The position numbers and the translations under genes were made by a program. From positions 1-64,000 of the forward strand of contig NZ_JANIPD030000041.1 of the NCBI RefSeq assembly GCF_024609215.1: a stretch of 64,000 nucleotides of DNA, in the 5' to 3' direction. The notes under the pieces were generated by a model. The model saw only the letters and a list, made by a program, of their open reading frames with translations. It did not search any database and was not told where the DNA came from. The DNA comes from Curtanaerobium respiraculi. GTDB lineage: Bacteria; Actinomycetota; Coriobacteriia; Coriobacteriales; Eggerthellaceae. Numbering within the stretch: the stretch's first letter is position 1; each line of letters begins with the position of its first letter. Positions 1 to 64,000 of the stretch are shown here, piece by piece.

Positions 1-139
1 GACGCCATCATGGCGCGGATCGTGGAGGAGCTGAGCGCCTGCCTCGTCCCGATCCGCCGCGAGAGGGCCTATCCCCGCGACGGGGTGGATCACAAACTAC
101 GCGAATCGCTACAGCAACACGCACAAACGGGTCTTCTGA
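1..139 (+). other. Possible gene remnant at the window's left edge
   Basis: A frame open from base 1 reads like the end of a real protein at first (residues such as IVEELSACLVPIRRERA), then loses that character. It stays open through the hairpin downstream, so it cannot be a normal gene end. A different frame closes at 137-139. The picture fits the tail of a plus-strand gene with a frameshift. The first residues vaguely recall the C-terminus of tryptophanyl-tRNA synthetase, but this is too short to assign. Confidence 0.2.
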
Positions 140-220
140 GTGCAGCCGCACGGCAATCCGCGGCGGAGCCATGGCAAAAACACCCACCGCCCCCAGCGGA
201 CGAAAACCGGGCGAACAGAA

Positions 221-268
221 AAAGCCCCCGCGGCGAATCAACCGCCGCGGGGGCTTGTTCTAAGCGAT
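221..268. terminator. Bidirectional rho-independent terminator
   Basis: A 12-13 bp GC-rich inverted repeat (GCCCCCGCGGCG ... CGCCGCGGGGGC) surrounds a short AATCAAC loop. On the minus strand the hairpin is followed by GGCTTTTTCTG, the better U-tract. On the plus strand it is followed by TTGTTCT. It could end transcripts arriving from either side. Confidence 0.7.
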
Positions 269-349
269 GCCGGCTTGCATGTCACTCGCTTAAGTTAATG
301 ACATTGGTTAAATCCCCTCGGAACTGAACTCACCTGACGTTAACAGACA

Positions 350-440
350 TAGGAGCTGCGGGTGTAGAAGCTTCAGGCGTAGGAGCTGCGGGCGTAGGAG
401 CTGCGGACGCAAAAGCTGCTGGGCGTAAAAGCTTCAGGCG
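350..440. repeat. 15-bp imperfect tandem repeat, six units
   Basis: Units of the form TAGGAGCTGCGGGCG follow each other at 350, 365, 380, 395, 410 (16 bases) and 426. Two units carry the variant AGAAGCTTCAGG or AAAAGCTTCAGG. The array sits just downstream of the stop codon of the minus-strand gene at 449-1405. Each unit contains AGCTGC or AGCTTC, so units can pair weakly. No coding role is visible. Confidence 0.8.
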
Positions 441-448
441 TGCAAGCA

Positions 449-1405
449 TTATGCTCGTGGCACTCCGAAAGCCTCGAGAATCTTTGCGAAGTAGGGCCGG
501 TTACCCACGTCGGATGGTGAGAAGCGGCAGACGCGAGCGCCGGATGCAGTCAGTCGTGATTCGCGCTGGCGCTCGGCTCGGAGCACACCAGTAACATCTT
601 TGCCGTTCATGAATGCTGGATCGTTGTATTTCTGGTTGCCGTCCAGTTCGCCGATGATCAGTCCTCCGTCCTCGGTGTTCCACAAAAAATCAACGCGGTA
701 GGTGCTTCCATCTAGGGGATCGGTAAACTCCTTCTGCAGTTGAGGTATCGCGAATCCAAGTTCGATTATTGCCGCGCGCGCTACCGATTCACCGCCGTTT
801 TCGGCTTTTCCATTGGCGTACTTCACCACTTTGCGCGCAGCCCCCACCCCTTTGTATCCTGCTTTGCCCCTCACGTATGCGTCAAGCTGTTCCTCGTCGA
901 TTAGTCTAAGCCGGAGTGCGGAATCGGCTACTGCCAGCCCATCCTCAAACGCCATGGAGCGTGTGCAGTCGAACACCGTGCGCAGGGGCGAAGTTACCTT
1001 GAATCGTTCCACTCGGCGTGGCTCGTCCCCTTCCACAACGCGGTAATTTACAAAGCCGGTGCTTCGGGCGTTTTTCTTTCGGGATGTTGCAAGTTTGATA
1101 GTTCCATACGAGTTGTGTGGAACGCATATGCCATAGAGGAAGGCGGCAGATTCGTAGCAGAAAACCGCACCCGGATGTTCATTCGACGCCGTACATAGCA
1201 CGTATCGATAGCGCTGGTCGATAGAGAGGCTATTCCAAGTGGAGGCACGAACGAACATCCCTCGGAGTGGTTCAATCGCCTCGCCTTTGGCAACCCGGCG
1301 TCGGAATGCACGTGAACGGCGGCTATCGGTGGCAAATACACAAGCGGTGCGGGCTTCGGCGTTGTTGAATTCGTTGTTGATCTTTTCTTCGACGGTTGCG
1401 CTCAT
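449..1405 (-). CDS. AbiEi-like N-terminus with nuclease-like C-terminal domain
   Basis: This 318-residue soluble protein has an N-terminal half typical of AbiEi-family regulators of type IV toxin-antitoxin systems in actinobacteria, with a winged-helix-like start (GEAIEPLRGMFVRAS) and a middle domain. Its last about 110 residues match the DUF559/Vsr-like fold: a conserved ES..R pattern, a YRVDFLW strand, a GELDGNQKY strand and a final RVCRF strand. These lie where PD-(D/E)XK nucleases keep their acidic residues. The ATG at 1405 is preferred because MSATVEEK starts the conserved part; an upstream ATG at 1441 has no visible ribosome-binding site. No AbiEii-type nucleotidyltransferase toxin is adjacent, so a toxin-antitoxin role is unproven. 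AT-rich sequence upstream (1440-1510) should hold its promoter. Databases often mislabel this family. Confidence 0.7.
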   Translation of the reverse strand: MSATVEEKINNEFNNAEARTACVFATDSRRSRAFRRRVAKGEAIEPLRGMFVRASTWNSLSIDQRYRYVLCTASNEHPGAVFCYESAAFLYGICVPHNSYGTIKLATSRKKNARSTGFVNYRVVEGDEPRRVERFKVTSPLRTVFDCTRSMAFEDGLAVADSALRLRLIDEEQLDAYVRGKAGYKGVGAARKVVKYANGKAENGGESVARAAIIELGFAIPQLQKEFTDPLDGSTYRVDFLWNTEDGGLIIGELDGNQKYNDPAFMNGKDVTGVLRAERQRESRLTASGARVCRFSPSDVGNRPYFAKILEAFGVPRA

Positions 1406-1507
1406 AACGGCATGGTCTCTTTCATGCTTGAAGTTGTGCATTGTAAAAATACAGATTTTTACATAAATAACGGTTTAAGAATTGGAAAAAAAGCAAAGAT
1501 TTGTATT

Positions 1508-1672
1508 TTAATATCCTATCGCCAGAAGATGGAAGGAACGCTGCGAGACATCTTGTCGGTCGATGATTGTCTGCTGGCGGCGTTTGCGCTCCGCGACGGC
1601 AGAGCAAAGGGCATCGAACTCGTCGGCATCGAGCGACGAGACCATGCTCAGGCAGGGATTTGCGGCGGCCAT
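1508..1672 (-). CDS. Possible small protein, unrecognised
   Basis: A 54-residue frame begins with ATG after a GATAGGAA ribosome-binding-like sequence, with about six bases between them. Its composition is protein-like (a DADEFDALCSAVAERKRRQQ segment predicts helix) and it ends in the AT-rich region upstream of the AbiEi-like gene. It may be a remnant of a larger gene. I recognise no family. Confidence 0.25.
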   Translation of the reverse strand: MAAANPCLSMVSSLDADEFDALCSAVAERKRRQQTIIDRQDVSQRSFHLLAIGY

Positions 1673-1716
1673 GGCCGATTCCTATCCGCCCAAGCGACCA
1701 TCAAGCCAGGGATGTC

Positions 1717-1762
1717 GCCAAACATAGGGTCGGATGGCCACTCGGGCAAATCTATGTTTGGC
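1717..1762. repeat. 11-bp perfect inverted repeat
   Basis: GCCAAACATAG at 1717-1727 is the exact reverse complement of CTATGTTTGGC at 1752-1762, with 24 bases between. It lies upstream of the possible small frame at 1508-1672. It could be an operator or a cruciform-forming remnant. Confidence 0.6.
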
Positions 1763-1967
1763 TTCGCCAATGGTATCATGCGGGTGTCAGGAAACCGAGT
1801 TTCGACCCGCACGCTCCGAAACTCTCGGAAAATCCCGTCATTGACCCGCTCGCTTCTACGCTCTCGGAAATCTTTAAACGTAACGGCGGGAGCTCAGCCA
1901 TGCAATGAACCGCCTGGGCGAGTGATGGGCGCCAGTCCACTGCGAGCTGGCAGCTTTTTCTTTTTCG

Positions 1968-2047
1968 ATGGTAGGTTGGTGAGGGTTGGCGGGCAGGTTG
2001 GTGAGGGTAGGTCGGTAGGTCGGTGAGGGTAGGCGGGTAGGAGGTTA
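1968..2047 (+). repeat. G-rich degenerate direct repeats
   Basis: Reiterated GGTTGGTGAGGG, GGTCGGTGAGGG and GGCGGGTAGG units form a strongly G-biased plus strand directly upstream of the hisZG promoter. Several runs of two to three G could form a G-quadruplex. Confidence 0.6.
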
Positions 2048-2068
2048 TGGTGAAGGTGCGGAAGGGGG

Positions 2069-2097
2069 TTGGCGAATTCCGGTTCGCTCTGTATAAT
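2069..2097 (+). promoter_or_regulatory. Sigma-70-type promoter of the his operon
   Basis: TTGGCG at 2069-2074 and a perfect TATAAT at 2092-2097 are separated by 17 bases. Transcription would start near 2104, leaving about 140 bases of leader before hisZG. Confidence 0.75.
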
Positions 2098-2108
2098 CAC
2101 ATCATTGC

Positions 2109-2130
2109 TTTAGCACTATACTGTACTAAA
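2109..2130. promoter_or_regulatory. Dyad operator at the his promoter
   Basis: A 22-bp dyad with perfect TTTAG ... CTAAA ends and partly symmetrical centre (AGCAC and GTACT) covers the expected start site just after the TATAAT box. That position suits a repressor. Its TTAGTAC-like half-sites recall TrpR-superfamily sites, and a TrpR-like HisR regulator is known for his genes in Gram-positives. Assignment to HisR is inference. Confidence 0.5.
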
Positions 2131-2244
2131 GTGATACAGATTGGAGACTAATTATCCTATCTGGAAAGTTATCGCAGTCGAGACGCAATGTGCTTTGCCT
2201 GCTGCAATATTAAAATGAAGCGAATCGAGGGGAAAGGCGCGATC

Positions 2245-3855
2245 ATGAACTTTGTGACTCCTGCCGGCCTGCGGGATGTGATGCCCGAAGAGGCGTCGCG
2301 GCGCGAGCAGATCACCACGAGTGTGGCAGATCTGTTTGCCCATCATGGCTATGCGCCGATCGAGACCCCCACGCTCGAGCGGATGGACGTGCTACGTGCG
2401 GCGGGGCGCATCCCGCCATCGCCGTTCAAGATGTTCGATACCACGGGCGACCTTCTCGCCTTGCGTCCCGATGTGACCATGCAAGTTGCGCGCATGTGCG
2501 CCACGCGCCTGCGCGGTCAGGAGGGCCCATTCCGTTTCCGTTACACGCAGCGTGTGTTCCGCGAGCCCGACCAACAGGCATCGCAACGCGAGCTTACGCA
2601 GATCGGTCTGGAATGCATCGGCGCTGAGGGTCCGGCAGTCGATGCCGAGATCATCGGCCTTCTCGTCGAAGCTCTGCAGACGGCGGGGCTTGACGACTTC
2701 AAAATCGCCCTCGGCACCGTGGGGGTTCTGCGGGCGCTGCTCGAAACATGCCCTGCCGAGGGCTCGTGGAAAAATGATGTCCTCGCTGCGTACCATGCCT
2801 CGGATTTCATCGAGCTCGATCGTCTGATCCATCTGGAAGGAGTGCCCACGGCCTTTGCCGGGGCGATTGCCAAACTGCCGTTCATTCGCGGAGGCCGCGA
2901 GGCGATTGAGGAGGCACGTGCCTTGGCAAAGCCCCTTGGGTGCGCGCGCGGCCTGGACGACCTGGCCGCGACCTACGATGAGCTATGCGCTAACGGTTTC
3001 GAGGGTGCGTTGCTCGTCGACTTCAGCATCATGAGCAGTTTCGATTACTACACAGGGGTCGTGTTCGAAGCCTACGTGCCGGGAATGGGAACGAGCCTTG
3101 GCAGCGGCGGACGCTACGATGGCATGCTCGCCTCCTACGAGGGCGCACCGTTGCCGGCGGGCGGATTCGCCTTCTACTTGGAGCAGGTCATGGCTGCACT
3201 GGCCAAGGACAGAACAGAGGAGCGGCCGCTCCGCATCGCGGTGCCCAAGGGCTCGCTCAACGCCGACACGATCCGCGCGCTTTCGGATGCGGGACTCGAT
3301 ACAGCCGGTCTGGACGATCCGGGGCGCCAGCTGATCATCGGCAATCCCGGAGTCGACTTCATCATCGTGCGCCCCACGGATGCTCCCGTGTTCGTCGCCA
3401 TGGGCGCCGCCGACTGCGGCATCTGCGGACGCGACAGCCTGGTGGAGGCGGATACCGACGTGGTGGAGCTCGTGGATTTGCGGTATGGCGGGTGCAAATT
3501 CGTGGTTGCCCAGCCCAAGGGCGCCACGCCGACGGTGGAAAAACGCTATCGCAAGCTAGGCAGCATCCGCGTGACCACAAAGTATCCCAACATCACCAAA
3601 GCTTACTATGACCGCATCGGCCAGCAGGTGGAGGTCGTGCAACTGCACGGTAACATCGAGCTCGGTCCGCTCATCGGCATGTCCGACCGCATCGTGGACA
3701 TTACGGCCACGGGCACTACGCTGCGCGAGAACAACCTGGAAGTTGTGGACGACGTGATGGGATCCACCGCGCGGTTCTTCGCCAACCCCTGCGCTTTCCG
3801 CATGGACGAGCGGGTGCTCGCCCTGTCCTGCTCCCTGAAGGAGAATGTGAGATGA
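2245..3855 (+). CDS. hisZG: HisZ-HisG fusion, ATP phosphoribosyltransferase
   Basis: One 536-residue chain holds both parts of the first histidine enzyme, which joins ATP and PRPP. Residues 1-325 are the HisZ regulatory subunit, a catalytically dead histidyl-tRNA-synthetase-like module (PAGLRDVMPEEA start; RPDVT, FRYTQRVFR and GGRYDGML motifs). From about residue 327 begins the short form of HisG (RIAVPKGSLN, CGICGRDSLVE). It lacks the C-terminal regulatory domain of long HisG, which is why short HisG needs HisZ. The two are normally separate genes; here no stop or start lies between them. The ATG at 2245 follows GAGGGGAAAGG and matches the usual HisZ start; an upstream in-frame ATG at 2215 is less likely. 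It is the first gene of the his operon. Confidence 0.92.
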   Translation: MNFVTPAGLRDVMPEEASRREQITTSVADLFAHHGYAPIETPTLERMDVLRAAGRIPPSPFKMFDTTGDLLALRPDVTMQVARMCATRLRGQEGPFRFRYTQRVFREPDQQASQRELTQIGLECIGAEGPAVDAEIIGLLVEALQTAGLDDFKIALGTVGVLRALLETCPAEGSWKNDVLAAYHASDFIELDRLIHLEGVPTAFAGAIAKLPFIRGGREAIEEARALAKPLGCARGLDDLAATYDELCANGFEGALLVDFSIMSSFDYYTGVVFEAYVPGMGTSLGSGGRYDGMLASYEGAPLPAGGFAFYLEQVMAALAKDRTEERPLRIAVPKGSLNADTIRALSDAGLDTAGLDDPGRQLIIGNPGVDFIIVRPTDAPVFVAMGAADCGICGRDSLVEADTDVVELVDLRYGGCKFVVAQPKGATPTVEKRYRKLGSIRVTTKYPNITKAYYDRIGQQVEVVQLHGNIELGPLIGMSDRIVDITATGTTLRENNLEVVDDVMGSTARFFANPCAFRMDERVLALSCSLKENVR

Positions 3856-3913
3856 CGATTCGGGCCCAACGTGCGACCCCAGGAATTGCGGGACGTTTCG
3901 AGCGACATAACGG

Positions 3914-3947
3914 GCGGAAAGCGCTCTAGCATTCCCGTGCTTTCCGC
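3914..3947 (+). terminator. Hairpin between hisZG and hisD
   Basis: GCGGAAAGC (3914-3922) pairs perfectly with GCTTTCCGC (3939-3947) and is followed by AATTTACTTTGTT. The weak U-tract suggests an attenuator or a partial terminator that would lower expression of distal his genes relative to hisZG. Confidence 0.5.
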
Positions 3948-4020
3948 AATTTACTTTGTTACGTAACCGCATGTGCCGGCACCTCGAAGGAATCGGCGCA
4001 TGGAAGAAGGAGAAAAGCAT

Positions 4021-5301
4021 ATGAGACGAGTAACCCTGCAACCTGGTGAAATCCTGAGCAACGAGCAGATGCAGCGCTTCAGCGCATTCGACGCTCAAGC
4101 CATGCGCGCTGCCACCGATATTGTGGAAGCTGTGCGCGAGGGCGGCGACGCGACGCTGCGCGAGTATACGGCCAAGTTCGACGGCGTTGATCTGGACGAC
4201 TTCCGCGTGAGCCAGGAAGCAATCGACGCGGCTCTGGCAACGCTGGACCCCAAGCTGGCTGCGAGTCTGCAGCACGCAGTGGACCAGGTGCGTGAATTCC
4301 ACGAGCGCCAGCTGCAGGAGAGCATGTTCGCCGTGCGCCCGAATGGTGCGCTTGTCGGCAGCAAGATGACGGCGATCGAGGCTGTAGGCATCTATGTTCC
4401 CGGCGGCCGTGCGCTGTATCCCAGCAGCGTGATCATGAACGCCATCCCGGCGCAGGTTGCCGGTGTGGAGCGCATCGTGTGCGTGACCCCGCCCACAAAG
4501 GACGGCTCGCTGGATGCGGCGGTTTTGGAAGCCTGCCGTCTATGCGGCGTGACCGAGATCTACTCCATCGGCGGCGCCCAGGCCGTGGCGGCGCTAGCGT
4601 ACGGCACCGAGTCCATCAAGCCCGTGAACAAGATCACCGGCCCGGGCAACGCGTATGTGGCGGCTGCCAAGAAGATCGTGATGGGCGATGTCGGCATCGA
4701 CATGATCGCCGGTCCCAGCGAGGTGCTGGTTGTGGCGGACGAAACGGCCGACCCCCGCATGGTTGCCATCGACATCATGGCCCAGGCCGAGCACGACCCG
4801 CTGGCCACCTGCTACCTGGTGTGCTTCAGCGACGAATACGCCGACCAGGTGGAAGCGAACATCGCCGAGCACATGAAGCGCAGCACGCGTGCGGAGATCA
4901 CCGCCGCTTCGCTGGAACACGGCCTGATCGTGGTCTGCCCGGATATGGAAACCGCCATCGGCGCCGTGAACGAGGTTGCGCCCGAGCACTTGGAAATGCA
5001 CATCGACAACGCCATGGGCCAGCTGGGTGCCATCAAGAACGCCGGTGCGATCTTCCTGGGCGAGTGGACGCCGGAAGCCGTGGGCGACTACGTTGCCGGT
5101 CCCAACCACACGCTGCCCACCGGCGGCACCGCCAAGTTCAGCAGCCCGCTGGGCACCATGGACTTCATGAAGCACAGCAGCGTGATCCAATACACGAAGA
5201 AGGCGCTGGCCGACGATGGCGAGTCCATCGTGTCCATCGCCGACCGCGAGGGCCTGTGGAGCCATGCGGAAAGCGTGCGCCTGCGCCTGGCCGAGCTGTA
5301 G
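4021..5301 (+). CDS. hisD: Histidinol dehydrogenase
   Basis: This NAD-dependent zinc enzyme performs the last two oxidations of histidine synthesis, L-histidinol to L-histidine, in the cytoplasm. The 426-residue length is standard. Diagnostic blocks are KINTGP-type NKITGPGNAYVA, IAGPSEVLVVAD, and QAEHDPLA near residue 254, which supplies the Gln and His zinc ligands. The C-terminal VGDYVAGPNHTLPTGG block is also present. ATG at 4021 is preceded by GAAGGAGAAA. It is separated from hisZG by a 165-base gap with a hairpin and is followed after 45 bases by hisC. Confidence 0.96.
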   Translation: MRRVTLQPGEILSNEQMQRFSAFDAQAMRAATDIVEAVREGGDATLREYTAKFDGVDLDDFRVSQEAIDAALATLDPKLAASLQHAVDQVREFHERQLQESMFAVRPNGALVGSKMTAIEAVGIYVPGGRALYPSSVIMNAIPAQVAGVERIVCVTPPTKDGSLDAAVLEACRLCGVTEIYSIGGAQAVAALAYGTESIKPVNKITGPGNAYVAAAKKIVMGDVGIDMIAGPSEVLVVADETADPRMVAIDIMAQAEHDPLATCYLVCFSDEYADQVEANIAEHMKRSTRAEITAASLEHGLIVVCPDMETAIGAVNEVAPEHLEMHIDNAMGQLGAIKNAGAIFLGEWTPEAVGDYVAGPNHTLPTGGTAKFSSPLGTMDFMKHSSVIQYTKKALADDGESIVSIADREGLWSHAESVRLRLAEL

Positions 5302-5346
5302 CGGGATAACACGTCGTTCGCTTTGTCCCATTTGAAAGGAGCGAAG

Positions 5347-6414
5347 GTGCTGCGTTCAAGCAACCCGCTGTTGGCAGGGGTGGAGCCCTACGACCCCAAA
5401 TACCTGCCGGCGGATGTGATGGTCTCGGCTAACGAGATGACCTTCGACGTGCCTGCCGCCGTGCGGGCCGCCGTGGTCGATCGCTTGGCGGACCTGGCAT
5501 TCAACCGCTATCCCGACCCGCTGGCCAACGAGCTGCGCGATTCGATCGCTCAGTGGTACGGCCTGGCGCGCGATAACGTGATCTGCGGAAACGGCGGCGA
5601 CGAGCTTCTGTTCAACCTGGCGCTCGCCTGGGGCGGCGCGGGAAATTCCCTGATCAACGTGCCGCCCACCTTCAGCGTGTACGCCGCGAACGCGCACTTG
5701 ACGGGCACGACGGTGGTGGATGTACCGCGCCGCACCGACTTCACGCTCGACGAAGATGCGATCGTGGAGCGCGCGAGCAAGGGCGATGTGGGCACGGTCA
5801 TCATCACCAGCCCCAACAACCCCACGGGCGATTTGGCATCGCGGGAATTCGTGGAACGCCTGCTGAATGCAACCGATGCGCTGGTTCTGCTCGACGAGGC
5901 CTACATCGAGTTCGCGCCCGAAGGCTCCAGCTGCCTGCCGTTGCTTGCCAAGCACGAGAACCTGGTCATCCTGCACACCTTCAGCAAGGCGTTTCGTTTG
6001 GCCGGGGTGCGCCTGGGCTATCTGCTGTGCAGTCCGCGCGTGGCAAGCGAGCTCACCAAGGTGCGCCAGCCGTATTCGGTGGACGCCGTCTCCCAGGCCA
6101 TTGCGCTTGAAGTGGTGAAGAATCGCGCCGCGTTTGCGGAGGGAATCCAGATGGTGAAGGCCGAGCGCGAGCGGTTGGCAGCGGGCCTGGCAGAGCTTCC
6201 CGGCGTGACGGTGTACCCCAGCTTCGCCAACTTCCTGTGCGTGCGCTTCGACCGCGATGCCGGCAAGCTGTGGCAGGATCTGTACGACCGCGGAATCCTG
6301 GTGCGCGACTTCAGCGCCAACCCCGCCACCCGCAACTGCCTGCGCATCAGCGTAGGAACCCCCGAGGAAAACGACAAAGTATTGAACGCCATCAAGGAGC
6401 TTGCGAATGTCTAA
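5347..6414 (+). CDS. hisC: Histidinol-phosphate aminotransferase
   Basis: A PLP-dependent class I/II aminotransferase that converts imidazole-acetol phosphate and glutamate to histidinol phosphate and 2-oxoglutarate. The HTFSKAFRLAGVRLGY block contains the PLP-binding lysine near residue 214. The upstream SPNNPTG and LDEAYIEF motifs are typical. I start it at GTG 5347, five bases after AAAGGAG, giving 355 residues; an upstream TTG lacks a ribosome-binding site. Its stop overlaps an ATG at 6407 by eight bases. That ATG once coupled translation to hisB but now opens only a truncated hisB stub. Confidence 0.95.
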   Translation: MLRSSNPLLAGVEPYDPKYLPADVMVSANEMTFDVPAAVRAAVVDRLADLAFNRYPDPLANELRDSIAQWYGLARDNVICGNGGDELLFNLALAWGGAGNSLINVPPTFSVYAANAHLTGTTVVDVPRRTDFTLDEDAIVERASKGDVGTVIITSPNNPTGDLASREFVERLLNATDALVLLDEAYIEFAPEGSSCLPLLAKHENLVILHTFSKAFRLAGVRLGYLLCSPRVASELTKVRQPYSVDAVSQAIALEVVKNRAAFAEGIQMVKAERERLAAGLAELPGVTVYPSFANFLCVRFDRDAGKLWQDLYDRGILVRDFSANPATRNCLRISVGTPEENDKVLNAIKELANV

Positions 6415-6550
6415 AAAGAAGAAGCAGAAGGCTGTCGCACCTGCGCACTGCGTGGGCCACGTGCAGCGCACCACTGTGACAACCAACCGTGTGACAACCA
6501 ACCGTAGGGTGACAACCAACCGTAGGGTGACAACCAACCGTAGGAATTGA
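6407..6550 (+). pseudogene. Duplicated, truncated 5' end of hisB
   Basis: The frame starts inside the hisC stop region and encodes MSKKKKQKAVAPA followed by VGHVQRTT. The intact hisB at 6753 starts MGKKDKKAKAP and has the same VGHVQRTT. After residue 23 the homology stops, and the frame runs through four tandem VTTNR(R) units to a TGA at 6548. The hisC-coupled start therefore belongs to a broken copy, and the working hisB lies 200 bases further on. The likely cause is partial duplication with repeat expansion. A 47-residue peptide may still be made. Confidence 0.8.
6476..6544 (+). repeat. 18-bp tandem repeat encoding VTTNRR
   Basis: A 15-base unit GTGACAACCAACCGT (6476-6490) is followed by three 18-base units ending in AGG (6491-6508, 6509-6526, 6527-6544). 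All are in frame in the hisB stub. A decayed copy (GCGATAACCAACCATGG) lies near 6561. Confidence 0.9.
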
Positions 6551-6665
6551 CACATATGAGTGCGATAACCAACCATGGGGATGGGCATAGACACGTCGGC
6601 GGCAGCGTGCCAGTCTGCCGGAGGAAATAGCACGTTTTTGAACGAACATGGGTAAGAGAGACTGT

Positions 6666-6712
6666 GGCAAGCAACTGGCAAGCAACCGCAGTATGGCAAG
6701 CAACCGCAGTGT
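6666..6712 (+). repeat. 18-bp tandem repeat upstream of hisB
   Basis: GGCAAGCAACCGCAGT units occur at 6677-6694 and 6695-6712, preceded by a partial unit at 6666-6676. Together with the 6476-6544 array this fills the gap between the hisB stub and intact hisB. Confidence 0.85.
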
Positions 6713-6752
6713 TCGTCACACCTCCGTTCGCTAAGTTGAAGAAAGGATCTCA

Positions 6753-7376
6753 ATGGGTAAGAAAGACAAGAAGGCGAAGGCGCCGCGGCATCGCGTGGGC
6801 CACGTGCAGCGCACGACCAAGGAAACCGATATCGACCTGACCATCGACCTCGACGGCGTAGGAACGGTCGATGTGGAAACCGGTGTGCCCTTCTTCGACC
6901 ATATGCTGAACGCGTTCGGCCGTCATGGTCTGTTCGACCTGACGGCGAGAGCGAAAGGCGACATCAAAGTCGACGCGCACCACACCGTCGAGGATGTCGG
7001 CATCGTCATGGGCCAGGCAATCGCCCAAGCGCTCGGCGACAAGCGCGGCATTGTGCGCTTCGGCAGCAGCTACGTGCCGATGGACGAGGCGCTTTTGCTA
7101 TCCGCCATCGACATCAGCGGCCGCGGTCAGCTGCACTACGCCGTGAACCTGCCCATCGAGATCATCGGAACGTTCGACACGACGCTCGCGAAGGAGTTCT
7201 TCGTGGCGCTTGCCTCCAACGCTGGCCTCACGCTGCACATTCGCAGCCTGGCGGGCGAGAACAGCCACCATATCATCGAGGCCGCGTTCAAAGCGGCGGG
7301 TCGCGCTCTCTGCGATGCGACGCGGATCAACCTGCGCATCGCCGACGTGCTTCCCACCACGAAGGGGGCGCTGTGA
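6753..7376 (+). CDS. hisB: Imidazoleglycerol-phosphate dehydratase
   Basis: This manganese enzyme dehydrates imidazole glycerol phosphate to imidazole acetol phosphate. The 207-residue monofunctional form carries the two metal-binding motifs DAHHTVED and NSHHIIEA, plus FFDHML. It has a lysine-rich lead-in (MGKKDKKAKAP) shared with the broken copy at 6407, which supports ATG 6753 as the start. GAAAGGA lies ten bases upstream. It has its own ribosome-binding site and is no longer coupled to hisC. Its stop codon coincides with the first bases of palindromic element copy A. Confidence 0.95.
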   Translation: MGKKDKKAKAPRHRVGHVQRTTKETDIDLTIDLDGVGTVDVETGVPFFDHMLNAFGRHGLFDLTARAKGDIKVDAHHTVEDVGIVMGQAIAQALGDKRGIVRFGSSYVPMDEALLLSAIDISGRGQLHYAVNLPIEIIGTFDTTLAKEFFVALASNAGLTLHIRSLAGENSHHIIEAAFKAAGRALCDATRINLRIADVLPTTKGAL

Positions 7377-7549
7377 TCCCGCCGTCCTACGAAACGGCGG
7401 ATTCGCCGACGCTGCAGACGGTTCTGGCGGCACATGGGATCCGCTCGGAGAAGGGGGCGGCGCAAAGGCCAGCCCTCATCACCGAGCGAATCCCGCGCCC
7501 TCGCCAGAACCGTACTCGCCGACTTCCTTGGGCGAACCTAGGAGTTTTT
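7374..7549 (+). repeat. Palindromic element, copy A (hisB-hisH gap)
   Basis: This is one of three copies of an about 175-base element. It begins TGATCC at the hisB stop. It contains nested inverted repeats: ACGGTTCTGGCG against CGCCAGAACCGT, and GGATCCGCTCGG against CCGAGCGAATCC. It ends GGGCGAACCTAGGAG. The terminal AGGAG (7540-7544) is six bases before the hisH ATG and serves as its ribosome-binding site. About 85-90 percent of bases match copy B by eye. Confidence 0.85.
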
Positions 7550-7550
7550 C

Positions 7551-8351
7551 ATGATCGCAATCGTTGACTACGCGAAGGGGAACCTGCGCAGCGTGCAGAA
7601 GGGATTGGAAGCCGCAGGTGCGGAAGCAGTGGTGACGGCCGATCCTGCGGAAATCGCGCGTGCTCAGGCGCTCGTGATGCCGGGCGTGGGCGCGTATGCC
7701 GACGCCATGGCGAACATGACCGAAAACGGGCAGGTGGAAGCCGTGCTCGAGCGCGTGAAGGCGGGCGTACCGTTCCTGGGCATCTGCCTGGGCATCCAAC
7801 TGCTGTTCGAAGGCGGAACGGAAGGCGCGCCCGAGGGCGGCGTGGTGAAGGGTCTGGGAATCCTGCCTGGTATATCCGACCGCCTTCCCAATCACGATAC
7901 GGCTGGGGCTTTTTACAAGATTCCCCATGTCGGTTGGAACACGGTTGATCCTGTCGTTCTGCCGAACAACGGATTCGCCGACGCTGCGGACGGTTCTGGC
8001 GGCACATGGGATCCGCTTGGAGAAGGGGGCGGCGCAAAGGCCAGCCCTCATCACCGAGCGAATCCCGCGTCCTCGCCAGAACCGCCCTCGTCGACTTCCT
8101 TGGATGAACCCAGGAGTCCTTATTCTGATTGTCCGCTGTTCGAGGGCATTCAGCCGGGCGAGTACTTTTATTTCACGCACAGCTACGTGGCGCCGACGAG
8201 CGACTTCACGGTGGCCACCACCACGCATTCCATCACGTTCCCCAGTGCCGTGCAGCATGGCAACGTGTTCGGCGTGCAGTTCCACCCGGAAAAATCCTCG
8301 GATGCTGGCATGGCCGTGCTCCGCAACTTCGCCGATCTCGTCCGAAGGTGA
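7551..8351 (+). CDS. hisH: Imidazole glycerol phosphate synthase, glutaminase subunit
   Basis: HisH releases ammonia from glutamine and passes it to HisF to make IGP and AICAR. The triad is visible: the nucleophile Cys in FLGICLGIQLLFEGG and the His and Glu in VQFHPEKS. At 266 residues it is about 55 longer than usual. The excess is residues 133-191, a low-complexity Gly/Pro/Ser insert encoded by palindromic element copy B between KIPHVGWNTVD and CPLFEGI, two blocks that normally lie close together. The insert is in frame and all family motifs remain, so the enzyme is probably still active. The ATG is served by AGGAG from element copy A. Confidence 0.93.
   Translation: MIAIVDYAKGNLRSVQKGLEAAGAEAVVTADPAEIARAQALVMPGVGAYADAMANMTENGQVEAVLERVKAGVPFLGICLGIQLLFEGGTEGAPEGGVVKGLGILPGISDRLPNHDTAGAFYKIPHVGWNTVDPVVLPNNGFADAADGSGGTWDPLGEGGGAKASPHHRANPASSPEPPSSTSLDEPRSPYSDCPLFEGIQPGEYFYFTHSYVAPTSDFTVATTTHSITFPSAVQHGNVFGVQFHPEKSSDAGMAVLRNFADLVRR
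7947..8124 (+). repeat. Palindromic element, copy B, in frame inside hisH
   Basis: This is nearly identical to copy A over its core (GGATTCGCCGACGCTG through CGCCAGAACCG) and has the same nested inverted repeats. It starts at TGATCC and ends CCAGGAGTCC. Translated in the hisH frame it adds about 57 residues without a stop. This parallels palindromic elements known to insert in frame in Rickettsia proteins. Confidence 0.88.
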
Positions 8352-8400
8352 TGCAACCATGCTCGTGGCGCGATGAATCCTCGCACGAGGCGCTTGCCGA

Positions 8401-8645
8401 ATGGTGAAAGGAATCCCATGCCATGTCGACCGTGTCATTCACCATGGAAGGCTGGCGCACGACGCAGTGCGGAACGCCGACGTAAGTTGCGCACCGTTTA
8501 CAAAGAAGGTGAGGACGGCCGACGCGTATTCGACTGGGCGGGGTGTCTGGAATGCGGGACCTGCCGTATCGCCTGCGGAAGCACCATTGTCAAACGATGG
8601 GACAACCCCGGTCCACTGATGGGTGTGGGCTACCGATTTGGCTAA
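8401..8645 (+). pseudogene. fixX: Frameshifted fixX (ferredoxin-like) remnant
   Basis: The downstream half (to the TAA at 8643) encodes FDWAGCLECGTCRIACG and ends GVGYRFG, the hallmark of FixX, the ferredoxin-like partner of the FixABC flavoprotein complex. The upstream half continues in another frame (NADVSCAPFTK, equivalent to the FixX LxxxCPAxxY block). The switch is near 8505-8515. Joined, the two halves give roughly FixX length but an N-terminus that is poorly conserved. No fixA or fixB is nearby. A fixC fragment lies at 11454-11620. This is a dead gene lodged between hisH and hisA. Confidence 0.75.
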
Positions 8646-8699
8646 GGGGAGCCAGGAGCTCTGGTAAAATGCGGGGTCAGCAACGTGAAAGGACCCGCA

Positions 8700-9422
8700 A
8701 TGTACCTACTTCCCGCAGTTGACATCCTGGACGGCAAGGCCGTGCGCTTGGCAAAGGGCGATTACGCAAAGGTCACGGTGTACAATGACAGCCCCGTTGA
8801 CCAGGCGAAGGAGTTTGAGCAGGCGGGTGCCACGTGGATCCATGTGGTGGACCTGAATGGTGCCAAATCCGGCAAGCAGGAGAACCTGAAGCTGATCGAG
8901 CAAATCGCCGCGCAGACCAGCCTGAAGGTGGAAAACGGCGGCGGCATCCGCGACATGGCGGCCGTGCGGCGCCTGTACGACTCCGGCGTGTCCCGCGTGG
9001 TGCTGGGCAGCGCGCTCGTGGTGGACAAGGCTTTCGCTGAAGAGGCCATCGCCAAGTTCGGCGACCTGCTGTGCGCGGGTATCGACGCCAAAGGCGGGGA
9101 AGTGGCCATCCAGGGCTGGCGCGAGGGTGCGGGCGTGCCTGCGGAAGAGCTCATCGCGGAAGTGGCCGATCTGGGCTTCCGGCACTTGGTGTACACCGAC
9201 ATCGCGCGCGATGGCATGCAGACCGGCATCGACGCGGCGGCCTACGAGCGCATCGCCAAGGTCTTCCGCAATCCTGTGACGGCAAGCGGTGGTGTGACCA
9301 ACATGGACGACCTGCGCAATCTGGCCCATGTGGCTGCCAGCATCGAAGGCGTGATCACCGGCCGCGCGATCTACGAAGGCAGCCTTCCCCTGACGGAGGC
9401 GCTCGCGTTCTGCCGCGCTTAG
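8700..9422 (+). CDS. hisA: ProFAR isomerase
   Basis: HisA opens the ribose ring of ProFAR to give PRFAR, using a TIM-barrel fold. The 240 residues show both half-barrel phosphate-binding repeats and the catalytic aspartates in LLPAVDILDGKAVRL and YTDIARDGMQTG. ATG at 8700 follows GTGAAAGGACCCGCA, an AAAGGA site with suitable spacing. A HisA-type rather than PriA-type assignment is by position, next to hisF. The gene overlaps the convergent hydrolase gene by four bases at its end. Confidence 0.94.
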   Translation: MYLLPAVDILDGKAVRLAKGDYAKVTVYNDSPVDQAKEFEQAGATWIHVVDLNGAKSGKQENLKLIEQIAAQTSLKVENGGGIRDMAAVRRLYDSGVSRVVLGSALVVDKAFAEEAIAKFGDLLCAGIDAKGGEVAIQGWREGAGVPAEELIAEVADLGFRHLVYTDIARDGMQTGIDAAAYERIAKVFRNPVTASGGVTNMDDLRNLAHVAASIEGVITGRAIYEGSLPLTEALAFCRA

Positions 9423-10168
9423 GCGCCCAAAACGAACGCAGTGATAATGTCGGCGGCTTCCGACTGCTGCTGCTCAGGCGTGATGGTGGCAACGCCGTCG
9501 TTCGCTTGCTCGCCGTAGCTGCCGAAGTGGCCGTGGTTGCCTCCTTCAATCGCATACGTCTGCGTGCCCGCGGGCAGGTTTCGCGCATTGTCCTCCATGG
9601 CGGTACGGTTGATAACTTCATCTTCGCTGCCGTAGATGCTCAATCCCGCAAGCCTGCTTTGCGACAGGTCATCCGTGGCGTAAGACGCCAGGAAGATGAT
9701 GCCTGCGAGCGAATCCGCATTGCCCGAGGCATACATTCCTGCAGCTACACCACCCATCGAATGCCCGCACACGTACCAGTTCTGCACGTTGGGCGCAGCA
9801 TCATAGGCCAAGTTGGCGGCGTCGGCGTCAACAATCGCCAGGTTGTAGGGCATCTTCAGTAGCACCGCCGTGATGCCGCGTTCGGCCAACTGCTGCATGA
9901 GCGGGGCGTACGCGGTCCACTCCACTTTGGCGCCCGGGTAAAAGGCAACGCCTACCGTGCTTTCGCCGTCTGCAGGTTCGAATACCATTACGTTGGCGTT
10001 GGTCTGCGAAACAGTGACTCCATTGGCGGATTCGCCTTGCTTTGCAGCAGAGAGCGCCGCTGCATCTGCATGATAGTAGTCGCCTATGTAGGCGCGACAT
10101 CCGATAACCCCCACGTTCACTACCACGAGCAGGACAAGTAGGATTCGTTTCATCCGTTCATTTCGCAT
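9419..10168 (-). CDS. Alpha/beta hydrolase, probable lipoprotein
   Basis: A 249-residue enzyme of the alpha/beta-hydrolase fold. Its N-terminus, MKRILLVLLVVVNVGVIGC, is a hydrophobic signal with a lipobox-like VIGC, so it is probably anchored outside the membrane. The nucleophile elbow is CGHSMGG, the acid lies in YGSEDEV and the histidine in GGNHGHFG. The substrate is unknown. It sits on the opposite strand between hisA and hisF and so breaks the operon. ATG codons at 10168 and 10153 are both possible; neither has a strong ribosome-binding site. Confidence 0.8.
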   Translation of the reverse strand: MRNERMKRILLVLLVVVNVGVIGCRAYIGDYYHADAAALSAAKQGESANGVTVSQTNANVMVFEPADGESTVGVAFYPGAKVEWTAYAPLMQQLAERGITAVLLKMPYNLAIVDADAANLAYDAAPNVQNWYVCGHSMGGVAAGMYASGNADSLAGIIFLASYATDDLSQSRLAGLSIYGSEDEVINRTAMEDNARNLPAGTQTYAIEGGNHGHFGSYGEQANDGVATITPEQQQSEAADIITAFVLGA

Positions 10169-10215
10169 GAATGCATTATCGCGCATCGAAGCTGATTTCG
10201 CCGTATGTCTATACG

Positions 10216-10231
10216 CTTTACCATGGTAAAG
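10216..10231. promoter_or_regulatory. 16-bp perfect palindrome between divergent genes
   Basis: CTTTACCATGGTAAAG is self-complementary and flanked by ATACG and TAT, nearly extending the symmetry. It lies between the hydrolase gene (minus) and hisF (plus), 53 bases before hisF, so it could be a shared operator. Confidence 0.5.
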
Positions 10232-10283
10232 TATTCGCTTGGAACCAATAGCGCCTTGGGCGCAACGCAGAAAGGACCCCACG

Positions 10284-11048
10284 ATGCTCGCAAAACGTGT
10301 GATTCCCTGCATGGACGTGAAAGACGGCCGCGTGGTGAAGGGCGTGAACTTCGTGAACCTGCGCGATGCGGGCGACCCTATCGAGCTGGCTCAGCGCTAC
10401 GACGAGCAGAAGGCCGACGAGGTCATCTTCCTGGACATCACTGCCACGCACGAGGGCCGCGCCACCACGGTTGCCCTGGCAAGCCGCGCGAGCGAGGAGC
10501 TGCATCTGCCGTACTGCGTGGGCGGCGGTTTCCGCACGGTGGAGGACATCCGCACCATGATTGCTGCCGGGGCCGACAAGGTGAGCGTGAACAGCGCCGC
10601 GGTGGACGATCCCGCCATCATCACGCAGGCCGCGCGCGCCTTCGGCAGCCAGGCCATCATCTGCGCCATCGACGCCAAGCAGATGGAGGGCAACCCCAAC
10701 AAGTGGGAGGTCTACGTGCGTGGCGGCCGCAAGAACACGCACATCGATGCGGTCGAGTGGGCGCAGAAGGTGGAGAAGTGCGGCGCGGGCGAGATTCTGC
10801 TGACCAGCATGGACCGCGACGGCAGCAAAGACGGCTTCGACATTCCCCTGACGCGCACCATCGCGCGCGCGGTGCGCATTCCCGTGATCGCCAGCGGCGG
10901 CGTTGGCACGCTCGAGCATTTCGCGGAAGGCATCATCGAGGGCGAGGCGGATGCGGTGTTGGCCGCCAGCGTCTTCCACTTCGGCACATACACCGTCCGC
11001 CAGGTGAAGGAGTACCTCCGCAGCCAAGGCGTCCCCGTGCGTCTGTAG
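10284..11048 (+). CDS. hisF: Imidazole glycerol phosphate synthase, cyclase subunit
   Basis: HisF uses ammonia from HisH to convert PRFAR to IGP and AICAR, the latter feeding purine synthesis. The 254-residue TIM barrel has the catalytic Asp in [16 protein letters not shown] and the second in [15 protein letters not shown], with phosphate loops GGGFRT and ASGGVG. ATG 10284 is preceded by AGAAAGGACCCC. Because the hydrolase gene interrupts the operon, hisF probably uses a promoter in 10169-10270. Confidence 0.96.
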
Positions 11049-11188
11049 GCGGCTCATTCCCGAGCACTACGCACTCCTAGCCAAAGCGGTCGCCAAAGCG
11101 GTTGCCAAATACCAATAGCCCGCCGCTCGGGCGTCGCGTCTGCCCAAAATCACGCCGAACATGACTCACTCTGAACAAACAGACAAAC

Positions 11189-11230
11189 TTTATCCATTTT
11201 GATGCCTTAAAGCGTTGAAAAATGGATAAA
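11189..11230. repeat. 12-bp inverted repeat in AT-rich DNA
   Basis: TTTATCCATTTT (11189-11200) is matched by AAAATGGATAAA (11219-11230). It lies after hisF in an AT-rich island that contrasts with the surroundings. It may be a terminator-like structure or a mobile-element end. Confidence 0.55.
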
Positions 11231-11260
11231 TATCGTAATTCTATATGCAGAAAAGATTTT

Positions 11261-11415
11261 CTAGAAGGGAATCTTGTCGTAGCTGGGCCGTTCGTGGTCC
11301 GCAAGGAAGGCGAAGAACTCGACAGGCGTGAGAACCGGGACGGAACTTTTCTCGAGGTCTTTCCCGTTGCGTGCGATGATGGAATCCGCCCCTAGGTAGA
11401 CCGCGGTTTGATGCA
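11261..11415 (-). pseudogene. C-terminal fragment of a PIN-domain toxin
   Basis: About 50 residues ending at 11261 read HQTAVYLGADSIIARN, then VPVLTPVEFFAFL. This is the last part of VapC-type PIN ribonucleases, including the aspartate of the GAD motif and the RN pair. The upstream frame stops almost at once, near a 15-bp direct duplication (GATGCACGCACGAGT, twice near 11410-11440). No VapB antitoxin is visible. It is a decayed gene. Confidence 0.65.
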
Positions 11416-11453
11416 CGCACGAGTTCGATGCACGCACGAGTCTTCGAAATCAT

Positions 11454-11620
11454 CTCAGGGCGATCGGAGTGCCCGCCGAGGAAATCGAGGCGCGCTTCCT
11501 GTGCCCGGCGGGAGAGGGTGCCGCGATGCTTTTCGTGGGCGACTGCACGCACGGCAACGTGGGCGGCGGCTTCCTGTACACCAACAAGGAGTCCATATCC
11601 TTAGGCCTGGTGGCCACCAG
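11454..11620 (+). pseudogene. fixC: C-terminal fragment of fixC
   Basis: The frame LRAIGVPAEEIEARF, then GEGAAMLFVGDC, then GGGFLYTNKESISLG is typical of FixC and ETF-quinone oxidoreductases. The coding sequence breaks inside a perfect 34-bp palindrome at 11597-11630. The N-terminal about 300 residues are absent. With the fixX remnant at 8401 it indicates a lost fixABCX locus. Confidence 0.7.
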
Positions 11621-11630
11621 GCCTAAGGAT
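11597..11630. repeat. Perfect 34-bp palindrome
   Basis: The left half is ATCCTTAGGCCTGGTGG and the right half is its exact reverse complement, with no spacer. The left arm is fixC coding sequence (SLGLVAT), so the right arm looks like an inverted copy made at the break point. It could also act as a strong terminator or cruciform between fixC debris and the glutaredoxin-like gene. Confidence 0.85.
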
Positions 11631-11640
11631 CAGTGCTTCC

Positions 11641-11895
11641 CTAGGCGAAGCCGCGGTAGGCGAGATCGCGGAGGTACTCGACGATGTACTCCGATTCGTA
11701 CATAGCCTTGCCGTCGTGCACCAAGCAGGGGCTTTGCACCCGGCCGCCGATCGCCTCCAGCTCGTCGGCCACGCCGGGGGCCTCCACGTCGCGCATCTCG
11801 CATGCGATGTGCAGGCCCTCCATGTAGCGGCGCACCCTTTCCGAGTAGGGGCAGTTGTTCTTGTAATACAGCGTATAGCCTTGCAGCGCCGGCAT
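11641..11895 (-). CDS. Glutaredoxin / GST N-terminal-like protein
   Basis: An 84-residue thioredoxin-fold protein with a CPYS redox motif (YYKNNCPYSERVRRYME) and the cis-proline loop QSPCLVHDGKAMYESEYIV. That is the pattern of glutaredoxins and of the N-terminal domain of glutathione S-transferases. It probably reduces a disulfide or mixed disulfide in the cytoplasm; the physiological thiol is unknown. The second ATG (11895) is chosen because GGAAGGA lies six bases before it; the ATG at 11901 is too close. Confidence 0.8.
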   Translation of the reverse strand: MPALQGYTLYYKNNCPYSERVRRYMEGLHIACEMRDVEAPGVADELEAIGGRVQSPCLVHDGKAMYESEYIVEYLRDLAYRGFA

Positions 11896-12121
11896 GGGCA
11901 TTCCTTCCGGTGTTTTCTCGGACCTGTCAGCATATCAGAATCGGGCCAACCCGCTTGCCCGACCGTTTTTGAGGCTCCATTCGTTGCTAAGTTGCCATAC
12001 TTTGACCGGTTACAGAAAATGGAACCCCGTCCGCGAATCTGTGGGGTCGACTTGCAGGGAATCCTGATAACTTTTCAAGTGGACGCTAGTAGATCATGCG
12101 CGGCCGGCCGCGATAGCGCCC

Positions 12122-12141
12122 GAAACGCCAGGAGGCGTTTC
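12122..12141 (+). promoter_or_regulatory. Leader hairpin before aldehyde dehydrogenase
   Basis: GAAACGCC and GGCGTTTC pair perfectly around an AGGA loop, 36 bases before the start codon. It could block an upstream AGGAGG-like sequence or stabilise the message. Confidence 0.4.
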
Positions 12142-12176
12142 CGCGGTAATCCCGCGCGCGAAGGGAAGGATTGCAC

Positions 12177-13670
12177 ATGTCCGATTTCAAGTATCCCGGC
12201 CAGGAATCCTACAAGCTCTACATCGGCGGTAAGTGGGTCGATGCAGGCGACGGGGCGACCCTCGAAGCCAAGTGTCCCGCCAACGGCGCGCATCTCGCAA
12301 CGTTCGCCGACGCGACCGAGGCCGACGTCGACAAAGCCGCCGACGCTGCTCTCGCCGCATTCCCCGCATGGGCGGCGATGGACAAATTCGCCCGCGCGAA
12401 CATTCTGAATGCGGTTGCTGACCGCATCGAGGAGCATGCCGAAGAGCTCGCCATGATCGAATCCCTCGACAATGGCAAACCCATCCGCGAGACCCGCGCC
12501 ATAGACGTCGCCTTCTCGGTCGAGCACTTCCGCTACTTCGCCGGCTGCCTGCTTGCCGATACGGGCGAAGCCGACATCCTGCCCGGCAACGTGATGAGCC
12601 TCGTCCTGCACGAGCCCATCGGCGTCGTCGGCCAGATCGTGCCCTGGAACTTCCCGTTCCTTATGGCCGCTTGGAAGCTCGCTCCGGTTCTGGCCGCGGG
12701 CGACTGCACCGTGTTCAAGCCCTCCAGCGCCACGAGTCTGTCCGTGCTGGAATTCGCACGCCTCACGCAGGATATCATCCCCGCCGGCGTGTTCAACGTC
12801 GTCACCGGCCGCGGCAGCAAGGCCGGCCAGTGGCTGCTTGACAACCCGAAATTCGCGAAACTCGCCTTCACCGGCTCCACCGAGGTCGGCCGCAACGTCG
12901 CTATCGCGGCTGCGAAGCGCCTGGTTCCGGCGACGCTGGAGCTTGGCGGCAAGAGCGCCAACATCATCTTCGACGATGCCAAGATGAGCATGGTCGTCGA
13001 CGGCATCCAGCTGGGCATCCTGTTCAACCAGGGCCAGGTCTGCTGCGCCGGCAGCCGTCTGTTCATCCAGGAGGGCGTCTACGACAAGCTCCTTGCCAAA
13101 CTGGTCGACCAGTTCAACAAGGTCACCGTCGGCATGCCGTGGGAAGACGGCACCCAGATGGGCAGCCAGATCAACGAGGGCCAGCTGAAGAAGATCCTGG
13201 ATTACGTGGAGATCGGCAAGCAGGAGGGCGGCAAGGTCCTGTGCGGCGGCGAGCGCTTCACCGACGGGCCGCTGTCCAAGGGCGCTTTCATGAAGCCCAC
13301 GATCATCGAGATCCCGAATAACAAGCTGCGCGTGGCCCAGGAAGAGATCTTCGGTCCCGTCGTGGTCGTGCAGAAGTTCAAGACCGAAGAGGAAGTCATC
13401 GATCTTGCCAACGACAGCCTGTACGGCTTGGGCGGCGCCGTTTGGACGCGCGATATCAACGTCGCTCTGCGCGTGAGCCGCGGCATCCATACGGGTCGTA
13501 TGTGGGTCAACACCTACAACAGCATCCCGGGTGGCGCTCCGTTCGGCGGATACAAGGAATCCGGCATCGGCCGCGAGACCCACAAGATCATGCTCGAGCA
13601 CTACTGCCAGACCAAGAACATCATGATCAACATGTCCGAGGATCCTTCGGGCTTCTATCCGGAAAAGTAG
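12177..13670 (+). CDS. NAD(P)-dependent aldehyde dehydrogenase
   Basis: This 497-residue class I/II-type aldehyde dehydrogenase oxidises aldehydes to acids. Visible motifs are PWNFPFLMAAWK (cofactor), GSTEVGR, the catalytic glutamate in LELGGKSANI and the nucleophilic cysteine in NQGQVCCAGSRL. It resembles bacterial acetaldehyde or betaine-aldehyde dehydrogenases; the substrate cannot be fixed from sequence. ATG 12177 is preceded by GGGAAGGA. The iron alcohol dehydrogenase at 16411 is a plausible functional partner. It stands alone with its own terminator. Confidence 0.92.
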   Translation: MSDFKYPGQESYKLYIGGKWVDAGDGATLEAKCPANGAHLATFADATEADVDKAADAALAAFPAWAAMDKFARANILNAVADRIEEHAEELAMIESLDNGKPIRETRAIDVAFSVEHFRYFAGCLLADTGEADILPGNVMSLVLHEPIGVVGQIVPWNFPFLMAAWKLAPVLAAGDCTVFKPSSATSLSVLEFARLTQDIIPAGVFNVVTGRGSKAGQWLLDNPKFAKLAFTGSTEVGRNVAIAAAKRLVPATLELGGKSANIIFDDAKMSMVVDGIQLGILFNQGQVCCAGSRLFIQEGVYDKLLAKLVDQFNKVTVGMPWEDGTQMGSQINEGQLKKILDYVEIGKQEGGKVLCGGERFTDGPLSKGAFMKPTIIEIPNNKLRVAQEEIFGPVVVVQKFKTEEEVIDLANDSLYGLGGAVWTRDINVALRVSRGIHTGRMWVNTYNSIPGGAPFGGYKESGIGRETHKIMLEHYCQTKNIMINMSEDPSGFYPEK

Positions 13671-13706
13671 CTACTCGTAGCTAGAGTCTCATATCCGTCT
13701 CGTCTG

Positions 13707-13742
13707 GAAACGCCTGCGATGCCTGTCGCGGGCGTTTCTTTG
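13707..13742 (+). terminator. Terminator after aldehyde dehydrogenase
   Basis: GAAACGCC-TGCGA and TCGC-GGGCGTTTC form a stem around a short loop, followed by TTTG. Confidence 0.7.
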
Positions 13743-13937
13743 TGCGGTATGATAAATCGTGCCATCCGCTTCGAACCACAGGTGCCCGTGCTCCTGTTCG
13801 CGCGACCTTTCGCGTCGGAGCCGCGTTCCCGGCCGGTTTAGCCTACGCTTCCGCAGGCTCTGGCGGATGGCCCGCTCCCCGGGCGGTTTCCCGGAGATTG
13901 TCGGCTATTGCGGACCGAGGCAAGCGAAAGGCATGGC

Positions 13938-14279
13938 ATGGGTAAGGAACAGGGCGCGCTGGGCGTTGCAGACCTCACGTACGACGAAGACGGGTTGATC
14001 CCCTGCATCGTGCAGGATGCGTCCACGCGCGACGTGCTGATGATGGCCTGGATGAACGCGGAAACCGTGCGGCGCACGCTCGATGAGGGCACCACCTGGT
14101 TCTGGAGCAGGAGCCGCCAGAGGCTCTGGCATAAGGGCGAGGAGAGCGGCAACGTCCAGAAGCTGGTGGAGCTCTTTTACGATTGCGACGGGGATACGCT
14201 GCTGGCCCTGGTGGAGCCTGCCGGTCCCGCCTGCCATACGGGGAAGGCCAGCTGCTTCTACCGTTCGTTTGCTAGATAG
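13938..14279 (+). CDS. hisI: Phosphoribosyl-AMP cyclohydrolase
   Basis: HisI opens the adenine ring of phosphoribosyl-AMP, step three of histidine synthesis. The 113-residue single-domain form has [19 protein letters not shown] and the metal site [12 protein letters not shown] with [11 protein letters not shown], which together provide the zinc cysteines and the magnesium aspartates. It lacks the HisE pyrophosphatase domain, and no hisE is in the window. ATG 13938 follows GCGAAAGG. It is separated from hisF by about 2.9 kb and precedes recQ by 10 bases, so the two are probably cotranscribed. Confidence 0.93.
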
Positions 14280-14289
14280 CGCCGGACCG

Positions 14290-16257
14290 ATGACCATGTT
14301 GCCCTTGCCCGAGCACGTGCTGAAAACGCATTTCGGATACGATGCGTTCCTCCCCAACCAACGCGATATCGTCGCTGCCATGCTGGATGGGCGGGATGTG
14401 CTGGCCGTGATGCCCACCGGGGCGGGAAAGAGCATCTGCTACCAGGTGCCCGCCCTGTGCTCCGATGGCTTGACGCTGGTGGTTTCGCCGCTCATTTCCC
14501 TGATGAAGGACCAGGTGGAATCACTCGCCCAAGCAGGTGTTTCGGCGGCGTTCATCAACAGCAGCCTGTCCGCCGAGGAGCAGCGCGCTACCCTCGAGAT
14601 GGCGGGCGACCGGGCGTTCACCCTGCTGTACGTCGCACCCGAACGGCTCTCCGCGCCCAGCTTTCAAGAGCTTTGCCTCCGTCATCCGCCGCGGATCGTA
14701 GCCGTGGACGAGGCGCATTGCATCAGTCAGTGGGGGCAGGATTTCCGCCCAAGCTATCTGGGCATACGCGAGTTCGTCGATGCTCTGCCCGTACGCCCGA
14801 CCATCGGCGCGTTCACGGCGACGGCGACGAGGCGGGTGCGAGGCGATATCGGTGAGGCGCTGGGGCTGCGCGATCCGCTGATGGTCCAAGCGAGTTTCGA
14901 CCGGCCGAACCTGCACTTCGAGACGCGACGCGCCATCGCCAGCAGCGGTCCGGGAAGCAAGGACGGGATGCTAAGGCAGATCGCCCAGGACCACGCGGGC
15001 AAACCGGGTATCGTGTACTGCATGACCACGAAGACGGTCGAGGACGTCTGCGACACGTTGCAGCGGTGGGGATTCTCCGCCACGCGCTACCACGGCAAGC
15101 TGAGCGCGGGCGAGCGGCGTGCGAACCAGGAGGATTTCGTCTACGACCGCGCCCAGATCATGGTGGCGACGAATGCCTTCGGAATGGGCATCGACAAGAG
15201 CAATGTCGGCTTCATCGTGCATTATGACATGCCGCTGGACGTGGAAAGCTACTACCAGGAGGCGGGGCGCGCCGGCCGCGATGGCGAACCGGCGGATTGC
15301 ATCCTCTTCTATGCGGCGAAGGACGTGCATACCGCGGAGTGGCTCATCTCGCACAGCTTCGAGCAAAATTCGGTGGCATCGGAAGCGGATCGCCGCGAGC
15401 TCGCGGACCGAGCGTGCGACCGTCTGAAGATGATGACGTTCTACGCCACCACGCAGGATTGCCTGCGCCGGTTCCTCCTGCGCTATTTCGACGAGGACGC
15501 GCCGGGATACTGCGGCAATTGCGGCAATTGCGAGACCCAGTTCGAGGAGGTCAATATCACGGTGGAGGCGCAGAAGCTCATCAGCTGCGTGTACCGTCTG
15601 CAACAGCGTGGTCGTCGCGTGGGGAGGGCCATGATCTGCGACATTGTCCGGGGGAGCAAGGGTGCAAAACTGCTCGAAGCGGGGTACGACACCCTCTCCA
15701 CGTATGCCATCATGAGGGAGGAGAGCACGCGGCGTGTCAGATTCTTGCTGGACGCCCTGATCGAGCGGGGCATGTTGGGAACGCAGTCGGTTGGCAGCGG
15801 CAGCTTCCAGGTGGTGGTCCCCACGGCAGGATCCGCCGAGTTCCTGCGCTGCGGCGAGGCGTTCGCCATCAAGGTGCCGAAGGAAGGCGCCCGAGAGCGC
15901 GATCGGAGGCGCAGGCTCGAGCGCGAATCGGGCGGGGGGATGCCGCAGCAAGGCGGCGAGGCGAATCCGCGTCTCTTCCAAATCCTCAAGGAGGTCCGCG
16001 CGCGCCTGGCCTCCGAAGCGGGTGTGCCCGCCTATGTGGTGTTCAGCAACCATAGCCTCCATGATATGTGTAGGCGCATGCCGAGAACCGAAGGGGAGTT
16101 CCTGGAGGTGGCGGGCGTCGGCCGGAAAAAGGCGGAACGCTACGGGGAGGCGTTCCTGTCCGCTATCGCGCGCTTTGCGCAAGAAGACGAAAAAGCGTCG
16201 CCGACCCGTCGTAAATCGAAATTTTTCGCTGAAAACGGTGCGCTCCCGAGCGATTAG
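14290..16257 (+). CDS. recQ: ATP-dependent DNA helicase RecQ
   Basis: RecQ unwinds DNA 3' to 5' in recombination and repair. The 655 residues contain Walker A (MPTGAGKSICYQ), the DEAH box (VDEAHCISQWGQDFRPSY), helicase motif VI (QEAGRAGRDG), the zinc-binding four-cysteine cluster around YCGNCGNCET, a winged-helix domain, and an HRDC domain at the C-terminus (FSNHSLHDMCRRMP). This is the complete RecQ architecture. ATG 14290 is used; a second ATG lies two codons on. A separate RecQ-like helicase module is fused to RecJ at 44166. Confidence 0.94.
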   Translation: MTMLPLPEHVLKTHFGYDAFLPNQRDIVAAMLDGRDVLAVMPTGAGKSICYQVPALCSDGLTLVVSPLISLMKDQVESLAQAGVSAAFINSSLSAEEQRATLEMAGDRAFTLLYVAPERLSAPSFQELCLRHPPRIVAVDEAHCISQWGQDFRPSYLGIREFVDALPVRPTIGAFTATATRRVRGDIGEALGLRDPLMVQASFDRPNLHFETRRAIASSGPGSKDGMLRQIAQDHAGKPGIVYCMTTKTVEDVCDTLQRWGFSATRYHGKLSAGERRANQEDFVYDRAQIMVATNAFGMGIDKSNVGFIVHYDMPLDVESYYQEAGRAGRDGEPADCILFYAAKDVHTAEWLISHSFEQNSVASEADRRELADRACDRLKMMTFYATTQDCLRRFLLRYFDEDAPGYCGNCGNCETQFEEVNITVEAQKLISCVYRLQQRGRRVGRAMICDIVRGSKGAKLLEAGYDTLSTYAIMREESTRRVRFLLDALIERGMLGTQSVGSGSFQVVVPTAGSAEFLRCGEAFAIKVPKEGARERDRRRRLERESGGGMPQQGGEANPRLFQILKEVRARLASEAGVPAYVVFSNHSLHDMCRRMPRTEGEFLEVAGVGRKKAERYGEAFLSAIARFAQEDEKASPTRRKSKFFAENGALPSD

Positions 16258-16410
16258 GTACCGTTCACGCAGGATGGGGTTTGGCCTTATATCCAACCAC
16301 CGCCAATCTTCGCACAATGATGGTGCGGTCTTGCGTCCCTTCAGTCGCCGGGCCGCGGTACGGGCCCCGGGAACGAACCGGGACAACAGATAGGGAGAAA
16401 GGACCCCACC

Positions 16411-17586
16411 ATGTCAACCTATTATTTCATCCCTACTCGTAATGTGTTCGGCGCAGGCTGCGTCCAGGAAGCGGGCGAGCTCTTGGCCAGCGTCGGCGGA
16501 AAGAAGCCTCTGATCGTCACGGACGCCTTCTTGGGTTCGTGCGGCATGGCGGATGACATCGCCAAGATACTCAAGGACGCTGGGCTGAATCCCTCCATCT
16601 TCGCAGGCGCCGAGCCCAACCCCACGGATAAGAACTGCGTCGCCGGCCTCGAAGCCTACAAGGCTGCGAAGGCAGACTCCATCGTCTCGCTCGGCGGCGG
16701 GTCGGCGCATGACTGCGCCAAGGGCATCGGATTCTTGGCTTCCAACGGCGGCGAGATCTACGACTACGAGGGCATTGACAAATCCACGAACACCATGGTT
16801 CCCTTGATCTCCATCAACACCACGGCTGGCACCGCATCCGAGATCACCCGTTTCTGCATCATCACCGATACGCGCCGCAAGGTGAAGATGGCCATCGTCG
16901 ACTGGCGCTGCACGCCGCTGATCGCCATCAACGACCCCGAGCTGATGCGCGGCATGCCCCCTTCGCTGACCGCCGCCACCGGCATGGACGCGCTCACCCA
17001 CGCCATCGAGGCGTACGTGTCGATCGCCGCGACCCCGCTCACCGACTCCGCCGCCCTCATGGCAATCAATATGATCGTCAAATACCTGCCCCAGGCGGTT
17101 GCCAACGGCGACAACATGTTCGCCCGCGATAAGATGGCATACGCGCAGTATCTGGCCGGCGCCGCGTTCAACAACGCGAGCTTGGGCTACGTGCACGCCA
17201 TGGCGCACCAGCTGGGCGGCTACTACAACCTGCCGCACGGCGTCTGCAACGCGATCCTTCTCCCGTACGTCGAGGAATTCAACCTCATCGCTTGCCGCGA
17301 GCGCTTCGTCGACATCGCCAAGGCCATGGGCCTCTGCACCGAGGGGCTGACGGTCGAAGCGGCGTCCGACCAGGTGATCGGCGCGATCCACGATCTTGGG
17401 CAGCAAGTCGGCATCCCTGCCACCTTGGCGGACCTGGATGTGAAGCCCAAGGACTTCGATATCATGGCCGACAATGCGATGAAGGACGCCTGCGCCGCCA
17501 CGAACCCGCGTCTGTACACCAAGCAGGATGTCATCGACATCTACCAGCGTGCATACGACGGAATCCCGATGCGCGTGAAGTTCTAG
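16411..17586 (+). CDS. Iron-containing alcohol dehydrogenase
   Basis: A 391-residue group III dehydrogenase using NAD(P) and a divalent metal to interconvert alcohols and aldehydes. The nucleotide-binding GGGSAHDCAKG and the metal-binding GMDALTHAIEAY and HAMAHQLGGYYNLPHG motifs are intact. Similarity is to butanol, 1,3-propanediol and methanol dehydrogenases; the substrate is uncertain. ATG follows GGGAGAAAGGACCCC. With the aldehyde dehydrogenase at 12177 it could run alcohol to acid or the reverse. It ends in a strong hairpin. Confidence 0.9.
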   Translation: MSTYYFIPTRNVFGAGCVQEAGELLASVGGKKPLIVTDAFLGSCGMADDIAKILKDAGLNPSIFAGAEPNPTDKNCVAGLEAYKAAKADSIVSLGGGSAHDCAKGIGFLASNGGEIYDYEGIDKSTNTMVPLISINTTAGTASEITRFCIITDTRRKVKMAIVDWRCTPLIAINDPELMRGMPPSLTAATGMDALTHAIEAYVSIAATPLTDSAALMAINMIVKYLPQAVANGDNMFARDKMAYAQYLAGAAFNNASLGYVHAMAHQLGGYYNLPHGVCNAILLPYVEEFNLIACRERFVDIAKAMGLCTEGLTVEAASDQVIGAIHDLGQQVGIPATLADLDVKPKDFDIMADNAMKDACAATNPRLYTKQDVIDIYQRAYDGIPMRVKF

Positions 17587-17608
17587 CGTAACGTTCCGAT
17601 ATCCTCCT

Positions 17609-17645
17609 GCGCCCGCCGCCCCTTCATCGCGGCGGGCGCTTGCGT
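17609..17645 (+). terminator. Terminator after alcohol dehydrogenase
   Basis: An 11-bp perfect stem, GCGCCCGCCGC with GCGGCGGGCGC, and a nine-base loop are followed by TTGCGTTG. The stem is very strong and the U-tract poor. Confidence 0.65.
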
Positions 17646-17933
17646 TGCGCGGGTGCGGCCCGCATCCGATTCTGACCGGCTCTGGAATGTCTGCCGTCCA
17701 GATAGCGTACAAGCTGACTGCAGCGGGGGCGAACGGGACGACCGGATATGCCCATGATGCGGGCAAGGCACCGATCGCGTAGCGCGGGCAAGCAGGTTCA
17801 TCGCGGTCAGCCGGGCGCGTTATGCCGGTAGATCGATAGCGAGCCGCGCGAGCGGCAGTCCGCACCGCGCGAGCCACGCCACCGATCTTGCGTGGAGAAA
17901 TGCGCGCAAGGTCAAGGGGCGCGATTTTTGCGC
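17646..17933. other. Intergenic region, no gene seen
   Basis: GC-rich sequence without a credible reading frame on either strand. It separates the alcohol dehydrogenase terminator from the pheS promoter. A possible TATACT minus-10 box for pheS is at 17934-17939, with only a weak minus-35. Confidence 0.5.
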
Positions 17934-17944
17934 TATACTCTCCA

Positions 17945-18222
17945 GTCACAACCGAATAGTGCAAAGGCTACGACGAAGACAGCGTCGCGACCACACGTGA
18001 AATCAGAGAAGGGGCCCGTCGGCTGGAAGGCCCCGGCAGCGTTCGCGGCGATTCCCTTCACCAGCTGTGCGGCGGAACGTGCCGGCCAGGCGTCAGTAGG
18101 TCGCATCGGGAGCTCCCGTTACAGGGCGAAGAGTGGATGCGGCACGATCCGCGTCAACCAGGGTGGTACCGCGAGAGCCCCTTCTCGTCCTTGGAGGCAA
18201 GGAAGAGAAGGGGCTCTTTTTG
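17945..18222 (+). promoter_or_regulatory. T-box leader, phenylalanine-type
   Basis: The leader contains the conserved T-box sequence GGGTGGTACCGCG at 18161-18173, immediately followed by a terminator whose arms are AGAGCCCCTTCTC (18174-18186) and GAGAAGGGGCTC with TTTTT (to 18221). Uncharged tRNA binding favours an antiterminator that includes the T-box sequence. TTC triplets at 18052 and 18057, in the region expected for the specifier loop, match tRNA-Phe and the downstream pheST genes. Confidence 0.92.
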
Positions 18223-18233
18223 GAAGGAGAGCA

Positions 18234-19295
18234 ATGGCAATCGTTGAAGAACTGCAGGCGTTGCAGCGCGATGCCCTGTCCGCGATCGCGGGGGCGGGTG
18301 CAAGCGACGAGCTCGAGCGGGTGCGGGTGCGCGTGCTGGGCAAATCCGGGAGCCTGACGGCGTACCTGCGCAGCATGAAGGATGTTCCCAAAGAACAGCG
18401 CGCCGAAGTGGGGAAGACGCTGAACCAGGTGCGCAACGTCGTGGAAGGAGCTTTGGCGGATAAGAAGCGTGTGCTGGAGGACGCCGAGCTTACCGCCGAG
18501 ATAGATGCCGGTGCAGTGGATGTCACGCTTCCCGGGCGCGCCCAGCAGGTGGGCACCCGGCATCTGATCAGCCGCATCACCGACGAGATCTCGGACATCT
18601 TCCTGGGCCTCGGATACAACGTTGTCGCCGGCAACGAGATCGAGACCGACTACTATAACTTCGAGGCGCTGAACACCCCTGCCGACCATCCGGCGCGCGG
18701 CATGCAGGATACCTTCTACGTGGTCGATCGCTCTGGCGACAAAGCTGCCGTCCGCGGCGAATCCGACGTGCTGCTGCGCACCCAGACCAGCGGCGTGCAG
18801 GCCCATGTGATGGAGGCCCAGAAGCCTCCCATCTACATCATAGCCCCGGGCAAGGTGTACCGCCGCGACGTGGCCGACCCCAGCCACCTGCCGCAGTTCA
18901 ACCAGGTCGAAGGGCTGGTCGTGGACGAGGGCATCACCTTCGGCGATCTGAAGGGGACGCTGGAGTATTTCGTCAAGCAAATGTTCGGAGAGGATCGCAA
19001 GACGCGCTTGCGCCCGCATTACTTCCCGTTCACCGAGCCTTCGTGCGAGGCGGATATCAGCTGCGGCATCTGCGGCGGCGAAGGCTGCCGCTTCTGCAAG
19101 GGCACCGGTTGGGTGGAGGTGCTCGGCGCGGGGCTGGTCGACCCCAATGTGTTCGCCTATGCGGGCATCGATCCCGAAAGGTATTCGGGATTCGCTTTCG
19201 GCATGGGGGTCGAGCGCATCGCCTGCCTGAAGTACAACATCCCCGACCTGCGCATGCTGCTCGAAGGTGACATGCGGTTCCTGAGGCAGTTCTGA
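18234..19295 (+). CDS. pheS: Phenylalanyl-tRNA synthetase alpha subunit
   Basis: PheS is the catalytic subunit of the alpha2-beta2 enzyme that charges tRNA-Phe. The 353 residues have an N-terminal coiled-coil, class II motif 2 (the YRRDVADPSHLPQFNQVEG block) and motif 3 (GFAFGMGVERIACLKY). A cysteine-rich hairpin CGICGGEGCRFC occurs where Gram-positive PheS proteins have a zinc-type loop. ATG 18234 follows GGAAGGAGAGCA, directly after the T-box terminator. pheT follows but is separated by a palindromic element. Confidence 0.96.
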   Translation: MAIVEELQALQRDALSAIAGAGASDELERVRVRVLGKSGSLTAYLRSMKDVPKEQRAEVGKTLNQVRNVVEGALADKKRVLEDAELTAEIDAGAVDVTLPGRAQQVGTRHLISRITDEISDIFLGLGYNVVAGNEIETDYYNFEALNTPADHPARGMQDTFYVVDRSGDKAAVRGESDVLLRTQTSGVQAHVMEAQKPPIYIIAPGKVYRRDVADPSHLPQFNQVEGLVVDEGITFGDLKGTLEYFVKQMFGEDRKTRLRPHYFPFTEPSCEADISCGICGGEGCRFCKGTGWVEVLGAGLVDPNVFAYAGIDPERYSGFAFGMGVERIACLKYNIPDLRMLLEGDMRFLRQF

Positions 19296-19470
19296 TGGTT
19301 CCGCCGTTTTCTAGCGAACTGCCGATCCGCTGTCGTTGCGGCCGATTCTGCCGGCACTCGAGGCGCGTGTCGGAAGCTGCTGCGTTGGCGAAGCCAACTT
19401 GGACTTCCGAGCGGGCCTCAGCCACTCGCCAGAATCGCCCTCGCTGACTTCCTTGGGCGAACCTATTTTG
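19293..19470 (+). repeat. Palindromic element, copy C (pheS-pheT gap)
   Basis: A diverged copy of the element at 7374 and 7947. It begins TGATGGTTCCGCCGT at the pheS stop codon and ends CTGACTTCCTTGGGCGAACCT. It keeps the inverted arms CGATTCTGCCGG and CGCCAGAATCG. As with copy A, the first base pairs coincide with the upstream stop codon, so it inserted without harming pheS. Confidence 0.78.
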
Positions 19471-19496
19471 TCAATGATTGTAGAAAGAGCACTCTC

Positions 19497-21953
19497 ATGA
19501 AGGTATCTTTGAAATGGCTTTCCGCTTACGTCGACGTGCCGGCGGATACGCATACGTTCTGCGACAAGCTCGACTTGACTGGCACGGGCGTGGAAGGCGT
19601 CGATGAAAGCGGTGCGCAGTTCACCCACGTCGTCATCGGGCGCATCGCCGGCAAGGCAGCGCATCCCAACAGCGACCATATGTGGATCACCCAGGTGGAC
19701 GTAGGCGGAGCGCATGTGGGACCCGACGGGAAGCCCGAGTTGCTCCAAATCGTCTGCGGCGCGCAGAACTTCAACGAGGGAGACAAGGTGCCCGTGGCCA
19801 TGATCGGCGCGGAGTTGCCCGGCGGCAAGATCAAGAAGAGCAAGCTCCGCGGTGAAGTGAGCATGGGGATGAATTGCGGGCCGGAGGATCTGGGCTTCGA
19901 AGGCGATAACAGCGGTTTGATCATCCTTCCCGAAGACGCGCCGGTGGGAATGGACTACGCCCGATACGCAGGCCTATCCGACCGCATCCTCGATCTCGAG
20001 ATCACGCCGAACCGCCCCGACTGCCTTTCGATGGAGGGCATGGCGCGCGAGGTGGGGGCCATGTACCGCATCCCGGTGAAGGACGCCACCGAAGGCTTCG
20101 ATCTCGTCGAGGGGGTCGATTCTGCAGCCGATCATGTGCGGGTTGAAATCGTCGATGCCGGGCGGTGCCCCCGCTACACGGCGCGCCTGATCAAGAATGT
20201 GAAAGTGGGGCCCAGCCCCGCGTGGCTGGCCGAGCGGGTCGTTGCCGCTGGGGCACGCTCGATCAACAACGTGGTCGACATCACCAACTACGTGCTGTTC
20301 CTGTTGGGCCAGCCCCTGCACAGCTTCGACTTCGACAAGGTTGCCGGCGAGGACGGCATCGCGCGCATCGTGGTGCGCCCCGCCCGCGATGGCGAGACCC
20401 TCGAGACCCTGGATGGGGAGGTGCGCGAGCTGACCGACGACATGACCGTCATAGCGACGCCCCAGCGTCCCATCGCCCTGGCGGGCGTCATGGGCGGCAT
20501 GGATTCAGAGGTGGACGATGCGACGACGAATATCCTGCTCGAAGCCGCCACCTTCAGCCCGTCGCATACGAGCCGCACGAGCCGCAACCTGGGACTCATC
20601 AGCGAGTCGAGCATGCGATACGAGCGCAAGGTCGACCAGATGGCGATTGCGCGCAACGCCGATTTCGCCGCGGCCCTGATCGCCGATGTATGCGGCGGGG
20701 AGGTGTGCCGCGGCCTGGTGGATGTCTGGCCCGTGCGCGAGGAACCCGTCGTCAACATCTACCGGCACGAGCGCTGCTGCGCCATGATGGGCGCTCCCAT
20801 CCCCGCAAAGGAGGCTGTGGATATCTTGGAGCGCCTGGGATGCACGGTCGAAGCCCTGAACGGCCCCGAATACCGCGTGACGTCGCCCAGCTTCCGCCCC
20901 GACCTGGAACGCGAAATCGACCTGTACGAGGAGGTCCTGCGCCTCTACGGCATGGACAAGGTTCCCAGCACGTTGCCGGGGGGGCGCGGCCGCATCGGCC
21001 ATCGCACGTGGAGCCAGCAGATCCTCTCCAAATTGCATATCACGATGCGCGCGAGCGGTGTGAACGAGACGCAGACCTACGCGTTCGCGAACCCGCACGA
21101 TCAGGAGCAGCTGCGCATGCCCACCGGGGACGGCGAGGAGGCGGTCGAGCTCATCAACCCGATCAACGCCGACCAATCCGTCATGCGGCGAAGCCTCATC
21201 CCCGGGCTGGTGCGCAGCGTCGCCTACAACCAGAACCACGGGATCGCCAACATACAGCTGTACGAGGTGGGCAACGTGTTCGCCGTCCATGAGGGGAAGA
21301 AGGTTCCCAAGCAGCGCGAGAAGCTCGCCTGCGTGCTCGCGGGCGCCATGGGCGAAGGAGGCTGGAACCAGGCACGGCAGCCGTTCGATTTCTTCGATGG
21401 CAAGGGCGTCCTCGAGAGCATCGCCCGAGAACTTGCCCTTCCCAAGGTGCGCTTCAAGGCGCTCGACGCCGATGCCGCCCCCTGGCTTCAGCCCGGCCGC
21501 GCGGCGGAGCTGATCTCCGCCGGCGCCGTGATCGGCTGGGTGGGCGAGATCCATCCGCTCGCCGTGTGCGCCTTCGATGCGCAGGCGCCCGTCGTCGCTT
21601 TCGAAATCGACTTGCAGACGCTTGAGAAGCGCGCCCGTTTCGAACGCGAGACGTACGAGATCCCCGAATTCCCCCCGGTGACGATGGATGTTGCCTTCGT
21701 GGTGGACGAAGATGTGACGGCGGAGCGCGTCATGCAGGTCATGGGCAGTGCCGGCGGCAAGCTGCTGGGCGGCGCGCACCTCTTCGATGTGTATCGCGAC
21801 GAGGAACGGCTCGGCGCGGGCAAGAAGAGCATGGCGTTCGCCTTGCGGTACCAGGCGCTCGACCGCACGCTTTCCGGGGACGAGGTCGAGCGCGTCCACG
21901 CGAAGCTGGTGCAGAAGGTCTGCAAGGCGACGGGTGCCGAGGTCCGCTCGTAG
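19497..21953 (+). CDS. pheT: Phenylalanyl-tRNA synthetase beta subunit
   Basis: PheT binds tRNA and edits mischarged Tyr. The 818 residues show the EMAP-like tRNA-binding domain (VVIGRIAGKAAHPNSDH), B3/B4 editing domain, B5 domain (ITNYVLFLLGQPLHSFD is in the B3/B4 region), the catalytic-like domain and the C-terminal anticodon-binding FDX-ACB domain (EFPPVTMDVAFVVDED). Length and order are standard. The ATG follows GTAGAAAGAG. It is probably transcribed from the same T-box leader through element copy C. Confidence 0.95.
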   Translation: MKVSLKWLSAYVDVPADTHTFCDKLDLTGTGVEGVDESGAQFTHVVIGRIAGKAAHPNSDHMWITQVDVGGAHVGPDGKPELLQIVCGAQNFNEGDKVPVAMIGAELPGGKIKKSKLRGEVSMGMNCGPEDLGFEGDNSGLIILPEDAPVGMDYARYAGLSDRILDLEITPNRPDCLSMEGMAREVGAMYRIPVKDATEGFDLVEGVDSAADHVRVEIVDAGRCPRYTARLIKNVKVGPSPAWLAERVVAAGARSINNVVDITNYVLFLLGQPLHSFDFDKVAGEDGIARIVVRPARDGETLETLDGEVRELTDDMTVIATPQRPIALAGVMGGMDSEVDDATTNILLEAATFSPSHTSRTSRNLGLISESSMRYERKVDQMAIARNADFAAALIADVCGGEVCRGLVDVWPVREEPVVNIYRHERCCAMMGAPIPAKEAVDILERLGCTVEALNGPEYRVTSPSFRPDLEREIDLYEEVLRLYGMDKVPSTLPGGRGRIGHRTWSQQILSKLHITMRASGVNETQTYAFANPHDQEQLRMPTGDGEEAVELINPINADQSVMRRSLIPGLVRSVAYNQNHGIANIQLYEVGNVFAVHEGKKVPKQREKLACVLAGAMGEGGWNQARQPFDFFDGKGVLESIARELALPKVRFKALDADAAPWLQPGRAAELISAGAVIGWVGEIHPLAVCAFDAQAPVVAFEIDLQTLEKRARFERETYEIPEFPPVTMDVAFVVDEDVTAERVMQVMGSAGGKLLGGAHLFDVYRDEERLGAGKKSMAFALRYQALDRTLSGDEVERVHAKLVQKVCKATGAEVRS

Positions 21954-21991
21954 CGGGCCTCCGCACAAGATCGCGAAGCGCGCGGATGAAG

Positions 21992-22016
21992 GGGCGTTGG
22001 AGACAACGCCCTTTTC
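21992..22016 (+). terminator. Terminator after pheT
   Basis: GGGCGTT, loop GGAGAC, AACGCCC, then TTTTCC: a canonical short rho-independent terminator. Confidence 0.85.
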
Positions 22017-22036
22017 CGTTCGACATATTATCCGAA

Positions 22037-22055
22037 AATGGGAATATTTCCCATT
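22037..22055. promoter_or_regulatory. 8-bp inverted repeat upstream of modA
   Basis: AATGGGAA, TAT, TTCCCATT is a perfect dyad 80 bases before modA. A similar GGGAATTTCCC dyad lies upstream of tRNA-Leu at 30709. It may be a regulator site; it does not look like the E. coli ModE box. Confidence 0.45.
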
Positions 22056-22135
22056 GCGACAGTATGATTCAACGAGTACCATATGTGAGACGGAAAGGCG
22101 CGAAGTGCGCTCTTGCGATAGGGGGAAGGAACCAT

Positions 22136-23005
22136 ATGAAGAAATCGATGAAACTGGTCGCCGCAGCACTCGCCTGTGCGGCGCTGCTTGCCGCGATGGC
22201 GGGCTGCTCCAGCTCCTCGAACACGTCTTCCAGCTCTGCGACAAGCAGCGCGGCAGCGGATAAGGTGGAACTCCAGATCTTCGCCGCGAACTCGCTCGAG
22301 AAGGCACTGCCCGAGGTGCAGGCGCTCTACACGAAGGCGCATCCCGAGGTCACCTTCGCGGACACTCAGTTCAAGGCGTCCGGCGATCTGGTGAGCCAGT
22401 TGCAGGCCGATGCAACCGCGGCCGATATGCTGATCACGGCGAGCACGGCAACGATGGACAAGGCAGTGCAGAATTCGTCCATCGACGAGGGAACGCGCAC
22501 GGACATGTTCAAGAACGACCTGGTGGTATGCGCTGCCGAGGGCAGCAGCATCACCGTCAGCAGCCTTGACGACCTCGTCGGCGACAGCATCAAGAGCTTC
22601 GCAATCGGCGCCCCTGCCTCCGTGCCTGCCGGCAAGTACGCCGCTCAAAGCCTGGCGTCTGCGGGCTTCCTCTCCCTGGGCGAGGACGGCACCACCATGA
22701 ACTGGCAGAACCCCACCGTTGAGGAGAAGTGCAATGCCGGCGCCGACAAAGTGGGCACCGTGGCCTCCTACGTGAAGGAGGGCCAGGTCGATGTCGGGTT
22801 CGTCTACAGCTCCGACATCTACCGTTACAGCGGCATCAAGGCCATCTACACCACCCCGGCCGATAGCCACAAGGCCATCAAATACCCGGGTGCCGTCACC
22901 GCGCAGTCCGCGCACGCCGAGGCGGCTGCCGACTTCCTGAACTTCTGCATGACCGATGCCGGCGCCCAGAAGGTCTTCAGCGAGTACGGTTTCGAACTCA
23001 TGTAA
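22136..23005 (+). CDS. modA: Molybdate-binding lipoprotein
   Basis: This substrate-binding protein captures molybdate (or tungstate) outside the membrane for the ABC importer. The 289 residues start with a lipoprotein signal (LLAAMAGC lipobox), followed by a serine-rich linker and the ModA fold: FAANSLEKALPEVQALY, then the ligand-site segments LITASTATMDKA and DVGFVYSSDIYR. ATG 22136 follows GGGGGAAGGA. First gene of a modA-modB-modC group. Confidence 0.9.
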   Translation: MKKSMKLVAAALACAALLAAMAGCSSSSNTSSSSATSSAAADKVELQIFAANSLEKALPEVQALYTKAHPEVTFADTQFKASGDLVSQLQADATAADMLITASTATMDKAVQNSSIDEGTRTDMFKNDLVVCAAEGSSITVSSLDDLVGDSIKSFAIGAPASVPAGKYAAQSLASAGFLSLGEDGTTMNWQNPTVEEKCNAGADKVGTVASYVKEGQVDVGFVYSSDIYRYSGIKAIYTTPADSHKAIKYPGAVTAQSAHAEAAADFLNFCMTDAGAQKVFSEYGFELM

Positions 23006-23092
23006 TCGCCGCCGCCCGCAATCGCGCGTGCGGTAGTGGGGAGCGTCGGCGCATGCCGGCGCTCTTCTTTCGTCTCGAACAAGGATTTTCAG

Positions 23093-24511
23093 ATGGTGGT
23101 ACGACAGGCGCACTCGAACAAAGCCTTAGCCGCCGCCCTCGTGGGCGTCTGCATGCTGCTCTTCGCGGCCCTTGCCCTGCCCTGCACGGGAGTTGCGGAG
23201 GAGGCGGGAAAGAACGTCACGACCGCATCCGGGGTGATCGTGCCCGCGAGCTCGGTTTCCATCGATTCGAATGCCGATGTGAGCATCCGGGTATCGGATG
23301 GGGCGGACGCCGCTGTGCTCTCGACGGCCGATTTCGGCATCGGCGACTTCGTCCGGCAGAACAAGGGCACGAACCGTTCGACCGACGGGGCTTACCATGG
23401 CTACCAGTACACGATGTCGTCGCGTGACGCCTTCTCCGTGGTGAACACCCAGGGCGCCACGCTCGTGCACATCCCGCGCGACGTGGCGGACGGGTTGGGG
23501 ATCGATATCTCTGACGAAGGATTCCAGTCGAAATTCCTGATGACATTGGCGGCGCTCGACCAGCGGGCGAGCCGCGGCGGAGTCCTGTTCCCCGACTTGA
23601 ACAACACGTACCACTTCACGAGCGAGGACACGCTGGCCGTCGGAGAGTACACCTACCGGTTCGGCGTGGAACTCTCCGAGGGGGTGTACTACGCCACCGT
23701 CACGAAGGCCGGGTCGGAAGATGGGTCGGGCGGCGCGGTGTACATGGAGACCGGCGTGCTCGCCCCCGCCTCGGAAACCGTTGTGGAGGAGACGCCGACC
23801 GGCTTGGCGGCCCTGCAGAGGTTCTTCGAAGGGCTGGACTGGAGCCCCTTGTGGGTGAGCCTGCGCACCACGGGGGTTGCCATCCTCGTCATATTCATCC
23901 TGGGCCTTCTGGCGGCGTGGCTCACCTTGCGCGTTTCAGACCGTGCGAAGGGCATCCTGGATACGCTGTTCACCATCCCCATGGTGCTTCCGCCCACGGT
24001 ATGCGGCTTCCTTCTGCTGGTGTTCTTCGGGACGAGCGCGCCCACCGGGCGATGGTTCATCGCGCACGGGATCGATATCGTCTTCACGTGGGAGGCAGCT
24101 GTGATCGCCTGCATCGTGGTCGGGTTCCCCCTCATGTACCGCACGGTCCGCGGGGCGTTCGAGAACCTCGATGCGAACATGCTCGACTGCGCGCGCACGC
24201 TCGGCTGGGGCGAGGGGCGCATATTCGCGCGGATCATGCTCCCCCTCGCGTGGCCGTCTATCGCTGCTGGAACCGTGCTCGCGTTCGCCCGGGCGATGGG
24301 TGAGTTCGGCTGCACGCTCTTCTTCGCCGGCAACTACGCGGGCATCACGCAGACCATCCCCATCGCCATCTATTTCGACTGGATGGCGGGCAATACCGAT
24401 GCGGCAATCTTCTGGGTCATCGTGGTCATCCTGGTCTCGTTCCTCGTCATATTGTTCATCAACGTGTACACATCGCGCACGCAGCGGTATAAGAGGCGTT
24501 TGGGGGAGTAA
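23093..24511 (+). CDS. modB: Molybdate ABC permease with long N-terminal domain
   Basis: The C-terminal about 230 residues are a ModB permease with five or six membrane helices and the EAA loop (ENLDANMLDCARTLGWGEGRIFARIMLP) that contacts ModC. The first about 240 residues are unusual. A signal-like helix (ALVGVCMLLFAALAL) is followed by an extracytoplasmic domain of about 200 residues and then the first permease helix. Ordinary ModB proteins are near 225 residues; this one has 472. The extra domain could bind substrate or ModA. ATG 23093 follows AAGGATTTTCAG. Its TAA overlaps the modC ATG. Confidence 0.88.
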   Translation: MVVRQAHSNKALAAALVGVCMLLFAALALPCTGVAEEAGKNVTTASGVIVPASSVSIDSNADVSIRVSDGADAAVLSTADFGIGDFVRQNKGTNRSTDGAYHGYQYTMSSRDAFSVVNTQGATLVHIPRDVADGLGIDISDEGFQSKFLMTLAALDQRASRGGVLFPDLNNTYHFTSEDTLAVGEYTYRFGVELSEGVYYATVTKAGSEDGSGGAVYMETGVLAPASETVVEETPTGLAALQRFFEGLDWSPLWVSLRTTGVAILVIFILGLLAAWLTLRVSDRAKGILDTLFTIPMVLPPTVCGFLLLVFFGTSAPTGRWFIAHGIDIVFTWEAAVIACIVVGFPLMYRTVRGAFENLDANMLDCARTLGWGEGRIFARIMLPLAWPSIAAGTVLAFARAMGEFGCTLFFAGNYAGITQTIPIAIYFDWMAGNTDAAIFWVIVVILVSFLVILFINVYTSRTQRYKRRLGE

Positions 24512-25608
24512 TGAGCCTGCATGTCGACATCAAGAAGGAGCTGGCGTCGTTCGATTTGGAAGTGCAGCTCTCCGTGGAGAACGAGACGGTGGGCCTGCTC
24601 GGCGAAAGCGGATGCGGCAAGAGCATGACCATGCGCTGCATCGCCGGCATCGAGACGCCCGACGAGGGGCGGATCGTCGTGAACGGAATGACGTACTTCG
24701 ATTCCGGCGCGGGCGTCAACCTTTCCCCGCAGGAGCGCAAAACCGCGTTGCTGTTCCAGAACTACATGCTGTTCCCGCACATGACCGTGGCGCAGAACAT
24801 CGCCGCGGGCATCGGCGACGACGCCGACGCCAAGGAGCGCGCACGCGTTGTCGCGGAGGAAGTGGAGCATTTCAGCTTGACGGGCATGGAGAAGCGCTAC
24901 CCCTTGCAGCTCTCGGGCGGGCAGCAGCAGCGCGTCGCTCTGGCGCGCATGATGGCCGCGCGTCCCGGCATCCTCATGCTCGACGAGCCGTTCTCGGCCT
25001 TGGATGCGCATCTGAAGGCGCTGCTCGAGCAGAACCTCGTGTCGCTGTTCGGCGAATACGATGGCACCATCCTGTACGTGAGCCACGACATCGACGAGGC
25101 CCTTCGCTTCTGCGATCGCATCGCCGTGATTGAGGACGGGAGCATCATGGAGGTCAACACCGGCCGCGGCCTGGTGTCCCAGCCCGAGAGCCTGGCGGGC
25201 ATCAAGCTATCGGGGTGCAAGAACGCGCACTCGGTGAAGCGGCTGGACGGCCATCGCTTCTATTGCCCGGAATGGGGTGTCGAACTGGAGACGGACGGCC
25301 CCATCCCGCCCGATGCGAAAGCGTTCGGCGTGCGCGCGTTCTATTTGCAGCGTGCCGAAGGGCCGGGGCGGAACGTATACCGCATGCACGTCGACCGAAC
25401 GAGCGATTCGCGTTTCGAGCGCACGGTGCTTTTGAGCTTCATGGACCGCAAAGATCCCGACCGCAGCCACGGGGAGATGGGGGATCTGCGGCAGCACCTG
25501 TACTGGCGCGTCGATATGCTCAAGGAGCCCAGAGGTAGCTGGCCCGAGCGAGGCGACGAGCTGTATATCCGCATCCCCCCCGAATGCCTGTACCTGGTGA
25601 GCCGGTGA
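24511..25608 (+). CDS. modC: Molybdate ABC transporter ATPase
   Basis: ModC hydrolyses ATP to power molybdate import. The 365 residues hold Walker A (GESGCGKSM), the Q-loop (LFQNYMLFPHM), signature LSGGQQQRVALARMM, Walker B (ILMLDEPFSAL) and the switch His (YVSHDIDEAL). The C-terminal about 130 residues form a regulatory region not obviously a standard Mop/TOBE repeat. Its start codon overlaps the modB stop (TAATG), indicating translational coupling. Confidence 0.92.
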   Translation: MSLHVDIKKELASFDLEVQLSVENETVGLLGESGCGKSMTMRCIAGIETPDEGRIVVNGMTYFDSGAGVNLSPQERKTALLFQNYMLFPHMTVAQNIAAGIGDDADAKERARVVAEEVEHFSLTGMEKRYPLQLSGGQQQRVALARMMAARPGILMLDEPFSALDAHLKALLEQNLVSLFGEYDGTILYVSHDIDEALRFCDRIAVIEDGSIMEVNTGRGLVSQPESLAGIKLSGCKNAHSVKRLDGHRFYCPEWGVELETDGPIPPDAKAFGVRAFYLQRAEGPGRNVYRMHVDRTSDSRFERTVLLSFMDRKDPDRSHGEMGDLRQHLYWRVDMLKEPRGSWPERGDELYIRIPPECLYLVSR

Positions 25609-25714
25609 TGTTGCGGGACGGCGGCGGTTTGTATGTTGGTAACAATTGGACCCACCTCGGTGCGCTTCCGCTATCATTACCGAAACCGGTTTGGGAAGAC
25701 GGAGGAGCATCGTC

Positions 25715-26638
25715 ATGAAGAAGTTCGCAAAAGCGCTCGGCCTGATCGCGTGCGCAGCGGCGTTCTGCGTGTGCGCGCTTGCGGCATGCTCTTCCTCGAA
25801 TGGCAGCGCGACCAGCTCGCCCACCAGTTCGGTCGAAGCCGATACAACTTTGACGGTGGAGCTCCAGGTATCGGCCGACAGCGCCTTCGCGCGTGCACTG
25901 CTGGAAATCGAGCAGCTGTATTCCGAAACGCACGAGGGGGTCTCGTTCGCAGAGCCCCAGTTCTCCCAAACGGAGCAGTCTCCTTCGAAAGGCGTGGTCG
26001 CAAGCACCGTATCGAAGGCGGACGGCGATTCGGCGCACGCCGACATCGTGATCGCGGGCTCCAAAGCGAAGATGAACGCGCTTGAGCAGGAGGGCGCCAT
26101 CCAGGCGAGCACCCGATTCGACCTTGCGCGGAACCGCCTGGTCATCGTCGCCGCTTCCGACAACGACTCCGTGACCGTCTGCACGCTGTCCGACATCGTC
26201 AACGGATTGCATTTCGTGGCCTTGGGCGATGCCGACGTGGCTTCGGGCGCCTCGGCGCGCGAAGCTCTTTCCACCGCCGGGGGGTATGCCTTCCAAAACG
26301 GCGGTTCCGCTTCCGATCCATCGTCTGAAGCGGGGTCGTATTCCGGCGCCTTGGCGGAACCCGGCGTGGTAACCGAATCGCCGACGACGAGTGCGGTTTG
26401 CGAGAATGTGCGGAAGGGCGTCTGCGATGTGGCGCTTGTCTACGCCACGGACGTGTATCGCTACGGTTCCCTGAAAATCGTGGGGGCGGTTGACGCATCG
26501 GCATATGCCGCGGTCGACTACCCGGTTGCGGTCTCCCAGGATTCTGAGCACATGGACGAGGCGGAGGCGTTCCTATCCTGGTGCGCGACGAGCGCCGATG
26601 CGCGCGAGATACTCCAGAAATGGGGCTTCACTCTGTAA
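25715..26638 (+). CDS. Second ModA-like binding lipoprotein
   Basis: A 307-residue lipoprotein (signal ending CALAACSSS) with the same overall pattern as modA at 22136, including the segments SADSAFARALLEIEQLY and DVALVYATDVYRYG. It is clearly a diverged paralogue, with an extra low-complexity insert around residues 185-220. It may bind a related oxyanion such as tungstate, or the same anion with different affinity. GGAGGAG lies eight bases before ATG 25715. It sits between modC and moaA and may be cotranscribed with them. Confidence 0.78.
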   Translation: MKKFAKALGLIACAAAFCVCALAACSSSNGSATSSPTSSVEADTTLTVELQVSADSAFARALLEIEQLYSETHEGVSFAEPQFSQTEQSPSKGVVASTVSKADGDSAHADIVIAGSKAKMNALEQEGAIQASTRFDLARNRLVIVAASDNDSVTVCTLSDIVNGLHFVALGDADVASGASAREALSTAGGYAFQNGGSASDPSSEAGSYSGALAEPGVVTESPTTSAVCENVRKGVCDVALVYATDVYRYGSLKIVGAVDASAYAAVDYPVAVSQDSEHMDEAEAFLSWCATSADAREILQKWGFTL

Positions 26639-26765
26639 CGGTTCGAAGTCGGTGCCGCATCGCGGAGATCGATGGATTCGGTTATCGATTAGTATCCTCC
26701 GAAAGAGATTATTTACGGTGAAGGACGAAAGCGATGAGCGCGATTCGCGATGAGAAGGTGGCCTG

Positions 26766-27779
26766 ATGAAGGATACTTTGGGGAGGACGATCGATTACCT
26801 GCGCGTCTCCCTTACCGACCGCTGCAATCTCAGGTGCATCTACTGCATGCCTGCGGAGGGGATCGCCCAAGTCTCGCATAATGACATATTGCGCTTCGAC
26901 GAGATCGTGGAATTCATCCGCGTGGCGGCCGGGCTGGGCGTGCGCCGCATCCGTTTGACCGGGGGCGAGCCCCTCGTTCGAAAAGGCGTGGTCGGCCTCG
27001 TGGGGGAGATTCGCGCCATCCCCGGCATCGAGGATATCTCCCTCACCACGAACGGCATCCTCTTGGCATCGATGGCCCATGATTTGAAAGTCGCCGGGCT
27101 CGACCGCGTTAACATCTCCCTCGACACCCTCGATCCCGAGAAGTACGCAGCGGTGACGCGCGGGGGCGATGTGAAGCGGGTGCTCGAGGGCATTGAGGCG
27201 GCCTTGGCTGAGGGTTTCGACCCGGTGAAGATCAACGCCGTCGCCGTGCGCAGCCTCGATCAGGATTTTTACGAATTCGCCCGCATGAGCTGCGACCGTC
27301 CCCTGCACATGCGCTTCATCGAGTACATGCCCGTGGGGGATTCCGCAGGATGCAACGGGTCGGGCTGGGGTCCGCAGGATGTTGTCAGCTGCGACGATAT
27401 CCGCTCTCAGATCGATGGGGCGGCGCGCGCGGCGGGACGGCATCCGCTCGTGCCCGCGTCGAATGGGAGCGCGCCCGACGGGGGCGGACCTGCGCGCTAT
27501 TGGAAGTTCCCCGGCGCGTTGGGAACGGTGGGCTTCATCAGCCCGCTTTCGAATCATTTCTGCAGCCGGTGCAACCGGGTCCGGTTGACGGCCAAGGGGG
27601 GGATTCGGCCCTGCCTGTTCAGCGATGAAGAATATCCCGTGCGCGATGCGCTTCGGAACGGTTCGGAAGAAGAGGTCCGGGCGATCCTCATCCGCGCCAT
27701 CGGCGCCAAGCCCGACGAGCACCATGAAGGGGGCCATGCGAACGCGACGGAGACGAATATGAACGCCATCGGGGGATAA
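26766..27779 (+). CDS. moaA: GTP 3',8-cyclase (molybdenum cofactor)
   Basis: MoaA is the radical SAM enzyme that starts molybdopterin synthesis by converting GTP to 3',8-cyclo-GTP. The N-terminal cluster motif is CNLRCIYC (residues near 20). The C-terminal second iron-sulfur cluster has CSRCNRVRLT and PCLF cysteines. Both are intact in the 337 residues. ATG 26766 follows GAGAAGGTGGCC. Together with mod genes upstream and moaC downstream it forms a Moco locus. Confidence 0.94.
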   Translation: MKDTLGRTIDYLRVSLTDRCNLRCIYCMPAEGIAQVSHNDILRFDEIVEFIRVAAGLGVRRIRLTGGEPLVRKGVVGLVGEIRAIPGIEDISLTTNGILLASMAHDLKVAGLDRVNISLDTLDPEKYAAVTRGGDVKRVLEGIEAALAEGFDPVKINAVAVRSLDQDFYEFARMSCDRPLHMRFIEYMPVGDSAGCNGSGWGPQDVVSCDDIRSQIDGAARAAGRHPLVPASNGSAPDGGGPARYWKFPGALGTVGFISPLSNHFCSRCNRVRLTAKGGIRPCLFSDEEYPVRDALRNGSEEEVRAILIRAIGAKPDEHHEGGHANATETNMNAIGG

Positions 27780-27838
27780 TCGCATTCCCCGGCACACATG
27801 ACACATGACTGACGGCACATGTGGACAAAGGGACACAT

Positions 27839-27906
27839 GGACAAAGGAGCCGTAGACTTTTGTCACGTTGGTTCCCCAAGGGACAAAGGTACCGTAGACT
27901 TTTGTC
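27839..27906 (+). repeat. 26-bp direct repeat, two copies
   Basis: GGACAAAGG(A/T)(G/A)CCGTAGACT then TTTGTC occurs at 27839-27864 and 27881-27906, starts 42 bases apart. Each copy has inverted ends (GACAAA and TTTTGTC) and so could fold as a hairpin. CACATG-rich sequence precedes them. They fill the moaA-moaC gap. Confidence 0.8.
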
Positions 27907-27941
27907 GGCATGACAGATGACTTCGAAAGGATATCCGAACA

Positions 27942-28439
27942 GTGGAACACGTACTCTCCCATATCGATGAAAAAGGCGAAGTCCGCATGGTGGACGTTAG
28001 CGCCAAGGCGGATACGGTTCGCATCGCCGTCGCCGAGGGCTTTATCAGCATGCAGCCGACGACGCTCGATCTGATCGTCGAGGGGAAAGCCGCCAAGGGC
28101 GATGTGCTCGCCTGCGCACGCGTGGCGGGCATCATGGCGGGCAAGCAGACCAGCAGCATCATCCCCATGTGCCATCCGCTGCTGATCACGAAGTCGAAGG
28201 TAGACTGCGCGCCGGTCCGTGCGGGCGAGCGTGGGGACGGCCGGGTGGGCATACACGTCGTGGCAACGTTCGGGGTGACCGGGAAGACGGGCATCGAGAT
28301 GGAGGCGCTGACCGCCGCAAGCGTCGCCTGCCTGACGATTTACGATATGTGCAAAGCCGTCGACCGCGGTATGGAGATCATGGACGTGCGCCTGCTGGAG
28401 AAGGATGGCGGCAAATCCGGGCTGTGGCGGCGGGGGTAG
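27942..28439 (+). CDS. moaC: Cyclic pyranopterin monophosphate synthase
   Basis: MoaC converts the MoaA product to cPMP. All key motifs are present in 165 residues: [23 protein letters not shown] and [11 protein letters not shown] with the catalytic lysine. The start is GTG 27942, with AAAGGA ten bases upstream. No moaB, moaD or moaE genes are in the window, so the pathway is completed elsewhere. Confidence 0.94.
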
Positions 28440-28629
28440 CGCACACGCTTCCGCTCCGATCCATCCCGACCCGGTTTCTCGATTCGTTTCCTGGGACCTT
28501 CTGCCATGTGGGTATGCTGAAGAACCCGTGCGGATAGCGCCGGGCTTAACCGCCTATGGTAAACTTAAGAACTGCGCTTTGCGCGCAGGCGTAGGGCAAA
28601 ACGTTCTCGAGTATTTGAAGGGAGTGCTA

Positions 28630-29436
28630 ATGTCAGGGCATTCTAAGTGGGCGACCACCAAGCACCGCAAAGCGGCGCAGGACGCCAAGCGTTCGGCGCT
28701 GTTCGGCAAGCTTTCGCGCAACATCACCGTTGCTGCCAAGGAGGGGGGCGACCCGAACCCCGACAATAACGCATCCCTCGCGGCAGCCATCGAAAAGGCG
28801 AAGGGCTACAGCCTGCCCAAGGACAAGATCAAGACCGCTATCGACAAGGCGTTCAGCAGCAGCAAGGACGCCGCGTCATTCGAGACCGTCGTGTACGAAG
28901 GCTACGGTCCCGCGGGCGTCGCCGTGTATTGCGAGGCGTTGACGGACAACCGCAACCGCACCGCCGCCGATGTGCGCAGCGCCTTCGCGCATGCCAATGG
29001 CAACCTCGGCACCAGCGGTTCCGTGGCGTTCATGTTCGAGCGCAAGGGTCAGATCCGCGTTCCGAAGGAAATCGAGGGCACGGGTAAGAAAGAGGGCATG
29101 AAGCCCAACGGTCCCGCTGCCGATGAGGACGAGTTCATGATGGCCGTTGCGGAGGCAGGCGGCAATGATTACGAGGACGCAGACGACTCCTGGATCGTCT
29201 ACACCAACCCGACCGACCTTATGTCCGTGAAGAAGGACCTGGAAGAGCAGGGCGTTGAGACCCAGGGAGCCGAGTTCGTCATGGAACCCACCACCCCGAC
29301 GCAGGTGAGCGTGTCCGACGCCAAGAAAGTCATGCGCCTGATCGATCGTCTGGAGGAGCTGGAAGATTTGCAAAGCGTCTTCCACACGATGGACGTCACC
29401 GACGAGATCGCCGAGGCGCTTGCCGCCGAGGACTAG
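28630..29436 (+). CDS. YebC/PmpR-family regulatory protein
   Basis: This 268-residue protein has the family start MSGHSKWATTKHRKAAQDAKR and continues with the typical three-domain fold. Family members bind DNA as regulators or act on ribosomes stalled at proline runs. It is about 20 residues longer than usual owing to an insert near residues 140-160 (GTGKKEGMKPNGPAADE). ATG 28630 follows GAAGGGAG. It is followed by a strong terminator. Confidence 0.9.
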   Translation: MSGHSKWATTKHRKAAQDAKRSALFGKLSRNITVAAKEGGDPNPDNNASLAAAIEKAKGYSLPKDKIKTAIDKAFSSSKDAASFETVVYEGYGPAGVAVYCEALTDNRNRTAADVRSAFAHANGNLGTSGSVAFMFERKGQIRVPKEIEGTGKKEGMKPNGPAADEDEFMMAVAEAGGNDYEDADDSWIVYTNPTDLMSVKKDLEEQGVETQGAEFVMEPTTPTQVSVSDAKKVMRLIDRLEELEDLQSVFHTMDVTDEIAEALAAED

Positions 29437-29462
29437 GCTCGCTTCTCACATCTCATCGCAAA

Positions 29463-29505
29463 GAGGACCCCGCCTGGGCATCGCCGCGGGGTCCTCGTGC
29501 GTTTT
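29463..29505 (+). terminator. Terminator after yebC-like gene
   Basis: GAGGACCCCGC and GCGGGGTCCTC pair perfectly over 11 bp around a 12-base loop, followed by GTGCGTTTTCC. Confidence 0.75.
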
Positions 29506-29656
29506 CCGCCAGGAACGGTTTCAAGGTCTTTTTCGTGGAAGCGGCCCCTGCTGGGGGAAACCACGCGGTCGGGGGTCGAGGGCGCGTGCTATCATCGGGG
29601 AAGCATACAGCAGCAAACGAACCCTAACCATCCCATCACTGCGAGGAGCTTTATCC

Positions 29657-30553
29657 GTGACCCGTACGGCCCGCATCGTCGATTTCGAAGAGGCGCGCTC
29701 CGCGTCGCGCCGTTCCCATCGGACGCGCGACGATTCCGCAGGTTCCGAGAGCCTTCATCGCGATGCCTCGCGTGCGGTGATGCCCACCGCCCGCCCCCTG
29801 GCGCATCAGCGCGAGGACAGCCGCGAGCATGCCCGCGTCGCTCCTAACCGCGATGCCCGCAACCGGGCGGTCCACGGGGGCGAAGCCGCCGGTGCCCGGC
29901 GCGGATCGCGGCCGCCGCGTGTCTCGGACCGACGGACCGTTGCGGGGACGCTGAAACAGCGCCAGCACGATGCGCGGAAGCGCAAGGCGGACCGTGCGTT
30001 CGACCGGACGGTGAAATCGGATGCCCCGGCAGCCGAATCGGGCCCGCGGCCCGCCGTGTACCGGGGGCAGATGGGGGCGACTCATCGGAAGAGCTCGCGC
30101 ATGCGCACCCAGCAGGAGGCGGTCGCGCGGAGCGTCGCGATTCCCCACGCGGGCACCGGATCCGTTTCCAACGTGCCTCGTTTCGCGAAGATCATCGGCG
30201 CCATCGCGGCGTGCATGCTGATTTGCGTCGCTGCGGTGTACCAACCTGCGCATGATTACTATGTCGCCGTGCGGGACGAGGCGAAAGCCCAAGCTCAACT
30301 CGAGGTACTCAACCAGCAGAACGAGCTCTTGAAGCAGGAAGTGGCGTATCTGTCCTCCGATACGGGCATCCAGGATCAGGCGGCCCTCAATTACGGTTGG
30401 GTGCAAGAAGGGGAGAACCCCGTCGTCGTCACCGGCGTCACATCGGAGGCGAATCCGTTGGAGCCGGCGAACATCGCGTGCGTCGCGGCGGTTAAGGCGC
30501 CCGACACCTGGTATTCGGGTTTCCTCGACCCGCTTTTCGGGTACAGCGGGTGA
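29657..30553 (+). CDS. DivIC/FtsB-like septum protein
   Basis: A 298-residue bitopic membrane protein. The first about 170 residues are cytoplasmic, highly basic and apparently disordered (many Arg, Ser, His). A single helix follows (IIGAIAACMLICVAAVY) and then an outside coiled coil (EVLNQQNELLKQEVAYLSSD). That TM plus leucine-rich coil is the FtsB/DivIC pattern for divisome assembly. The long basic tail is unusual but found in some actinobacterial FtsB-like proteins. The start is GTG 29657 behind GAGGAG. Confidence 0.7.
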   Translation: MTRTARIVDFEEARSASRRSHRTRDDSAGSESLHRDASRAVMPTARPLAHQREDSREHARVAPNRDARNRAVHGGEAAGARRGSRPPRVSDRRTVAGTLKQRQHDARKRKADRAFDRTVKSDAPAAESGPRPAVYRGQMGATHRKSSRMRTQQEAVARSVAIPHAGTGSVSNVPRFAKIIGAIAACMLICVAAVYQPAHDYYVAVRDEAKAQAQLEVLNQQNELLKQEVAYLSSDTGIQDQAALNYGWVQEGENPVVVTGVTSEANPLEPANIACVAAVKAPDTWYSGFLDPLFGYSG

Positions 30554-30674
30554 GCATCCTGCCTCCGGGACCGTGCAACCGCGCATCCATCGCCGATTCG
30601 CCGGGCCTCGCGCAGCATGGTGGGAAACGGCATGGTGGCGGGCCGCACATTCTCTCGCACGGCCGCGGAGCGCA

Positions 30675-30719
30675 AGATTTACCGATTTACCGAGATTTAC
30701 CGAAGTAGTGGGAATTTCC
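30675..30719 (+). repeat. GATTTACC triplet repeat plus GGGAATTTCCC dyad
   Basis: GATTTACC occurs at 30675, 30683 and 30693, followed by the palindrome GGGAATTTCCC at 30709-30719. These sit about 60-100 bases upstream of tRNA-Leu and may influence its promoter. Confidence 0.6.
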
Positions 30720-30777
30720 CTGTCGTGGCGGTTGCGCTGCTCAACGTAGTATCATAAAAAGTTGCATCATGCCTTGC

Positions 30778-30862
30778 GGGAGCGTGGCGAAATTGGCAGA
30801 CGCAGCGGACTTAAAATCCGCCACCTTCGGGTTTGTGGGTTCGAGTCCCACCGCTCCTACCA
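30778..30862 (+). tRNA. tRNA-Leu (UAA)
   Basis: The 85-base class II tRNA has a GGGAGCG acceptor arm with CGCTCCT, a D-arm (GCG ... CGC), anticodon stem GCGGA/TCCGC with loop CTTAAAA (anticodon TAA), a long variable arm, and a T-arm GTGGG TTCGAGT CCCAC. The 3' ACCA is encoded. It reads UUA and UUG leucine codons. Confidence 0.97.
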
Positions 30863-30947
30863 GATGCGTGCATCGCATGCGGTACGATTCGGGGCTTCCC
30901 GCCCGGCCGCATGCCTTTAAGGGAAAGAACCGAAGGAGTTCGGCATA

Positions 30948-32012
30948 GTGACAGACGAAAGCGTTCGCTCCATTCGCGACATCATGGCCTCCGCCGAGAA
31001 CCAGCCGACGACATTCGAAGAGTACCTGGCGACGTACGCCCAGCCTGTGGGCGAGCTCATCAACAGCTATCTGCCGCACGGGACCCACCCCGATATGGAT
31101 GCCTACCTCTATGACCCGCTGATGCGGTTCAGCCAAAACGGGGGGAAGCGCCATCGTCCGCTCATCTGCCTTGCGGCGTGCCAGGCGGTCGGGGGCGACA
31201 TCGAGCGCGCCATTTCGGCCGCGGCCGCCATCGAGCATTTCCAATCCGCCGCCCTCATCCATGACGACATCGCAGACGAGGGGGAGCTCCGCCGAGGCGC
31301 TCCCTGCATGCACTTGACCGAAGGCGTCGGCATCGCCATCAACGTGGGCGATTTGGCGCTCATGCTGGTCAACGGCACCGTCGCGCGCGATGCCGTCCTC
31401 GACGATGCAACAAAGGTGCGCGTGATCACCGAGCTGACCGAGATGACCAAACGCACCGTGGAAGGCCAGGCGATGGACCTCGGATGGGCGCGCGACGGGC
31501 GTTACGACATCACGCCCGAGGACTATCTCGTCATGGCCACCCATAAGACCGCCCACTATTCGGGGGCCGTGCCCTTGGCCGTGGGCGCGATCGTCGGCGG
31601 CGGCACCGAGTCCGAGATCGAGGGCCTGCGCAACTACGGCTTGGACACCGGTCTTGCCTTCCAGATCCAAGATGACCTGCTGAACCTCGTGGGGAGCGCG
31701 GAGTCCACACGCAAGGATTTCCGGACGGATATCACCGAGGGGAAGCGGACGCTGTGCGTGGTCCACGCCCTGCGGCATTCTCCGCATGCGGCGCGTTTGG
31801 AGGAGATCCTTTCCAGCCACGCGAAGGACCGCGACGTGCTCGATGAGGCGGTGCAGATCATGCGGGATTCGGGCAGCATCGAATGCGCGCGCGTCTACGC
31901 CGAGAACCTCACCAGCATTGCGAAGAATCGCCTGGTGGGCATGATCGGGCCCTCCAGGGCGCGCGATATGCTCATCTCGATGGCAGACTGGTTCGTGAAC
32001 CGCCTGCATTAG
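30948..32012 (+). CDS. Polyprenyl diphosphate synthase
   Basis: A trans-prenyltransferase of 354 residues that condenses IPP onto allylic diphosphates, probably for menaquinone or other isoprenoids. The first aspartate-rich motif is HDDIADEGELRR and GGKRHRP binds IPP. The second motif reads QIQDDLLNLVG, with Asn instead of the last Asp, a variation seen in some GGPP-type enzymes. Product length cannot be set from sequence. It starts at GTG 30948 behind GAAGGAG, 86 bases after tRNA-Leu, and is closely followed by the peptidoglycan-binding gene. Confidence 0.9.
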   Translation: MTDESVRSIRDIMASAENQPTTFEEYLATYAQPVGELINSYLPHGTHPDMDAYLYDPLMRFSQNGGKRHRPLICLAACQAVGGDIERAISAAAAIEHFQSAALIHDDIADEGELRRGAPCMHLTEGVGIAINVGDLALMLVNGTVARDAVLDDATKVRVITELTEMTKRTVEGQAMDLGWARDGRYDITPEDYLVMATHKTAHYSGAVPLAVGAIVGGGTESEIEGLRNYGLDTGLAFQIQDDLLNLVGSAESTRKDFRTDITEGKRTLCVVHALRHSPHAARLEEILSSHAKDRDVLDEAVQIMRDSGSIECARVYAENLTSIAKNRLVGMIGPSRARDMLISMADWFVNRLH

Positions 32013-32022
32013 AAGGAGCCCT

Positions 32023-32925
32023 ATGGACACCATTTCTCTGAACGATAGCGGCGCGGCCGTCGAGGACGTGCAGCGCAAGCTCGCCAGCCTCGGGTTTCTG
32101 GAAGAAGGCCAGGTGACCGGCCATTACGACCAGGTGACCGCCGCCGCCGTCGCGGCATTCTGCGGAAAACGCAAAATCCCGCCCTCATTGGAGGTCGACG
32201 AGAAGGTGTGGGCCGCCCTGCTGGATGCATCGTTCCGGATGGGTGACAGAACGTTGTTCTTGCGCATGCCGTATTTTCACGGCAACGACGTGGAGCAGCT
32301 GCAGACCGCCCTGGGCGCCCTGGGGTTCGCGTGCGGCGAGGATGGGATCTTCGGCGCGCATACGGAGGCCGCCCTGCGCAAATTCCAGATGAACATGGGG
32401 CTGCCCAATGACGGCATCGCCGGCGCGTTCACCTACCGCGCCATCAACAACCTGCATCATTCGTGGGTGGGCAAGCCCGCGCCGCACGCCGCGGTGCATG
32501 TGGGGTTCGCCCGCGCCGCCGACGTGCTGGAGCGCAACGCCCTGTGCCTGTTCGGCACCGACGAATTCACCCGCAGCGTCGCTGCGCGCATGAGCAACCT
32601 GGCGCTTGCCACCAATCCCAACAGCAAGATCCTCAGCGCCGAGAACCTGCTGGTCGCCCCCGATGGCGGCATGCTGCTGGTGCATATCGTCACCAGCGAG
32701 GCGGATGCCGAGCCTGCGGTGCCTTTCGTGACGTACGACGAGGAAAGCACCTTGGCGCTGCGCCTTCGATCGGCCATGGGCGCGGTCGTGCGCACGCCGG
32801 GCCGCTTGGCGGTGTGCCTGCCGGGCGTGCAATGGGAGGACGCCGGCGAGGTCCGATCCGCCCAGCATTACGCGATCACGCTGCTCGACGCGTTCTGCAG
32901 CGCGCTGATCCCCGATGAGGAATAG
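32023..32925 (+). CDS. Cytoplasmic peptidoglycan-binding-domain protein
   Basis: Two PG_binding_1 domains occupy residues 1-65 and 75-140 (GAAVEDVQRKLASLGF and DVEQLQTALGALGFACGEDG with FGAHTEAALRKFQ). A C-terminal 150-residue domain of unknown type follows. There is no signal peptide. Mycobacterial CwlM has the same lack of signal, paired PG-binding domains and a role in controlling MurA, an enzyme close in pathway to GlmU. Here glmU is the very next gene. Regulation of precursor synthesis is therefore an inference from architecture and position. ATG 32023 follows AGAAGGAG. Confidence 0.75.
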   Translation: MDTISLNDSGAAVEDVQRKLASLGFLEEGQVTGHYDQVTAAAVAAFCGKRKIPPSLEVDEKVWAALLDASFRMGDRTLFLRMPYFHGNDVEQLQTALGALGFACGEDGIFGAHTEAALRKFQMNMGLPNDGIAGAFTYRAINNLHHSWVGKPAPHAAVHVGFARAADVLERNALCLFGTDEFTRSVAARMSNLALATNPNSKILSAENLLVAPDGGMLLVHIVTSEADAEPAVPFVTYDEESTLALRLRSAMGAVVRTPGRLAVCLPGVQWEDAGEVRSAQHYAITLLDAFCSALIPDEE

Positions 32926-32947
32926 CCTTGCGAACAGGAGGGGCACG

Positions 32948-33958
32948 GTGAAGGCAGAAGCTATCATCCTCGCCGCAGGCAAGGGCACCCGCATGAAATC
33001 GAAGCTTCCGAAGGTGGCGCACCGGCTTCTGGGAAGGCCGCTCGTCCGCTGGGTGGTCGAGGCCGCCCACGACGCCGGCGTCGAGCGTCCGGTATGCGTG
33101 CTGGGCCACGGGATCGACATCGTCAGGCCGCTGGTGGAGCCCGATTGCGCGATCGCCGTCCAGCCCGGAAGGCTGGGCACGGCGGATGCCGTCGCATCGG
33201 CGCAGCCGCAGTTCGACGGCGCGAAGGGAAGCCTGCTCGTGCTTTCGGGCGATTGCCCCCTCATCACGGCGGAGACGCTCACGTCGCTCGTGGCGGCGCG
33301 GGAGGAGTCCGATGCCGGCGCGGCGGTTCTGACCATGCGGATGGACGATCCAGCCGGCTACGGCCGCATCCTGCGCGATGGCGCAGGCGAGGTGGAGCGC
33401 ATCGTGGAGCAGAAGGATTGCACTCCCGAGCAGGCGCTGATCAACGAATGCAACTCCGGATTCTACTGCTTCGACGCCGAACTGCTCTTCGACGCGCTTG
33501 CCAAGGTGGACAGCGACAACGCCCAGGGTGAGTTCTATCTGACCGATGTGGTCGAGATCGCCCGTGCTGCGGGGTGCGCCGTTGTGGGCGTGGAATCATC
33601 CGATCCCGCGGAATGCCTGGGCATCAATACCCGGGTGCAGCTCGCGGAGGCGCTTCGCATCATGCGGGACCGCATCAACCTGCGCTATATGCTGGCGGGG
33701 GTCACGCTGTGGGATCCGCAGAGCACCTACATCGGCCCCGACGTCCGCATCGCGCAGGACGTCGAGGTGCTGCCCCAAACGTTTTTGCTGGGCGATACCT
33801 CTATCGGGGCGGATGCGACGATCGGGCCGAACGCGTACCTCGTCGATTGCACGGTCGGGGCGGGATGCGCGGTGCACGACGCGCGGCGGGTCGGCGCGGC
33901 CCTCGCGGAGGGAAGCGTGTGCGACATGCATTCACATTGTGAAACTGGCGCCAAATAG
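32948..33958 (+). CDS. glmU: GlmU-like uridylyltransferase, shortened
   Basis: The N-terminal about 230 residues are a full UDP-GlcNAc pyrophosphorylase domain (AIILAAGKGTRMKSKLPKV signature, then GDCPLI and CNSGFYCF). The left-handed beta-helix begins at about residue 240, but the protein ends at 336, soon after its first coils, whereas bifunctional GlmU has about 450 residues. The acetyltransferase active site is missing. The last residues (ARRVGAALAEGSVCDMHSHC) do not match the conserved coil. Glucosamine-1-phosphate acetylation must be done elsewhere, or the gene is truncated. The start is GTG 32948 behind AGGAGGGG. prs follows after 66 bases. Confidence 0.88.
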   Translation: MKAEAIILAAGKGTRMKSKLPKVAHRLLGRPLVRWVVEAAHDAGVERPVCVLGHGIDIVRPLVEPDCAIAVQPGRLGTADAVASAQPQFDGAKGSLLVLSGDCPLITAETLTSLVAAREESDAGAAVLTMRMDDPAGYGRILRDGAGEVERIVEQKDCTPEQALINECNSGFYCFDAELLFDALAKVDSDNAQGEFYLTDVVEIARAAGCAVVGVESSDPAECLGINTRVQLAEALRIMRDRINLRYMLAGVTLWDPQSTYIGPDVRIAQDVEVLPQTFLLGDTSIGADATIGPNAYLVDCTVGAGCAVHDARRVGAALAEGSVCDMHSHCETGAK

Positions 33959-34024
33959 GATCCACGTGCGATAATCGATGCCAAGCGCTGTCGCGGCACA
34001 GCGATGGAGAAGAAAGGGAATGCA

Positions 34025-34993
34025 ATGGCCGAAATCATCCCCATGCCGAAGCACATCAAGGTGTTCAGCGGCACGGTAAATCCGGAATTGGCTGAGCAAA
34101 TCGCCAGCGAGCTCGAGCTGAATCTGGGCAAGGTGAAGATCGAGAAGTTCGCCAACGGCGAGATTTACGCCCGCTTCATGGAGAGCGTGCGCGGATGCGA
34201 CGTGTTCATCGTGCAGAGCGTTGCCGGCGAGCACATCAACGACGCCTTGATGGAGCTGCTCATCATGATCGATGCGGCCAAGCGCGCCAGTGCGCGCACC
34301 ATCTCCGCCGTGGTCAGCCATTACGGCTACGCTCGCCAAGAGCGCAAAGCCGCTTCCCGCGAGCCCATCACCGCCCGCTTGGTCGCCGACATGCTCACCG
34401 TCGCCGGTGCGACCAACATGATCACCGTCGATCTGCACCAAGACGCAATCCAGGGCTTCTTCGACATCCCCGTCAACCATATGACCGCGCTCGACCTGTT
34501 CGCCGATTACTTTCGGGCCAAGAACTGGAACCCCGAAGAGGTGTGCGTCGTTTCCCCCGACGTGGGGCGCGCCAAGGCGGCGAAGAAGTTCCAGACCAAG
34601 CTGGACAGCGACATCGCCATTATGCATAAGGACCGCCCGCGGCACAATCAAAGCGAGATCACCGCGCTGATCGGCGATGTGACGGATAAGATCTGCATCA
34701 TCAACGACGACATGATCGACACGGGCGGAAGCCTGTGCGCGGCCGCCGATACGTTGATGGCGAAGGGCGCTCGCGAGGTGTACGCTTGCGCGACGCACGG
34801 CATCTTCAGCGGCCCCGCGTATGAACGCATCGCGCAGTCGCAGATCAAGGAAGTCGTCGTCACCAATGCCGTGCCCGTTCCGGCCGATCGCTGCGGCGAC
34901 CATATCAAGGTGCTGTCCGTCGCCCCCTTGTTCGCTAAGACCATACAACGCGTTTTCGAGTACGGCAGCGTCGCGGCCCTCTTTCCCGACTAA
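34025..34993 (+). CDS. prs: Ribose-phosphate pyrophosphokinase
   Basis: Makes PRPP from ribose-5-phosphate and ATP for histidine, purine and pyrimidine synthesis. The 322 residues contain the FANGEIYARF, HYGYARQERK and IDTGGSLCAAAD (PRPP-binding) motifs. DMLTVAGATNMITVDLH is intact. ATG 34025 follows AAAGGGA. glmU-prs-pth is a common order in Gram-positives. Confidence 0.95.
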   Translation: MAEIIPMPKHIKVFSGTVNPELAEQIASELELNLGKVKIEKFANGEIYARFMESVRGCDVFIVQSVAGEHINDALMELLIMIDAAKRASARTISAVVSHYGYARQERKAASREPITARLVADMLTVAGATNMITVDLHQDAIQGFFDIPVNHMTALDLFADYFRAKNWNPEEVCVVSPDVGRAKAAKKFQTKLDSDIAIMHKDRPRHNQSEITALIGDVTDKICIINDDMIDTGGSLCAAADTLMAKGAREVYACATHGIFSGPAYERIAQSQIKEVVVTNAVPVPADRCGDHIKVLSVAPLFAKTIQRVFEYGSVAALFPD

Positions 34994-35002
34994 GAGGCGC
35001 TC

Positions 35003-35560
35003 GTGTATCTCATCGTCGGCCTGGGGAACCCAGGCGGGGAATACGAGCATACGCGCCATAACGCCGGCTTCGACACCGTGGACATCCTCGGCGCCGAAGC
35101 CGGTGCGCGCTATTGGAAGAGCGAGTGTGGCGCGCTGACCGCCAAAGGCGTGCTCGCGGGCGAAGATGTGGTGCTCGCCAAGCCCCAGAGCTTCATGAAC
35201 ACGAGCGGGGGGCCGGTCAAGCAGCTCTGCAACGCATACGGAGTCGCGCCCGATCACCTTATCGTCGTCCATGACGATCTGGATATCGCCCCCGGTTCCA
35301 TCCGCGTGAAGTTCGGCGGCGGCCATGCGGGCCATAATGGGCTTCGCAGCATATGCGACAAGCTGGGGACGCGCGACTGGTTCCGCATCCGGTGCGGCAT
35401 CGGGCGCCCTCCTGGAAGGATGCCGGTGGCGGACTTCGTGCTCTCGCGCCCGCGGCGCGAGGCAGAGGACGAGTTCGAGCAGACGTGCGGACTCGCGGCG
35501 GAGGCGGTCCCGTACCTCATACGAAACGGCTTGGACAAGGCCCAGCAGGAATTCAATTAG
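35003..35560 (+). CDS. pth: Peptidyl-tRNA hydrolase
   Basis: Pth frees tRNA from aborted peptidyl-tRNA. The 185 residues have the catalytic His in RHNAGFDTVD, the Asn and Asp in QSFMNTSGG and VVHDDLDI, and the GHNGLRSI block. Start GTG 35003, nine bases after prs. The last 55 codons are duplicated, with damage, at 43541-43784. Confidence 0.94.
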   Translation: MYLIVGLGNPGGEYEHTRHNAGFDTVDILGAEAGARYWKSECGALTAKGVLAGEDVVLAKPQSFMNTSGGPVKQLCNAYGVAPDHLIVVHDDLDIAPGSIRVKFGGGHAGHNGLRSICDKLGTRDWFRIRCGIGRPPGRMPVADFVLSRPRREAEDEFEQTCGLAAEAVPYLIRNGLDKAQQEFN

Positions 35561-35871
35561 CGGACAAGCCGATCATTGGAGTCTAGCTCCGACAATATCT
35601 CGTGGAGGCCGGGATTGCTTCATCGACGAGGGTTCTCATGTCGCCTGTCGGCAGGCCGGAAGGGCTCGATAGCGGGTTTAACATTGCCGATGCCCCATCC
35701 TCAACGAGGTCGGGTTTGAAGGGGTCGGGACAGCTTCGAGACCTGCTGCCCCCCAAGTTTCTGCCCCACGATGGTGGAGTTGTCGGCGAGCGTGAGGGGG
35801 AATGCCGTTCCTCTCGCTAGTCGTAGATGTCGCACCGCTTGGACGTGTTCGCGGCCCATCCCCGTCGTCCC
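35561..35871. other. Gap between pth and pyk with decayed coding traces
   Basis: No intact gene is present. On the minus strand several short frames read protein-like pieces (for example GLHEILSELDSNDRLV ending at the pth stop), but they are interrupted by stops and change frame. I read this as the remains of a small gene convergent with pth, similar in position to the toxin gene beside the broken pth copy at 43781. No assignment is possible. Confidence 0.35.
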
Positions 35872-37296
35872 TTAGAAGTGAATCTTGCTGACGGTTTCCA
35901 ACTTGATCATGTTGGTGGTGCCCCCTTGGCCGATGCGCCCGCCGGTGAGCACGATGTCGTCCCCGACCTTGAGCCCCAAGATCTTCACCACCTCCTGCAT
36001 GGCGTGGAAGAACAGCACGTCAAGCGATTCGTACTCGGGGCACAGCATGGGCAGTACGCCCCATGAAAGCGAGAGCTTGCGGTAGGTCTTCTCGTTCGTG
36101 GTCATGCCGATGATCTGCACCGGGCAGCGGAAACGGCTCACCATGCGCGCGGAAAGCCCGCTGATGGAGTTGATGACCATGCACGCCGCCCCCAAATCGA
36201 CCGCCATGGAGCATGCGGAGTGCGAGAGGGCGTCCAAATTGCAGCTGATGGTGAAGTCCATATGCCTGAACTTGCGCGCGTAGTCGATGCGCTCTTCAGT
36301 GTACCTCGCGATCTCCGCCATGGTTTCCACAGCTTCCACGGGATGCCTGCCCGCTGCCGACTCACCGGAAAGCATGACCGCCGAGGCACCGTCGTACACG
36401 GCGTTTGCCACATCGGAAATCTCTGCCCTGGTGGGGCGCACGTTGGTGATCATCGATTCGAGCATCTCCGTGGCGATGATGACGCGTTTGCCCAGCATCC
36501 GACACTTCGAGACGATCTCCTTCTGCACCGAGGGCACCGCCATGAAGGGGATCTCCACGCCCAGATCGCCGCGTGCCACCATGATGCCGTCGACAAACTC
36601 GGAGATCTCCTCCACGTTCGCCACGCCGGACTGGTTCTCGATCTTGGCGATCAGATCGATCTCCGCGCCGCCGTTGTCGTCCAAAAAGTCGCGGATCTCC
36701 TTCGCGTCGTCTGCGGTAGAGACGAAGGATGCGGCAACGAAGTCAACGTCGTTTTCGATGCCGAAGAGCAGGTCGGCCTTGTCCTGCTCGGAGAGGAACT
36801 CGTTGCGCATAAGACGCCCGGGAAAGTTCATGCTCTTCGTATCGGACAGCATGCCGCCCGCTTCCACGACGGTTTTCACGTCGCTGCCTTCAACTTGAAC
36901 GACCTTGCAAATGACCAGGCCGTCGTTCACCAGAATGCGGTCGCCCGGCTCCAAGTCGCGGGCCAGGCCCTTGTAATTCACCGATACCCGGGAGGCGTCG
37001 CCTTCTATGTCGTCTGTGGTGAAGGTGAACTCCTGACCGTCTTCGAGCGTCACCTCATGGCCAGCGAACGTGCCGATGCGGTATTCGGGCCCCTTGGTGT
37101 CCAGCATGATGGCCACGGGCAGGCCGAGCCTCTCGCGTACGCTCTTCACCGCGTTGATCTTCTCCAGGTGCCCTTCGTGCGTGCCGTGCGAGAAATTCAG
37201 TCGCGCGACGTTCATGCCCGCCTCGCACATACGCGCGAGCACATCCTCCGACTCGCTTGCTGGCCCTATGGTGCAGATGATCTTCGTCTTGCGCAT
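35872..37296 (-). CDS. pyk: Pyruvate kinase
   Basis: Transfers phosphate from PEP to ADP. The 474 residues include RKTKIICTIGPAS, ARLNFSHGTHEGH, the substrate and metal site MVARGDLGVEI and the signature region VRPTRAEISDVANAVYDG. A C-terminal domain of standard length follows; the extra PEP-utilising domain of Bacillus is absent. ATG 37296 is behind GAGAGGAGC; a longer frame upstream lacks a ribosome-binding site. It is next to the SorC-type regulator gene. Confidence 0.95.
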   Translation of the reverse strand: MRKTKIICTIGPASESEDVLARMCEAGMNVARLNFSHGTHEGHLEKINAVKSVRERLGLPVAIMLDTKGPEYRIGTFAGHEVTLEDGQEFTFTTDDIEGDASRVSVNYKGLARDLEPGDRILVNDGLVICKVVQVEGSDVKTVVEAGGMLSDTKSMNFPGRLMRNEFLSEQDKADLLFGIENDVDFVAASFVSTADDAKEIRDFLDDNGGAEIDLIAKIENQSGVANVEEISEFVDGIMVARGDLGVEIPFMAVPSVQKEIVSKCRMLGKRVIIATEMLESMITNVRPTRAEISDVANAVYDGASAVMLSGESAAGRHPVEAVETMAEIARYTEERIDYARKFRHMDFTISCNLDALSHSACSMAVDLGAACMVINSISGLSARMVSRFRCPVQIIGMTTNEKTYRKLSLSWGVLPMLCPEYESLDVLFFHAMQEVVKILGLKVGDDIVLTGGRIGQGGTTNMIKLETVSKIHF

Positions 37297-37375
37297 GTAT
37301 GCTCCTCTCTGTTTTGCGACCTTGCGTGCCCGCTCGCAATGGTGTGCGTATGCAGATCGATTCGGTACCGCTTGG

Positions 37376-38386
37376 TTATCTCTGGCTCCTCTGCTCTTCT
37401 TCATCGATGATTCGGAGAATCTCCCTCCCCAAGTCGCTGTCGACGATCAGCGTGTCGATGAAGTTGCCCTTCGCCGCGCAACGCACCCCGTAAGCTTTGT
37501 CCGTCCCCGAGGCTACGGTGACCTTGTTGGGAATTCTTTTGAATTGATCGGTTTCAATCGAGATCGTGCGATCCCTCAGCGGCGTGTCGCACTCGTTCCC
37601 ATCATGGTTGAAGAAGCGGATGGCGATGTCGCCCACCACGTTCTGCCCCCGCAAGCGTGCCACGTCTTCCGGTGGGATGAAGCTCGGCTCCGCAAGGATG
37701 GTGGTGGTCTTCGGATAGAACACGCCGATGCCGTTGATGGCGATGTTCACCTTGTCGAACATGTCGAACACGCCGGCGATGCTCTTCTCCCTTTTCAGCA
37801 CCTTCACCGTCTCGGGCGAGTCCATGAGCGTCTCCGTCAGCAGCACATGCATGGTGCCCGAGAACGCCTTTGCAATCTGGCTTACCAGGACGCGCACGTC
37901 CCATTCGGGCACGCTGCTGGCAAGGGATCCGTGCAGCGTCACGAAATCAGCGTTCACCTTTTGCGCGGGATTCAGGTACCCGATCATGGCGCATACGGTG
38001 CTGCCCCAGGTGAAGCCGATCACGTCGTTGTCGGTGATGATACGCTGCAGGTAGCGGGCCGCTTCGAGGGCGACTAGGTTCTTCACGTTGTCGCTTTCGC
38101 CGGTGGCGCCCCCGGGTTCCAGAGACACGGCTGGGGCGATGATGACGTCGCTGATTCCCAACCTCTCCTTCAGCTCCGTTTCAAGGTCCAGGCATTCCAC
38201 CAAGGGGTCGCGGATGACGAACTCGACGATCTTCTCCGCACGCGCCTTCTGGAGCAGGCGGGAGACAGTGGTGATGGAAATCTTCAGCACCTTCGCAATC
38301 TCCTGCTGGCTCTTCCCCGAGATGTAATACATATACGCTGCGCGAAGGACGAGCGACGTCGATTGATCATATTTGTTCGTAGGCAC
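37376..38386 (-). CDS. SorC/DeoR-family sugar-responsive regulator
   Basis: A 336-residue regulator with an N-terminal helix-turn-helix (QQEIAKVLKISITTVSRLLQKARAE) and a SorC-type sugar-phosphate binding domain (GFTWGSTVCAMI, and the final GTDKAYGVRCAAKG). It is divergent from the RuBisCO-like operon and almost certainly controls it. The likely inducer is a phosphorylated intermediate. The start is GTG 38386 behind AGGAGA. A minus-strand promoter TTGAAA-N17-AATAAT overlaps operator site 1 (38441-38453), suggesting autoregulation. Confidence 0.88.
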   Translation of the reverse strand: MPTNKYDQSTSLVLRAAYMYYISGKSQQEIAKVLKISITTVSRLLQKARAEKIVEFVIRDPLVECLDLETELKERLGISDVIIAPAVSLEPGGATGESDNVKNLVALEAARYLQRIITDNDVIGFTWGSTVCAMIGYLNPAQKVNADFVTLHGSLASSVPEWDVRVLVSQIAKAFSGTMHVLLTETLMDSPETVKVLKREKSIAGVFDMFDKVNIAINGIGVFYPKTTTILAEPSFIPPEDVARLRGQNVVGDIAIRFFNHDGNECDTPLRDRTISIETDQFKRIPNKVTVASGTDKAYGVRCAAKGNFIDTLIVDSDLGREILRIIDEEEQRSQR

Positions 38387-38440
38387 GGGCGATCTCCTGA
38401 CTCCTTAGTCTTATCACGGTTGCAAATTATTTGACATGTC

Positions 38441-38498
38441 GAAAATATTTTCAATGCCTCTGAGATGAAATAATTTTCAATCTAGTAAAATATTTTCA
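38441..38498. promoter_or_regulatory. Three AT-rich operator-like sites
   Basis: GAAAATATTTTCA (38441-38453), GAAATAATTTTCA (38467-38479) and TAAAATATTTTCA (38486-38498) are three near-identical copies. The first contains a perfect 12-bp palindrome. They lie between the divergent SorC-type gene and the RuBisCO-like gene. They are likely binding sites for the adjacent regulator. No strong minus-35 precedes TATAGT at 38506, which would fit activation. Confidence 0.7.
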
Positions 38499-38586
38499 TC
38501 CTCTATATAGTCATACCCACAAGGCGCCCTTGATATCAGCCGAACTCTACGAAAAGCAAGCGTTCGTTCCATCAGGAGGTAATGAG

Positions 38587-39930
38587 ATGATCCAGCAGAA
38601 CAGGTTTTACAACACGTTGCTCAATCCGCTTTACGAAGGCTGCCAGATCGACGATCTGTGCGTCGCAACCTATCTGGTAGGTGCAGCCAAGGAAGAGGGC
38701 GCCATTCTGAAAGCTGTCAGCATCGGCATCGAGCAGACCACCGGTTCCTGGGTGGACGTGCCCGCCGAGACCGACGAGATGCGCGCCAAGTACGCGTCGA
38801 AGATCATCGGCGTTTACGAGGTCCCGAACTACGAGAACCAAGCCAACGTCAACCTCGACGTCGCCCCCGACGGCATGCGCTTCTACATCATCCGCATCGG
38901 CTATCCCGTTGCCAACATCGAAGACAACATCCCGCTGCTCATCGGAAGCATCGCCGGCAACATCATGTCCATGCCGTTCCTGAAGCTGCTCGACATCGAC
39001 TTTCCGAAGAAGTTCGTCGACGCCTTCCAAGGCCCGAAATTCGGTATCCAGGGCATCCGCGACATCCTGGGCGCCCCGGAGCGTCCGCTGCTCAACAACA
39101 TGATCAAGCCCTGCACTGGCTATACCCCCGAAGTGGGCGCCAAGCTGTTCTTCGAAGCTGCGGCCGGCGGCGTTGACATTATCAAGGATGACGAGCTTAT
39201 CGGCGGCAACCGCGAGTTCAACAAGCTGGCCGACCGCGTGAAGCTGAACATGGAGGCCGTTGAGCGCGCCAAGGACATCAAGGGCGAGAACACCATCTAC
39301 TCCTGCAACATCACCGACGAGGTCTCCCGCCTGAAGGAAAACGCCATGACCGTCATCGAAAACGGCGGCAACATGATCATGATCGACATCCATGGCACCG
39401 GCTACTCCGCATGCCGCATGCTGGCGGAAGACCCCGACATCACCGTGCCCATCATGGCCCACTCCTGCTTCAACGGCGCCTTCACCGCCTCCCCCTACCA
39501 GGGTATGAGCTCCAAGGTCGTCAACAAGCTGGTGCGTCTGAGCGGTGCCGACATCTACCTGACCCAGCCGCCCTACGGCAAGTTCGACAACACGTTCGAC
39601 AACTACATCACCAACATCAACGCCTCCCAGGCGAAGTTCTACGACCTCAAGCCCATGCTTCCCTTCGTGGGCGGCGGCGTCATCCCCGGCCTGGTTCCCC
39701 AGTTCGTGGACGACTGCGGCTCCGACGTGCTGCTGGGCGTCGGCGCCGGCATCCATGCCCATCCGATGGGGCCCCGCGCCGGCGCAATCGCGTTCCGCGC
39801 TGCCATCGATGCGGTCATGGAAGGCGTCAACCTGCACGAAAAGGCCAAGGGCTGCGAAGAGCTGCAGGTTGCCATCGACAAATGGGGAATCTACGGCGAA
39901 GACCATAGCAAAGACCTCTACGCGATCTAG
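38587..39930 (+). CDS. RuBisCO-like protein (form IV)
   Basis: A 447-residue member of the RuBisCO superfamily. FQGPKFGIQ and LLNNMIKPCTGYTPE match the region of K175. The carbamylated-lysine and metal motif is complete (GGVDIIKDDE). LSGADIYLTQPPYGKF aligns without gaps to the loop-6 strand and keeps the lysine equivalent to K334. K177 is replaced by Cys, H327 by Leu, S379 by Gly and N123 by Leu. It is therefore not a CO2-fixing RuBisCO but keeps the metal-enolate machinery. Form IV proteins include a methionine-salvage enolase and decarboxylases/transcarboxylases of sugar-acid phosphates. The neighbours (sugar-acid kinase, PdxA2) favour the second class. AGGAGGT precedes ATG 38587. Confidence 0.92.
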   Translation: MIQQNRFYNTLLNPLYEGCQIDDLCVATYLVGAAKEEGAILKAVSIGIEQTTGSWVDVPAETDEMRAKYASKIIGVYEVPNYENQANVNLDVAPDGMRFYIIRIGYPVANIEDNIPLLIGSIAGNIMSMPFLKLLDIDFPKKFVDAFQGPKFGIQGIRDILGAPERPLLNNMIKPCTGYTPEVGAKLFFEAAAGGVDIIKDDELIGGNREFNKLADRVKLNMEAVERAKDIKGENTIYSCNITDEVSRLKENAMTVIENGGNMIMIDIHGTGYSACRMLAEDPDITVPIMAHSCFNGAFTASPYQGMSSKVVNKLVRLSGADIYLTQPPYGKFDNTFDNYITNINASQAKFYDLKPMLPFVGGGVIPGLVPQFVDDCGSDVLLGVGAGIHAHPMGPRAGAIAFRAAIDAVMEGVNLHEKAKGCEELQVAIDKWGIYGEDHSKDLYAI

Positions 39931-39947
39931 GATAAGCTGATGGAATA

Positions 39948-39998
39948 GGAGGGGCTCGAATCGACTGTCCGAAAGACGGACGGAAGATCGGCCCCTCC
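39948..39998 (+). promoter_or_regulatory. Compound hairpin between RuBisCO-like and permease genes
   Basis: Outer arms GGAGGGGC and GCCCCTCC enclose an inner GTCCG/CGGAC hairpin with AAAGA loop. No U-run follows. It probably tunes distal gene expression by RNA processing or partial termination. Confidence 0.6.
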
Positions 39999-40021
39999 TT
40001 CAGTTAGAGGAGGACTGAACC

Positions 40022-41125
40022 ATGATCATGCGATTTATCAAGAGGGTACCGGCCGGCATGATGGTCGTGCCCCTGCTGCTCGGCTGCCTGATCAACACCT
40101 TCTTCCCCCAAGCCCTTCAAATCGGCGGCATCACCACCGCCACGTTCTCGAGCGCCGGATCCAGCTGCATCCTGGGCATCCTGCTGTTCTGCATGGGCAC
40201 CAACCTGCAGGTGAAGGAGATGCCGGCGGTGCTCAAGCGCGGCGGCATCCTGCTGGTGTCGAAGTTCGCCATCGGCGCCATCCTGGGCATCCTGGTGGGC
40301 ACGATCTTCGGCCCCGCCGGCGTTCTGGGGCTCACCCCGCTCGCCATCATCTGCGCCGTCACCAACAGCAACGGCAGCATCTACTTCGCCATCTGCCAGG
40401 AGTACGGCGACGACAAGGACCAGGCTGCGTTCGCCCTGCTCGCGCTGAACGACGGACCGTTCCTCACCATGGTCGCGCTGGGCTTCAGCGGGCTGGCGAA
40501 CATCCCCTTCATGAATCTGGTCGCTGCCCTGATCCCCATCGCCCTGGGAATGCTCGTGGGCAACCTGGACCACGAGTGCCAGAAGCTCTTCGGGCCGCTC
40601 GGCAACGCGGTCATCCCGTTCGTCGGTTTCGCCCTGGGCGCCGGCATCAACCTTCAGAGCGTTATCGCTGGCGGCCTGTCCGGCGTGCTGCTCGCCTTCG
40701 TCGTCATCTTCGTCGGCGGCTTATTCATCCTGTTCTTCGATAGGATAGTGGGCAAACGACCGGGTTACGCGGCGTGGGCCGTTGCGACGACGGCAGGTAA
40801 CGCCGTTGCCGTGCCCGCCGCGGTCGCCTCCGCCGACGTCGCGCTGGAAGGCGTCGCCACCATCGCCACCGTCCAAGTTGCCGCCTGCACCGTCGTCACC
40901 GCCATCGTGGTTCCGCTGCTGGCCAGCTGGTGGGCCAAGCGCTACGGCTGCCTGCGCATCCCGCAAGGCACCCATGGCGTGGACAAGATGTACCTGGGCC
41001 ATCCGTATAATCCCGAAGCGGAGGTAGCGGCGGAACTCATTGCCGAAGCCGAGGAGGAGAAGGCCGAAGAGGAGGCTGCCGCGGTGGCGGCAGCGAGCGT
41101 TGAGAAAGGTCCCGGAAAAGACTGA
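40022..41125 (+). CDS. KdgT-family sugar-acid permease
   Basis: A 367-residue integral membrane protein with about ten hydrophobic helices, similar to 2-keto-3-deoxygluconate permease (KdgT) throughout (RFIKRVPAGMMVVPLLLG start, then TNSNGSIYFAICQEYGD, LNDGPFLTM and VATTAGNAVAVPAAVA). It probably imports a sugar acid by proton symport. The C-terminal about 30 residues are a cytoplasmic Glu/Ala tail. AGAGGAGG precedes ATG 40022. It is the second gene of the operon, so it likely supplies the pathway's substrate. Confidence 0.88.
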   Translation: MIMRFIKRVPAGMMVVPLLLGCLINTFFPQALQIGGITTATFSSAGSSCILGILLFCMGTNLQVKEMPAVLKRGGILLVSKFAIGAILGILVGTIFGPAGVLGLTPLAIICAVTNSNGSIYFAICQEYGDDKDQAAFALLALNDGPFLTMVALGFSGLANIPFMNLVAALIPIALGMLVGNLDHECQKLFGPLGNAVIPFVGFALGAGINLQSVIAGGLSGVLLAFVVIFVGGLFILFFDRIVGKRPGYAAWAVATTAGNAVAVPAAVASADVALEGVATIATVQVAACTVVTAIVVPLLASWWAKRYGCLRIPQGTHGVDKMYLGHPYNPEAEVAAELIAEAEEEKAEEEAAAVAAASVEKGPGKD

Positions 41126-41154
41126 CCGATTCCACCTTCCAAGAGGGGGCGAAG

Positions 41155-42366
41155 ATGAACACGTATCTGATAATCGCCGACGACTTCACCGGAAGCTGCG
41201 ATGCCGGCGTGAGCATGGCAAAGAACGGCATCGAGGTGCACGTTGTCTCCGACCCGAACAAGATGATCGCGGGGAAATCCTACGTGATCGACACGGAATC
41301 GCGCAACATCGATGCCGAGCAGTCCCGCCAAGCCGTCACGATTGCGGCGAAGGCCGCCAAGGAGCTTGATTTCGATTACTATTACAAGAAGGTCGACTCC
41401 ACGCTTCGCGGGCACATCCGCACCGAGATCAGCGCCATCACCGACGTGCTGGACATCGACCTGATTGTCTTCAACTCGGCCTGTCCCGACGCCGCGCGCA
41501 CGGTGACGGATGGCAACCTGTATTTCAACGGCATCATCCTGTGCGAGACGGAAATCGCCCTCGATCCGTTCTTCCTGTGCACCGAGAGCAATCTGGCAAA
41601 GATCATCGGCCCCTGCGTCGACGGTTCCGTGCAGAGCTTCGACCTGAAGAGCATCCGCAGCGGGCAGATTGCATGGGACGGTTCGAAGGCCATCACCTTC
41701 GACACCGAAACCAACGATGGCATCGATAGGATCGTCGAGTATGTGCTGACGCTGGGGAAGAAGGTGCTGTTCGTCGGGTCCGCGGGCATGGCGAACAGCC
41801 TGATCAAAATCGTCAACCGCCCCAACCCTGCGCTTGCGTTGGTGGGAAGCATCAGCGACACGTCGCGCGCCCAGGTGCGATTTGCGGAGGAAAAGGGCGC
41901 CCAGGTGGTCAAGCTGGACATGCGCGGCCTGATGAAGGACGGCAGCCCCGAGCGCTTCATCAGCCAGGCGCTCGACAGCCTGAAGAGCGGCTACGACACT
42001 GTCGTGTGCTCGGCGTACGACTACCGGGATTACCTTGACACCGTGAAGGTCGCCCAGGAGCTGGGAATGACCAAAGAGCAGTCGTCGAAGCGGACCCAGG
42101 CGATCTTGGGCGAGGTGGGAACCGCAATCGTCTCCCAGTTCGCCGTGTCCGGCGTGTTCCTGACCGGCGGCGACACCGCCATCAGCTTCATCGGCCAAGC
42201 CGATTCCGACTCGTGCGAGATCCTGTCCGAACCGCTTCCCATCATTCCCCAGATCAGGCTGGACAGCGGCATGTTCGCCGGCCTGAACTGCATTGCAAAG
42301 GGGGGCTCCATCGGCACCCCCGAAACCATCGATTACTGTTTCAACTATCTCAAGCAGCATCAGTAG
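41155..42366 (+). CDS. DUF1537 four-carbon-acid sugar kinase
   Basis: This 403-residue kinase belongs to the DUF1537 family that phosphorylates D-threonate, D-erythronate and 3-oxo-sugar acids at C4. The N-terminal substrate domain has IADDFTGSCDAG and KKVDSTLRG, and the C-terminal nucleotide-binding domain has SGVFLTGGDTAISF. It presumably phosphorylates the imported acid before the PdxA2 or RuBisCO-like step. ATG follows AAGAGGGGG. The gap to pdxA2 is 18 bases. Confidence 0.92.
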   Translation: MNTYLIIADDFTGSCDAGVSMAKNGIEVHVVSDPNKMIAGKSYVIDTESRNIDAEQSRQAVTIAAKAAKELDFDYYYKKVDSTLRGHIRTEISAITDVLDIDLIVFNSACPDAARTVTDGNLYFNGIILCETEIALDPFFLCTESNLAKIIGPCVDGSVQSFDLKSIRSGQIAWDGSKAITFDTETNDGIDRIVEYVLTLGKKVLFVGSAGMANSLIKIVNRPNPALALVGSISDTSRAQVRFAEEKGAQVVKLDMRGLMKDGSPERFISQALDSLKSGYDTVVCSAYDYRDYLDTVKVAQELGMTKEQSSKRTQAILGEVGTAIVSQFAVSGVFLTGGDTAISFIGQADSDSCEILSEPLPIIPQIRLDSGMFAGLNCIAKGGSIGTPETIDYCFNYLKQHQ

Positions 42367-42384
42367 AAACCAGGAGGAACCATC

Positions 42385-43356
42385 ATGATCAACGGCATCA
42401 CCGTAGGCGACCCCGCGGGCGTCGGCCCCGAAATCGTCCTGAAAGCCCTGAAGCGCGCGGGCGAGTATCAAGCCCAGTACGTGGTATACGGCCCCACGAA
42501 GATCATGGAGTACTACAATGGCAAATTCGACCTGGGCTTCAAGTTCAGGGAAATCGAGACCCCCGAAGAGTACGAAGACGGGTTCGTGAACATGATCAAC
42601 TGCAAGGACATGTCCATGGACGATTTCGAGGTGGGCCAGCTTTCCGCCGAATGCGGCGACGCCGCCTACCAGTACCTGGTGCGCGCGATCCACGATGCCA
42701 TGGACGGCAAGATCGGCGCTGTGGTGACCGCGCCGCTGAACAAGGAGGCCATGCATATGGGCGGTCACATGTTCGACGGGCACACCGAGGTCCTGGCCAC
42801 CGAGACCGGCACCGAGAAGTACGCCATGATGTTCATGGGGCCGGTGAAGATCGTGCACGTGTCCACGCACGTCTCCTTGAAGGAAGCCATCAACCGCGTG
42901 AAGAAGGAGCGCGTCCTCACGTGCATCGAGTTCGCCGACGACATCATGAAGAAGTCCGGCATCGACCATCCCAGCGTGGCCGTTGCCGGCGTGAACCCCC
43001 ATGCCAGCGAGAACGGCCTGTTCGGCGATGAGGAAGCCAAGGAGATCATCCCGGCCATCGAGGCTGCCAAGGCCAAGGGCATCAACGCCATAGGCCCGCT
43101 GCCCCCGGACTCCATCTTCGCGAAGAACCTCAAGGGCGTGTACGACGTGACCATCGCCATGTACCATGACCAGGGGCATATCGCCGCGAAGATGGGCAAC
43201 GTGGACAAATGCGTCAACTGCACGCTGGGCCTTCCCATCATCCGCACCTCCGTGGACCATGGCACGGCGTTCGACATCGCCGGCAAGGGCATCGCATCCG
43301 AGGAGAACATGCTCGAATCCATGAAGTACGCCGAGGTGTTCCAGTCGAGAAGTTAA
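42385..43356 (+). CDS. PdxA-family (PdxA2) phosphohydroxy-acid dehydrogenase
   Basis: A 323-residue NAD(P)-dependent dehydrogenase of the PdxA fold. Metal-binding histidines lie in FDGHTEVLA, THVSLKEA and MYHDQGHIAAK. The GDPAGVGPEIVLKAL start is typical. Classical PdxA oxidises 4-phosphohydroxythreonine for vitamin B6. The PdxA2 group, found beside DUF1537 kinases, oxidises D-threonate or D-erythronate 4-phosphate and decarboxylates them to DHAP. Operon context supports PdxA2. AGGAGG precedes ATG. It ends the operon; damaged sequence follows. Confidence 0.9.
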   Translation: MINGITVGDPAGVGPEIVLKALKRAGEYQAQYVVYGPTKIMEYYNGKFDLGFKFREIETPEEYEDGFVNMINCKDMSMDDFEVGQLSAECGDAAYQYLVRAIHDAMDGKIGAVVTAPLNKEAMHMGGHMFDGHTEVLATETGTEKYAMMFMGPVKIVHVSTHVSLKEAINRVKKERVLTCIEFADDIMKKSGIDHPSVAVAGVNPHASENGLFGDEEAKEIIPAIEAAKAKGINAIGPLPPDSIFAKNLKGVYDVTIAMYHDQGHIAAKMGNVDKCVNCTLGLPIIRTSVDHGTAFDIAGKGIASEENMLESMKYAEVFQSRS

Positions 43357-43540
43357 TCGCACGGGGTTCGGAAGAGTCCGCGCCCCGACCTGTTGTCGCA
43401 TCGCATCAGCATTCCTTTACCTGCCGGTGAACTGACGCATTGCATCGAAGATGGGCGCTGGATTTTCCTTCCAGCACCCATCGTTGCGCAGGGGTGCCCA
43501 GGGCGGGCGCAATCCTTGTCGGCCAGATCCGTCAGGGGCC
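43357..43540. other. Short gap after pdxA2
   Basis: No gene seen. GC-rich, leading into the pth-like fragment at 43541. Confidence 0.5.
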
Positions 43541-43784
43541 CCGCATCCGGTGCGGCATCGGCAGCAAAGGCCGCCGGGCCGCATGCCGGTGGCGGACTTC
43601 GTGCTCTCGCGCCCGCGGCGCGAGTGTGGACGGTAGGGTGTTTTTACCCCTACGTGGATAAACTTCTTGACATTTGCACGCGAGTGCAAAGGACGAGTTC
43701 GAGCAGACGTGCGGACTCGCGGCGGAGGCGGTTCCGTACCTCATACGAAACGGCTTGGAAAAGGCCCAGCAGGAATTCCATTAG
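43541..43784 (+). pseudogene. Partial, interrupted copy of pth 3' end
   Basis: From 43541 (CGCATCCGGTGCGGCATCGG) to the stop at 43782-43784 the sequence closely repeats the last 55 codons of pth (35393-35560). Residues MPVADFVLSRPRRE are present, then at 43627 a 60-base insert interrupts, then ADVRTRGG-equivalent codons resume in a shifted frame. A few extra bases near 43562 also shift the frame. There is no 5' half. It is a non-functional duplicate that abuts the toxin gene. Confidence 0.85.
43619..43686. mobile_element. 60-bp insert flanked by 8-bp direct repeats
   Basis: CGCGAGTG occurs at 43619-43626 and again at 43679-43686, flanking a 52-base core. This looks like a target-site duplication, because the intact pth has only one such junction. 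The core contains a hairpin GTAGGGT...ACCCCTAC, and TTTGCAC-GCGA-GTGCAAA lies across the right end. It is too small for a transposase, so a miniature element or an excision footprint is likely. Confidence 0.6.
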
Positions 43785-44071
43785 CCGAACAGCTCGTCAT
43801 GCGAACCCGTCCTCTGGAAGACTGCGAGTCCGTTGCCGGTGCGCCACACGAGCAGCCAGTCCCCTGCGTTAGCGATATGGCACTCGTTGCTGTCCGCCCA
43901 GCTCCCGTGCAGCTGGTACATGTTGCGATGCCGCTTAAGCTCTTCTTTGGATCCGTTGGTGTCCTCGAGCACAAGATTGACGGCCTCTTTGAGCGGGTTC
44001 AAGTCTATATGCTTCTTTGCCAGGCGCTTTAAGTCCCTTGCGAACTGTCCGGTGTACTTCGCGGTGAGCAT
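43781..44071 (-). CDS. YafQ-family mRNA interferase toxin, no antitoxin seen
   Basis: A 96-residue RelE-superfamily toxin most like YafQ, which cleaves mRNA in the ribosome. The C-terminal GDWLLVWRTGNGLAVFQRTGSHDELFG region is characteristic (split here as GDWLLVWRTGNGL then VFQRTGSHDELFG), with the active-site His in GSHDELFG and a second in CHIANAGDW. The expected DinJ/RelB antitoxin upstream (beyond 44071) is absent; the recJ fusion begins only 95 bases away. Its stop overlaps the broken pth copy by four bases. Confidence 0.85.
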   Translation of the reverse strand: MLTAKYTGQFARDLKRLAKKHIDLNPLKEAVNLVLEDTNGSKEELKRHRNMYQLHGSWADSNECHIANAGDWLLVWRTGNGLAVFQRTGSHDELFG

Positions 44072-44165
44072 CTACAACCCCATGGATGCGAACATCTGCT
44101 CCCGCGGCGTTGCAGTTTGTGCGACAATGCAGGGTGAGAAACGCGAACGTATTGAAGGTCTTATC

Positions 44166-47100
44166 ATGTCCGCAAGGTTTAACATCCAAGCGGCGGATGC
44201 CGCCGCTGTAGGCGTGCTGCAACGCACGCTCAATCTCCCCCGGTTCATAGCGACGACGCTGGTGGCCCGCGGCGTCGACACGCCGCAGAAGACGCAGGAG
44301 TTCCTTTCCCCGTCGCTCGAGCGCGATTGGCTGAACCCCTACATCATCCCCGGCATGGGGGAGGTCGTCGACGGGTTGGAGGCGGCCCTGCGCGCGAGCC
44401 TGCGCATACTGGTGTTCGGCGATTTCGACCTCGACGGCATCAGCGCGACGACGGTGCTGACGCGGGGGCTGCGGGTTCTGGGGGGCGACGCGGTCCCATT
44501 CATCCCGCGCCGTTCGGACGAGGGGTATGGCCTCACCGAAGCCGCCATCGACCGGTTCATGGCGTTCGAGCCCGATGTGGTCATCACGGTGGATTGCGGA
44601 ATAAGCTGCCGCGAGGAGGTCACCCTGCTTCAGCATCGGGGCGTCTCCGTGTTCATCACCGATCACCACGAACCCGGCGACCAAGTGCCTCAGGACGTGC
44701 CGGTGTGCGATCCCAAGGTCGATCCCGGCAATCCCAGCAGCGTGCTCGCGGGGGTGGGCGTCGCCCTGAAGATCGTGCAGGCCCTGGGCGCGCGCTTCGG
44801 CCAGCCCCATTTGTGGCGCGAATTCACGGATATCGCCACGTTGGGAACGGTCGCGGACCTCGTCCCCCTGGTGGGGGGCAATCGCGCGCTGGTCGCCGAC
44901 GGGGTGCGCCGCATGAACGCCGCCCCCCGCCCCGCCATCGCAGCGCTGCTCGCCGCGGCGGGCGTGGCCGACAAGCCTGTTGCGGCGACCTCGCTCTCGT
45001 TCAGCGCGATCCCGCGGTTGAACGCCGCCGGCAGGATGGGCGACGCCCAGGTGGCGCTCGATTTGCTGCTGGAGGACGATTTCAACGAGGCGAGCCGGAA
45101 GGCCGTGCGTCTCGAGGAAATCAACGACCAACGGCGCGCCATCGAGGCGGAGCTCGCCGAGATCGCCCGCCTGCAGGCTCAGGAGGTCTACCACGGCCAA
45201 CGCGCCCTGGTGGTCTCCGGAGAGGGTTGGCACGAGGGCGTGAAGGGAATCGTCGCCAGCCGCCTCGTGCGGACGTACGGCGTGCCCGTCATACTGTTCG
45301 CCATCGACGACGCCGGCGAGGCGCGCGGAAGCGGTCGAAGCGTCGGGCAGGTGAACCTGTTCAAAGCGGTCGAAAGCTGCGCCGACCTGCTCACACGGTT
45401 CGGCGGCCACGAGGCCGCGGTGGGGGTCACGCTTCCCGCCGACAAGCTTCCCGAATTCACCGAGCGGCTCTGCTCCTTCATGGACGGACTCCCGCCCGAG
45501 CTGTTCCATCCGCGCATCGATATCGATGCGGTGATCGACTTGGGCGAGCTCACGCTCGAGAATATCGAAAAAATGGAGGAGCTCGCCCCCTTCGGTCAGG
45601 AGAACCGCCAGCCGCGCTTCCTGGCCCAGGGCGTGCTCATGACGCGCAGCCGCGCCGTCGGTGCGGATAAGAACCATCTGTCGACCACGCTTTCCGACGG
45701 TCGCAATTCCATTGCGGGCATCATGTTCCACGCGGGCAGCAGCATCGAATCGCTGTTGCGGTGCTCGTGCGTGGTGGATGCCGCATTCGAGGTGCAGATC
45801 GACGAATGGCGCGGGCGCCGCAGCGTGAAGGCCCTGCTGACGTCCGTCGCCCCGGCGAAGCCATGCTGCGCGCTGGAATCCATGATCGAGCCCGAGCACC
45901 GCTCGTTCGTGGCGGGGCTGTTCGCCACCGATGACGACGAACTCTGCGCCGACTGCCAGGATGACGGCTCCGAGTGCATCGGGAGCATAGAGGCGGCCGA
46001 GGAGAGGCGCGAGCAGTGGAGGGCGCGCGCCCAGGAGGATCCGAGCGGCCTGCGCAGTTCCCTAGTCCGCTCCTTCATAGGGGAGGGCAGCCTGTTCCCC
46101 TCGCAGCAACGCGTGCTGGACGCTCTGCAAAAGGATGCGTCCACGCTTGCCGTCATGGCGACGGGGCGTGGGAAATCCCTGGCATTCCAGGTGGAGGCGG
46201 CCCGCCGTGCGCTGGAGCTGGGCCAGGCGAGCCTGCTCGTTTACCCGCTGCGCGCCCTCATCGCGGACCAGGCCTATCATCTGGCCTCGGCGCTCGACCG
46301 CTTCGGAATCGACGTCGAGGTCGTCACCGGCTCCTCCACGCCGGAGGAACGGCACGCGGTGTTCGACGGCATCGCGGACGGCACGGTGGATATCGTGCTC
46401 ACCACGCCCGAGTTCCTCGGCTACCATGCGGCGGAATTCGCCCGGTCGGGGCGTATCGGGTTCGCCGTCATCGACGAAGCCCACCATATCGGCCAGGCAC
46501 GCGCGGGCAACCGCATGGCATATGCCAGCATGGGGAAGCAGATCGCCGCGCTGGGCGATCCGGTGGTCCTCGCCCTCACCGCCACCGCCGACGCACGCGC
46601 CGCCTCCGAGATCGAAGGGCAGCTGCGCATCGAAAACCGCGTGCTCGACGATGCCGATCGCCCCAACATCCAGCTGGACGACCAGCGCAACATCCGCTTC
46701 CGGGAGAGCTACCTCGCCAATATCATCGCGACGGGCGAGAAGACCGTCGTCTACGTCAACTCGCGCAAGCGGAGCGTGACGCTCGCGCGCGAGCTTCGCA
46801 AACTGGTGCCCCAGATGGCGCCGTTCATCGGGTTCTACAACGCCGGCTTGCCGCGCTCCGATCGCGAGCGGGTGGAGGAGATGTTCCGCGGAGGCCAGAT
46901 GAACGTGCTCATATCCACGAGCGCGTTCGGAGAGGGTGTGAACATCCCCGACATACGCCACGTGGTGCTGTTCCATCTCCCGTTCAACGATGTGGAGTTC
47001 AATCAAATGAGCGGCCGCGCCGGCCGCGACGGCGAGCCCGCCTGCGTGCATCTGCTGTTCGGATCGGCGGATGCGCGCATCAACCAGGGCATCTTGGAGG

Positions 47101-47564
47101 ACTCCACCCCCGGCCATGATACGATGGCACAGGTGTACCGCGAATTGAAGCGTTTGAGCCAGGGCGCCGAAGCCGGCTTGGTGCATGTGTCCGACTCCGA
47201 TCTCGCGGCCGCATGCGGCAACCGGGTCCCCGGCCACAAGGTGGCGCCCGCATCCGTCTCGTGCGCCATCGCGGTGTTCCGGGAGCTCGGCCTTGTCGAG
47301 ACGGCCATATCCGATACCGAAGACGGCCAGGAGCGCGCCATCCGTTTCGTTCCCGGCAAGAGCAGGGTGGAGCTGACCGACAGCGTGCGCTATCGCGAGG
47401 GACTCGGCGAGATGGACGAGTTCAACGCGTTCTGCGCCTGGGTGATGAAGAGCCCCGTCGCGGTGCTGCTCGACCGCATCAGCCGTCCTATTCTTCCGAG
47501 CGAGACGGCGCGGCAGAGCGTTCCGCCGTTCCCGGAAAGGGGGGATCGACATGGGCGAGATTGA
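44166..47564 (+). CDS. RecJ nuclease fused to RecQ-like helicase
   Basis: One chain of 1132 residues. Residues 1-600 are RecJ, a 5'-3' single-strand exonuclease: motif I FGDFDLDGISATT near 86, DHH motif ITDHHEPGD and DHHA1 motif RFGGHEAAVGV, plus the OB-like domain. Residues about 640-970 are a superfamily 2 helicase resembling RecQ: Walker A MATGRGKSLAFQ near 664, VIDEAHHIGQ near 768, and QMSGRAGRDGEPA. The remaining about 160 residues are a winged-helix-like tail. RecQ and RecJ act together in the RecF pathway, so a fusion couples unwinding to resection. ATG 44166 follows GAAGG. It overlaps rel by 14 bases. Confidence 0.92.
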   Translation: MSARFNIQAADAAAVGVLQRTLNLPRFIATTLVARGVDTPQKTQEFLSPSLERDWLNPYIIPGMGEVVDGLEAALRASLRILVFGDFDLDGISATTVLTRGLRVLGGDAVPFIPRRSDEGYGLTEAAIDRFMAFEPDVVITVDCGISCREEVTLLQHRGVSVFITDHHEPGDQVPQDVPVCDPKVDPGNPSSVLAGVGVALKIVQALGARFGQPHLWREFTDIATLGTVADLVPLVGGNRALVADGVRRMNAAPRPAIAALLAAAGVADKPVAATSLSFSAIPRLNAAGRMGDAQVALDLLLEDDFNEASRKAVRLEEINDQRRAIEAELAEIARLQAQEVYHGQRALVVSGEGWHEGVKGIVASRLVRTYGVPVILFAIDDAGEARGSGRSVGQVNLFKAVESCADLLTRFGGHEAAVGVTLPADKLPEFTERLCSFMDGLPPELFHPRIDIDAVIDLGELTLENIEKMEELAPFGQENRQPRFLAQGVLMTRSRAVGADKNHLSTTLSDGRNSIAGIMFHAGSSIESLLRCSCVVDAAFEVQIDEWRGRRSVKALLTSVAPAKPCCALESMIEPEHRSFVAGLFATDDDELCADCQDDGSECIGSIEAAEERREQWRARAQEDPSGLRSSLVRSFIGEGSLFPSQQRVLDALQKDASTLAVMATGRGKSLAFQVEAARRALELGQASLLVYPLRALIADQAYHLASALDRFGIDVEVVTGSSTPEERHAVFDGIADGTVDIVLTTPEFLGYHAAEFARSGRIGFAVIDEAHHIGQARAGNRMAYASMGKQIAALGDPVVLALTATADARAASEIEGQLRIENRVLDDADRPNIQLDDQRNIRFRESYLANIIATGEKTVVYVNSRKRSVTLARELRKLVPQMAPFIGFYNAGLPRSDRERVEEMFRGGQMNVLISTSAFGEGVNIPDIRHVVLFHLPFNDVEFNQMSGRAGRDGEPACVHLLFGSADARINQGILEDSTPGHDTMAQVYRELKRLSQGAEAGLVHVSDSDLAAACGNRVPGHKVAPASVSCAIAVFRELGLVETAISDTEDGQERAIRFVPGKSRVELTDSVRYREGLGEMDEFNAFCAWVMKSPVAVLLDRISRPILPSETARQSVPPFPERGDRHGRD

Positions 47565-49953
47565 TTCCGTTTCCGGCGAAACCATGCTGGGCGAGGCCCT
47601 TGACCCAGTGGGGGGACCGTATCGCTTCAGCGACGGGTCCGATGCGTTGATCGGACGCGCTCATGCCAGCGAGCTATCGTTCGCCGCCAACGTGGGCGAG
47701 GCGGATCCCGCGCGCGTGGTCAGCAAAACGCCCGAGGAGCGTTTCGCGCTGCTGCAGGAGAAGACATCCGGCTACCTTTCGACCGATGAGGAAGAGCTGC
47801 TGAAGAAGGCGTTCGAGTTCGCGCGCGACGCCCATGCGGGGCAATGCCGCAAAAGCGGCGAGCCCTTCATCAGCCATCCGGTGGAGGTGGCGCTGATCCT
47901 CGCGGATTTGCGCATGGATGTCGAGACCCTGTGCGCGTCCCTGCTCCACGATGTCGTAGAGGACACGTCATACACGAAGGAGCAGATCGCCGAGGATTTC
48001 AACGAGAACGTCGCCGCGCTGGTGGACGGCGTAACGAAGATCACGCGAATCGAGGTGGAGAACCTCTCCGACGAGCAGGCCCAGACCATCCGCAAGATGT
48101 TCGTCGCCATGAACAAGGATATCCGCACCGTCGTGATCAAGCTTGCCGACCGCCTGCACAACATGCGCACGCTATCCGCGCTGCCGGAGGACCGTCGCAT
48201 CTTCAAGGCGCGCGAGACGATGGAGATCTACGCGCCCATCGCGCACCGCTTCGGCATGGGAAGCGTCAAATGGGAGCTCGAGGACCTCTCGTTCTTCTAC
48301 CTGGAGCCGAACAAATTCAAGCAGATCTCGCGCATGGTGCAGGAGAGCCGCACCGAGCGCGAAGCGTACTTGGGCCGCGTGATCGACATCCTGCGCCGCG
48401 AGATGGACAAGGTCCACATCGACTGCCAGATCATGGGGCGTCCCAAGCACCTGTACAGCATTTACCGCAAGATGACGGTGCGCGACAAGGATTTCAGCGA
48501 GATCTACGACCTGATCGCCGTGCGCATCATCGTCGACACCGTCGCGCAATGCTATTCGGCGCTGGGCGCGGTGCATAGTCTGTGGCAGCCCATGCCCGGG
48601 CGCTTCAAAGACTACATCGCCATGCCGAAGTACAACATGTACCAGAGCCTGCACACCACGGTCATCGGCCCGGCGGGCCGCCCGCTGGAGGTTCAGATCC
48701 GCACGGTCGAGATGCATCGCATGAGCGAATACGGCGTGGCGGCGCACTGGCGCTACAAAGAGGGCGGCAAGAGCGACGAGCAATTCGACAAGCAGCTCGC
48801 CTGGCTGCGCCAGATGATGGACTGGCAGGATGAGACGCAGGACAGCCGCGAGTTCTTGAAGAACCTGAAGGTTGACCTGGCGCCGTCCGAGGTGTTCGTG
48901 TTCACTCCGAAGGGGGACGCGAAGAGCATGCGCGCCGGCAGCACGCCGGTCGACTTCGCCTATGCCATCCACACGGAGGTGGGGAACCACTGCGTGGGGG
49001 CGAAGGTGAACGGGAGCATCGTGCCGCTTTCATACAAGCTGCAGATGGGCGATCGCGTGGATATCCTCACGCAGAAGAGCGCGACCCCGAGCCGCGACTG
49101 GATGTTCATGGTCAAGACGCCGCGCGCACGGTCGAAGATCCGATCGTACTTCGCGCGGGCGACGCGCGCCGACGATATCCAGGAAGGGCACGACCGCATC
49201 ACGCGGGAAGTGCGCAAGCAGGGGCTCGGCATCAGCAGCCCGGCGGGCCAGCGCGCGCTTCGCCAGGTTGCGTCGCATATGGGCTTCAAGGACGTGGATG
49301 ACATGCTCGCCGCCGTGGGCACCGGCAAGGAGAGCCTGCAGAGCGTGTCCCAGCGCGTCCTGAAGGTGCTGAGGCCCGACGAGGAGGCGAAGCCCGAGCA
49401 TTCGCTCGAATCGTTCATGAGCACGGGGAAGACCCCGCCGATGGTCACGAGCGTGCGCCATCCGAAGACGAATAAGGCCAAGAAGGCCAGCAACGGCGTG
49501 ATCGTGCAAGGCGAGGGCGGCATGCTCGTGCGCCTGTCGCGCTGCTGCAACCCCGTTCCGGGCGACGATATCGTGGGCTTCGTCACGCGCGGGCGCGGGG
49601 TGTCGGTGCATCGCCGCGATTGCCCCAATGCCGCGGCGCTGCTGGAGCGCACCGAGCGCATCATCCCCGTGGCATGGGAGAACGCCACGCAGATGGACAC
49701 TTCGTTCAAAGTGGAGGTCGGGTTGGAGGGGCTCGATCGCATGGGGTTGCTCGGCGAAGTGGTCGCGGTCTTCTCCGAAGGCGGGGCCAACGTGCTCACC
49801 TCCAGCACATCGGTGCATCGCGACGGGATCGTCGAGATGCGGTTCTTGTTCCAGGTGAGCACCGTTTCCGCCATCAACCGCATCATCACCCGGCTGAACT
49901 CCATCGAGGGCGTGTTCGACGCCCATCGTCTGATGCCGGGCGAGAAGGGATAG
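47551..49953 (+). CDS. rel: Bifunctional (p)ppGpp synthetase/hydrolase
   Basis: This 800-residue Rel protein makes and degrades (p)ppGpp. Order: HD hydrolase (CASLLHDVVEDTSYT, metal-binding HD), synthetase (GRFKDYIAMPKYNMYQSLHT; the RFKD form marks a bifunctional enzyme), TGS (EVFVFTPKGDA), a zinc-finger-like stretch (RLSRCCNPVPGDD) and an ACT domain at the end. The N-terminal about 50 residues are extra. Start ATG 47551 with AAAGGGGGG; its first codons lie inside the recJ fusion gene in another frame. Confidence 0.95.
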   Translation: MGEIDSVSGETMLGEALDPVGGPYRFSDGSDALIGRAHASELSFAANVGEADPARVVSKTPEERFALLQEKTSGYLSTDEEELLKKAFEFARDAHAGQCRKSGEPFISHPVEVALILADLRMDVETLCASLLHDVVEDTSYTKEQIAEDFNENVAALVDGVTKITRIEVENLSDEQAQTIRKMFVAMNKDIRTVVIKLADRLHNMRTLSALPEDRRIFKARETMEIYAPIAHRFGMGSVKWELEDLSFFYLEPNKFKQISRMVQESRTEREAYLGRVIDILRREMDKVHIDCQIMGRPKHLYSIYRKMTVRDKDFSEIYDLIAVRIIVDTVAQCYSALGAVHSLWQPMPGRFKDYIAMPKYNMYQSLHTTVIGPAGRPLEVQIRTVEMHRMSEYGVAAHWRYKEGGKSDEQFDKQLAWLRQMMDWQDETQDSREFLKNLKVDLAPSEVFVFTPKGDAKSMRAGSTPVDFAYAIHTEVGNHCVGAKVNGSIVPLSYKLQMGDRVDILTQKSATPSRDWMFMVKTPRARSKIRSYFARATRADDIQEGHDRITREVRKQGLGISSPAGQRALRQVASHMGFKDVDDMLAAVGTGKESLQSVSQRVLKVLRPDEEAKPEHSLESFMSTGKTPPMVTSVRHPKTNKAKKASNGVIVQGEGGMLVRLSRCCNPVPGDDIVGFVTRGRGVSVHRRDCPNAAALLERTERIIPVAWENATQMDTSFKVEVGLEGLDRMGLLGEVVAVFSEGGANVLTSSTSVHRDGIVEMRFLFQVSTVSAINRIITRLNSIEGVFDAHRLMPGEKG

Positions 49954-49984
49954 ATCGGCCGAAGGGCCCTTTGGAAGGACGGCA

Positions 49985-50644
49985 ATGAGAACATACCAGG
50001 TGGACGGTGGATGCCTTTCGCTGCGCTTCGCGGTGATGGGGCCCATCGAGAACAACGTGTACCTGATAGGCGATGGCGCCGGCGGCACGATCGTGGTGGA
50101 TCCCACGGCCCATGCGCAGGGCATCGTGGAGCTTGCAGGGGCGGCAGAGGTCAGCGCGATCTTCGTCACCCATCGCCATTGCGACCACATCGGGGCGCTC
50201 GCCGACCTGAAGAGGCTGACGGGCGCGCCGGTGTTCGCGTCGGAAATCGATGCGAAGCGCATCGAGGCGGGTCAGAGGGACGAGGGGCTCCGCCTCGACG
50301 TCCCGCCGTGCGCCGTGGATCGGAAGCTGCGCGACGGGGATGAGTTCACCGTGGGCGCTTCCTCGTGGAGGGTGCTGCTCACGCCGGGGCACACGCCGGG
50401 CGGACTGTGCTATTTCTGCCAGAAGGGGGATCGCTCCGGCGCGCCCCTGCTGGTGTCGGGCGACACGCTGTTCCGCGCGAGCATCGGGCGGACGGATTTC
50501 GAGGGCGGAAGCATGGCCGACATGCGCAAAAGTCTGCGCAAGCTGGGCACGCTCCCCGACAGCACCATCGTCCTGCCCGGGCACAACCAGCTGACCAGCA
50601 TCGGGGACGAGCGCGTTCGCGTGATCGAGGCCCTGCGGCGCTGA
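49985..50644 (+). CDS. Metallo-beta-lactamase-fold hydrolase
   Basis: A 219-residue glyoxalase-II-like hydrolase. The metal motif is THRHCDHIG (HxHxDH), with further ligands in TPGHTPGG, SGDTLF and LPGHN. It may act on glutathione-like thioesters or other esters. ATG 49985 is 31 bases downstream of rel and preceded by GGAAGGA, so it may be cotranscribed. Confidence 0.9.
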   Translation: MRTYQVDGGCLSLRFAVMGPIENNVYLIGDGAGGTIVVDPTAHAQGIVELAGAAEVSAIFVTHRHCDHIGALADLKRLTGAPVFASEIDAKRIEAGQRDEGLRLDVPPCAVDRKLRDGDEFTVGASSWRVLLTPGHTPGGLCYFCQKGDRSGAPLLVSGDTLFRASIGRTDFEGGSMADMRKSLRKLGTLPDSTIVLPGHNQLTSIGDERVRVIEALRR

Positions 50645-50703
50645 GTCGGCGGGGCCGCCGCCCGCATCATCCCCTGCATCGCCCTGCATCATCCCGCACA
50701 TGA

Positions 50704-50789
50704 TTCGCGTAGGATTCGTAGGTTGAATTTCTAACCGCACCCCCCAGTGTTGCGGTTACATTTGCAACCAACCTTCGCGTAGGATTCGT
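50704..50789 (+). repeat. 16-bp direct repeat and nested inverted repeat
   Basis: TTCGCGTAGGATTCGT occurs at 50704-50719 and 50774-50789. Between them, GGTTG/CAACC and AACCGCA/TGCGGTT form a nested dyad (50721-50769). All lie in the gap upstream of the DUF47 gene. A TAGAAT box is at 50833-50838. Confidence 0.75.
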
Positions 50790-50884
50790 CCCCCGCTTGG
50801 TAACCGATCGGCCGCAGCCGTGTGATATGAGGTAGAATCCAAAGCGTATCTGCGTATCTGCGCCCGGTAGAAGGGGAGTTCAAC

Positions 50885-51514
50885 ATGCCTCGCAAGAAAA
50901 AGTACGACTATTTCGCAGCGTTCGAAAAGCAGATGGACTACGCCATGCAGGAAGTCGACCTCCTCATCAGCGTGGTGGAGAATTTCGAGACCGCTGAGAA
51001 GCTTGCCGAGGTCATCCCCCTAGCGCACGAGATCGAGCACGCCGCGGACGAGGTGAACCAGTCGACATTCGCCGCGCTGGCAGCCGATTTCATCACGCCG
51101 CTCGACCGCGACGATATCATCTCGATCGCCTCGGCGCTCGACGATATCGTCGACGACGTGGAGGACGTCATCCACCTCTTCTACATGATGGACGTCCATT
51201 TCATGCATCGCGACGTCGCGGGCAGCGTCATCCTCATCCGCAAGAGCTGCGAGGCGCTGAAGGTTGCGGTCCATGAATTCGTCAACCGCAAGCAGAAGAA
51301 GAAGTTCCATGCCGCGATTCAGGAAGTGAACGCCCTGGAAGTGCAGGCGGACGAGTTCTACGAGCGCGAGATGCACAAGCTCTACACCACCGATAGCGAG
51401 AACCCGCTCCGCGTGATGGTGTGGACCCGCATCTTCGACCGCATCGAAGAGGTTTCGGACGATTGCGAGCACGTCGCCGACCTGATGAGCAGCATCAGCA
51501 TCACGAACGCGTAG
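50885..51514 (+). CDS. DUF47/PhoU-like protein
   Basis: A 209-residue all-helical protein with the PhoU-like pattern of DUF47 (ITPLDRDDIISIASALDDIVDD, then EVNALEVQADEFYER). Family members associate with Pit-type phosphate or other transporters, and no transporter is adjacent. The D-D-I metal-binding residues are conserved. ATG 50885 follows GAAGGGGAG. A hairpin with short U-tract follows. Confidence 0.85.
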   Translation: MPRKKKYDYFAAFEKQMDYAMQEVDLLISVVENFETAEKLAEVIPLAHEIEHAADEVNQSTFAALAADFITPLDRDDIISIASALDDIVDDVEDVIHLFYMMDVHFMHRDVAGSVILIRKSCEALKVAVHEFVNRKQKKKFHAAIQEVNALEVQADEFYEREMHKLYTTDSENPLRVMVWTRIFDRIEEVSDDCEHVADLMSSISITNA

Positions 51515-51535
51515 CCTCCGCATCTCCTTGCAGCC

Positions 51536-51570
51536 AAGCGCCCGGCCTCCGTCGGGGCGCTTCCCCCGTC
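51536..51570 (+). terminator. Terminator after DUF47 gene
   Basis: AAGCGCCC pairs with GGGGCGCTT around a ten-base loop (51536-51562), followed by CCCCCGTCTT. Confidence 0.6.
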
Positions 51571-51668
51571 TTCCATCCGCTGAACCGTCCAACCTTGTGG
51601 ATTTCGACGCAGTCGCTACTCCGTCCTGCTATAGTAAAACCCGCTACGTTGATCGACAGGAAGACCTT

Positions 51669-52949
51669 ATGGCACTCATCGTTGCTAAATTCGGCGGAAC
51701 CTCCGTTGCGTCGCCCGAGCGCATAAAAATGGTTGCCAAGCGCCTTATAGGGATGAAGCAGGCGGGGGATCGCCCCGTTGCCGTCGTCTCGGCCATGGGT
51801 AAGAGCACCGATGAGCTGGTGGGGCTTTCCCACGCCCTGTCGAAGAACCCCCCCGCGCGCGAGATGGACCGCCTGCTTTCGACGGGCGAGCACGTCTCCA
51901 TGTCGCTGTTGGCGATGGCCATCGAGGCCATGGGGTACCGCGCCATGAGCTTCAGCGGCCGGCAGGCGGGCATCCGCACCACCGGCGAGCATTCCAAAGC
52001 GAAGATCACGCTCGTGCATGCCGATCGCATACAGAACGCGGTCGATGCGGGCATTGTTCCCGTGATCGCGGGGTTTCAGGGCATTGATGACAACGGCGAT
52101 ATCACCACGTTGGGGCGCGGCGGTTCCGACACCACTGCGGTTGCGGTCGCCTACGGCATCGGGGCCGATGTGTGCGAGATATTCTCCGACGTCGACGGCG
52201 TGTATACCGCCGATCCGCGCGTCGCCCCCCGCGCGCGCAAGCTCGATGCGATCAACTACGACGATATGCTCGAGCTGTCGAGTGCCGGCGCAGGGGTGCT
52301 GCAGAGCCGTGCCGTGGAGTTCGCGCGGAAGTACAACGTCATCATCCACGCCCGGTCGGCATTTTCCGATTCGCCCGGCACGCTCATCAAGGAGGCCGAT
52401 TCTCAGATGGAGCAGGCAGTTATCACCGGCATCGCCCACGATACGAGCGAGGTGAAGGTGACGATTCGCGACGCGCAGGACCGTCCCGGCATCGCTGCCC
52501 GCGTGTTCAGCGCGCTGGCGGGCAACATGGTGAACGTGGACATGATCATACAGAACATCAGCGAGGACGGCCATACCGACATTAGCTTCACCTGCCCGGA
52601 GGCGGACCTCGGCCGCGCGCGCGGCACGGTGGAGAGCTTGCTCGACACCATCGGGGCCCGCGGGTACGCGGTCGACGAGAATATCGCCAAGGTAAGCGTG
52701 GTGGGCACGGGCATGAAGAGCAGCCCCGGCGTCGCCGCGCGCACGTTCACCGCGCTCTCCGACAACAACGTCAACATACTGCTTATCAGCACCAGCCCCA
52801 TCCGCCTTTCCGTGGTGGTATCCGCCGACCAAGTCGAGCTTGCGGTGCGCTGCCTCCATACCGCGTTCGGGCTGGATTCCGACAGCGTCTTCGAGGAGAA
52901 GATGCTGTCCGCCCAGGAGCTGGCGGATAAGAAGAGCAAGGGCCGCTAG
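51669..52949 (+). CDS. lysC: Aspartate kinase
   Basis: Aspartokinase phosphorylates aspartate to start lysine, threonine and methionine synthesis. The 426 residues include the AKFGGTSVAS start and GRGGSDTTAVAVAYGI, and two ACT regulatory domains at the C-terminus (VKVTIRDAQDRPGIAARVF and VSVVGTGMKSSPGVAARTF). The ATG at 51669 follows CAGGAAG. asd follows after 131 bases, so the two genes are probably one operon. Confidence 0.95.
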   Translation: MALIVAKFGGTSVASPERIKMVAKRLIGMKQAGDRPVAVVSAMGKSTDELVGLSHALSKNPPAREMDRLLSTGEHVSMSLLAMAIEAMGYRAMSFSGRQAGIRTTGEHSKAKITLVHADRIQNAVDAGIVPVIAGFQGIDDNGDITTLGRGGSDTTAVAVAYGIGADVCEIFSDVDGVYTADPRVAPRARKLDAINYDDMLELSSAGAGVLQSRAVEFARKYNVIIHARSAFSDSPGTLIKEADSQMEQAVITGIAHDTSEVKVTIRDAQDRPGIAARVFSALAGNMVNVDMIIQNISEDGHTDISFTCPEADLGRARGTVESLLDTIGARGYAVDENIAKVSVVGTGMKSSPGVAARTFTALSDNNVNILLISTSPIRLSVVVSADQVELAVRCLHTAFGLDSDSVFEEKMLSAQELADKKSKGR

Positions 52950-53080
52950 CGAATGTTCCGCCGGCGGCAATCGATGGAGCCCGGGTCCCGGACCTCGGGC
53001 CGCCCATCCTCTGGACCGCTTCCCGGATGCCCCTCCCGGCTGCCGGATGCGAAACGCGAACGTCGATGAAGGAGATAGAA

Positions 53081-54121
53081 ATGGCTTGGACGAAACAGAT
53101 GCCCGCGAACCCCGTGGTCGCGGTATGCGGTGCGACGGGTGCGGTGGGGCATGAGTTCCTGAAGGTCCTCACCGACGTGGATTTCCCCGCCGCGGAGGTG
53201 CGCGCGCTCGCTTCGGCGAAATCCGCCGGCAAGCAGTTGCCCTTCGGCGGATGCGGCAGAGCGCGGGCGGGCAAGCTGACGGTCCGGGAGATGGGCCCCG
53301 AAGCGTTCGAAGGCGTCGACATCGCCCTGTTCAGCGCAGGTGCCGACATTTCCCGCACGTTCCGCGATGCGGTTGTCTCCGCCGGTGCGGTGATGATCGA
53401 CAACAGCAGCGCGTTCCGCATGGAGGACGGCGTCCCCCTGGTGGTGCCCGAGGTCAATCCCGGGGATGCCGCGATGCACGACGGCGTCATAGCCAATCCC
53501 AACTGCTCCACCATCGAGATGGTCGTGGCGCTCAAGCCCCTGGCGTGCATCGCCCCGATCAAGCGCGTCGTGGTCTCCACGTATCAGGCGGCCAGCGGTG
53601 CGGGGCTTCCCGCCATGGTCGAGCTGTACGACCAGACGCGCAACTACCTCGACTCCATCACCATGGAGGCGAATGCGTTCGCGCATCCGCTGGCGTTCAA
53701 CTGCATTCCCAAGATCGATCGCATGATGGACGACGGCTCCTCGAGGGAGGAGTGGAAGATGGTCGTGGAGACGCAAAAGATCATGCACGATCCCTCGATC
53801 GGCGTGAACGCCACCTGCGTGCGCGTGCCGGTGGTGCGCTGCCACGGTGAGTCCGTCAACGTGGAGTTCGCCGCTCCGGTCAGCGTGGAGACCGCGCGCG
53901 AGGCATGGAGCGCCGCCCCCATGGTCGAGATCATGGACGATCCCGCGAACGAGGTGTACCCGATGCCCGGCGAGCTGGCCGGCACGGATCCCGTGTACAT
54001 AGGCCGCGTCCGCAAGGACGCCTCCGTTGAAAGCGGGCTGTCCTTCTGGCTGGTCATGGATCAAATCCGCAAGGGCGCTGCGTTGAACGCCGTCCAAATC
54101 GCCCAGCTGTTGCTTCCATGA
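53081..54121 (+). CDS. asd: Aspartate-semialdehyde dehydrogenase
   Basis: Reduces aspartyl phosphate to aspartate semialdehyde with NADPH. The 346 residues show a Rossmann start (VAVCGATGAVGHEFLKVL), active-site Cys in NPNCSTIEMV, and the catalytic His in VPVVRCHGESVNVEF. ATG 53081 follows GAAGGAGATAG. This is the common Gram-positive form. Confidence 0.95.
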   Translation: MAWTKQMPANPVVAVCGATGAVGHEFLKVLTDVDFPAAEVRALASAKSAGKQLPFGGCGRARAGKLTVREMGPEAFEGVDIALFSAGADISRTFRDAVVSAGAVMIDNSSAFRMEDGVPLVVPEVNPGDAAMHDGVIANPNCSTIEMVVALKPLACIAPIKRVVVSTYQAASGAGLPAMVELYDQTRNYLDSITMEANAFAHPLAFNCIPKIDRMMDDGSSREEWKMVVETQKIMHDPSIGVNATCVRVPVVRCHGESVNVEFAAPVSVETAREAWSAAPMVEIMDDPANEVYPMPGELAGTDPVYIGRVRKDASVESGLSFWLVMDQIRKGAALNAVQIAQLLLP

Positions 54122-54173
54122 TCGCGCTGTGTGACCCAAGGGATCCGGGACTGCATCGAAAGCCCTGAACTAG

Positions 54174-54207
54174 TCGGCGGGATATCCCAGATGGGATGTC
54201 CCGCCGA
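54174..54207. terminator. Strong hairpin after asd
   Basis: TCGGCGGGATATCCC pairs with GGGATGTCCCGCCGA, with two mismatched base positions and AGAT loop. No U-tract follows. Confidence 0.6.
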
Positions 54208-54246
54208 ATCAATTATGTGGCGGCTCGTTTCGCTCCGCCTTCCTTT

Positions 54247-54274
54247 GATCTCGGCGGCGTCCGTCGCCGAGATC
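54247..54274. terminator. Hairpin downstream of ppk1
   Basis: GATCTCGGCG pairs with CGCCGAGATC around eight bases. It lies between the convergent asd and ppk1 ends and probably ends the ppk1 transcript, although no U-run is seen. Confidence 0.5.
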
Positions 54275-54326
54275 CCAGCTTACCTTCCGGCATCGGGCGA
54301 TCATCCGGTACCGCGTGGGGCGCTGC

Positions 54327-57300
54327 CTACTTGTCGGAGCGGAATAGCCGCGCGAAGAACCCGCCGATGCCGCGTCCCTTCTCGCCGGGCGCCGGCTCCT
54401 CGGGCGCGGGGGCGCCGGGTGCCTCTTGCGCTGCCGGGGCATCGACCGCGGCTTCGGGACGGGTGGCTGCCGCTTCCTCCGAGGCGGCTCCTTCCCGAGC
54501 CTCGGGTTGCGCTACCGCGGCTTTCCCCGTTGGCGCATCAGCCTGCGGGGTGGTGGCGGGTTCCGGCTCGACGGGGGCCTCCGCGGCTGCTTCAGGTTCG
54601 CCTGGCGCGCCTTCCGCGGCAGGATCCGCCTTCTCCGCACGGGGAGCGGCGGCATCTCCCTTCCTCGTCTCGACCGCGTTCTCAGCCGGGGTGGCTTCCA
54701 ATTCCGCATCCGCATCTTCGAAGTCCTCCGCCAGCTCGTCGGGGGCGGGTTTGATCGACTCGGCCTTCGCATGGGCCGGGACGGCTGGAGCGGGAATGGG
54801 GGCAGGGGCGGACATGACCGCATGCTCGATATCGCCCACTTCCGCCCTCGCGTGCGCGGGCCTCTTCGTCGCGGCGACGGCGACGGGCATCGCGGCTGCC
54901 AGCGCCGCGGCGATGGCGGGTGCCATCTTGGCGGCATCTTCCAGCCCCACCGTGTCGGTGATGGCTTTCATCGCGGCCCGGATGTACGGCTCGTATGCCT
55001 CCTCCTCGGTGTTCATGTCGTGGTTCAGGGCTTCGGCGTAAATCGCCTCCAAGTCGGATTGTGCCTCGCGTTCGCGTGCCTGATCGCGTTCCTTCTCGCG
55101 GGCGTGGAAGGAGAGCTTCTCGTAGGCGGTCTTCTCGGAGAGCTCGATCTCGCGCGCGGCGGCGGATTCTTCGGCCGCCTGTACGATCAGATGCTCCTGG
55201 GCGTTGAACGCCTCGTCCCCGTCCTTCTTCAGGGCGCGCAGCGGGGTGTAGGTGCCGTCGGGCAGCAGCTCGCGCAGCTTCACATTGTCTCGCAGGCAGG
55301 CATCTATGTAATCGAGCACCCGCTGCCGCGGTTCCTCCCCCGTGACGGGCCATGCGATCTCAACGCGCTTATCCATGTTGCGGGTCATCAAGTCGGCGCT
55401 GGCGAGGTACAGGCGCATATCCTCCCGCGCTCCGAAGCCGTAGATGCGGCTGTGCTCGAGCAGGCGTCCCACGATGGACACCACGCGCACGTTGTCGGTG
55501 TATCCCCCCACCTGCGGGATGAGGCATGAGATGCCGCGCACCAACAGGGTGACCGGGACGTTCGCCTGGCTCGCTTCCGCGATCTTGTTGATGATGTCCT
55601 TGTCGGTCACGCTGTTCGTCTTGAAGAACAAGCCGCACGGCTTGCCCTCCTTCGCAAGGTCGATCTGCCCCTGGATGCCGGCGATGATGTTCTGCTTGAT
55701 CTGCAATGGGGCAACCCACAGCGTCTTATAGTCGCTGCTCGCGTTCTCCAGGCCCATGTTGCGGAAGAATTCGACCGCGTCGCGGCCGATGGCGGGATCG
55801 GTGGTGATGAAGCTGAAATCGGTGTAGAGCTTGGCGGTCTTCTCGTTGTAGTTGCCGGTGCCCAGCTGCGTGATGTGCTGCAGCCCCTCGGGCGTGCGGC
55901 GCGTGATGTAGCAGATCTTGCTGTGCACCTTGTAGTCGTGGAACCCGTAGATGACGTTGCATCCCGCTTCCTCGAAGCGCTGAGACCACTGGATGTTGTT
56001 GCTCTCGTCGAAGCGTGCACGCAGCTCGAACAGGGCGGTCACGTTCTTGCCCGCCTCGGCAGCCGCGATGAGCGCCTCCGCCAGATGCGATTGGCTCGCC
56101 AGGCGGTAGAGGGTGATCTTGATCGATACCACGTACGGATCTGCCGCCGCCTCGCGCAGCAGCTGCACGAACGGGTCCATGCTCTCATAAGGGTATGACA
56201 GCAGCACCTCGCGCTCTTGGATCTGCTTGAGGATCGGCGCGTCGCGGCGCAGCTGCCCCGCCCAGGCGGGAGCGAACGGTTTGCTCGTCAGCTTGGCGCG
56301 GACGTCGCCATCGACCATGCCCGGCAGCGCGAACGCGAAGCCCATATCGAAGGGGACCGTCGTGGTGTACACCTGGTACGGCTCCAGCTTCAGGCGGGCT
56401 AGGAGGAACTCGCTGACGGTTGGCGACAGCTTGTTCTTGGATTCCAAGCGCACGGGCGCCAGGCGCGCGCGCTTCTTCAGGATCTTCTTCATGTGTTCGC
56501 GATAATCCTCTTCGCCCTCGTCGGCGGTTTCGGTGCTGTCGAGATCGGCGTTGCGCGTGACGCACACGATGTTCGAATGCTTGACCGTGTACATGCTGAA
56601 GATCCTCTTCGCGCTTGCTTCCAACGCGTCTTCCAACAGGATGTAGTTGAATCCCTCGCCGGGCACCTTGATGACGCGCGGTGCCTGTCGCGGCAGAGGC
56701 ACGATGCCCAGCGTCACGCCTTCGGCGCCCTGGTTCTTCAGGCGCTTGCGCTCCTCTTTCGCGGCCTTCTTCTCCGCCTTGGTCATATCGGCGAGCGCGT
56801 TCGGGTCCTCGTCTATAAGGCGCACGATGATGTAGATCGACCCGTTTTCCAGATGGGGGAACGGATGCCGCGCGTTGATGATCTGCGGGGACAGGTAGGG
56901 GAGCGCGCTGGTTGCCAAGACGTCGCTCACGTAGTCGCGCTGGTTCTCATCCAGGTCGTCGTACTGCAGGTGGTGGATGCCCTCGGCGGCGAGCTGCTCG
57001 TCGATTTCATGGTAGATCTGTTCTTGCAGCGGGTACAGCTCATGGCAGCGGGCGTAGATGGCGTCCAATTGCTCGGCGGGGGTCATGTTGCTCTTCGTGT
57101 CGATGATGGGCTGTTTGAGCAGTTCCAAATCGGTGAGGCTGCCCACGCGCACCATGAAGAATTCCTGCAGATTGCTGGTGAAGATGCTGACGAACTGCAG
57201 GCGCTCGAGCAGCGGGACGGTCTCGTCGCGGCCTTGGTCGAGGCAGCGCTGGTCGAAGGTGAGCCAGGAGAGCTCGCGATTCTGCATGTAGGGAACGCGC

Positions 57301-57359
57301 GCGGCCTTGCGGGCCTCGGCGTCGGCTAAGGCGGATGATGCGGGGGATTTCTTATCCAT
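54327..57359 (-). CDS. ppk1: Polyphosphate kinase 1 with long C-terminal tail
   Basis: PPK1 makes polyphosphate from ATP by an autophosphorylated histidine. The core (residues about 20-720) has the RELSWLTFDQRCL start, the active-site His in FHDYKVHSKICYITRR and the second His in LLEHSRIYGFG. Usual length is about 700; here 1010. Residues about 720-1010 are an extra charged segment, then a long Ala/Pro/Glu-rich region, ending KGRGIGGFFARLFRSDK, a possible amphipathic helix. GGAGGAAAAC precedes ATG 57359. It is divergent from the PPK2 gene; a TAGAAT minus-10 for ppk1 lies near 57400. Confidence 0.92.
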   Translation of the reverse strand: MDKKSPASSALADAEARKAARVPYMQNRELSWLTFDQRCLDQGRDETVPLLERLQFVSIFTSNLQEFFMVRVGSLTDLELLKQPIIDTKSNMTPAEQLDAIYARCHELYPLQEQIYHEIDEQLAAEGIHHLQYDDLDENQRDYVSDVLATSALPYLSPQIINARHPFPHLENGSIYIIVRLIDEDPNALADMTKAEKKAAKEERKRLKNQGAEGVTLGIVPLPRQAPRVIKVPGEGFNYILLEDALEASAKRIFSMYTVKHSNIVCVTRNADLDSTETADEGEEDYREHMKKILKKRARLAPVRLESKNKLSPTVSEFLLARLKLEPYQVYTTTVPFDMGFAFALPGMVDGDVRAKLTSKPFAPAWAGQLRRDAPILKQIQEREVLLSYPYESMDPFVQLLREAAADPYVVSIKITLYRLASQSHLAEALIAAAEAGKNVTALFELRARFDESNNIQWSQRFEEAGCNVIYGFHDYKVHSKICYITRRTPEGLQHITQLGTGNYNEKTAKLYTDFSFITTDPAIGRDAVEFFRNMGLENASSDYKTLWVAPLQIKQNIIAGIQGQIDLAKEGKPCGLFFKTNSVTDKDIINKIAEASQANVPVTLLVRGISCLIPQVGGYTDNVRVVSIVGRLLEHSRIYGFGAREDMRLYLASADLMTRNMDKRVEIAWPVTGEEPRQRVLDYIDACLRDNVKLRELLPDGTYTPLRALKKDGDEAFNAQEHLIVQAAEESAAAREIELSEKTAYEKLSFHAREKERDQAREREAQSDLEAIYAEALNHDMNTEEEAYEPYIRAAMKAITDTVGLEDAAKMAPAIAAALAAAMPVAVAATKRPAHARAEVGDIEHAVMSAPAPIPAPAVPAHAKAESIKPAPDELAEDFEDADAELEATPAENAVETRKGDAAAPRAEKADPAAEGAPGEPEAAAEAPVEPEPATTPQADAPTGKAAVAQPEAREGAASEEAAATRPEAAVDAPAAQEAPGAPAPEEPAPGEKGRGIGGFFARLFRSDK

Positions 57360-57553
57360 GTTTTCCTCCAGGACGAACGTTTCTGGATGTCTCCATTCTA
57401 GCCGACCTGCCCCGTGCCGCCCGCTTTATTTCTTGGGTGAACGACGTCGTGCGCAAGTTGCCCGGCTGGTTCCATCCGCTTTGCCCCATCTGCCGTCCGC
57501 GGCGTCGGTGTACAATCGTCCCATGGGCGAATCGCGCATCTAAGGGGGTCCGC

Positions 57554-59251
57554 ATGCTGGACAAAATCGATTTCGACGTAGCTCCCATCACGAAGGAGGA
57601 GTACAAGCCGGTCCATGACGAGCTGGTCAAACGATTGGTGGTGCTGCAGCAGGAAGCGAATTCCAAGGGCATCGGGCTCGTGGTGCTGTTCGAGGGGTGG
57701 GACGGCGCCGGCAAGGGCGGCCGTATTTCCGATCTGCTGTACAACCTGGATGCCCGCGCCACCGGGGTGCATGTGACGGAGAGTTTCGATACCGAGACCG
57801 CCAAGCGCCTGCGCAAGAGCAAGCGGGGGGTCAGCAGCTATTTTCCCATGATGCAGCAGTTCTGGAGCGCGCTGGGGCCGCGCGGCAACATGACCATCTA
57901 CGATCGCGGGTGGTATCGCGATGCCCTGCAGAGGCTCGTGTACGGCGATCCGGACAGAACCATCAAGGATTTTGCAGATAATTTCGATGACGTCGCCGAT
58001 GTGCGCAGCTACCTGGATAGCACGCGTGCCTTCGAGAGGCAGCTGTTCGACGACGGCTACATCGTCGTGAAGTTCTTCCTGCATATCTCGAAGAGAACCC
58101 AGCGCAAGCGTTTGAAGGGGCTGGCATCCGACCCCCAGACGTCATGGCGCGTCGAGAAGCGCTCCCTCGACACCATGGAGGATTACGATGAGAAGTACAA
58201 GCTGTACGAGAAGATCCTTCCGCTGACCAACTACGACTTCGCCCCATGGGTGGTGTTGAACGGGGAAGACCGCCGCCGCGCCAATCTGGGCATCGCGCGC
58301 ACGCTGGTCGCGGTGCTGGATGACGCGCTGCACGCCGCGCCCGATCCCGAGGCGGTTGCCGCCGCCGCCAAGGCGGCTGCCAACAGCGCGGGCCGTGCCG
58401 AGAAGGACGAGAAGGACGAGCGGAGCCGCACGCCCGAGGAGCAGGCGAAGGTCCGCGAGAAGAACGAAGCGATCGCGCGAGCCCAGGCCGCCGCCGCGCC
58501 CGAGAGATCGGAGCGCTTCGTCGTTCCCAGCGACCATCCCACGCTCACCGGCGCGGACTACCATCTGCGCCTTGCTCCCGATGCGTACAAGAGGGCGCTG
58601 AAGAAGGAGCAGGACCGCCTGTTCAACCTCGAGATGGAGATGTACGTCAAGCGCGTGCCGCTCATCCTCATGTACGAGGGGCAGGATGCGGCCGGCAAGG
58701 GCGGGAACATCAAGCGCGTCGCGCAGGCATTGGATGCGCGCGCATACACCATCTTCCCCAGCCCCGCCCCCACCAAGCCCGAGCTGATGCACCCGTTCCT
58801 CTGGCGCTACTGGACGCGCCTGCCGAAGGCGGGACACGTGGGCATCTACGACCGCAGCTGGTACGGGCGCGTGCTCGTGGAGCGCGTGGAGGGATTCGCG
58901 AGCAGCGGCGAGGTCGCGCGTGCTTACGACGAGATCAACGAATTCGAGCGCGATTTGGTCGATTGGGGCGCGATCCTGCTGAAGTTCTGGGTGGAAATCG
59001 ACCGTGAGGAGCAGATGCGCCGGTTCGAGGCCCGCGCCGCCGATCCGAGCAAGCAGTGGAAGATCACCGACGAGGATTGGCGCAACCGCGACAAGTACCC
59101 GCAGTACCGCGAGGCGGTGGAGGACATGTTCCGCCTGACCAGCACCGATTTCGCGCCATGGATCATCCTGGAGAGCAACGACAAGCATTATGCCCGCGTG
59201 AAGGCGCTGCGCATCATCAACGACGCGTTGGAGAAGCGCCTGCACGGATAG
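57554..59251 (+). CDS. Two-domain PPK2 (polyphosphate:AMP phosphotransferase)
   Basis: This 565-residue protein has two PPK2 domains in tandem, the arrangement of class II PPK2 (Pap), which phosphorylates AMP to ADP with polyphosphate. Walker A motifs are GWDGAGKGG (near residue 54) and GQDAAGKGG (near 380), with lid-type YDRGWYRD and YDRSWYGR. In characterised class II enzymes the C-terminal domain is catalytic. Here both domains keep the P-loop. A charged linker (residues about 265-320) joins them. ATG 57554 follows AAGGGGGTCC. Confidence 0.9.
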   Translation: MLDKIDFDVAPITKEEYKPVHDELVKRLVVLQQEANSKGIGLVVLFEGWDGAGKGGRISDLLYNLDARATGVHVTESFDTETAKRLRKSKRGVSSYFPMMQQFWSALGPRGNMTIYDRGWYRDALQRLVYGDPDRTIKDFADNFDDVADVRSYLDSTRAFERQLFDDGYIVVKFFLHISKRTQRKRLKGLASDPQTSWRVEKRSLDTMEDYDEKYKLYEKILPLTNYDFAPWVVLNGEDRRRANLGIARTLVAVLDDALHAAPDPEAVAAAAKAAANSAGRAEKDEKDERSRTPEEQAKVREKNEAIARAQAAAAPERSERFVVPSDHPTLTGADYHLRLAPDAYKRALKKEQDRLFNLEMEMYVKRVPLILMYEGQDAAGKGGNIKRVAQALDARAYTIFPSPAPTKPELMHPFLWRYWTRLPKAGHVGIYDRSWYGRVLVERVEGFASSGEVARAYDEINEFERDLVDWGAILLKFWVEIDREEQMRRFEARAADPSKQWKITDEDWRNRDKYPQYREAVEDMFRLTSTDFAPWIILESNDKHYARVKALRIINDALEKRLHG

Positions 59252-59361
59252 AGGCCGGAGGGGATCCTCGTCGACGCCGGTCGGGACGGCCTTCCCTGCA
59301 GGATTTCTGGAAGTTCGAAATGCGGGCGTCCTCGCCGCTCATCCGCATGTAAGGTGAGGGC

Positions 59362-60213
59362 ATGAGCGGTTCCAAACGTATATTCTGGCGCGTGGTCTTC
59401 TGGCTGGCGCTCGCGGTATTCGCCATCTCGGCCGGTGCGCTGGCGTACTTCGCCTACACGTACTGGAAGGCGGACGCCGATTACGCCGACGTGGCATCCA
59501 AGGCGTTCCCCGTCTCCGAATCGTCGGCATCGGCGCCGCTTTCGCTTTCCGATATGACGGTCGATTGGGATTACCTGCGCAGCGTGAACGAGGACGTGGT
59601 CGCATGGGTGTACGTGCCGGGCACGCGCATCAACTACCCGGTCGTGCAGGGCGCGAACAATGACGAATACCTGCATACGAGCTTCTCCCAAGATGGGAGC
59701 TTCGGCGGGCGCGGCGGGGCGATCTTTCTCGATACGCTATGCGCGCCCGATTTCAGCAGCGGGAACAGCGTGATGTACGGCCACCATATGAACGACGGGA
59801 GCATGTTCGCCGCGCTGTCCGATGACCTGACCAGCCAGGAGGGGTTCAACGCCGTGCGGACGGTGTACGTGCTCACGCCTGCCCGCAACTTCAAGTGCGA
59901 CCTGTTCGCCCTGGTGCGCACCACGGGCTCCGACTTGCTTGCCCAGGCGGATTTCGCGACGGATACGGACCGCGTGCGCTACGTGCAGGACAAGATCGAC
60001 CGCAGTATCGTGCGGCCTGACGGTGGATTTCCCTCCGCCGAGGCCGTCGGGCAGCTGTTCACGCTTGCCACATGCGATTACGCCCAAAAGGATGGACGTG
60101 CCATCGCATTCGCCCGCGTTACGGAGACGGCGGTTCCGGGCGGGCGGGCAAGCGGCGGCATCGTCGATGCCGGCGATGCCTCTGCCGTCCGCAGTGCCGC
60201 TTCGGGGGAGTAG
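59362..60213 (+). CDS. Class B-type sortase
   Basis: A 283-residue membrane-anchored sortase. One N-terminal helix (VFWLALAVFAISAGALAYF) precedes the catalytic domain: His in VMYGHHMNDGSMF, Cys in LFTLATCDYAQ and Arg in GRAIAFARV. The sequence resembles SrtB-type enzymes that anchor surface proteins. No substrate with an obvious sorting signal is adjacent. The start ATG 59362 has a weak ribosome-binding site (AAGGTGAGGGC). Confidence 0.9.
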   Translation: MSGSKRIFWRVVFWLALAVFAISAGALAYFAYTYWKADADYADVASKAFPVSESSASAPLSLSDMTVDWDYLRSVNEDVVAWVYVPGTRINYPVVQGANNDEYLHTSFSQDGSFGGRGGAIFLDTLCAPDFSSGNSVMYGHHMNDGSMFAALSDDLTSQEGFNAVRTVYVLTPARNFKCDLFALVRTTGSDLLAQADFATDTDRVRYVQDKIDRSIVRPDGGFPSAEAVGQLFTLATCDYAQKDGRAIAFARVTETAVPGGRASGGIVDAGDASAVRSAASGE

Positions 60214-60284
60214 CCGCGTCGCTTCCATCCGCTCTTCCCCGATGTTGTAAACTACCTGTATCCCGAGGTTAGGAGACGATTGCC

Positions 60285-61523
60285 ATGACCGACCGCATTA
60301 TGGTGAGCCCCGGCTCTGCCGAAGACGCCCCCGCCATGCCCAGCTGGGTGGGCGAGGACACGGTTACCTACGCCCAGGCCGGTGTCGACACGGCCGAAGG
60401 CGCCCGCGCCGTGGACGCCATCAAGGAAAGCGTGCATAGCACCTACCGGCCCGAGGTCGTGGGCGATATCGGGGGGTTCGGCGGCTTGTTCAGCCTTGCC
60501 GCCGCGAAGGATATGGAAGACCCTCTGCTGGTATCCGGGACGGACGGCGTGGGCACGAAGCTCCAGTTGGCGAAGATCGCCGGCAAGCACGATACGGTCG
60601 GCATCGATTTGGTGGCGATGTGCGTGAACGATATCCTCGCCACGGGTGCCGAGCCGCTGTTCTTCCTGGACTACATTGCCATCGGCAAGCTGAAGAGCGA
60701 GGCGGTTGCCGAGATCGTCAATGGGATCGCGGAAGGCTGCAAGCAGGCCGGCTGCGCCCTCATCGGCGGCGAGATGGCGGAGCATCCGGGCGTCATGGAC
60801 CCCGACGAGTACGACTTGTCCGGCTTCGCCGTGGGCATCGTCGACCGTGCTGCCATGCTCGATCCGGCCCAGGTGGAAGAGGGCGACGTCCTGCTCGGCC
60901 TGGCTTCCAGCGGCCTGCACTCCAACGGCTATTCCCTCGCGCGCAAGGTGTGCACCGAAGGCCGCACGCATTACGAGGTGACCCTGCCTCGGCCCAGCCT
61001 GGGGGGTCGCAGCGTTCTCGATGCCCTGCTGCAGCCGACGCGCATCTACGTGAAGCAGGTGAGGGCCGTCCTGGAGCAGCATCCCGGCGCCGTGCACGCG
61101 CTCGCCCACATCACCGGCGGCGGCATCACCGAAAACCTGAACCGAGCCCTGCCGAAGCATCTCGATGCCCGGGTCGAGGTCGGATCGTGGGAGATGGAGC
61201 CCATCATCCCGTTCGTCTGCGCCGCCGCCCGCCTGACCGAGGGCGATGCGCTCAAGACGTTCAACATGGGTCTCGGCATGATCCTGATCGTGAAGCCGGA
61301 AGCCGCCGATGCCGTGAAAGCCTCGCTTGAGGCGCAGGGCGAGACGGTGTATCGCGTGGGCACGGTGGTGAAGGGTTCCGGCGAGGTCTCATATGTCAAC
61401 GAAGAGGATTTGTTCCCCGAGTTGCCGAGCGATCGCGAGGTGCCGCCCGCACCCGTCGTGCCCGATCCGGCGAACCGCACCACCGAACGCGATACTTTCT
61501 ACGACGAAGAGGCCGACGAGTAG
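60285..61523 (+). CDS. purM: AIR synthetase (PurM)
   Basis: Closes the imidazole ring of FGAM in purine synthesis, using ATP. The 412 residues have the substrate motif YRPEVVGDIGGFGGLFS, the SGTDGVGTKLQLA block and GGEMAEHPGVM. The N-terminus is about 35 residues longer and the C-terminus has a charged, proline-rich tail. GAGGTTAGGAGACG precedes ATG 60285. purN, which normally follows directly, is about 400 bases away, separated by repeats. Confidence 0.93.
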   Translation: MTDRIMVSPGSAEDAPAMPSWVGEDTVTYAQAGVDTAEGARAVDAIKESVHSTYRPEVVGDIGGFGGLFSLAAAKDMEDPLLVSGTDGVGTKLQLAKIAGKHDTVGIDLVAMCVNDILATGAEPLFFLDYIAIGKLKSEAVAEIVNGIAEGCKQAGCALIGGEMAEHPGVMDPDEYDLSGFAVGIVDRAAMLDPAQVEEGDVLLGLASSGLHSNGYSLARKVCTEGRTHYEVTLPRPSLGGRSVLDALLQPTRIYVKQVRAVLEQHPGAVHALAHITGGGITENLNRALPKHLDARVEVGSWEMEPIIPFVCAAARLTEGDALKTFNMGLGMILIVKPEAADAVKASLEAQGETVYRVGTVVKGSGEVSYVNEEDLFPELPSDREVPPAPVVPDPANRTTERDTFYDEEADE

Positions 61524-61544
61524 GAGCTTTGCCGAACGGAAGCG

Positions 61545-61749
61545 CCCCCGTCTGCACGGGGGAGGCTGTTGCGGATGAGGTCGATCGGCTGGCCTTTGCG
61601 GATGAGGCCGAGCGGCTGGCCTTTGCGGATGAGGCCGAGCGGCTGGCCTTTGCGGATCGGCCCCGCCTGCACGGGGGAAGCTGTACCGCCCCGCCCCGCC
61701 CCGCCCTGCATGTCGGATCCGAGCACCCCGCCTGCACGGGGGAGGCTGT
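61545..61749 (+). repeat. Hairpin repeat units, three copies
   Basis: CCCCGCCTGCACGGGGGARG then CTGT occurs at 61545-61569 (with CCCCCGT), 61661-61684 and 61726-61749. Each forms CCCCG/CGGGG hairpins. Spacing is irregular (91 and 41 bases), so it is not a CRISPR array. Confidence 0.75.
61574..61654 (+). repeat. 27-bp tandem repeat, three units
   Basis: GATGAGGYCGAKCGGCTGGC plus CTTTGCG repeats at 61574, 61601 and 61628. The last two units are identical. Translated in one frame the units read DEAERLAFA. Confidence 0.9.
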
Positions 61750-61860
61750 CTAGAAACCCCCTCTGAGACTTCTGCTCATACGGCATATAGCATTTCAAGA
61801 AACATATAGATACTCTATGATGCATGTTTGAACAGATTGATAGGAGTTTTTAGACAGCCT
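61743..61860. mobile_element. Possible MITE-like segment with terminal inverted repeats
   Basis: AGGCTGTCTAGAAA (61743-61756) is matched with one mismatch by TTTTTAGACAGCCT (61847-61860). GGGGG flanks both ends, as a 5-bp target duplication would. The about 90 bases inside are AT-rich, unlike the surroundings. No transposase is present. Confidence 0.45.
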
Positions 61861-61917
61861 GGGGGAGGGGACGCTTTCCCATCCGAGTCCAATCGCTGCG
61901 CGAAGAAGGGAAGTCGC

Positions 61918-62541
61918 ATGCAAGAGCCTTTGAAAATCGGTGTCCTGATCAGCGGCAGCGGCACCAACCTGCAGGCGATCATCGACGAGATCGCCGCCGG
62001 CAGGCTGAACGTCGAGATCGTCCTGGTGCTCTCGAGCCGGCCCGATGCCTACGGGCTGAAGCGGGCGGCGGAGGCGGGCGTCCAGACCATGTCCCTTAAT
62101 CGGGACGTATACGCCGATGCCGAGGCCGCCGATGCGCTCATAGCGTCCGTATTCAAGCGCGCCGGCGCGGAATACCTCGTCATGGCGGGGTACATGCGCA
62201 TGGTCGGACCCATCGTCCTCGGTACGTTCGAGGATAGGGTGGTCAACCTCCATCCGGCGCTGCTGCCCAGCTTCAAGGGCGCCCATGCGATACAGGATGC
62301 TTTCGAAGCAGGCGTCAAAGTGACCGGAGTGACTGTGCACTTCGCCAATGCCGAATACGACAAAGGCCCCATTGTGGCGCAGCGTGCCGTGCCCGTACGC
62401 GAGGATGATACGGTGGACACGCTGGAGGCGCGCATTCACGAGGTAGAACACGAGCTGTATCCCTGGGTGCTGGGCCACCTGGCCAACGGCGACATCTCCG
62501 TCGACCCCGCCACGCGCCGCGTCCACATCGCCAACGCGTAG
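61918..62541 (+). CDS. purN: Phosphoribosylglycinamide formyltransferase
   Basis: PurN transfers a formyl group from formyl-THF to GAR in purine synthesis. The 207 residues have the nucleotide-type start IGVLISGSGTNLQAIIDEI, the catalytic Asn/His/Asp region (GYMRMVGPIV and HPALLPSFKGAHA) and GVTVHFANAEYDKGPI. ATG 61918 follows AAGAAGGGAAG, inside the transition from repeats to gene. Confidence 0.94.
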   Translation: MQEPLKIGVLISGSGTNLQAIIDEIAAGRLNVEIVLVLSSRPDAYGLKRAAEAGVQTMSLNRDVYADAEAADALIASVFKRAGAEYLVMAGYMRMVGPIVLGTFEDRVVNLHPALLPSFKGAHAIQDAFEAGVKVTGVTVHFANAEYDKGPIVAQRAVPVREDDTVDTLEARIHEVEHELYPWVLGHLANGDISVDPATRRVHIANA

Positions 62542-62610
62542 CTGCATGTGGCAAACCCCAGAGGTCTCCGCAGGTGTGCGGCGCTGTACGCTTTCTCCCG
62601 CAGCGCTGCT

Positions 62611-62695
62611 TTTGTCGCTGCGGGTTTGTCGCTGCGGGATGCGGGGTTTGCCGTTGGCGGTTTGTCGCTGGGGGATGCGGGGTTCGTCGCATGTG
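62611..62695 (+). repeat. 36-bp imperfect direct repeat upstream of XdhC gene
   Basis: GTTTGTCGCTGCGGGATGCG then GGGTTTGCCG units at 62624-62659 and 62660-62695, with a partial unit at 62611-62623. They lie in the gap between purN and the XdhC-family gene. AT-rich sequence (62730-62795) with TATTAAT then precedes the gene. Confidence 0.7.
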
Positions 62696-62816
62696 CGGCC
62701 AGTTTTGCGCCATGTGTGGTTGGTTCGCGATAGAAATACAAATTGTTACTAGTTTTAGGCTCTATTAATATCAAAAACGGATAAAAATTGTCATTTTACG
62801 AAAGAGGAAAGACGGT

Positions 62817-63800
62817 ATGCAGAGGGAAACGCTGGTTGCGGTTGTCAACGACCTGAAAGCGGGGAAGGTGCCGGCGCTTTCGCCGGAAGATTTCACATGC
62901 TTCTCCTTTGAAGAAACCGAGGGCAATCCGAACATCTTGCCTGCAACGGCCCAGCAGATCGCGACTGGGCTGACTGAAGCTGATATCCCCACGTTTGAGC
63001 GAGCTATTCGTGCAATCGACGAGGGCGATCAGGCATGGCTGGGCTTCAAGGTGGTCTACGATGCCGCCGCTGCGCAGGCGAACACCGATAACGAGGTGAC
63101 GAAGAAGTACGGTGGGATCGGCTCCGCGGATGGCGAATCGGCGGTGTTCTTCTGCAACGACGAGAAGGAGATCGTTGCCGCGCGTCCCTATTCCGATCGC
63201 GATAAATTCCAGATGAAGGATGTCACGCGGGGGCCGGCGATGCACAACGAGCAGTTCGATGGGCTCACCTGGTGCAGCGTTCCGCTGTTCGACGCCGTCC
63301 GCGTATGGCTGCTGGGCGCCAGCGATGTGGCGAGCGAGGTTGCCGCCCTAGCCCGTCACGTGGGCTTCAGCGTCACCGTCGTCGATTACGATGCGGCCTA
63401 CCTGAATGAGGATCGCTTCCCCCATTCGGAGCTCGTCCTGCTCGATTCGTTCGACGACCTGGCCGGGCTGCCCGCCGGTCGCGCCGACTACGTGTGCGTC
63501 CTCACGCGCGGCCATATGCACGATCCGCAGGGATGCCTGTGGGCCGTGCGCCGCGGGGTGCATTATGCTGGCATGATGGGTTGCAAGGGCAAGAACAACC
63601 GCGTGCACGATCTGTGCATCGAAGGCGGTATGACCGAAGGGCAATGGGATGCGGTCAAGCGGCCCATCGGCCTGAAGTTCGGCGCGAAGACACCCGCGGA
63701 GCTCGCCATCGCCATCGTCGCCGAGCTGGTGGACGTGCGCTACCGCCAGCGCTACAGCGAAGCGGCCCGCGCCAGGCACGAGGCTGACCTGGGTAGGTAG
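62817..63800 (+). CDS. XdhC-family molybdenum hydroxylase maturation protein
   Basis: A 327-residue protein with an N-terminal CoxI/XdhC-type domain and a C-terminal Rossmann domain (RVWLLGASDVASEVAALARHVG, then VCVLTRGHMHDPQ and YAGMMGCKGKNNRVHDL). XdhC proteins bind Moco, help sulfurate it and insert it into xanthine-dehydrogenase-type enzymes. The usual GSRRK-like turn reads GCKGK here. No hydroxylase gene is in the window; it links functionally with moaA, moaC and mod. ATG 62817 follows AAGAGGAAAGAC. Confidence 0.85.
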   Translation: MQRETLVAVVNDLKAGKVPALSPEDFTCFSFEETEGNPNILPATAQQIATGLTEADIPTFERAIRAIDEGDQAWLGFKVVYDAAAAQANTDNEVTKKYGGIGSADGESAVFFCNDEKEIVAARPYSDRDKFQMKDVTRGPAMHNEQFDGLTWCSVPLFDAVRVWLLGASDVASEVAALARHVGFSVTVVDYDAAYLNEDRFPHSELVLLDSFDDLAGLPAGRADYVCVLTRGHMHDPQGCLWAVRRGVHYAGMMGCKGKNNRVHDLCIEGGMTEGQWDAVKRPIGLKFGAKTPAELAIAIVAELVDVRYRQRYSEAARARHEADLGR

Positions 63801-63804
63801 CGGG

Positions 63805-64000
63805 TCAGAGCCCGACTGGGGCGTACTCGTCGATGTCGCGCCTCCCGTGGATAACGCGCCAGATCACGAGCTGCTCTTCGTCGAACGTATAAAAGATCCA
63901 ATACGAGCCGGAGAGCATCCTGCGGTAATTGCCGTCAAGTCCCTCACCTTGGAAGGGCGTGCCGATTTCAGGTTGCTCGGCGATGATGTCGATGGTTCCG
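63805..64000 (-). CDS. Partial RelE/ParE-family toxin
   Basis: The frame ends at 63805 and runs off the right edge. Its visible 64 residues have the ParE/RelE plasmid-stabilisation pattern, ending with MLSGSYWIFYTFDEEQLVIW and the typical RRDIDEY. It is convergent with the XdhC gene. The N-terminus and any antitoxin lie beyond the window. Confidence 0.8.
   Translation of the reverse strand, partial: GTIDIIAEQPEIGTPFQGEGLDGNYRRMLSGSYWIFYTFDEEQLVIWRVIHGRRDIDEYAPVGL

What the first reader, a model, noticed from the sequence alone, without database searches (positions are those of the whole stretch)
37376..43356. Candidate undescribed sugar-acid pathway built on a RuBisCO-like protein
Seen: a SorC-type regulator diverges from a tight operon of a form IV RuBisCO-like protein, a KdgT-type permease, a DUF1537 kinase and a PdxA2-type dehydrogenase. 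Known: DUF1537 kinase plus PdxA2 converts D-threonate or D-erythronate to DHAP. Separately, RuBisCO-like proteins acting on 3-oxo-isoapionate 4-phosphate occur in D-apiose catabolism, also after a DUF1537 kinase, with a different oxidoreductase upstream. Inference: here import, phosphorylation, oxidation by PdxA2 and then decarboxylation or transcarboxylation by the RuBisCO-like protein form a shorter route for a sugar acid, possibly branched. If PdxA2 alone gives DHAP, the RuBisCO-like step would be redundant, so the real substrate is probably not plain threonate.
Basis: partly seen in the sequence, partly recalled or inferred. Interest (0 to 1): 0.88.

Follow-up and report, generated by a model that had tools for sequence, protein, structure and literature searches.

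The report
RuBisCO-like enzyme with interchangeable sugar-processing genes
A bacterium carries an apparently acquired gene island in which a RuBisCO relative sits beside sugar-acid enzymes, and comparison with its relatives, where the neighbouring enzymes are swapped for sugar-alcohol-type ones, suggests that the RuBisCO relative rearranges a small four-carbon sugar phosphate rather than acting only on the acid as first proposed.

Summary
In detail: a SorC-type regulator diverges from an RLP-KdgT-DUF1537-PdxA operon. The RLP passes no NCBIfam cut-off, neither MtnW nor OiaX. It keeps the RuBisCO catalytic set but has lost the second phosphate site.

The main evidence is comparative. In the 32 closest full-length loci the module beside the RLP is swapped: kinase-PdxA (7), glycerol-kinase-like plus GlpA-like dehydrogenase (17), two phosphotransferase/dehydrogenase types (3+3), other (2). 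SorC is in 22 of 32 loci, and one palindromic operator serves both main module types. RLP-linked GlpK-type kinases have a changed glycerol pocket in 25 of 25. Two acid operons add TIM- and RpiB-family genes, as erythritol and OiaX loci do.

Best model: the RLP enolises a tetrulose-1-phosphate, acting like the epimerase EryC; in the window a branched C5 acid would feed it. Carboxylation to 3-phosphoglycerate is not excluded. No activity was measured. The ~8-kb island is flanked by a repeated pth end, so it looks acquired.

The parts
35003..35560 (+). pth (peptidyl-tRNA hydrolase), host gene at the left border of the island
   Evidence: ORF; 74-75% identical to pth of the genus mate G190, with the same gene (34004-34993, 86%) upstream in both
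35408..35576 (+). left copy of the direct repeat (3' end of pth)
35872..37299 (-). pyruvate kinase, downstream of SorC on the same strand; inside the repeats
   Evidence: Pfam PK 405 bits; a match at E <= 1e-40 in 15 of 31 genomes including the own one, none in the genus mate G190
37376..38386 (-). SorC/DeoR-type sugar-binding regulator
   Evidence: Pfam Sugar-bind 196 bits; 46-67% identical SorC in 22 of 32 RLP loci
38440..38453 (.). putative operator site 1, CGAAAATATTTTCA (1 mismatch to TGAAAATATTTTCA)
   Evidence: 3 sites in the window, 0.02 expected, 0 of 100 shuffles with 3 or more
38466..38479 (.). putative operator site 2 (2 mismatches)
38485..38498 (.). putative operator site 3 (2 mismatches)
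38587..39930 (+). RuBisCO-like protein, 447 aa from the ATG with an AGGAGG upstream (ORF open from TTG 38530)
   Evidence: up to 89% identical to full-length copies in Mediterraneibacter and Drancourtella records
40022..41125 (+). KdgT-family permease
   Evidence: Pfam KdgT 384 bits; 66-69% identical in 5 module-A loci
41155..42366 (+). DUF1537 (four-carbon acid sugar kinase family) kinase; the divergent member among the acid operons
   Evidence: Pfam SBD_N + NBD_C; 44-45% to the other window-type kinases, while L006, L007 and L017 are 62-79% alike
42385..43356 (+). PdxA-family protein, presumed oxidative decarboxylase
   Evidence: TIGR00557 341 vs cut-off 290; nearest solved 4jqp, 2hi1, 6e85 (D-threonate 4-phosphate dehydrogenase)
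43571..43800 (+). right copy of the direct repeat (pth 3' end, two blocks, 91% identical, 61 extra bases between them)

Best explanation
The RLP acts on a monophosphorylated four-carbon ketose, tetrulose-1-phosphate (CH2OP-CO-CHOH-CH2OH), through the RuBisCO-type Mg2+/carbamate-stabilised 2,3-enediolate, and re-protonates it, so that it works as an epimerase/isomerase: what EryC does in the erythritol pathway. Interchangeable upstream modules make that ketose phosphate. In the window the steps would be: KdgT imports a sugar acid; the DUF1537 kinase phosphorylates it; PdxA oxidises the carbinol next to CH2OP with loss of CO2; the RLP converts the resulting erythrulose-1-phosphate into the isomer that host isomerases turn into erythrose-4-phosphate; the pyruvate kinase on the island draws the carbon to pyruvate with ATP. 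For PdxA to leave a tetrulose-1-phosphate the acid must be a C5 acid branched at C2 (isoapionate-like). Shown by sequence: the genes, the swapped modules, the shared regulator family and operator-like site, the residues kept and lost, the changed kinase pocket. Inferred: the substrate, the reaction, the operator's function, and the identity of the acid (weakest).
For: Module swap around one RLP clade: 7 acid-type, 17 glycerol-kinase/FAD-dehydrogenase, 3 EIIC-GAT + Zn-dehydrogenase, 3 PTS-IIBC + SDR, 2 other, of 32 loci. The acid modules are nested among the glycerol-kinase type on the RLP tree, and in P. alactolyticus the two RLPs (90% identical) are sisters with different modules. One operator-like site in both module types: 35 exact sites in 21 of 32 loci (0.2 expected), 33 of 35 intergenic, 0 of 47 more distant loci. 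RLP-linked GlpK-type kinases lack the F270-equivalent in 25 of 25, while 19 of 20 other GlpKs from RLP-carrying genomes have it; 15 of 18 glycerol-kinase-type genomes searched carry that ordinary GlpK elsewhere. TIM + RpiB directly after PdxA in L017 and L013; transketolase halves + RpiB-like in L023; DhaK and/or DhaL in L021 and L025. The erythritol-type locus L159 has the order FGGY, G3P-DH-like, TIM-barrel, SorC-type regulator, DeoR, TIM, RpiB (gene names by order, recalled). The EryC-LerI-DerI route is described in PMC10733421 and PMC5992420 (passages). P2-site residues are lost; E60, N123, K175, K201, D203, E204, H294, K334 are kept in 79 of 79 relatives and the window.
Against: No activity was measured. 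In the window genome one TIM, one RpiB and one transaldolase were found, none in the island, so the exit to erythrose-4-phosphate rests on host enzymes; in the genome of L006, with the same operon type, no transaldolase match was found and only one TIM and one RpiB. Only 2 of 5 window-type acid loci of other genomes carry TIM + RpiB. Four TIM paralogues of RLP loci form their own clade and are not clearly kin of EryH/LerI; two from Acetobacterium, away from the RLP, group with these. They miss the TIM cut-offs, one model only narrowly (130.1 vs 130.6). Strict conservation of K334, E60 and N123 is more than a mere epimerase seems to need. Enolase and pyruvate kinase in Desulfosporosinus RLP operons (L045, L046), enolase in L081 and pyruvate kinase on the island hint at phosphoglycerate as product. 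The NCBIfam glycerol-kinase cut-off is passed by the three RLP-linked kinases tested (L010, L037, L045). The EIIC of L027 scores best on ascorbate models. No structure model could be made.
Confidence: 0.42

Rival explanations
1. One reading: the RLP acts directly on the beta-keto acid made by PdxA (3-oxo-isoapionate-4-phosphate or similar), decarboxylating it or moving the carboxylate, as OiaX and its transcarboxylase/hydrolase relative do.
For: K334 and E60, which handle the carboxylate in RuBisCO (recalled), are kept. A known RLP-DUF1537-TIM-RpiB operon exists (L161) that differs from the L013/L017 operons mainly in the oxidoreductase. DUF1537 stands directly beside RLPs in L089, L090, L091, L129 and L130.
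Against: PdxA enzymes decarboxylate by themselves (recalled). The RLP scores 191 of 700 on the OiaX model and lacks the R295/H327 kept by those five DUF1537-linked RLPs. In 23 of 32 close loci another module stands in place of DUF1537-PdxA, though what the two phosphotransferase types (6 loci) bring in is unknown.
Confidence: 0.2
2. The RLP is a true carboxylase of a ketose-1-phosphate: tetrulose-1-phosphate + CO2 + H2O gives 3-phosphoglycerate + glycolate (with DHAP it would give 3-phosphoglycerate + formate). Carbon then runs through enolase and pyruvate kinase.
For: All eight residues of the RuBisCO carboxylation set are invariant in 79 of 79 relatives; of the RLPs compared, MtnW, OiaX and L131 each changed one or more of E60, N123, K334 or E204. 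Enolase in L045 and L081 by curated model and in L046 by clustering with them; pyruvate kinase in L045, L046 and on the window's island, downstream of SorC.
Against: TIM, RpiB or transketolase genes in L013, L017, L021, L023 would be pointless. L131 (beside mtnA, presumed isomerase) also keeps E60 and N123, so these are no proof of carboxylation. Pyruvate kinase is sporadic in this bacterial family and may have other uses. The histidine phosphatase in several RLP loci is phosphatase-like, not a clear phosphoglycerate mutase.
Confidence: 0.18
3. The acid module is an ordinary D-threonate (or erythronate) to DHAP route, and the RLP is a passenger or acts on something else.
For: The best kinase model is the D-threonate one, below cut-off, and a D-threonate-4-phosphate dehydrogenase model is among the PdxA hits, below cut-off; 6e85 (D-threonate 4-phosphate dehydrogenase) is among the nearest solved PdxA relatives.
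Against: Same operator-like site and regulator family as in RLP loci with no acid module; the RLP is the best conserved protein of the island against L006 and L007 (89% against 44-68%), unlike a passenger; TIM + RpiB follow PdxA in two loci.
Confidence: 0.13
4. DUF1537 + PdxA recycle 4-hydroxythreonine for vitamin B6 and the RLP is unrelated.
For: STM0162 (DUF1537) phosphorylates 4-hydroxy-L-threonine (passage in PMC10971088).
Against: A dedicated sugar-type regulator, a KdgT permease and an RLP in the same operon; recurrence with TIM + RpiB.
Confidence: 0.03

Closest known systems
OiaX / 3-oxo-isoapionate-4-phosphate RLPs of D-apiose catabolism (Carter et al. 2018, recalled; described second-hand in passages of PMC6302742; examples L161, L086)
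   Same: RLP with a DUF1537 kinase; L161 has TIM and RpiB genes after them, as L013 and L017 have after PdxA
   Different: About 30% identity; OiaX model 191 of 700 bits; R295/H327 lost here; PdxA in place of the L161 oxidoreductase; most close relatives have no DUF1537-PdxA pair
Erythritol pathway EryA-EryB-EryC-EryH-EryI (Brucella; PMC5992420, PMC10733421, passages; Rhizobium example L159)
   Same: Kinase + G3P-dehydrogenase-like oxidation + SorC-type regulator (+ TIM + RpiB in some RLP loci); the RLP would fill the place of EryC
   Different: EryC is a TIM-barrel protein of another family; glycerol-kinase-like and FAD dehydrogenase of L010 only 22-26% identical to the L159 proteins; here an RLP
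DUF1537 + PdxA2 D-threonate pathway (Zhang et al. 2016, recalled)
   Same: Kinase and PdxA families; [quoted passage not shown]
   Different: Both proteins miss the curated D-threonate models; operator-like site shared with other modules, TIM + RpiB in two sister operons
RLP of 'Candidatus Hakubanella' (PMC7325909, passages)
   Same: Its authors suggest an RLP acting as an epimerase on sugars, from neighbouring epimerase and DeoR-type sensor domains, so an epimerase role for an RLP has been proposed before
   Different: No substrate was proposed in the passages seen, and the paper's terms PdxA and apiose do not occur; relation to this clade not tested
MtnW, 2,3-diketo-5-methylthiopentyl-1-phosphate enolase
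   Same: Best solved relatives by sequence (2oej, 2oek); monophosphate substrate
   Different: Below the MtnW cut-offs (309 of 409, 267 of 514); E60, N123, K334 kept here, changed in MtnW
RuBisCO forms I-III
   Same: Carbamate lysine, Mg ligands, K175, H294, E60, N123, K334
   Different: R295, H327, S379 and K177 replaced, so no second phosphate site; 30% identical to a Sinorhizobium form I and 33-34% to the three RLP/RuBisCO matches in genomes of the same class

Membership tests
OiaX equivalog | score over the NCBIfam OiaX cut-off (700) | tested here: not met
   191 bits
OiaX equivalog | acts on 3-oxo-isoapionate-4-phosphate | not testable with these tools
   no assay
MtnW enolase | score over the MtnW cut-offs (409 and 513.6) | tested here: not met
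   309 and 267 bits
RuBisCO form I-III carboxylase | two phosphate sites including R295, H327, S379 (residue roles recalled) | tested here: not met
   in the window S, L and G; in the 79 relatives R295 and H327 are always replaced, S379 is G in the 42 nearer ones and S or G in the other 37
RuBisCO form I-III carboxylase | catalytic set K175, K201, D203, E204, H294, K334, E60, N123 | tested here: met
   all present in the window and in 79 of 79 relatives; presence does not show carboxylation
DUF1537 four-carbon acid sugar kinase family | SBD_N and NBD_C domains over cut-off | tested here: met
   153 and 76 bits
D-threonate kinase DtnK | score over the NCBIfam cut-off (450) | tested here: not met
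   228 bits
D-threonate 4-phosphate dehydrogenase PdxA2 | score over the NCBIfam cut-off (583) | tested here: not met
   316 bits; passes only the general pdxA model
Ordinary glycerol kinase (RLP-linked GlpK-type kinases of relatives) | glycerol pocket with the F270-equivalent (role recalled) | tested here: not met
   replaced in 25 of 25 RLP-linked kinases, present in 19 of 20 others; the general GlpK cut-off is passed by the three tested, L010, L037 and L045
Erythritol-type pathway | TIM- and RpiB-family isomerases in the operon | tested here: inconclusive
   both in L013 and L017, TIM without RpiB in L021, RpiB-like in L023; absent from the window island, one TIM and one RpiB in its genome
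EryC-type D-erythrulose-1-phosphate 3-epimerase (works like, not member) | 3-epimerase activity | not testable with these tools
   no assay; a different protein family from EryC

The most novel reading that the evidence does not exclude
This RLP family, found in records of Acetobacterium, Sporomusa, Lachnospiraceae, Chloroflexi and archaea, is a second kind of RuBisCO-type carboxylase: it adds CO2 to a four-carbon ketose-1-phosphate and splits it into 3-phosphoglycerate and glycolate, serving anaerobic growth on polyols and sugar acids instead of autotrophy.
Probability: 0.15. Interest if true: 0.93.

Novelty: new variant of a known kind. Interest (0 to 1): 0.7.

Why it matters
Many RLPs have no assigned reaction (PMC7325909 says so for the relatives it names). 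Here one family's substrate can be bracketed from the outside, because the RLP and its regulator stay the same while the genes that would make its substrate are exchanged. If right, it gives RuBisCO's misprotonation step (epimerisation at C3, recalled) a physiological role, fills the EryC position of a tetritol pathway in anaerobes (several from animal guts by their record names), and joins sugar-acid and sugar-alcohol catabolism at one ketose phosphate. The prediction can be tested in an E. coli selection strain that already exists (PMC10733421).

Tried and rejected
Glycerol/DHAP as common substrate: considered because the RLP-linked kinases L010, L037 and L045 pass the GlpK cut-off; set aside because the pocket residue is changed in 25 of 25 and ordinary GlpKs exist elsewhere in 15 of 18 genomes. 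Histidine phosphatase as phosphoglycerate mutase: rejected, best models are phosphatases, all below cut-off. E60/N123/K334 as proof of carboxylation: not kept, because the mtnA-linked L131 keeps E60 and N123. TIM paralogue as LerI/EryH: unresolved. Empty insertion site in relatives: looked for in G190, G179, G153, G030; neither the gene right of the island nor the two after it nor pyruvate kinase was found near pth in the 16-18 kb fetched (in the query for the right-hand gene was read out of frame), so the insertion rests on the repeat alone. L048 (truncated RLP, a near-copy of L006) was left out of all counts; loci cut by contig ends (such as L012, L015) were kept, so 'absent' there is weak. 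The 80 loci are the best 80 of 198 relatives found by pattern seeds, so the counts describe that set. Module labels were assigned by me. The operator was found by eye in the window and 16 loci and then counted in all, so its count in the close clade is partly circular; the counts in the 47 distant loci and in the whole own genome (6 places with up to 2 mismatches, 3 of them in the RLP/SorC gap) are not.

Not in print, as far as seen: the 10 library searches listed no paper whose title or shown abstract start joins an RLP to erythrulose phosphate, erythritol or a glycerol-kinase module; two searches listed only 20 of 173 and 30 of 703 papers. Passages were read in PMC7325909, PMC6302742, PMC12928451, PMC10580937, PMC10733421, PMC5992420, PMC11316390, PMC10971088 and PMC8920986; no paper was read whole. 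Carter 2018 and Zhang 2016 are not held and are recalled, so a statement in them about this clade cannot be excluded.

Full report
OBSERVATION. The five genes are as described. The RLP most likely starts at 38587. The kinase and PdxA belong to their families but miss the curated D-threonate models; the RLP misses every NCBIfam model that it hits. The nearest solved proteins of the RLP are MtnW enolases, at the level of general kinship.

SETTING. The window lies in a 2.5-Mb genome in 44 contigs, 99.5% complete. DUF1537 occurs in 1 of 41 genomes searched (own plus relatives), the own one. An RLP or RuBisCO match occurs in 4 of 296 genomes of the class including the own; the other three are only 33-34% identical. 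Of these, L004 has the full RuBisCO residue set and L005 too but for a gap at position 60; L003 was not compared. The RLP is up to 89% identical to full-length copies in Mediterraneibacter and Drancourtella records. The 3' end of pth (35408-35576) is repeated at 43571-43800, 91% identical, with 61 extra bases. Between the copies lie pyruvate kinase, SorC and the RLP operon. A pyruvate kinase match was found in 15 of 31 genomes and not in the genus mate. So the island looks acquired, perhaps with its pyruvate kinase; an empty site was not found.

MODULE SWAP. The single scan of genome contigs matched 213 stretches; 198 encode a relative and the best 80 were kept. In the 32 with full-length RLPs 58-89% identical to the window's, the genes around the RLP fall into types: KdgT-DUF1537-PdxA as in the window (L006, L007, L008, L013, L017), a divergent DUF1537-PdxA pair (L009, L018), glycerol-kinase-like FGGY + FAD dehydrogenase + NAD/FAD oxidoreductase + DUF1667 (17 loci; in L012 and L015, cut by contig ends, only part is seen), EIIC-GAT phosphotransferase + Zn-dehydrogenase (L026, L027, L032), PTS-IIBC + SDR (L031, L033, L034), other (L011, L025). 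The EIIC of L027 scores best on ascorbate-PTS models, below cut-off, so this type may carry something other than a polyol. In 10 further loci (48-52%) a GlpK-like kinase is present in 10 of 10, GlpA-like in 8 and GlpC-like in 8 (Sporomusa, Desulfosporosinus, Propionibacteriaceae and others). A SorC 46-67% identical is in 22 of the 32 loci and in 1 of these 10 (38%). On the RLP tree the acid types lie inside the glycerol-kinase type; none of A, A', B and C is one side of a branch. Pseudoramibacter alactolyticus has two RLPs, sisters, 90% identical, one with a divergent acid pair (L009), one with the glycerol-kinase module (L019). The RLP is therefore the fixed part and the substrate-making enzymes the variable part.

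REGULON. A palindrome TGAAAATATTTTCA was seen in the SorC/RLP gap of acid loci and upstream of SorC in glycerol-kinase-type loci. The window has three sites, all in 38440-38498; 0.02 are expected. The exact core GAAAATATTTTC occurs 35 times in 21 of 32 loci (0.2 expected), 33 of 35 between genes, mostly upstream of RLP, SorC or the FAD dehydrogenase, also of an FGGY kinase (L015, L036) and a histidine phosphatase (L008); the two inside ORFs probably lie in over-extended ORF starts. It occurs in 0 of 10 and 0 of 37 more distant loci. In the whole own genome the only cluster of sites is this gap. One regulator family and one site for both module types suggest one effector, hence one shared intermediate. 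Binding was not tested.

SIZE OF THE SUBSTRATE. The three RLP-linked kinases tested (L010, L037, L045) pass the general GlpK cut-off, but in all 25 of this type the phenylalanine of the glycerol pocket (F270 of E. coli GlpK, recalled) is V, T or C; in 20 other GlpK-like kinases from RLP-carrying genomes it is kept in 19, the exception being L109. Of 18 glycerol-kinase-type genomes searched, 15 hold such an ordinary GlpK elsewhere; in those of L014, L022 and L037 none was found. So the kinase substrate is probably not glycerol. In L017 PdxA is followed directly by a TIM-family gene and an RpiB gene; in L013 likewise, with further RpiB and phosphatase genes. The TIM proteins of L013, L017 and L021 miss the TIM cut-offs, on one model narrowly; with that of L126 they form a clade apart from eight housekeeping TIMs, with unsure kinship to EryH/LerI. 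L023 has both halves of a transketolase and an RpiB-like gene; L021 has DhaK and L025 DhaK and DhaL; in P. alactolyticus a DhaK/DhaL/TIM cluster (L126) lies 17-19 kb from the RLP. The same families make up the erythritol-type locus L159 (kinase, G3P-DH-like, TIM-barrel, SorC-type regulator, DeoR, TIM, RpiB) and follow OiaX and its kinase in L161. Papers describe EryC as D-erythrulose-1-phosphate 3-epimerase (PMC10733421) or tetrulose-4-phosphate racemase (PMC5992420), followed by LerI/EryH, a TIM-family protein, and DerI/EryI, an RpiB-family protein (passages). This points to a four-carbon ketose phosphate.

ACTIVE SITE. Against form I RuBisCO, E60, N123, K175, K201, D203, E204, H294 and K334 are kept in the window and in 79 of 79 relatives; K177 is C in all; R295 and H327 are lost in all, and S379 is G in the 42 nearer ones. 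So one phosphate site remains, and the enolisation residues are intact. MtnW changed E60, N123 and K334; OiaX has D at 60 and G at 123; the mtnA-linked L131 keeps E60 and N123 but has R for K334 and H for E204; the five DUF1537-linked RLPs compared keep everything including R295 and H327. Residue roles are recalled.

MECHANISM. One ketose-1-phosphate enediolate explains the modules: deprotonation of D-erythrulose-1-phosphate from a polyol, or PdxA's product from a branched C5 acid, with reprotonation to the usable isomer. The PdxA logic (oxidation next to CH2OP, loss of CO2) is recalled chemistry and dictates a C2-branched acid; a linear pentonate would give erythrulose-4-phosphate instead. 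This last step is the weakest. In the window genome one TIM, one RpiB and one transaldolase were found, so an exit to erythrose-4-phosphate is possible but unsupported by dedicated genes.

RESULTS AGAINST. Enolase in L045 and L081 (curated model) and L046 (clustering), pyruvate kinase in L045 and L046 and on the island fit phosphoglycerate as product, as the invariant carboxylation residues do. The genome of L006, with the window's operon type, gave no transaldolase match. The window's kinase is the outlier of its kind (44-45% to L006, L007, L008, L013 and L017), so its acid may differ from that of the sister operons. PdxA of L008 appears in two frames. An epimerase role for an RLP, without substrate, has been suggested before (PMC7325909).

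VERDICT. Observation confirmed; interpretation partly supported; a new variant of a known kind: an RLP family without assigned reaction for which comparison narrows the substrate to a ketose-1-phosphate.

Noticed in passing
window 35408-35576 and 43571-43800: The 3' end of pth is duplicated around the island; the right copy carries 61 extra bases with a small palindrome, perhaps a further insertion.
   Followed up: partly
window 44166-47564: A protein joining a RecJ-type nuclease (DHH, DHHA1, RecJ_OB) to a DEAD/Helicase_C helicase in one reading frame.
   Followed up: no
window 41155-42366: The island's DUF1537 kinase is only 44-45% identical to its counterparts, which are 62-79% alike among L006, L007 and L017, although the RLP beside it is up to 89% identical: a mosaic operon or a change of substrate.
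   Followed up: partly
L008 4433-5412: PdxA of the Blautia sp. An249 operon matches in two pieces in different ORFs: a broken gene or a sequencing error.
   Followed up: no
L045 12834-15947, L046 6396-9484, L081 11855-13141: Enolase, and in Desulfosporosinus also pyruvate kinase, inside or near RLP operons.
   Followed up: partly
L057, L065, L073, L083, L084, L085 and, without the phosphatase, L061, L062, L071, L075, L079: Another RLP context: PEP_hydrolase-like proteins, UPF0261 in most, and in the first six a 2-phosphosulfolactate-phosphatase-like protein beside the RLP, often with a GlpP-type antiterminator or SorC. Function unknown.
   Followed up: no
L131 1-3607: An RLP beside mtnA and split DXP-synthase/transketolase-like genes on a Pararhizobium plasmid.
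   Followed up: partly
L036 1429-12276: Four FGGY kinases in one locus, with operator-like sites before three different genes, one of them an extra FGGY kinase.
   Followed up: no
L049, L054, L059, L063, L064, L067, L070, L078: Saccharopine-dehydrogenase-like protein near the RLP in archaeal, Chloroflexi and other loci, with an FGGY kinase in some of them.
   Followed up: no
L009 8235-8879: A putative cyclase (PF04199) between the divergent acid kinase and the RLP in Pseudoramibacter alactolyticus.
   Followed up: no
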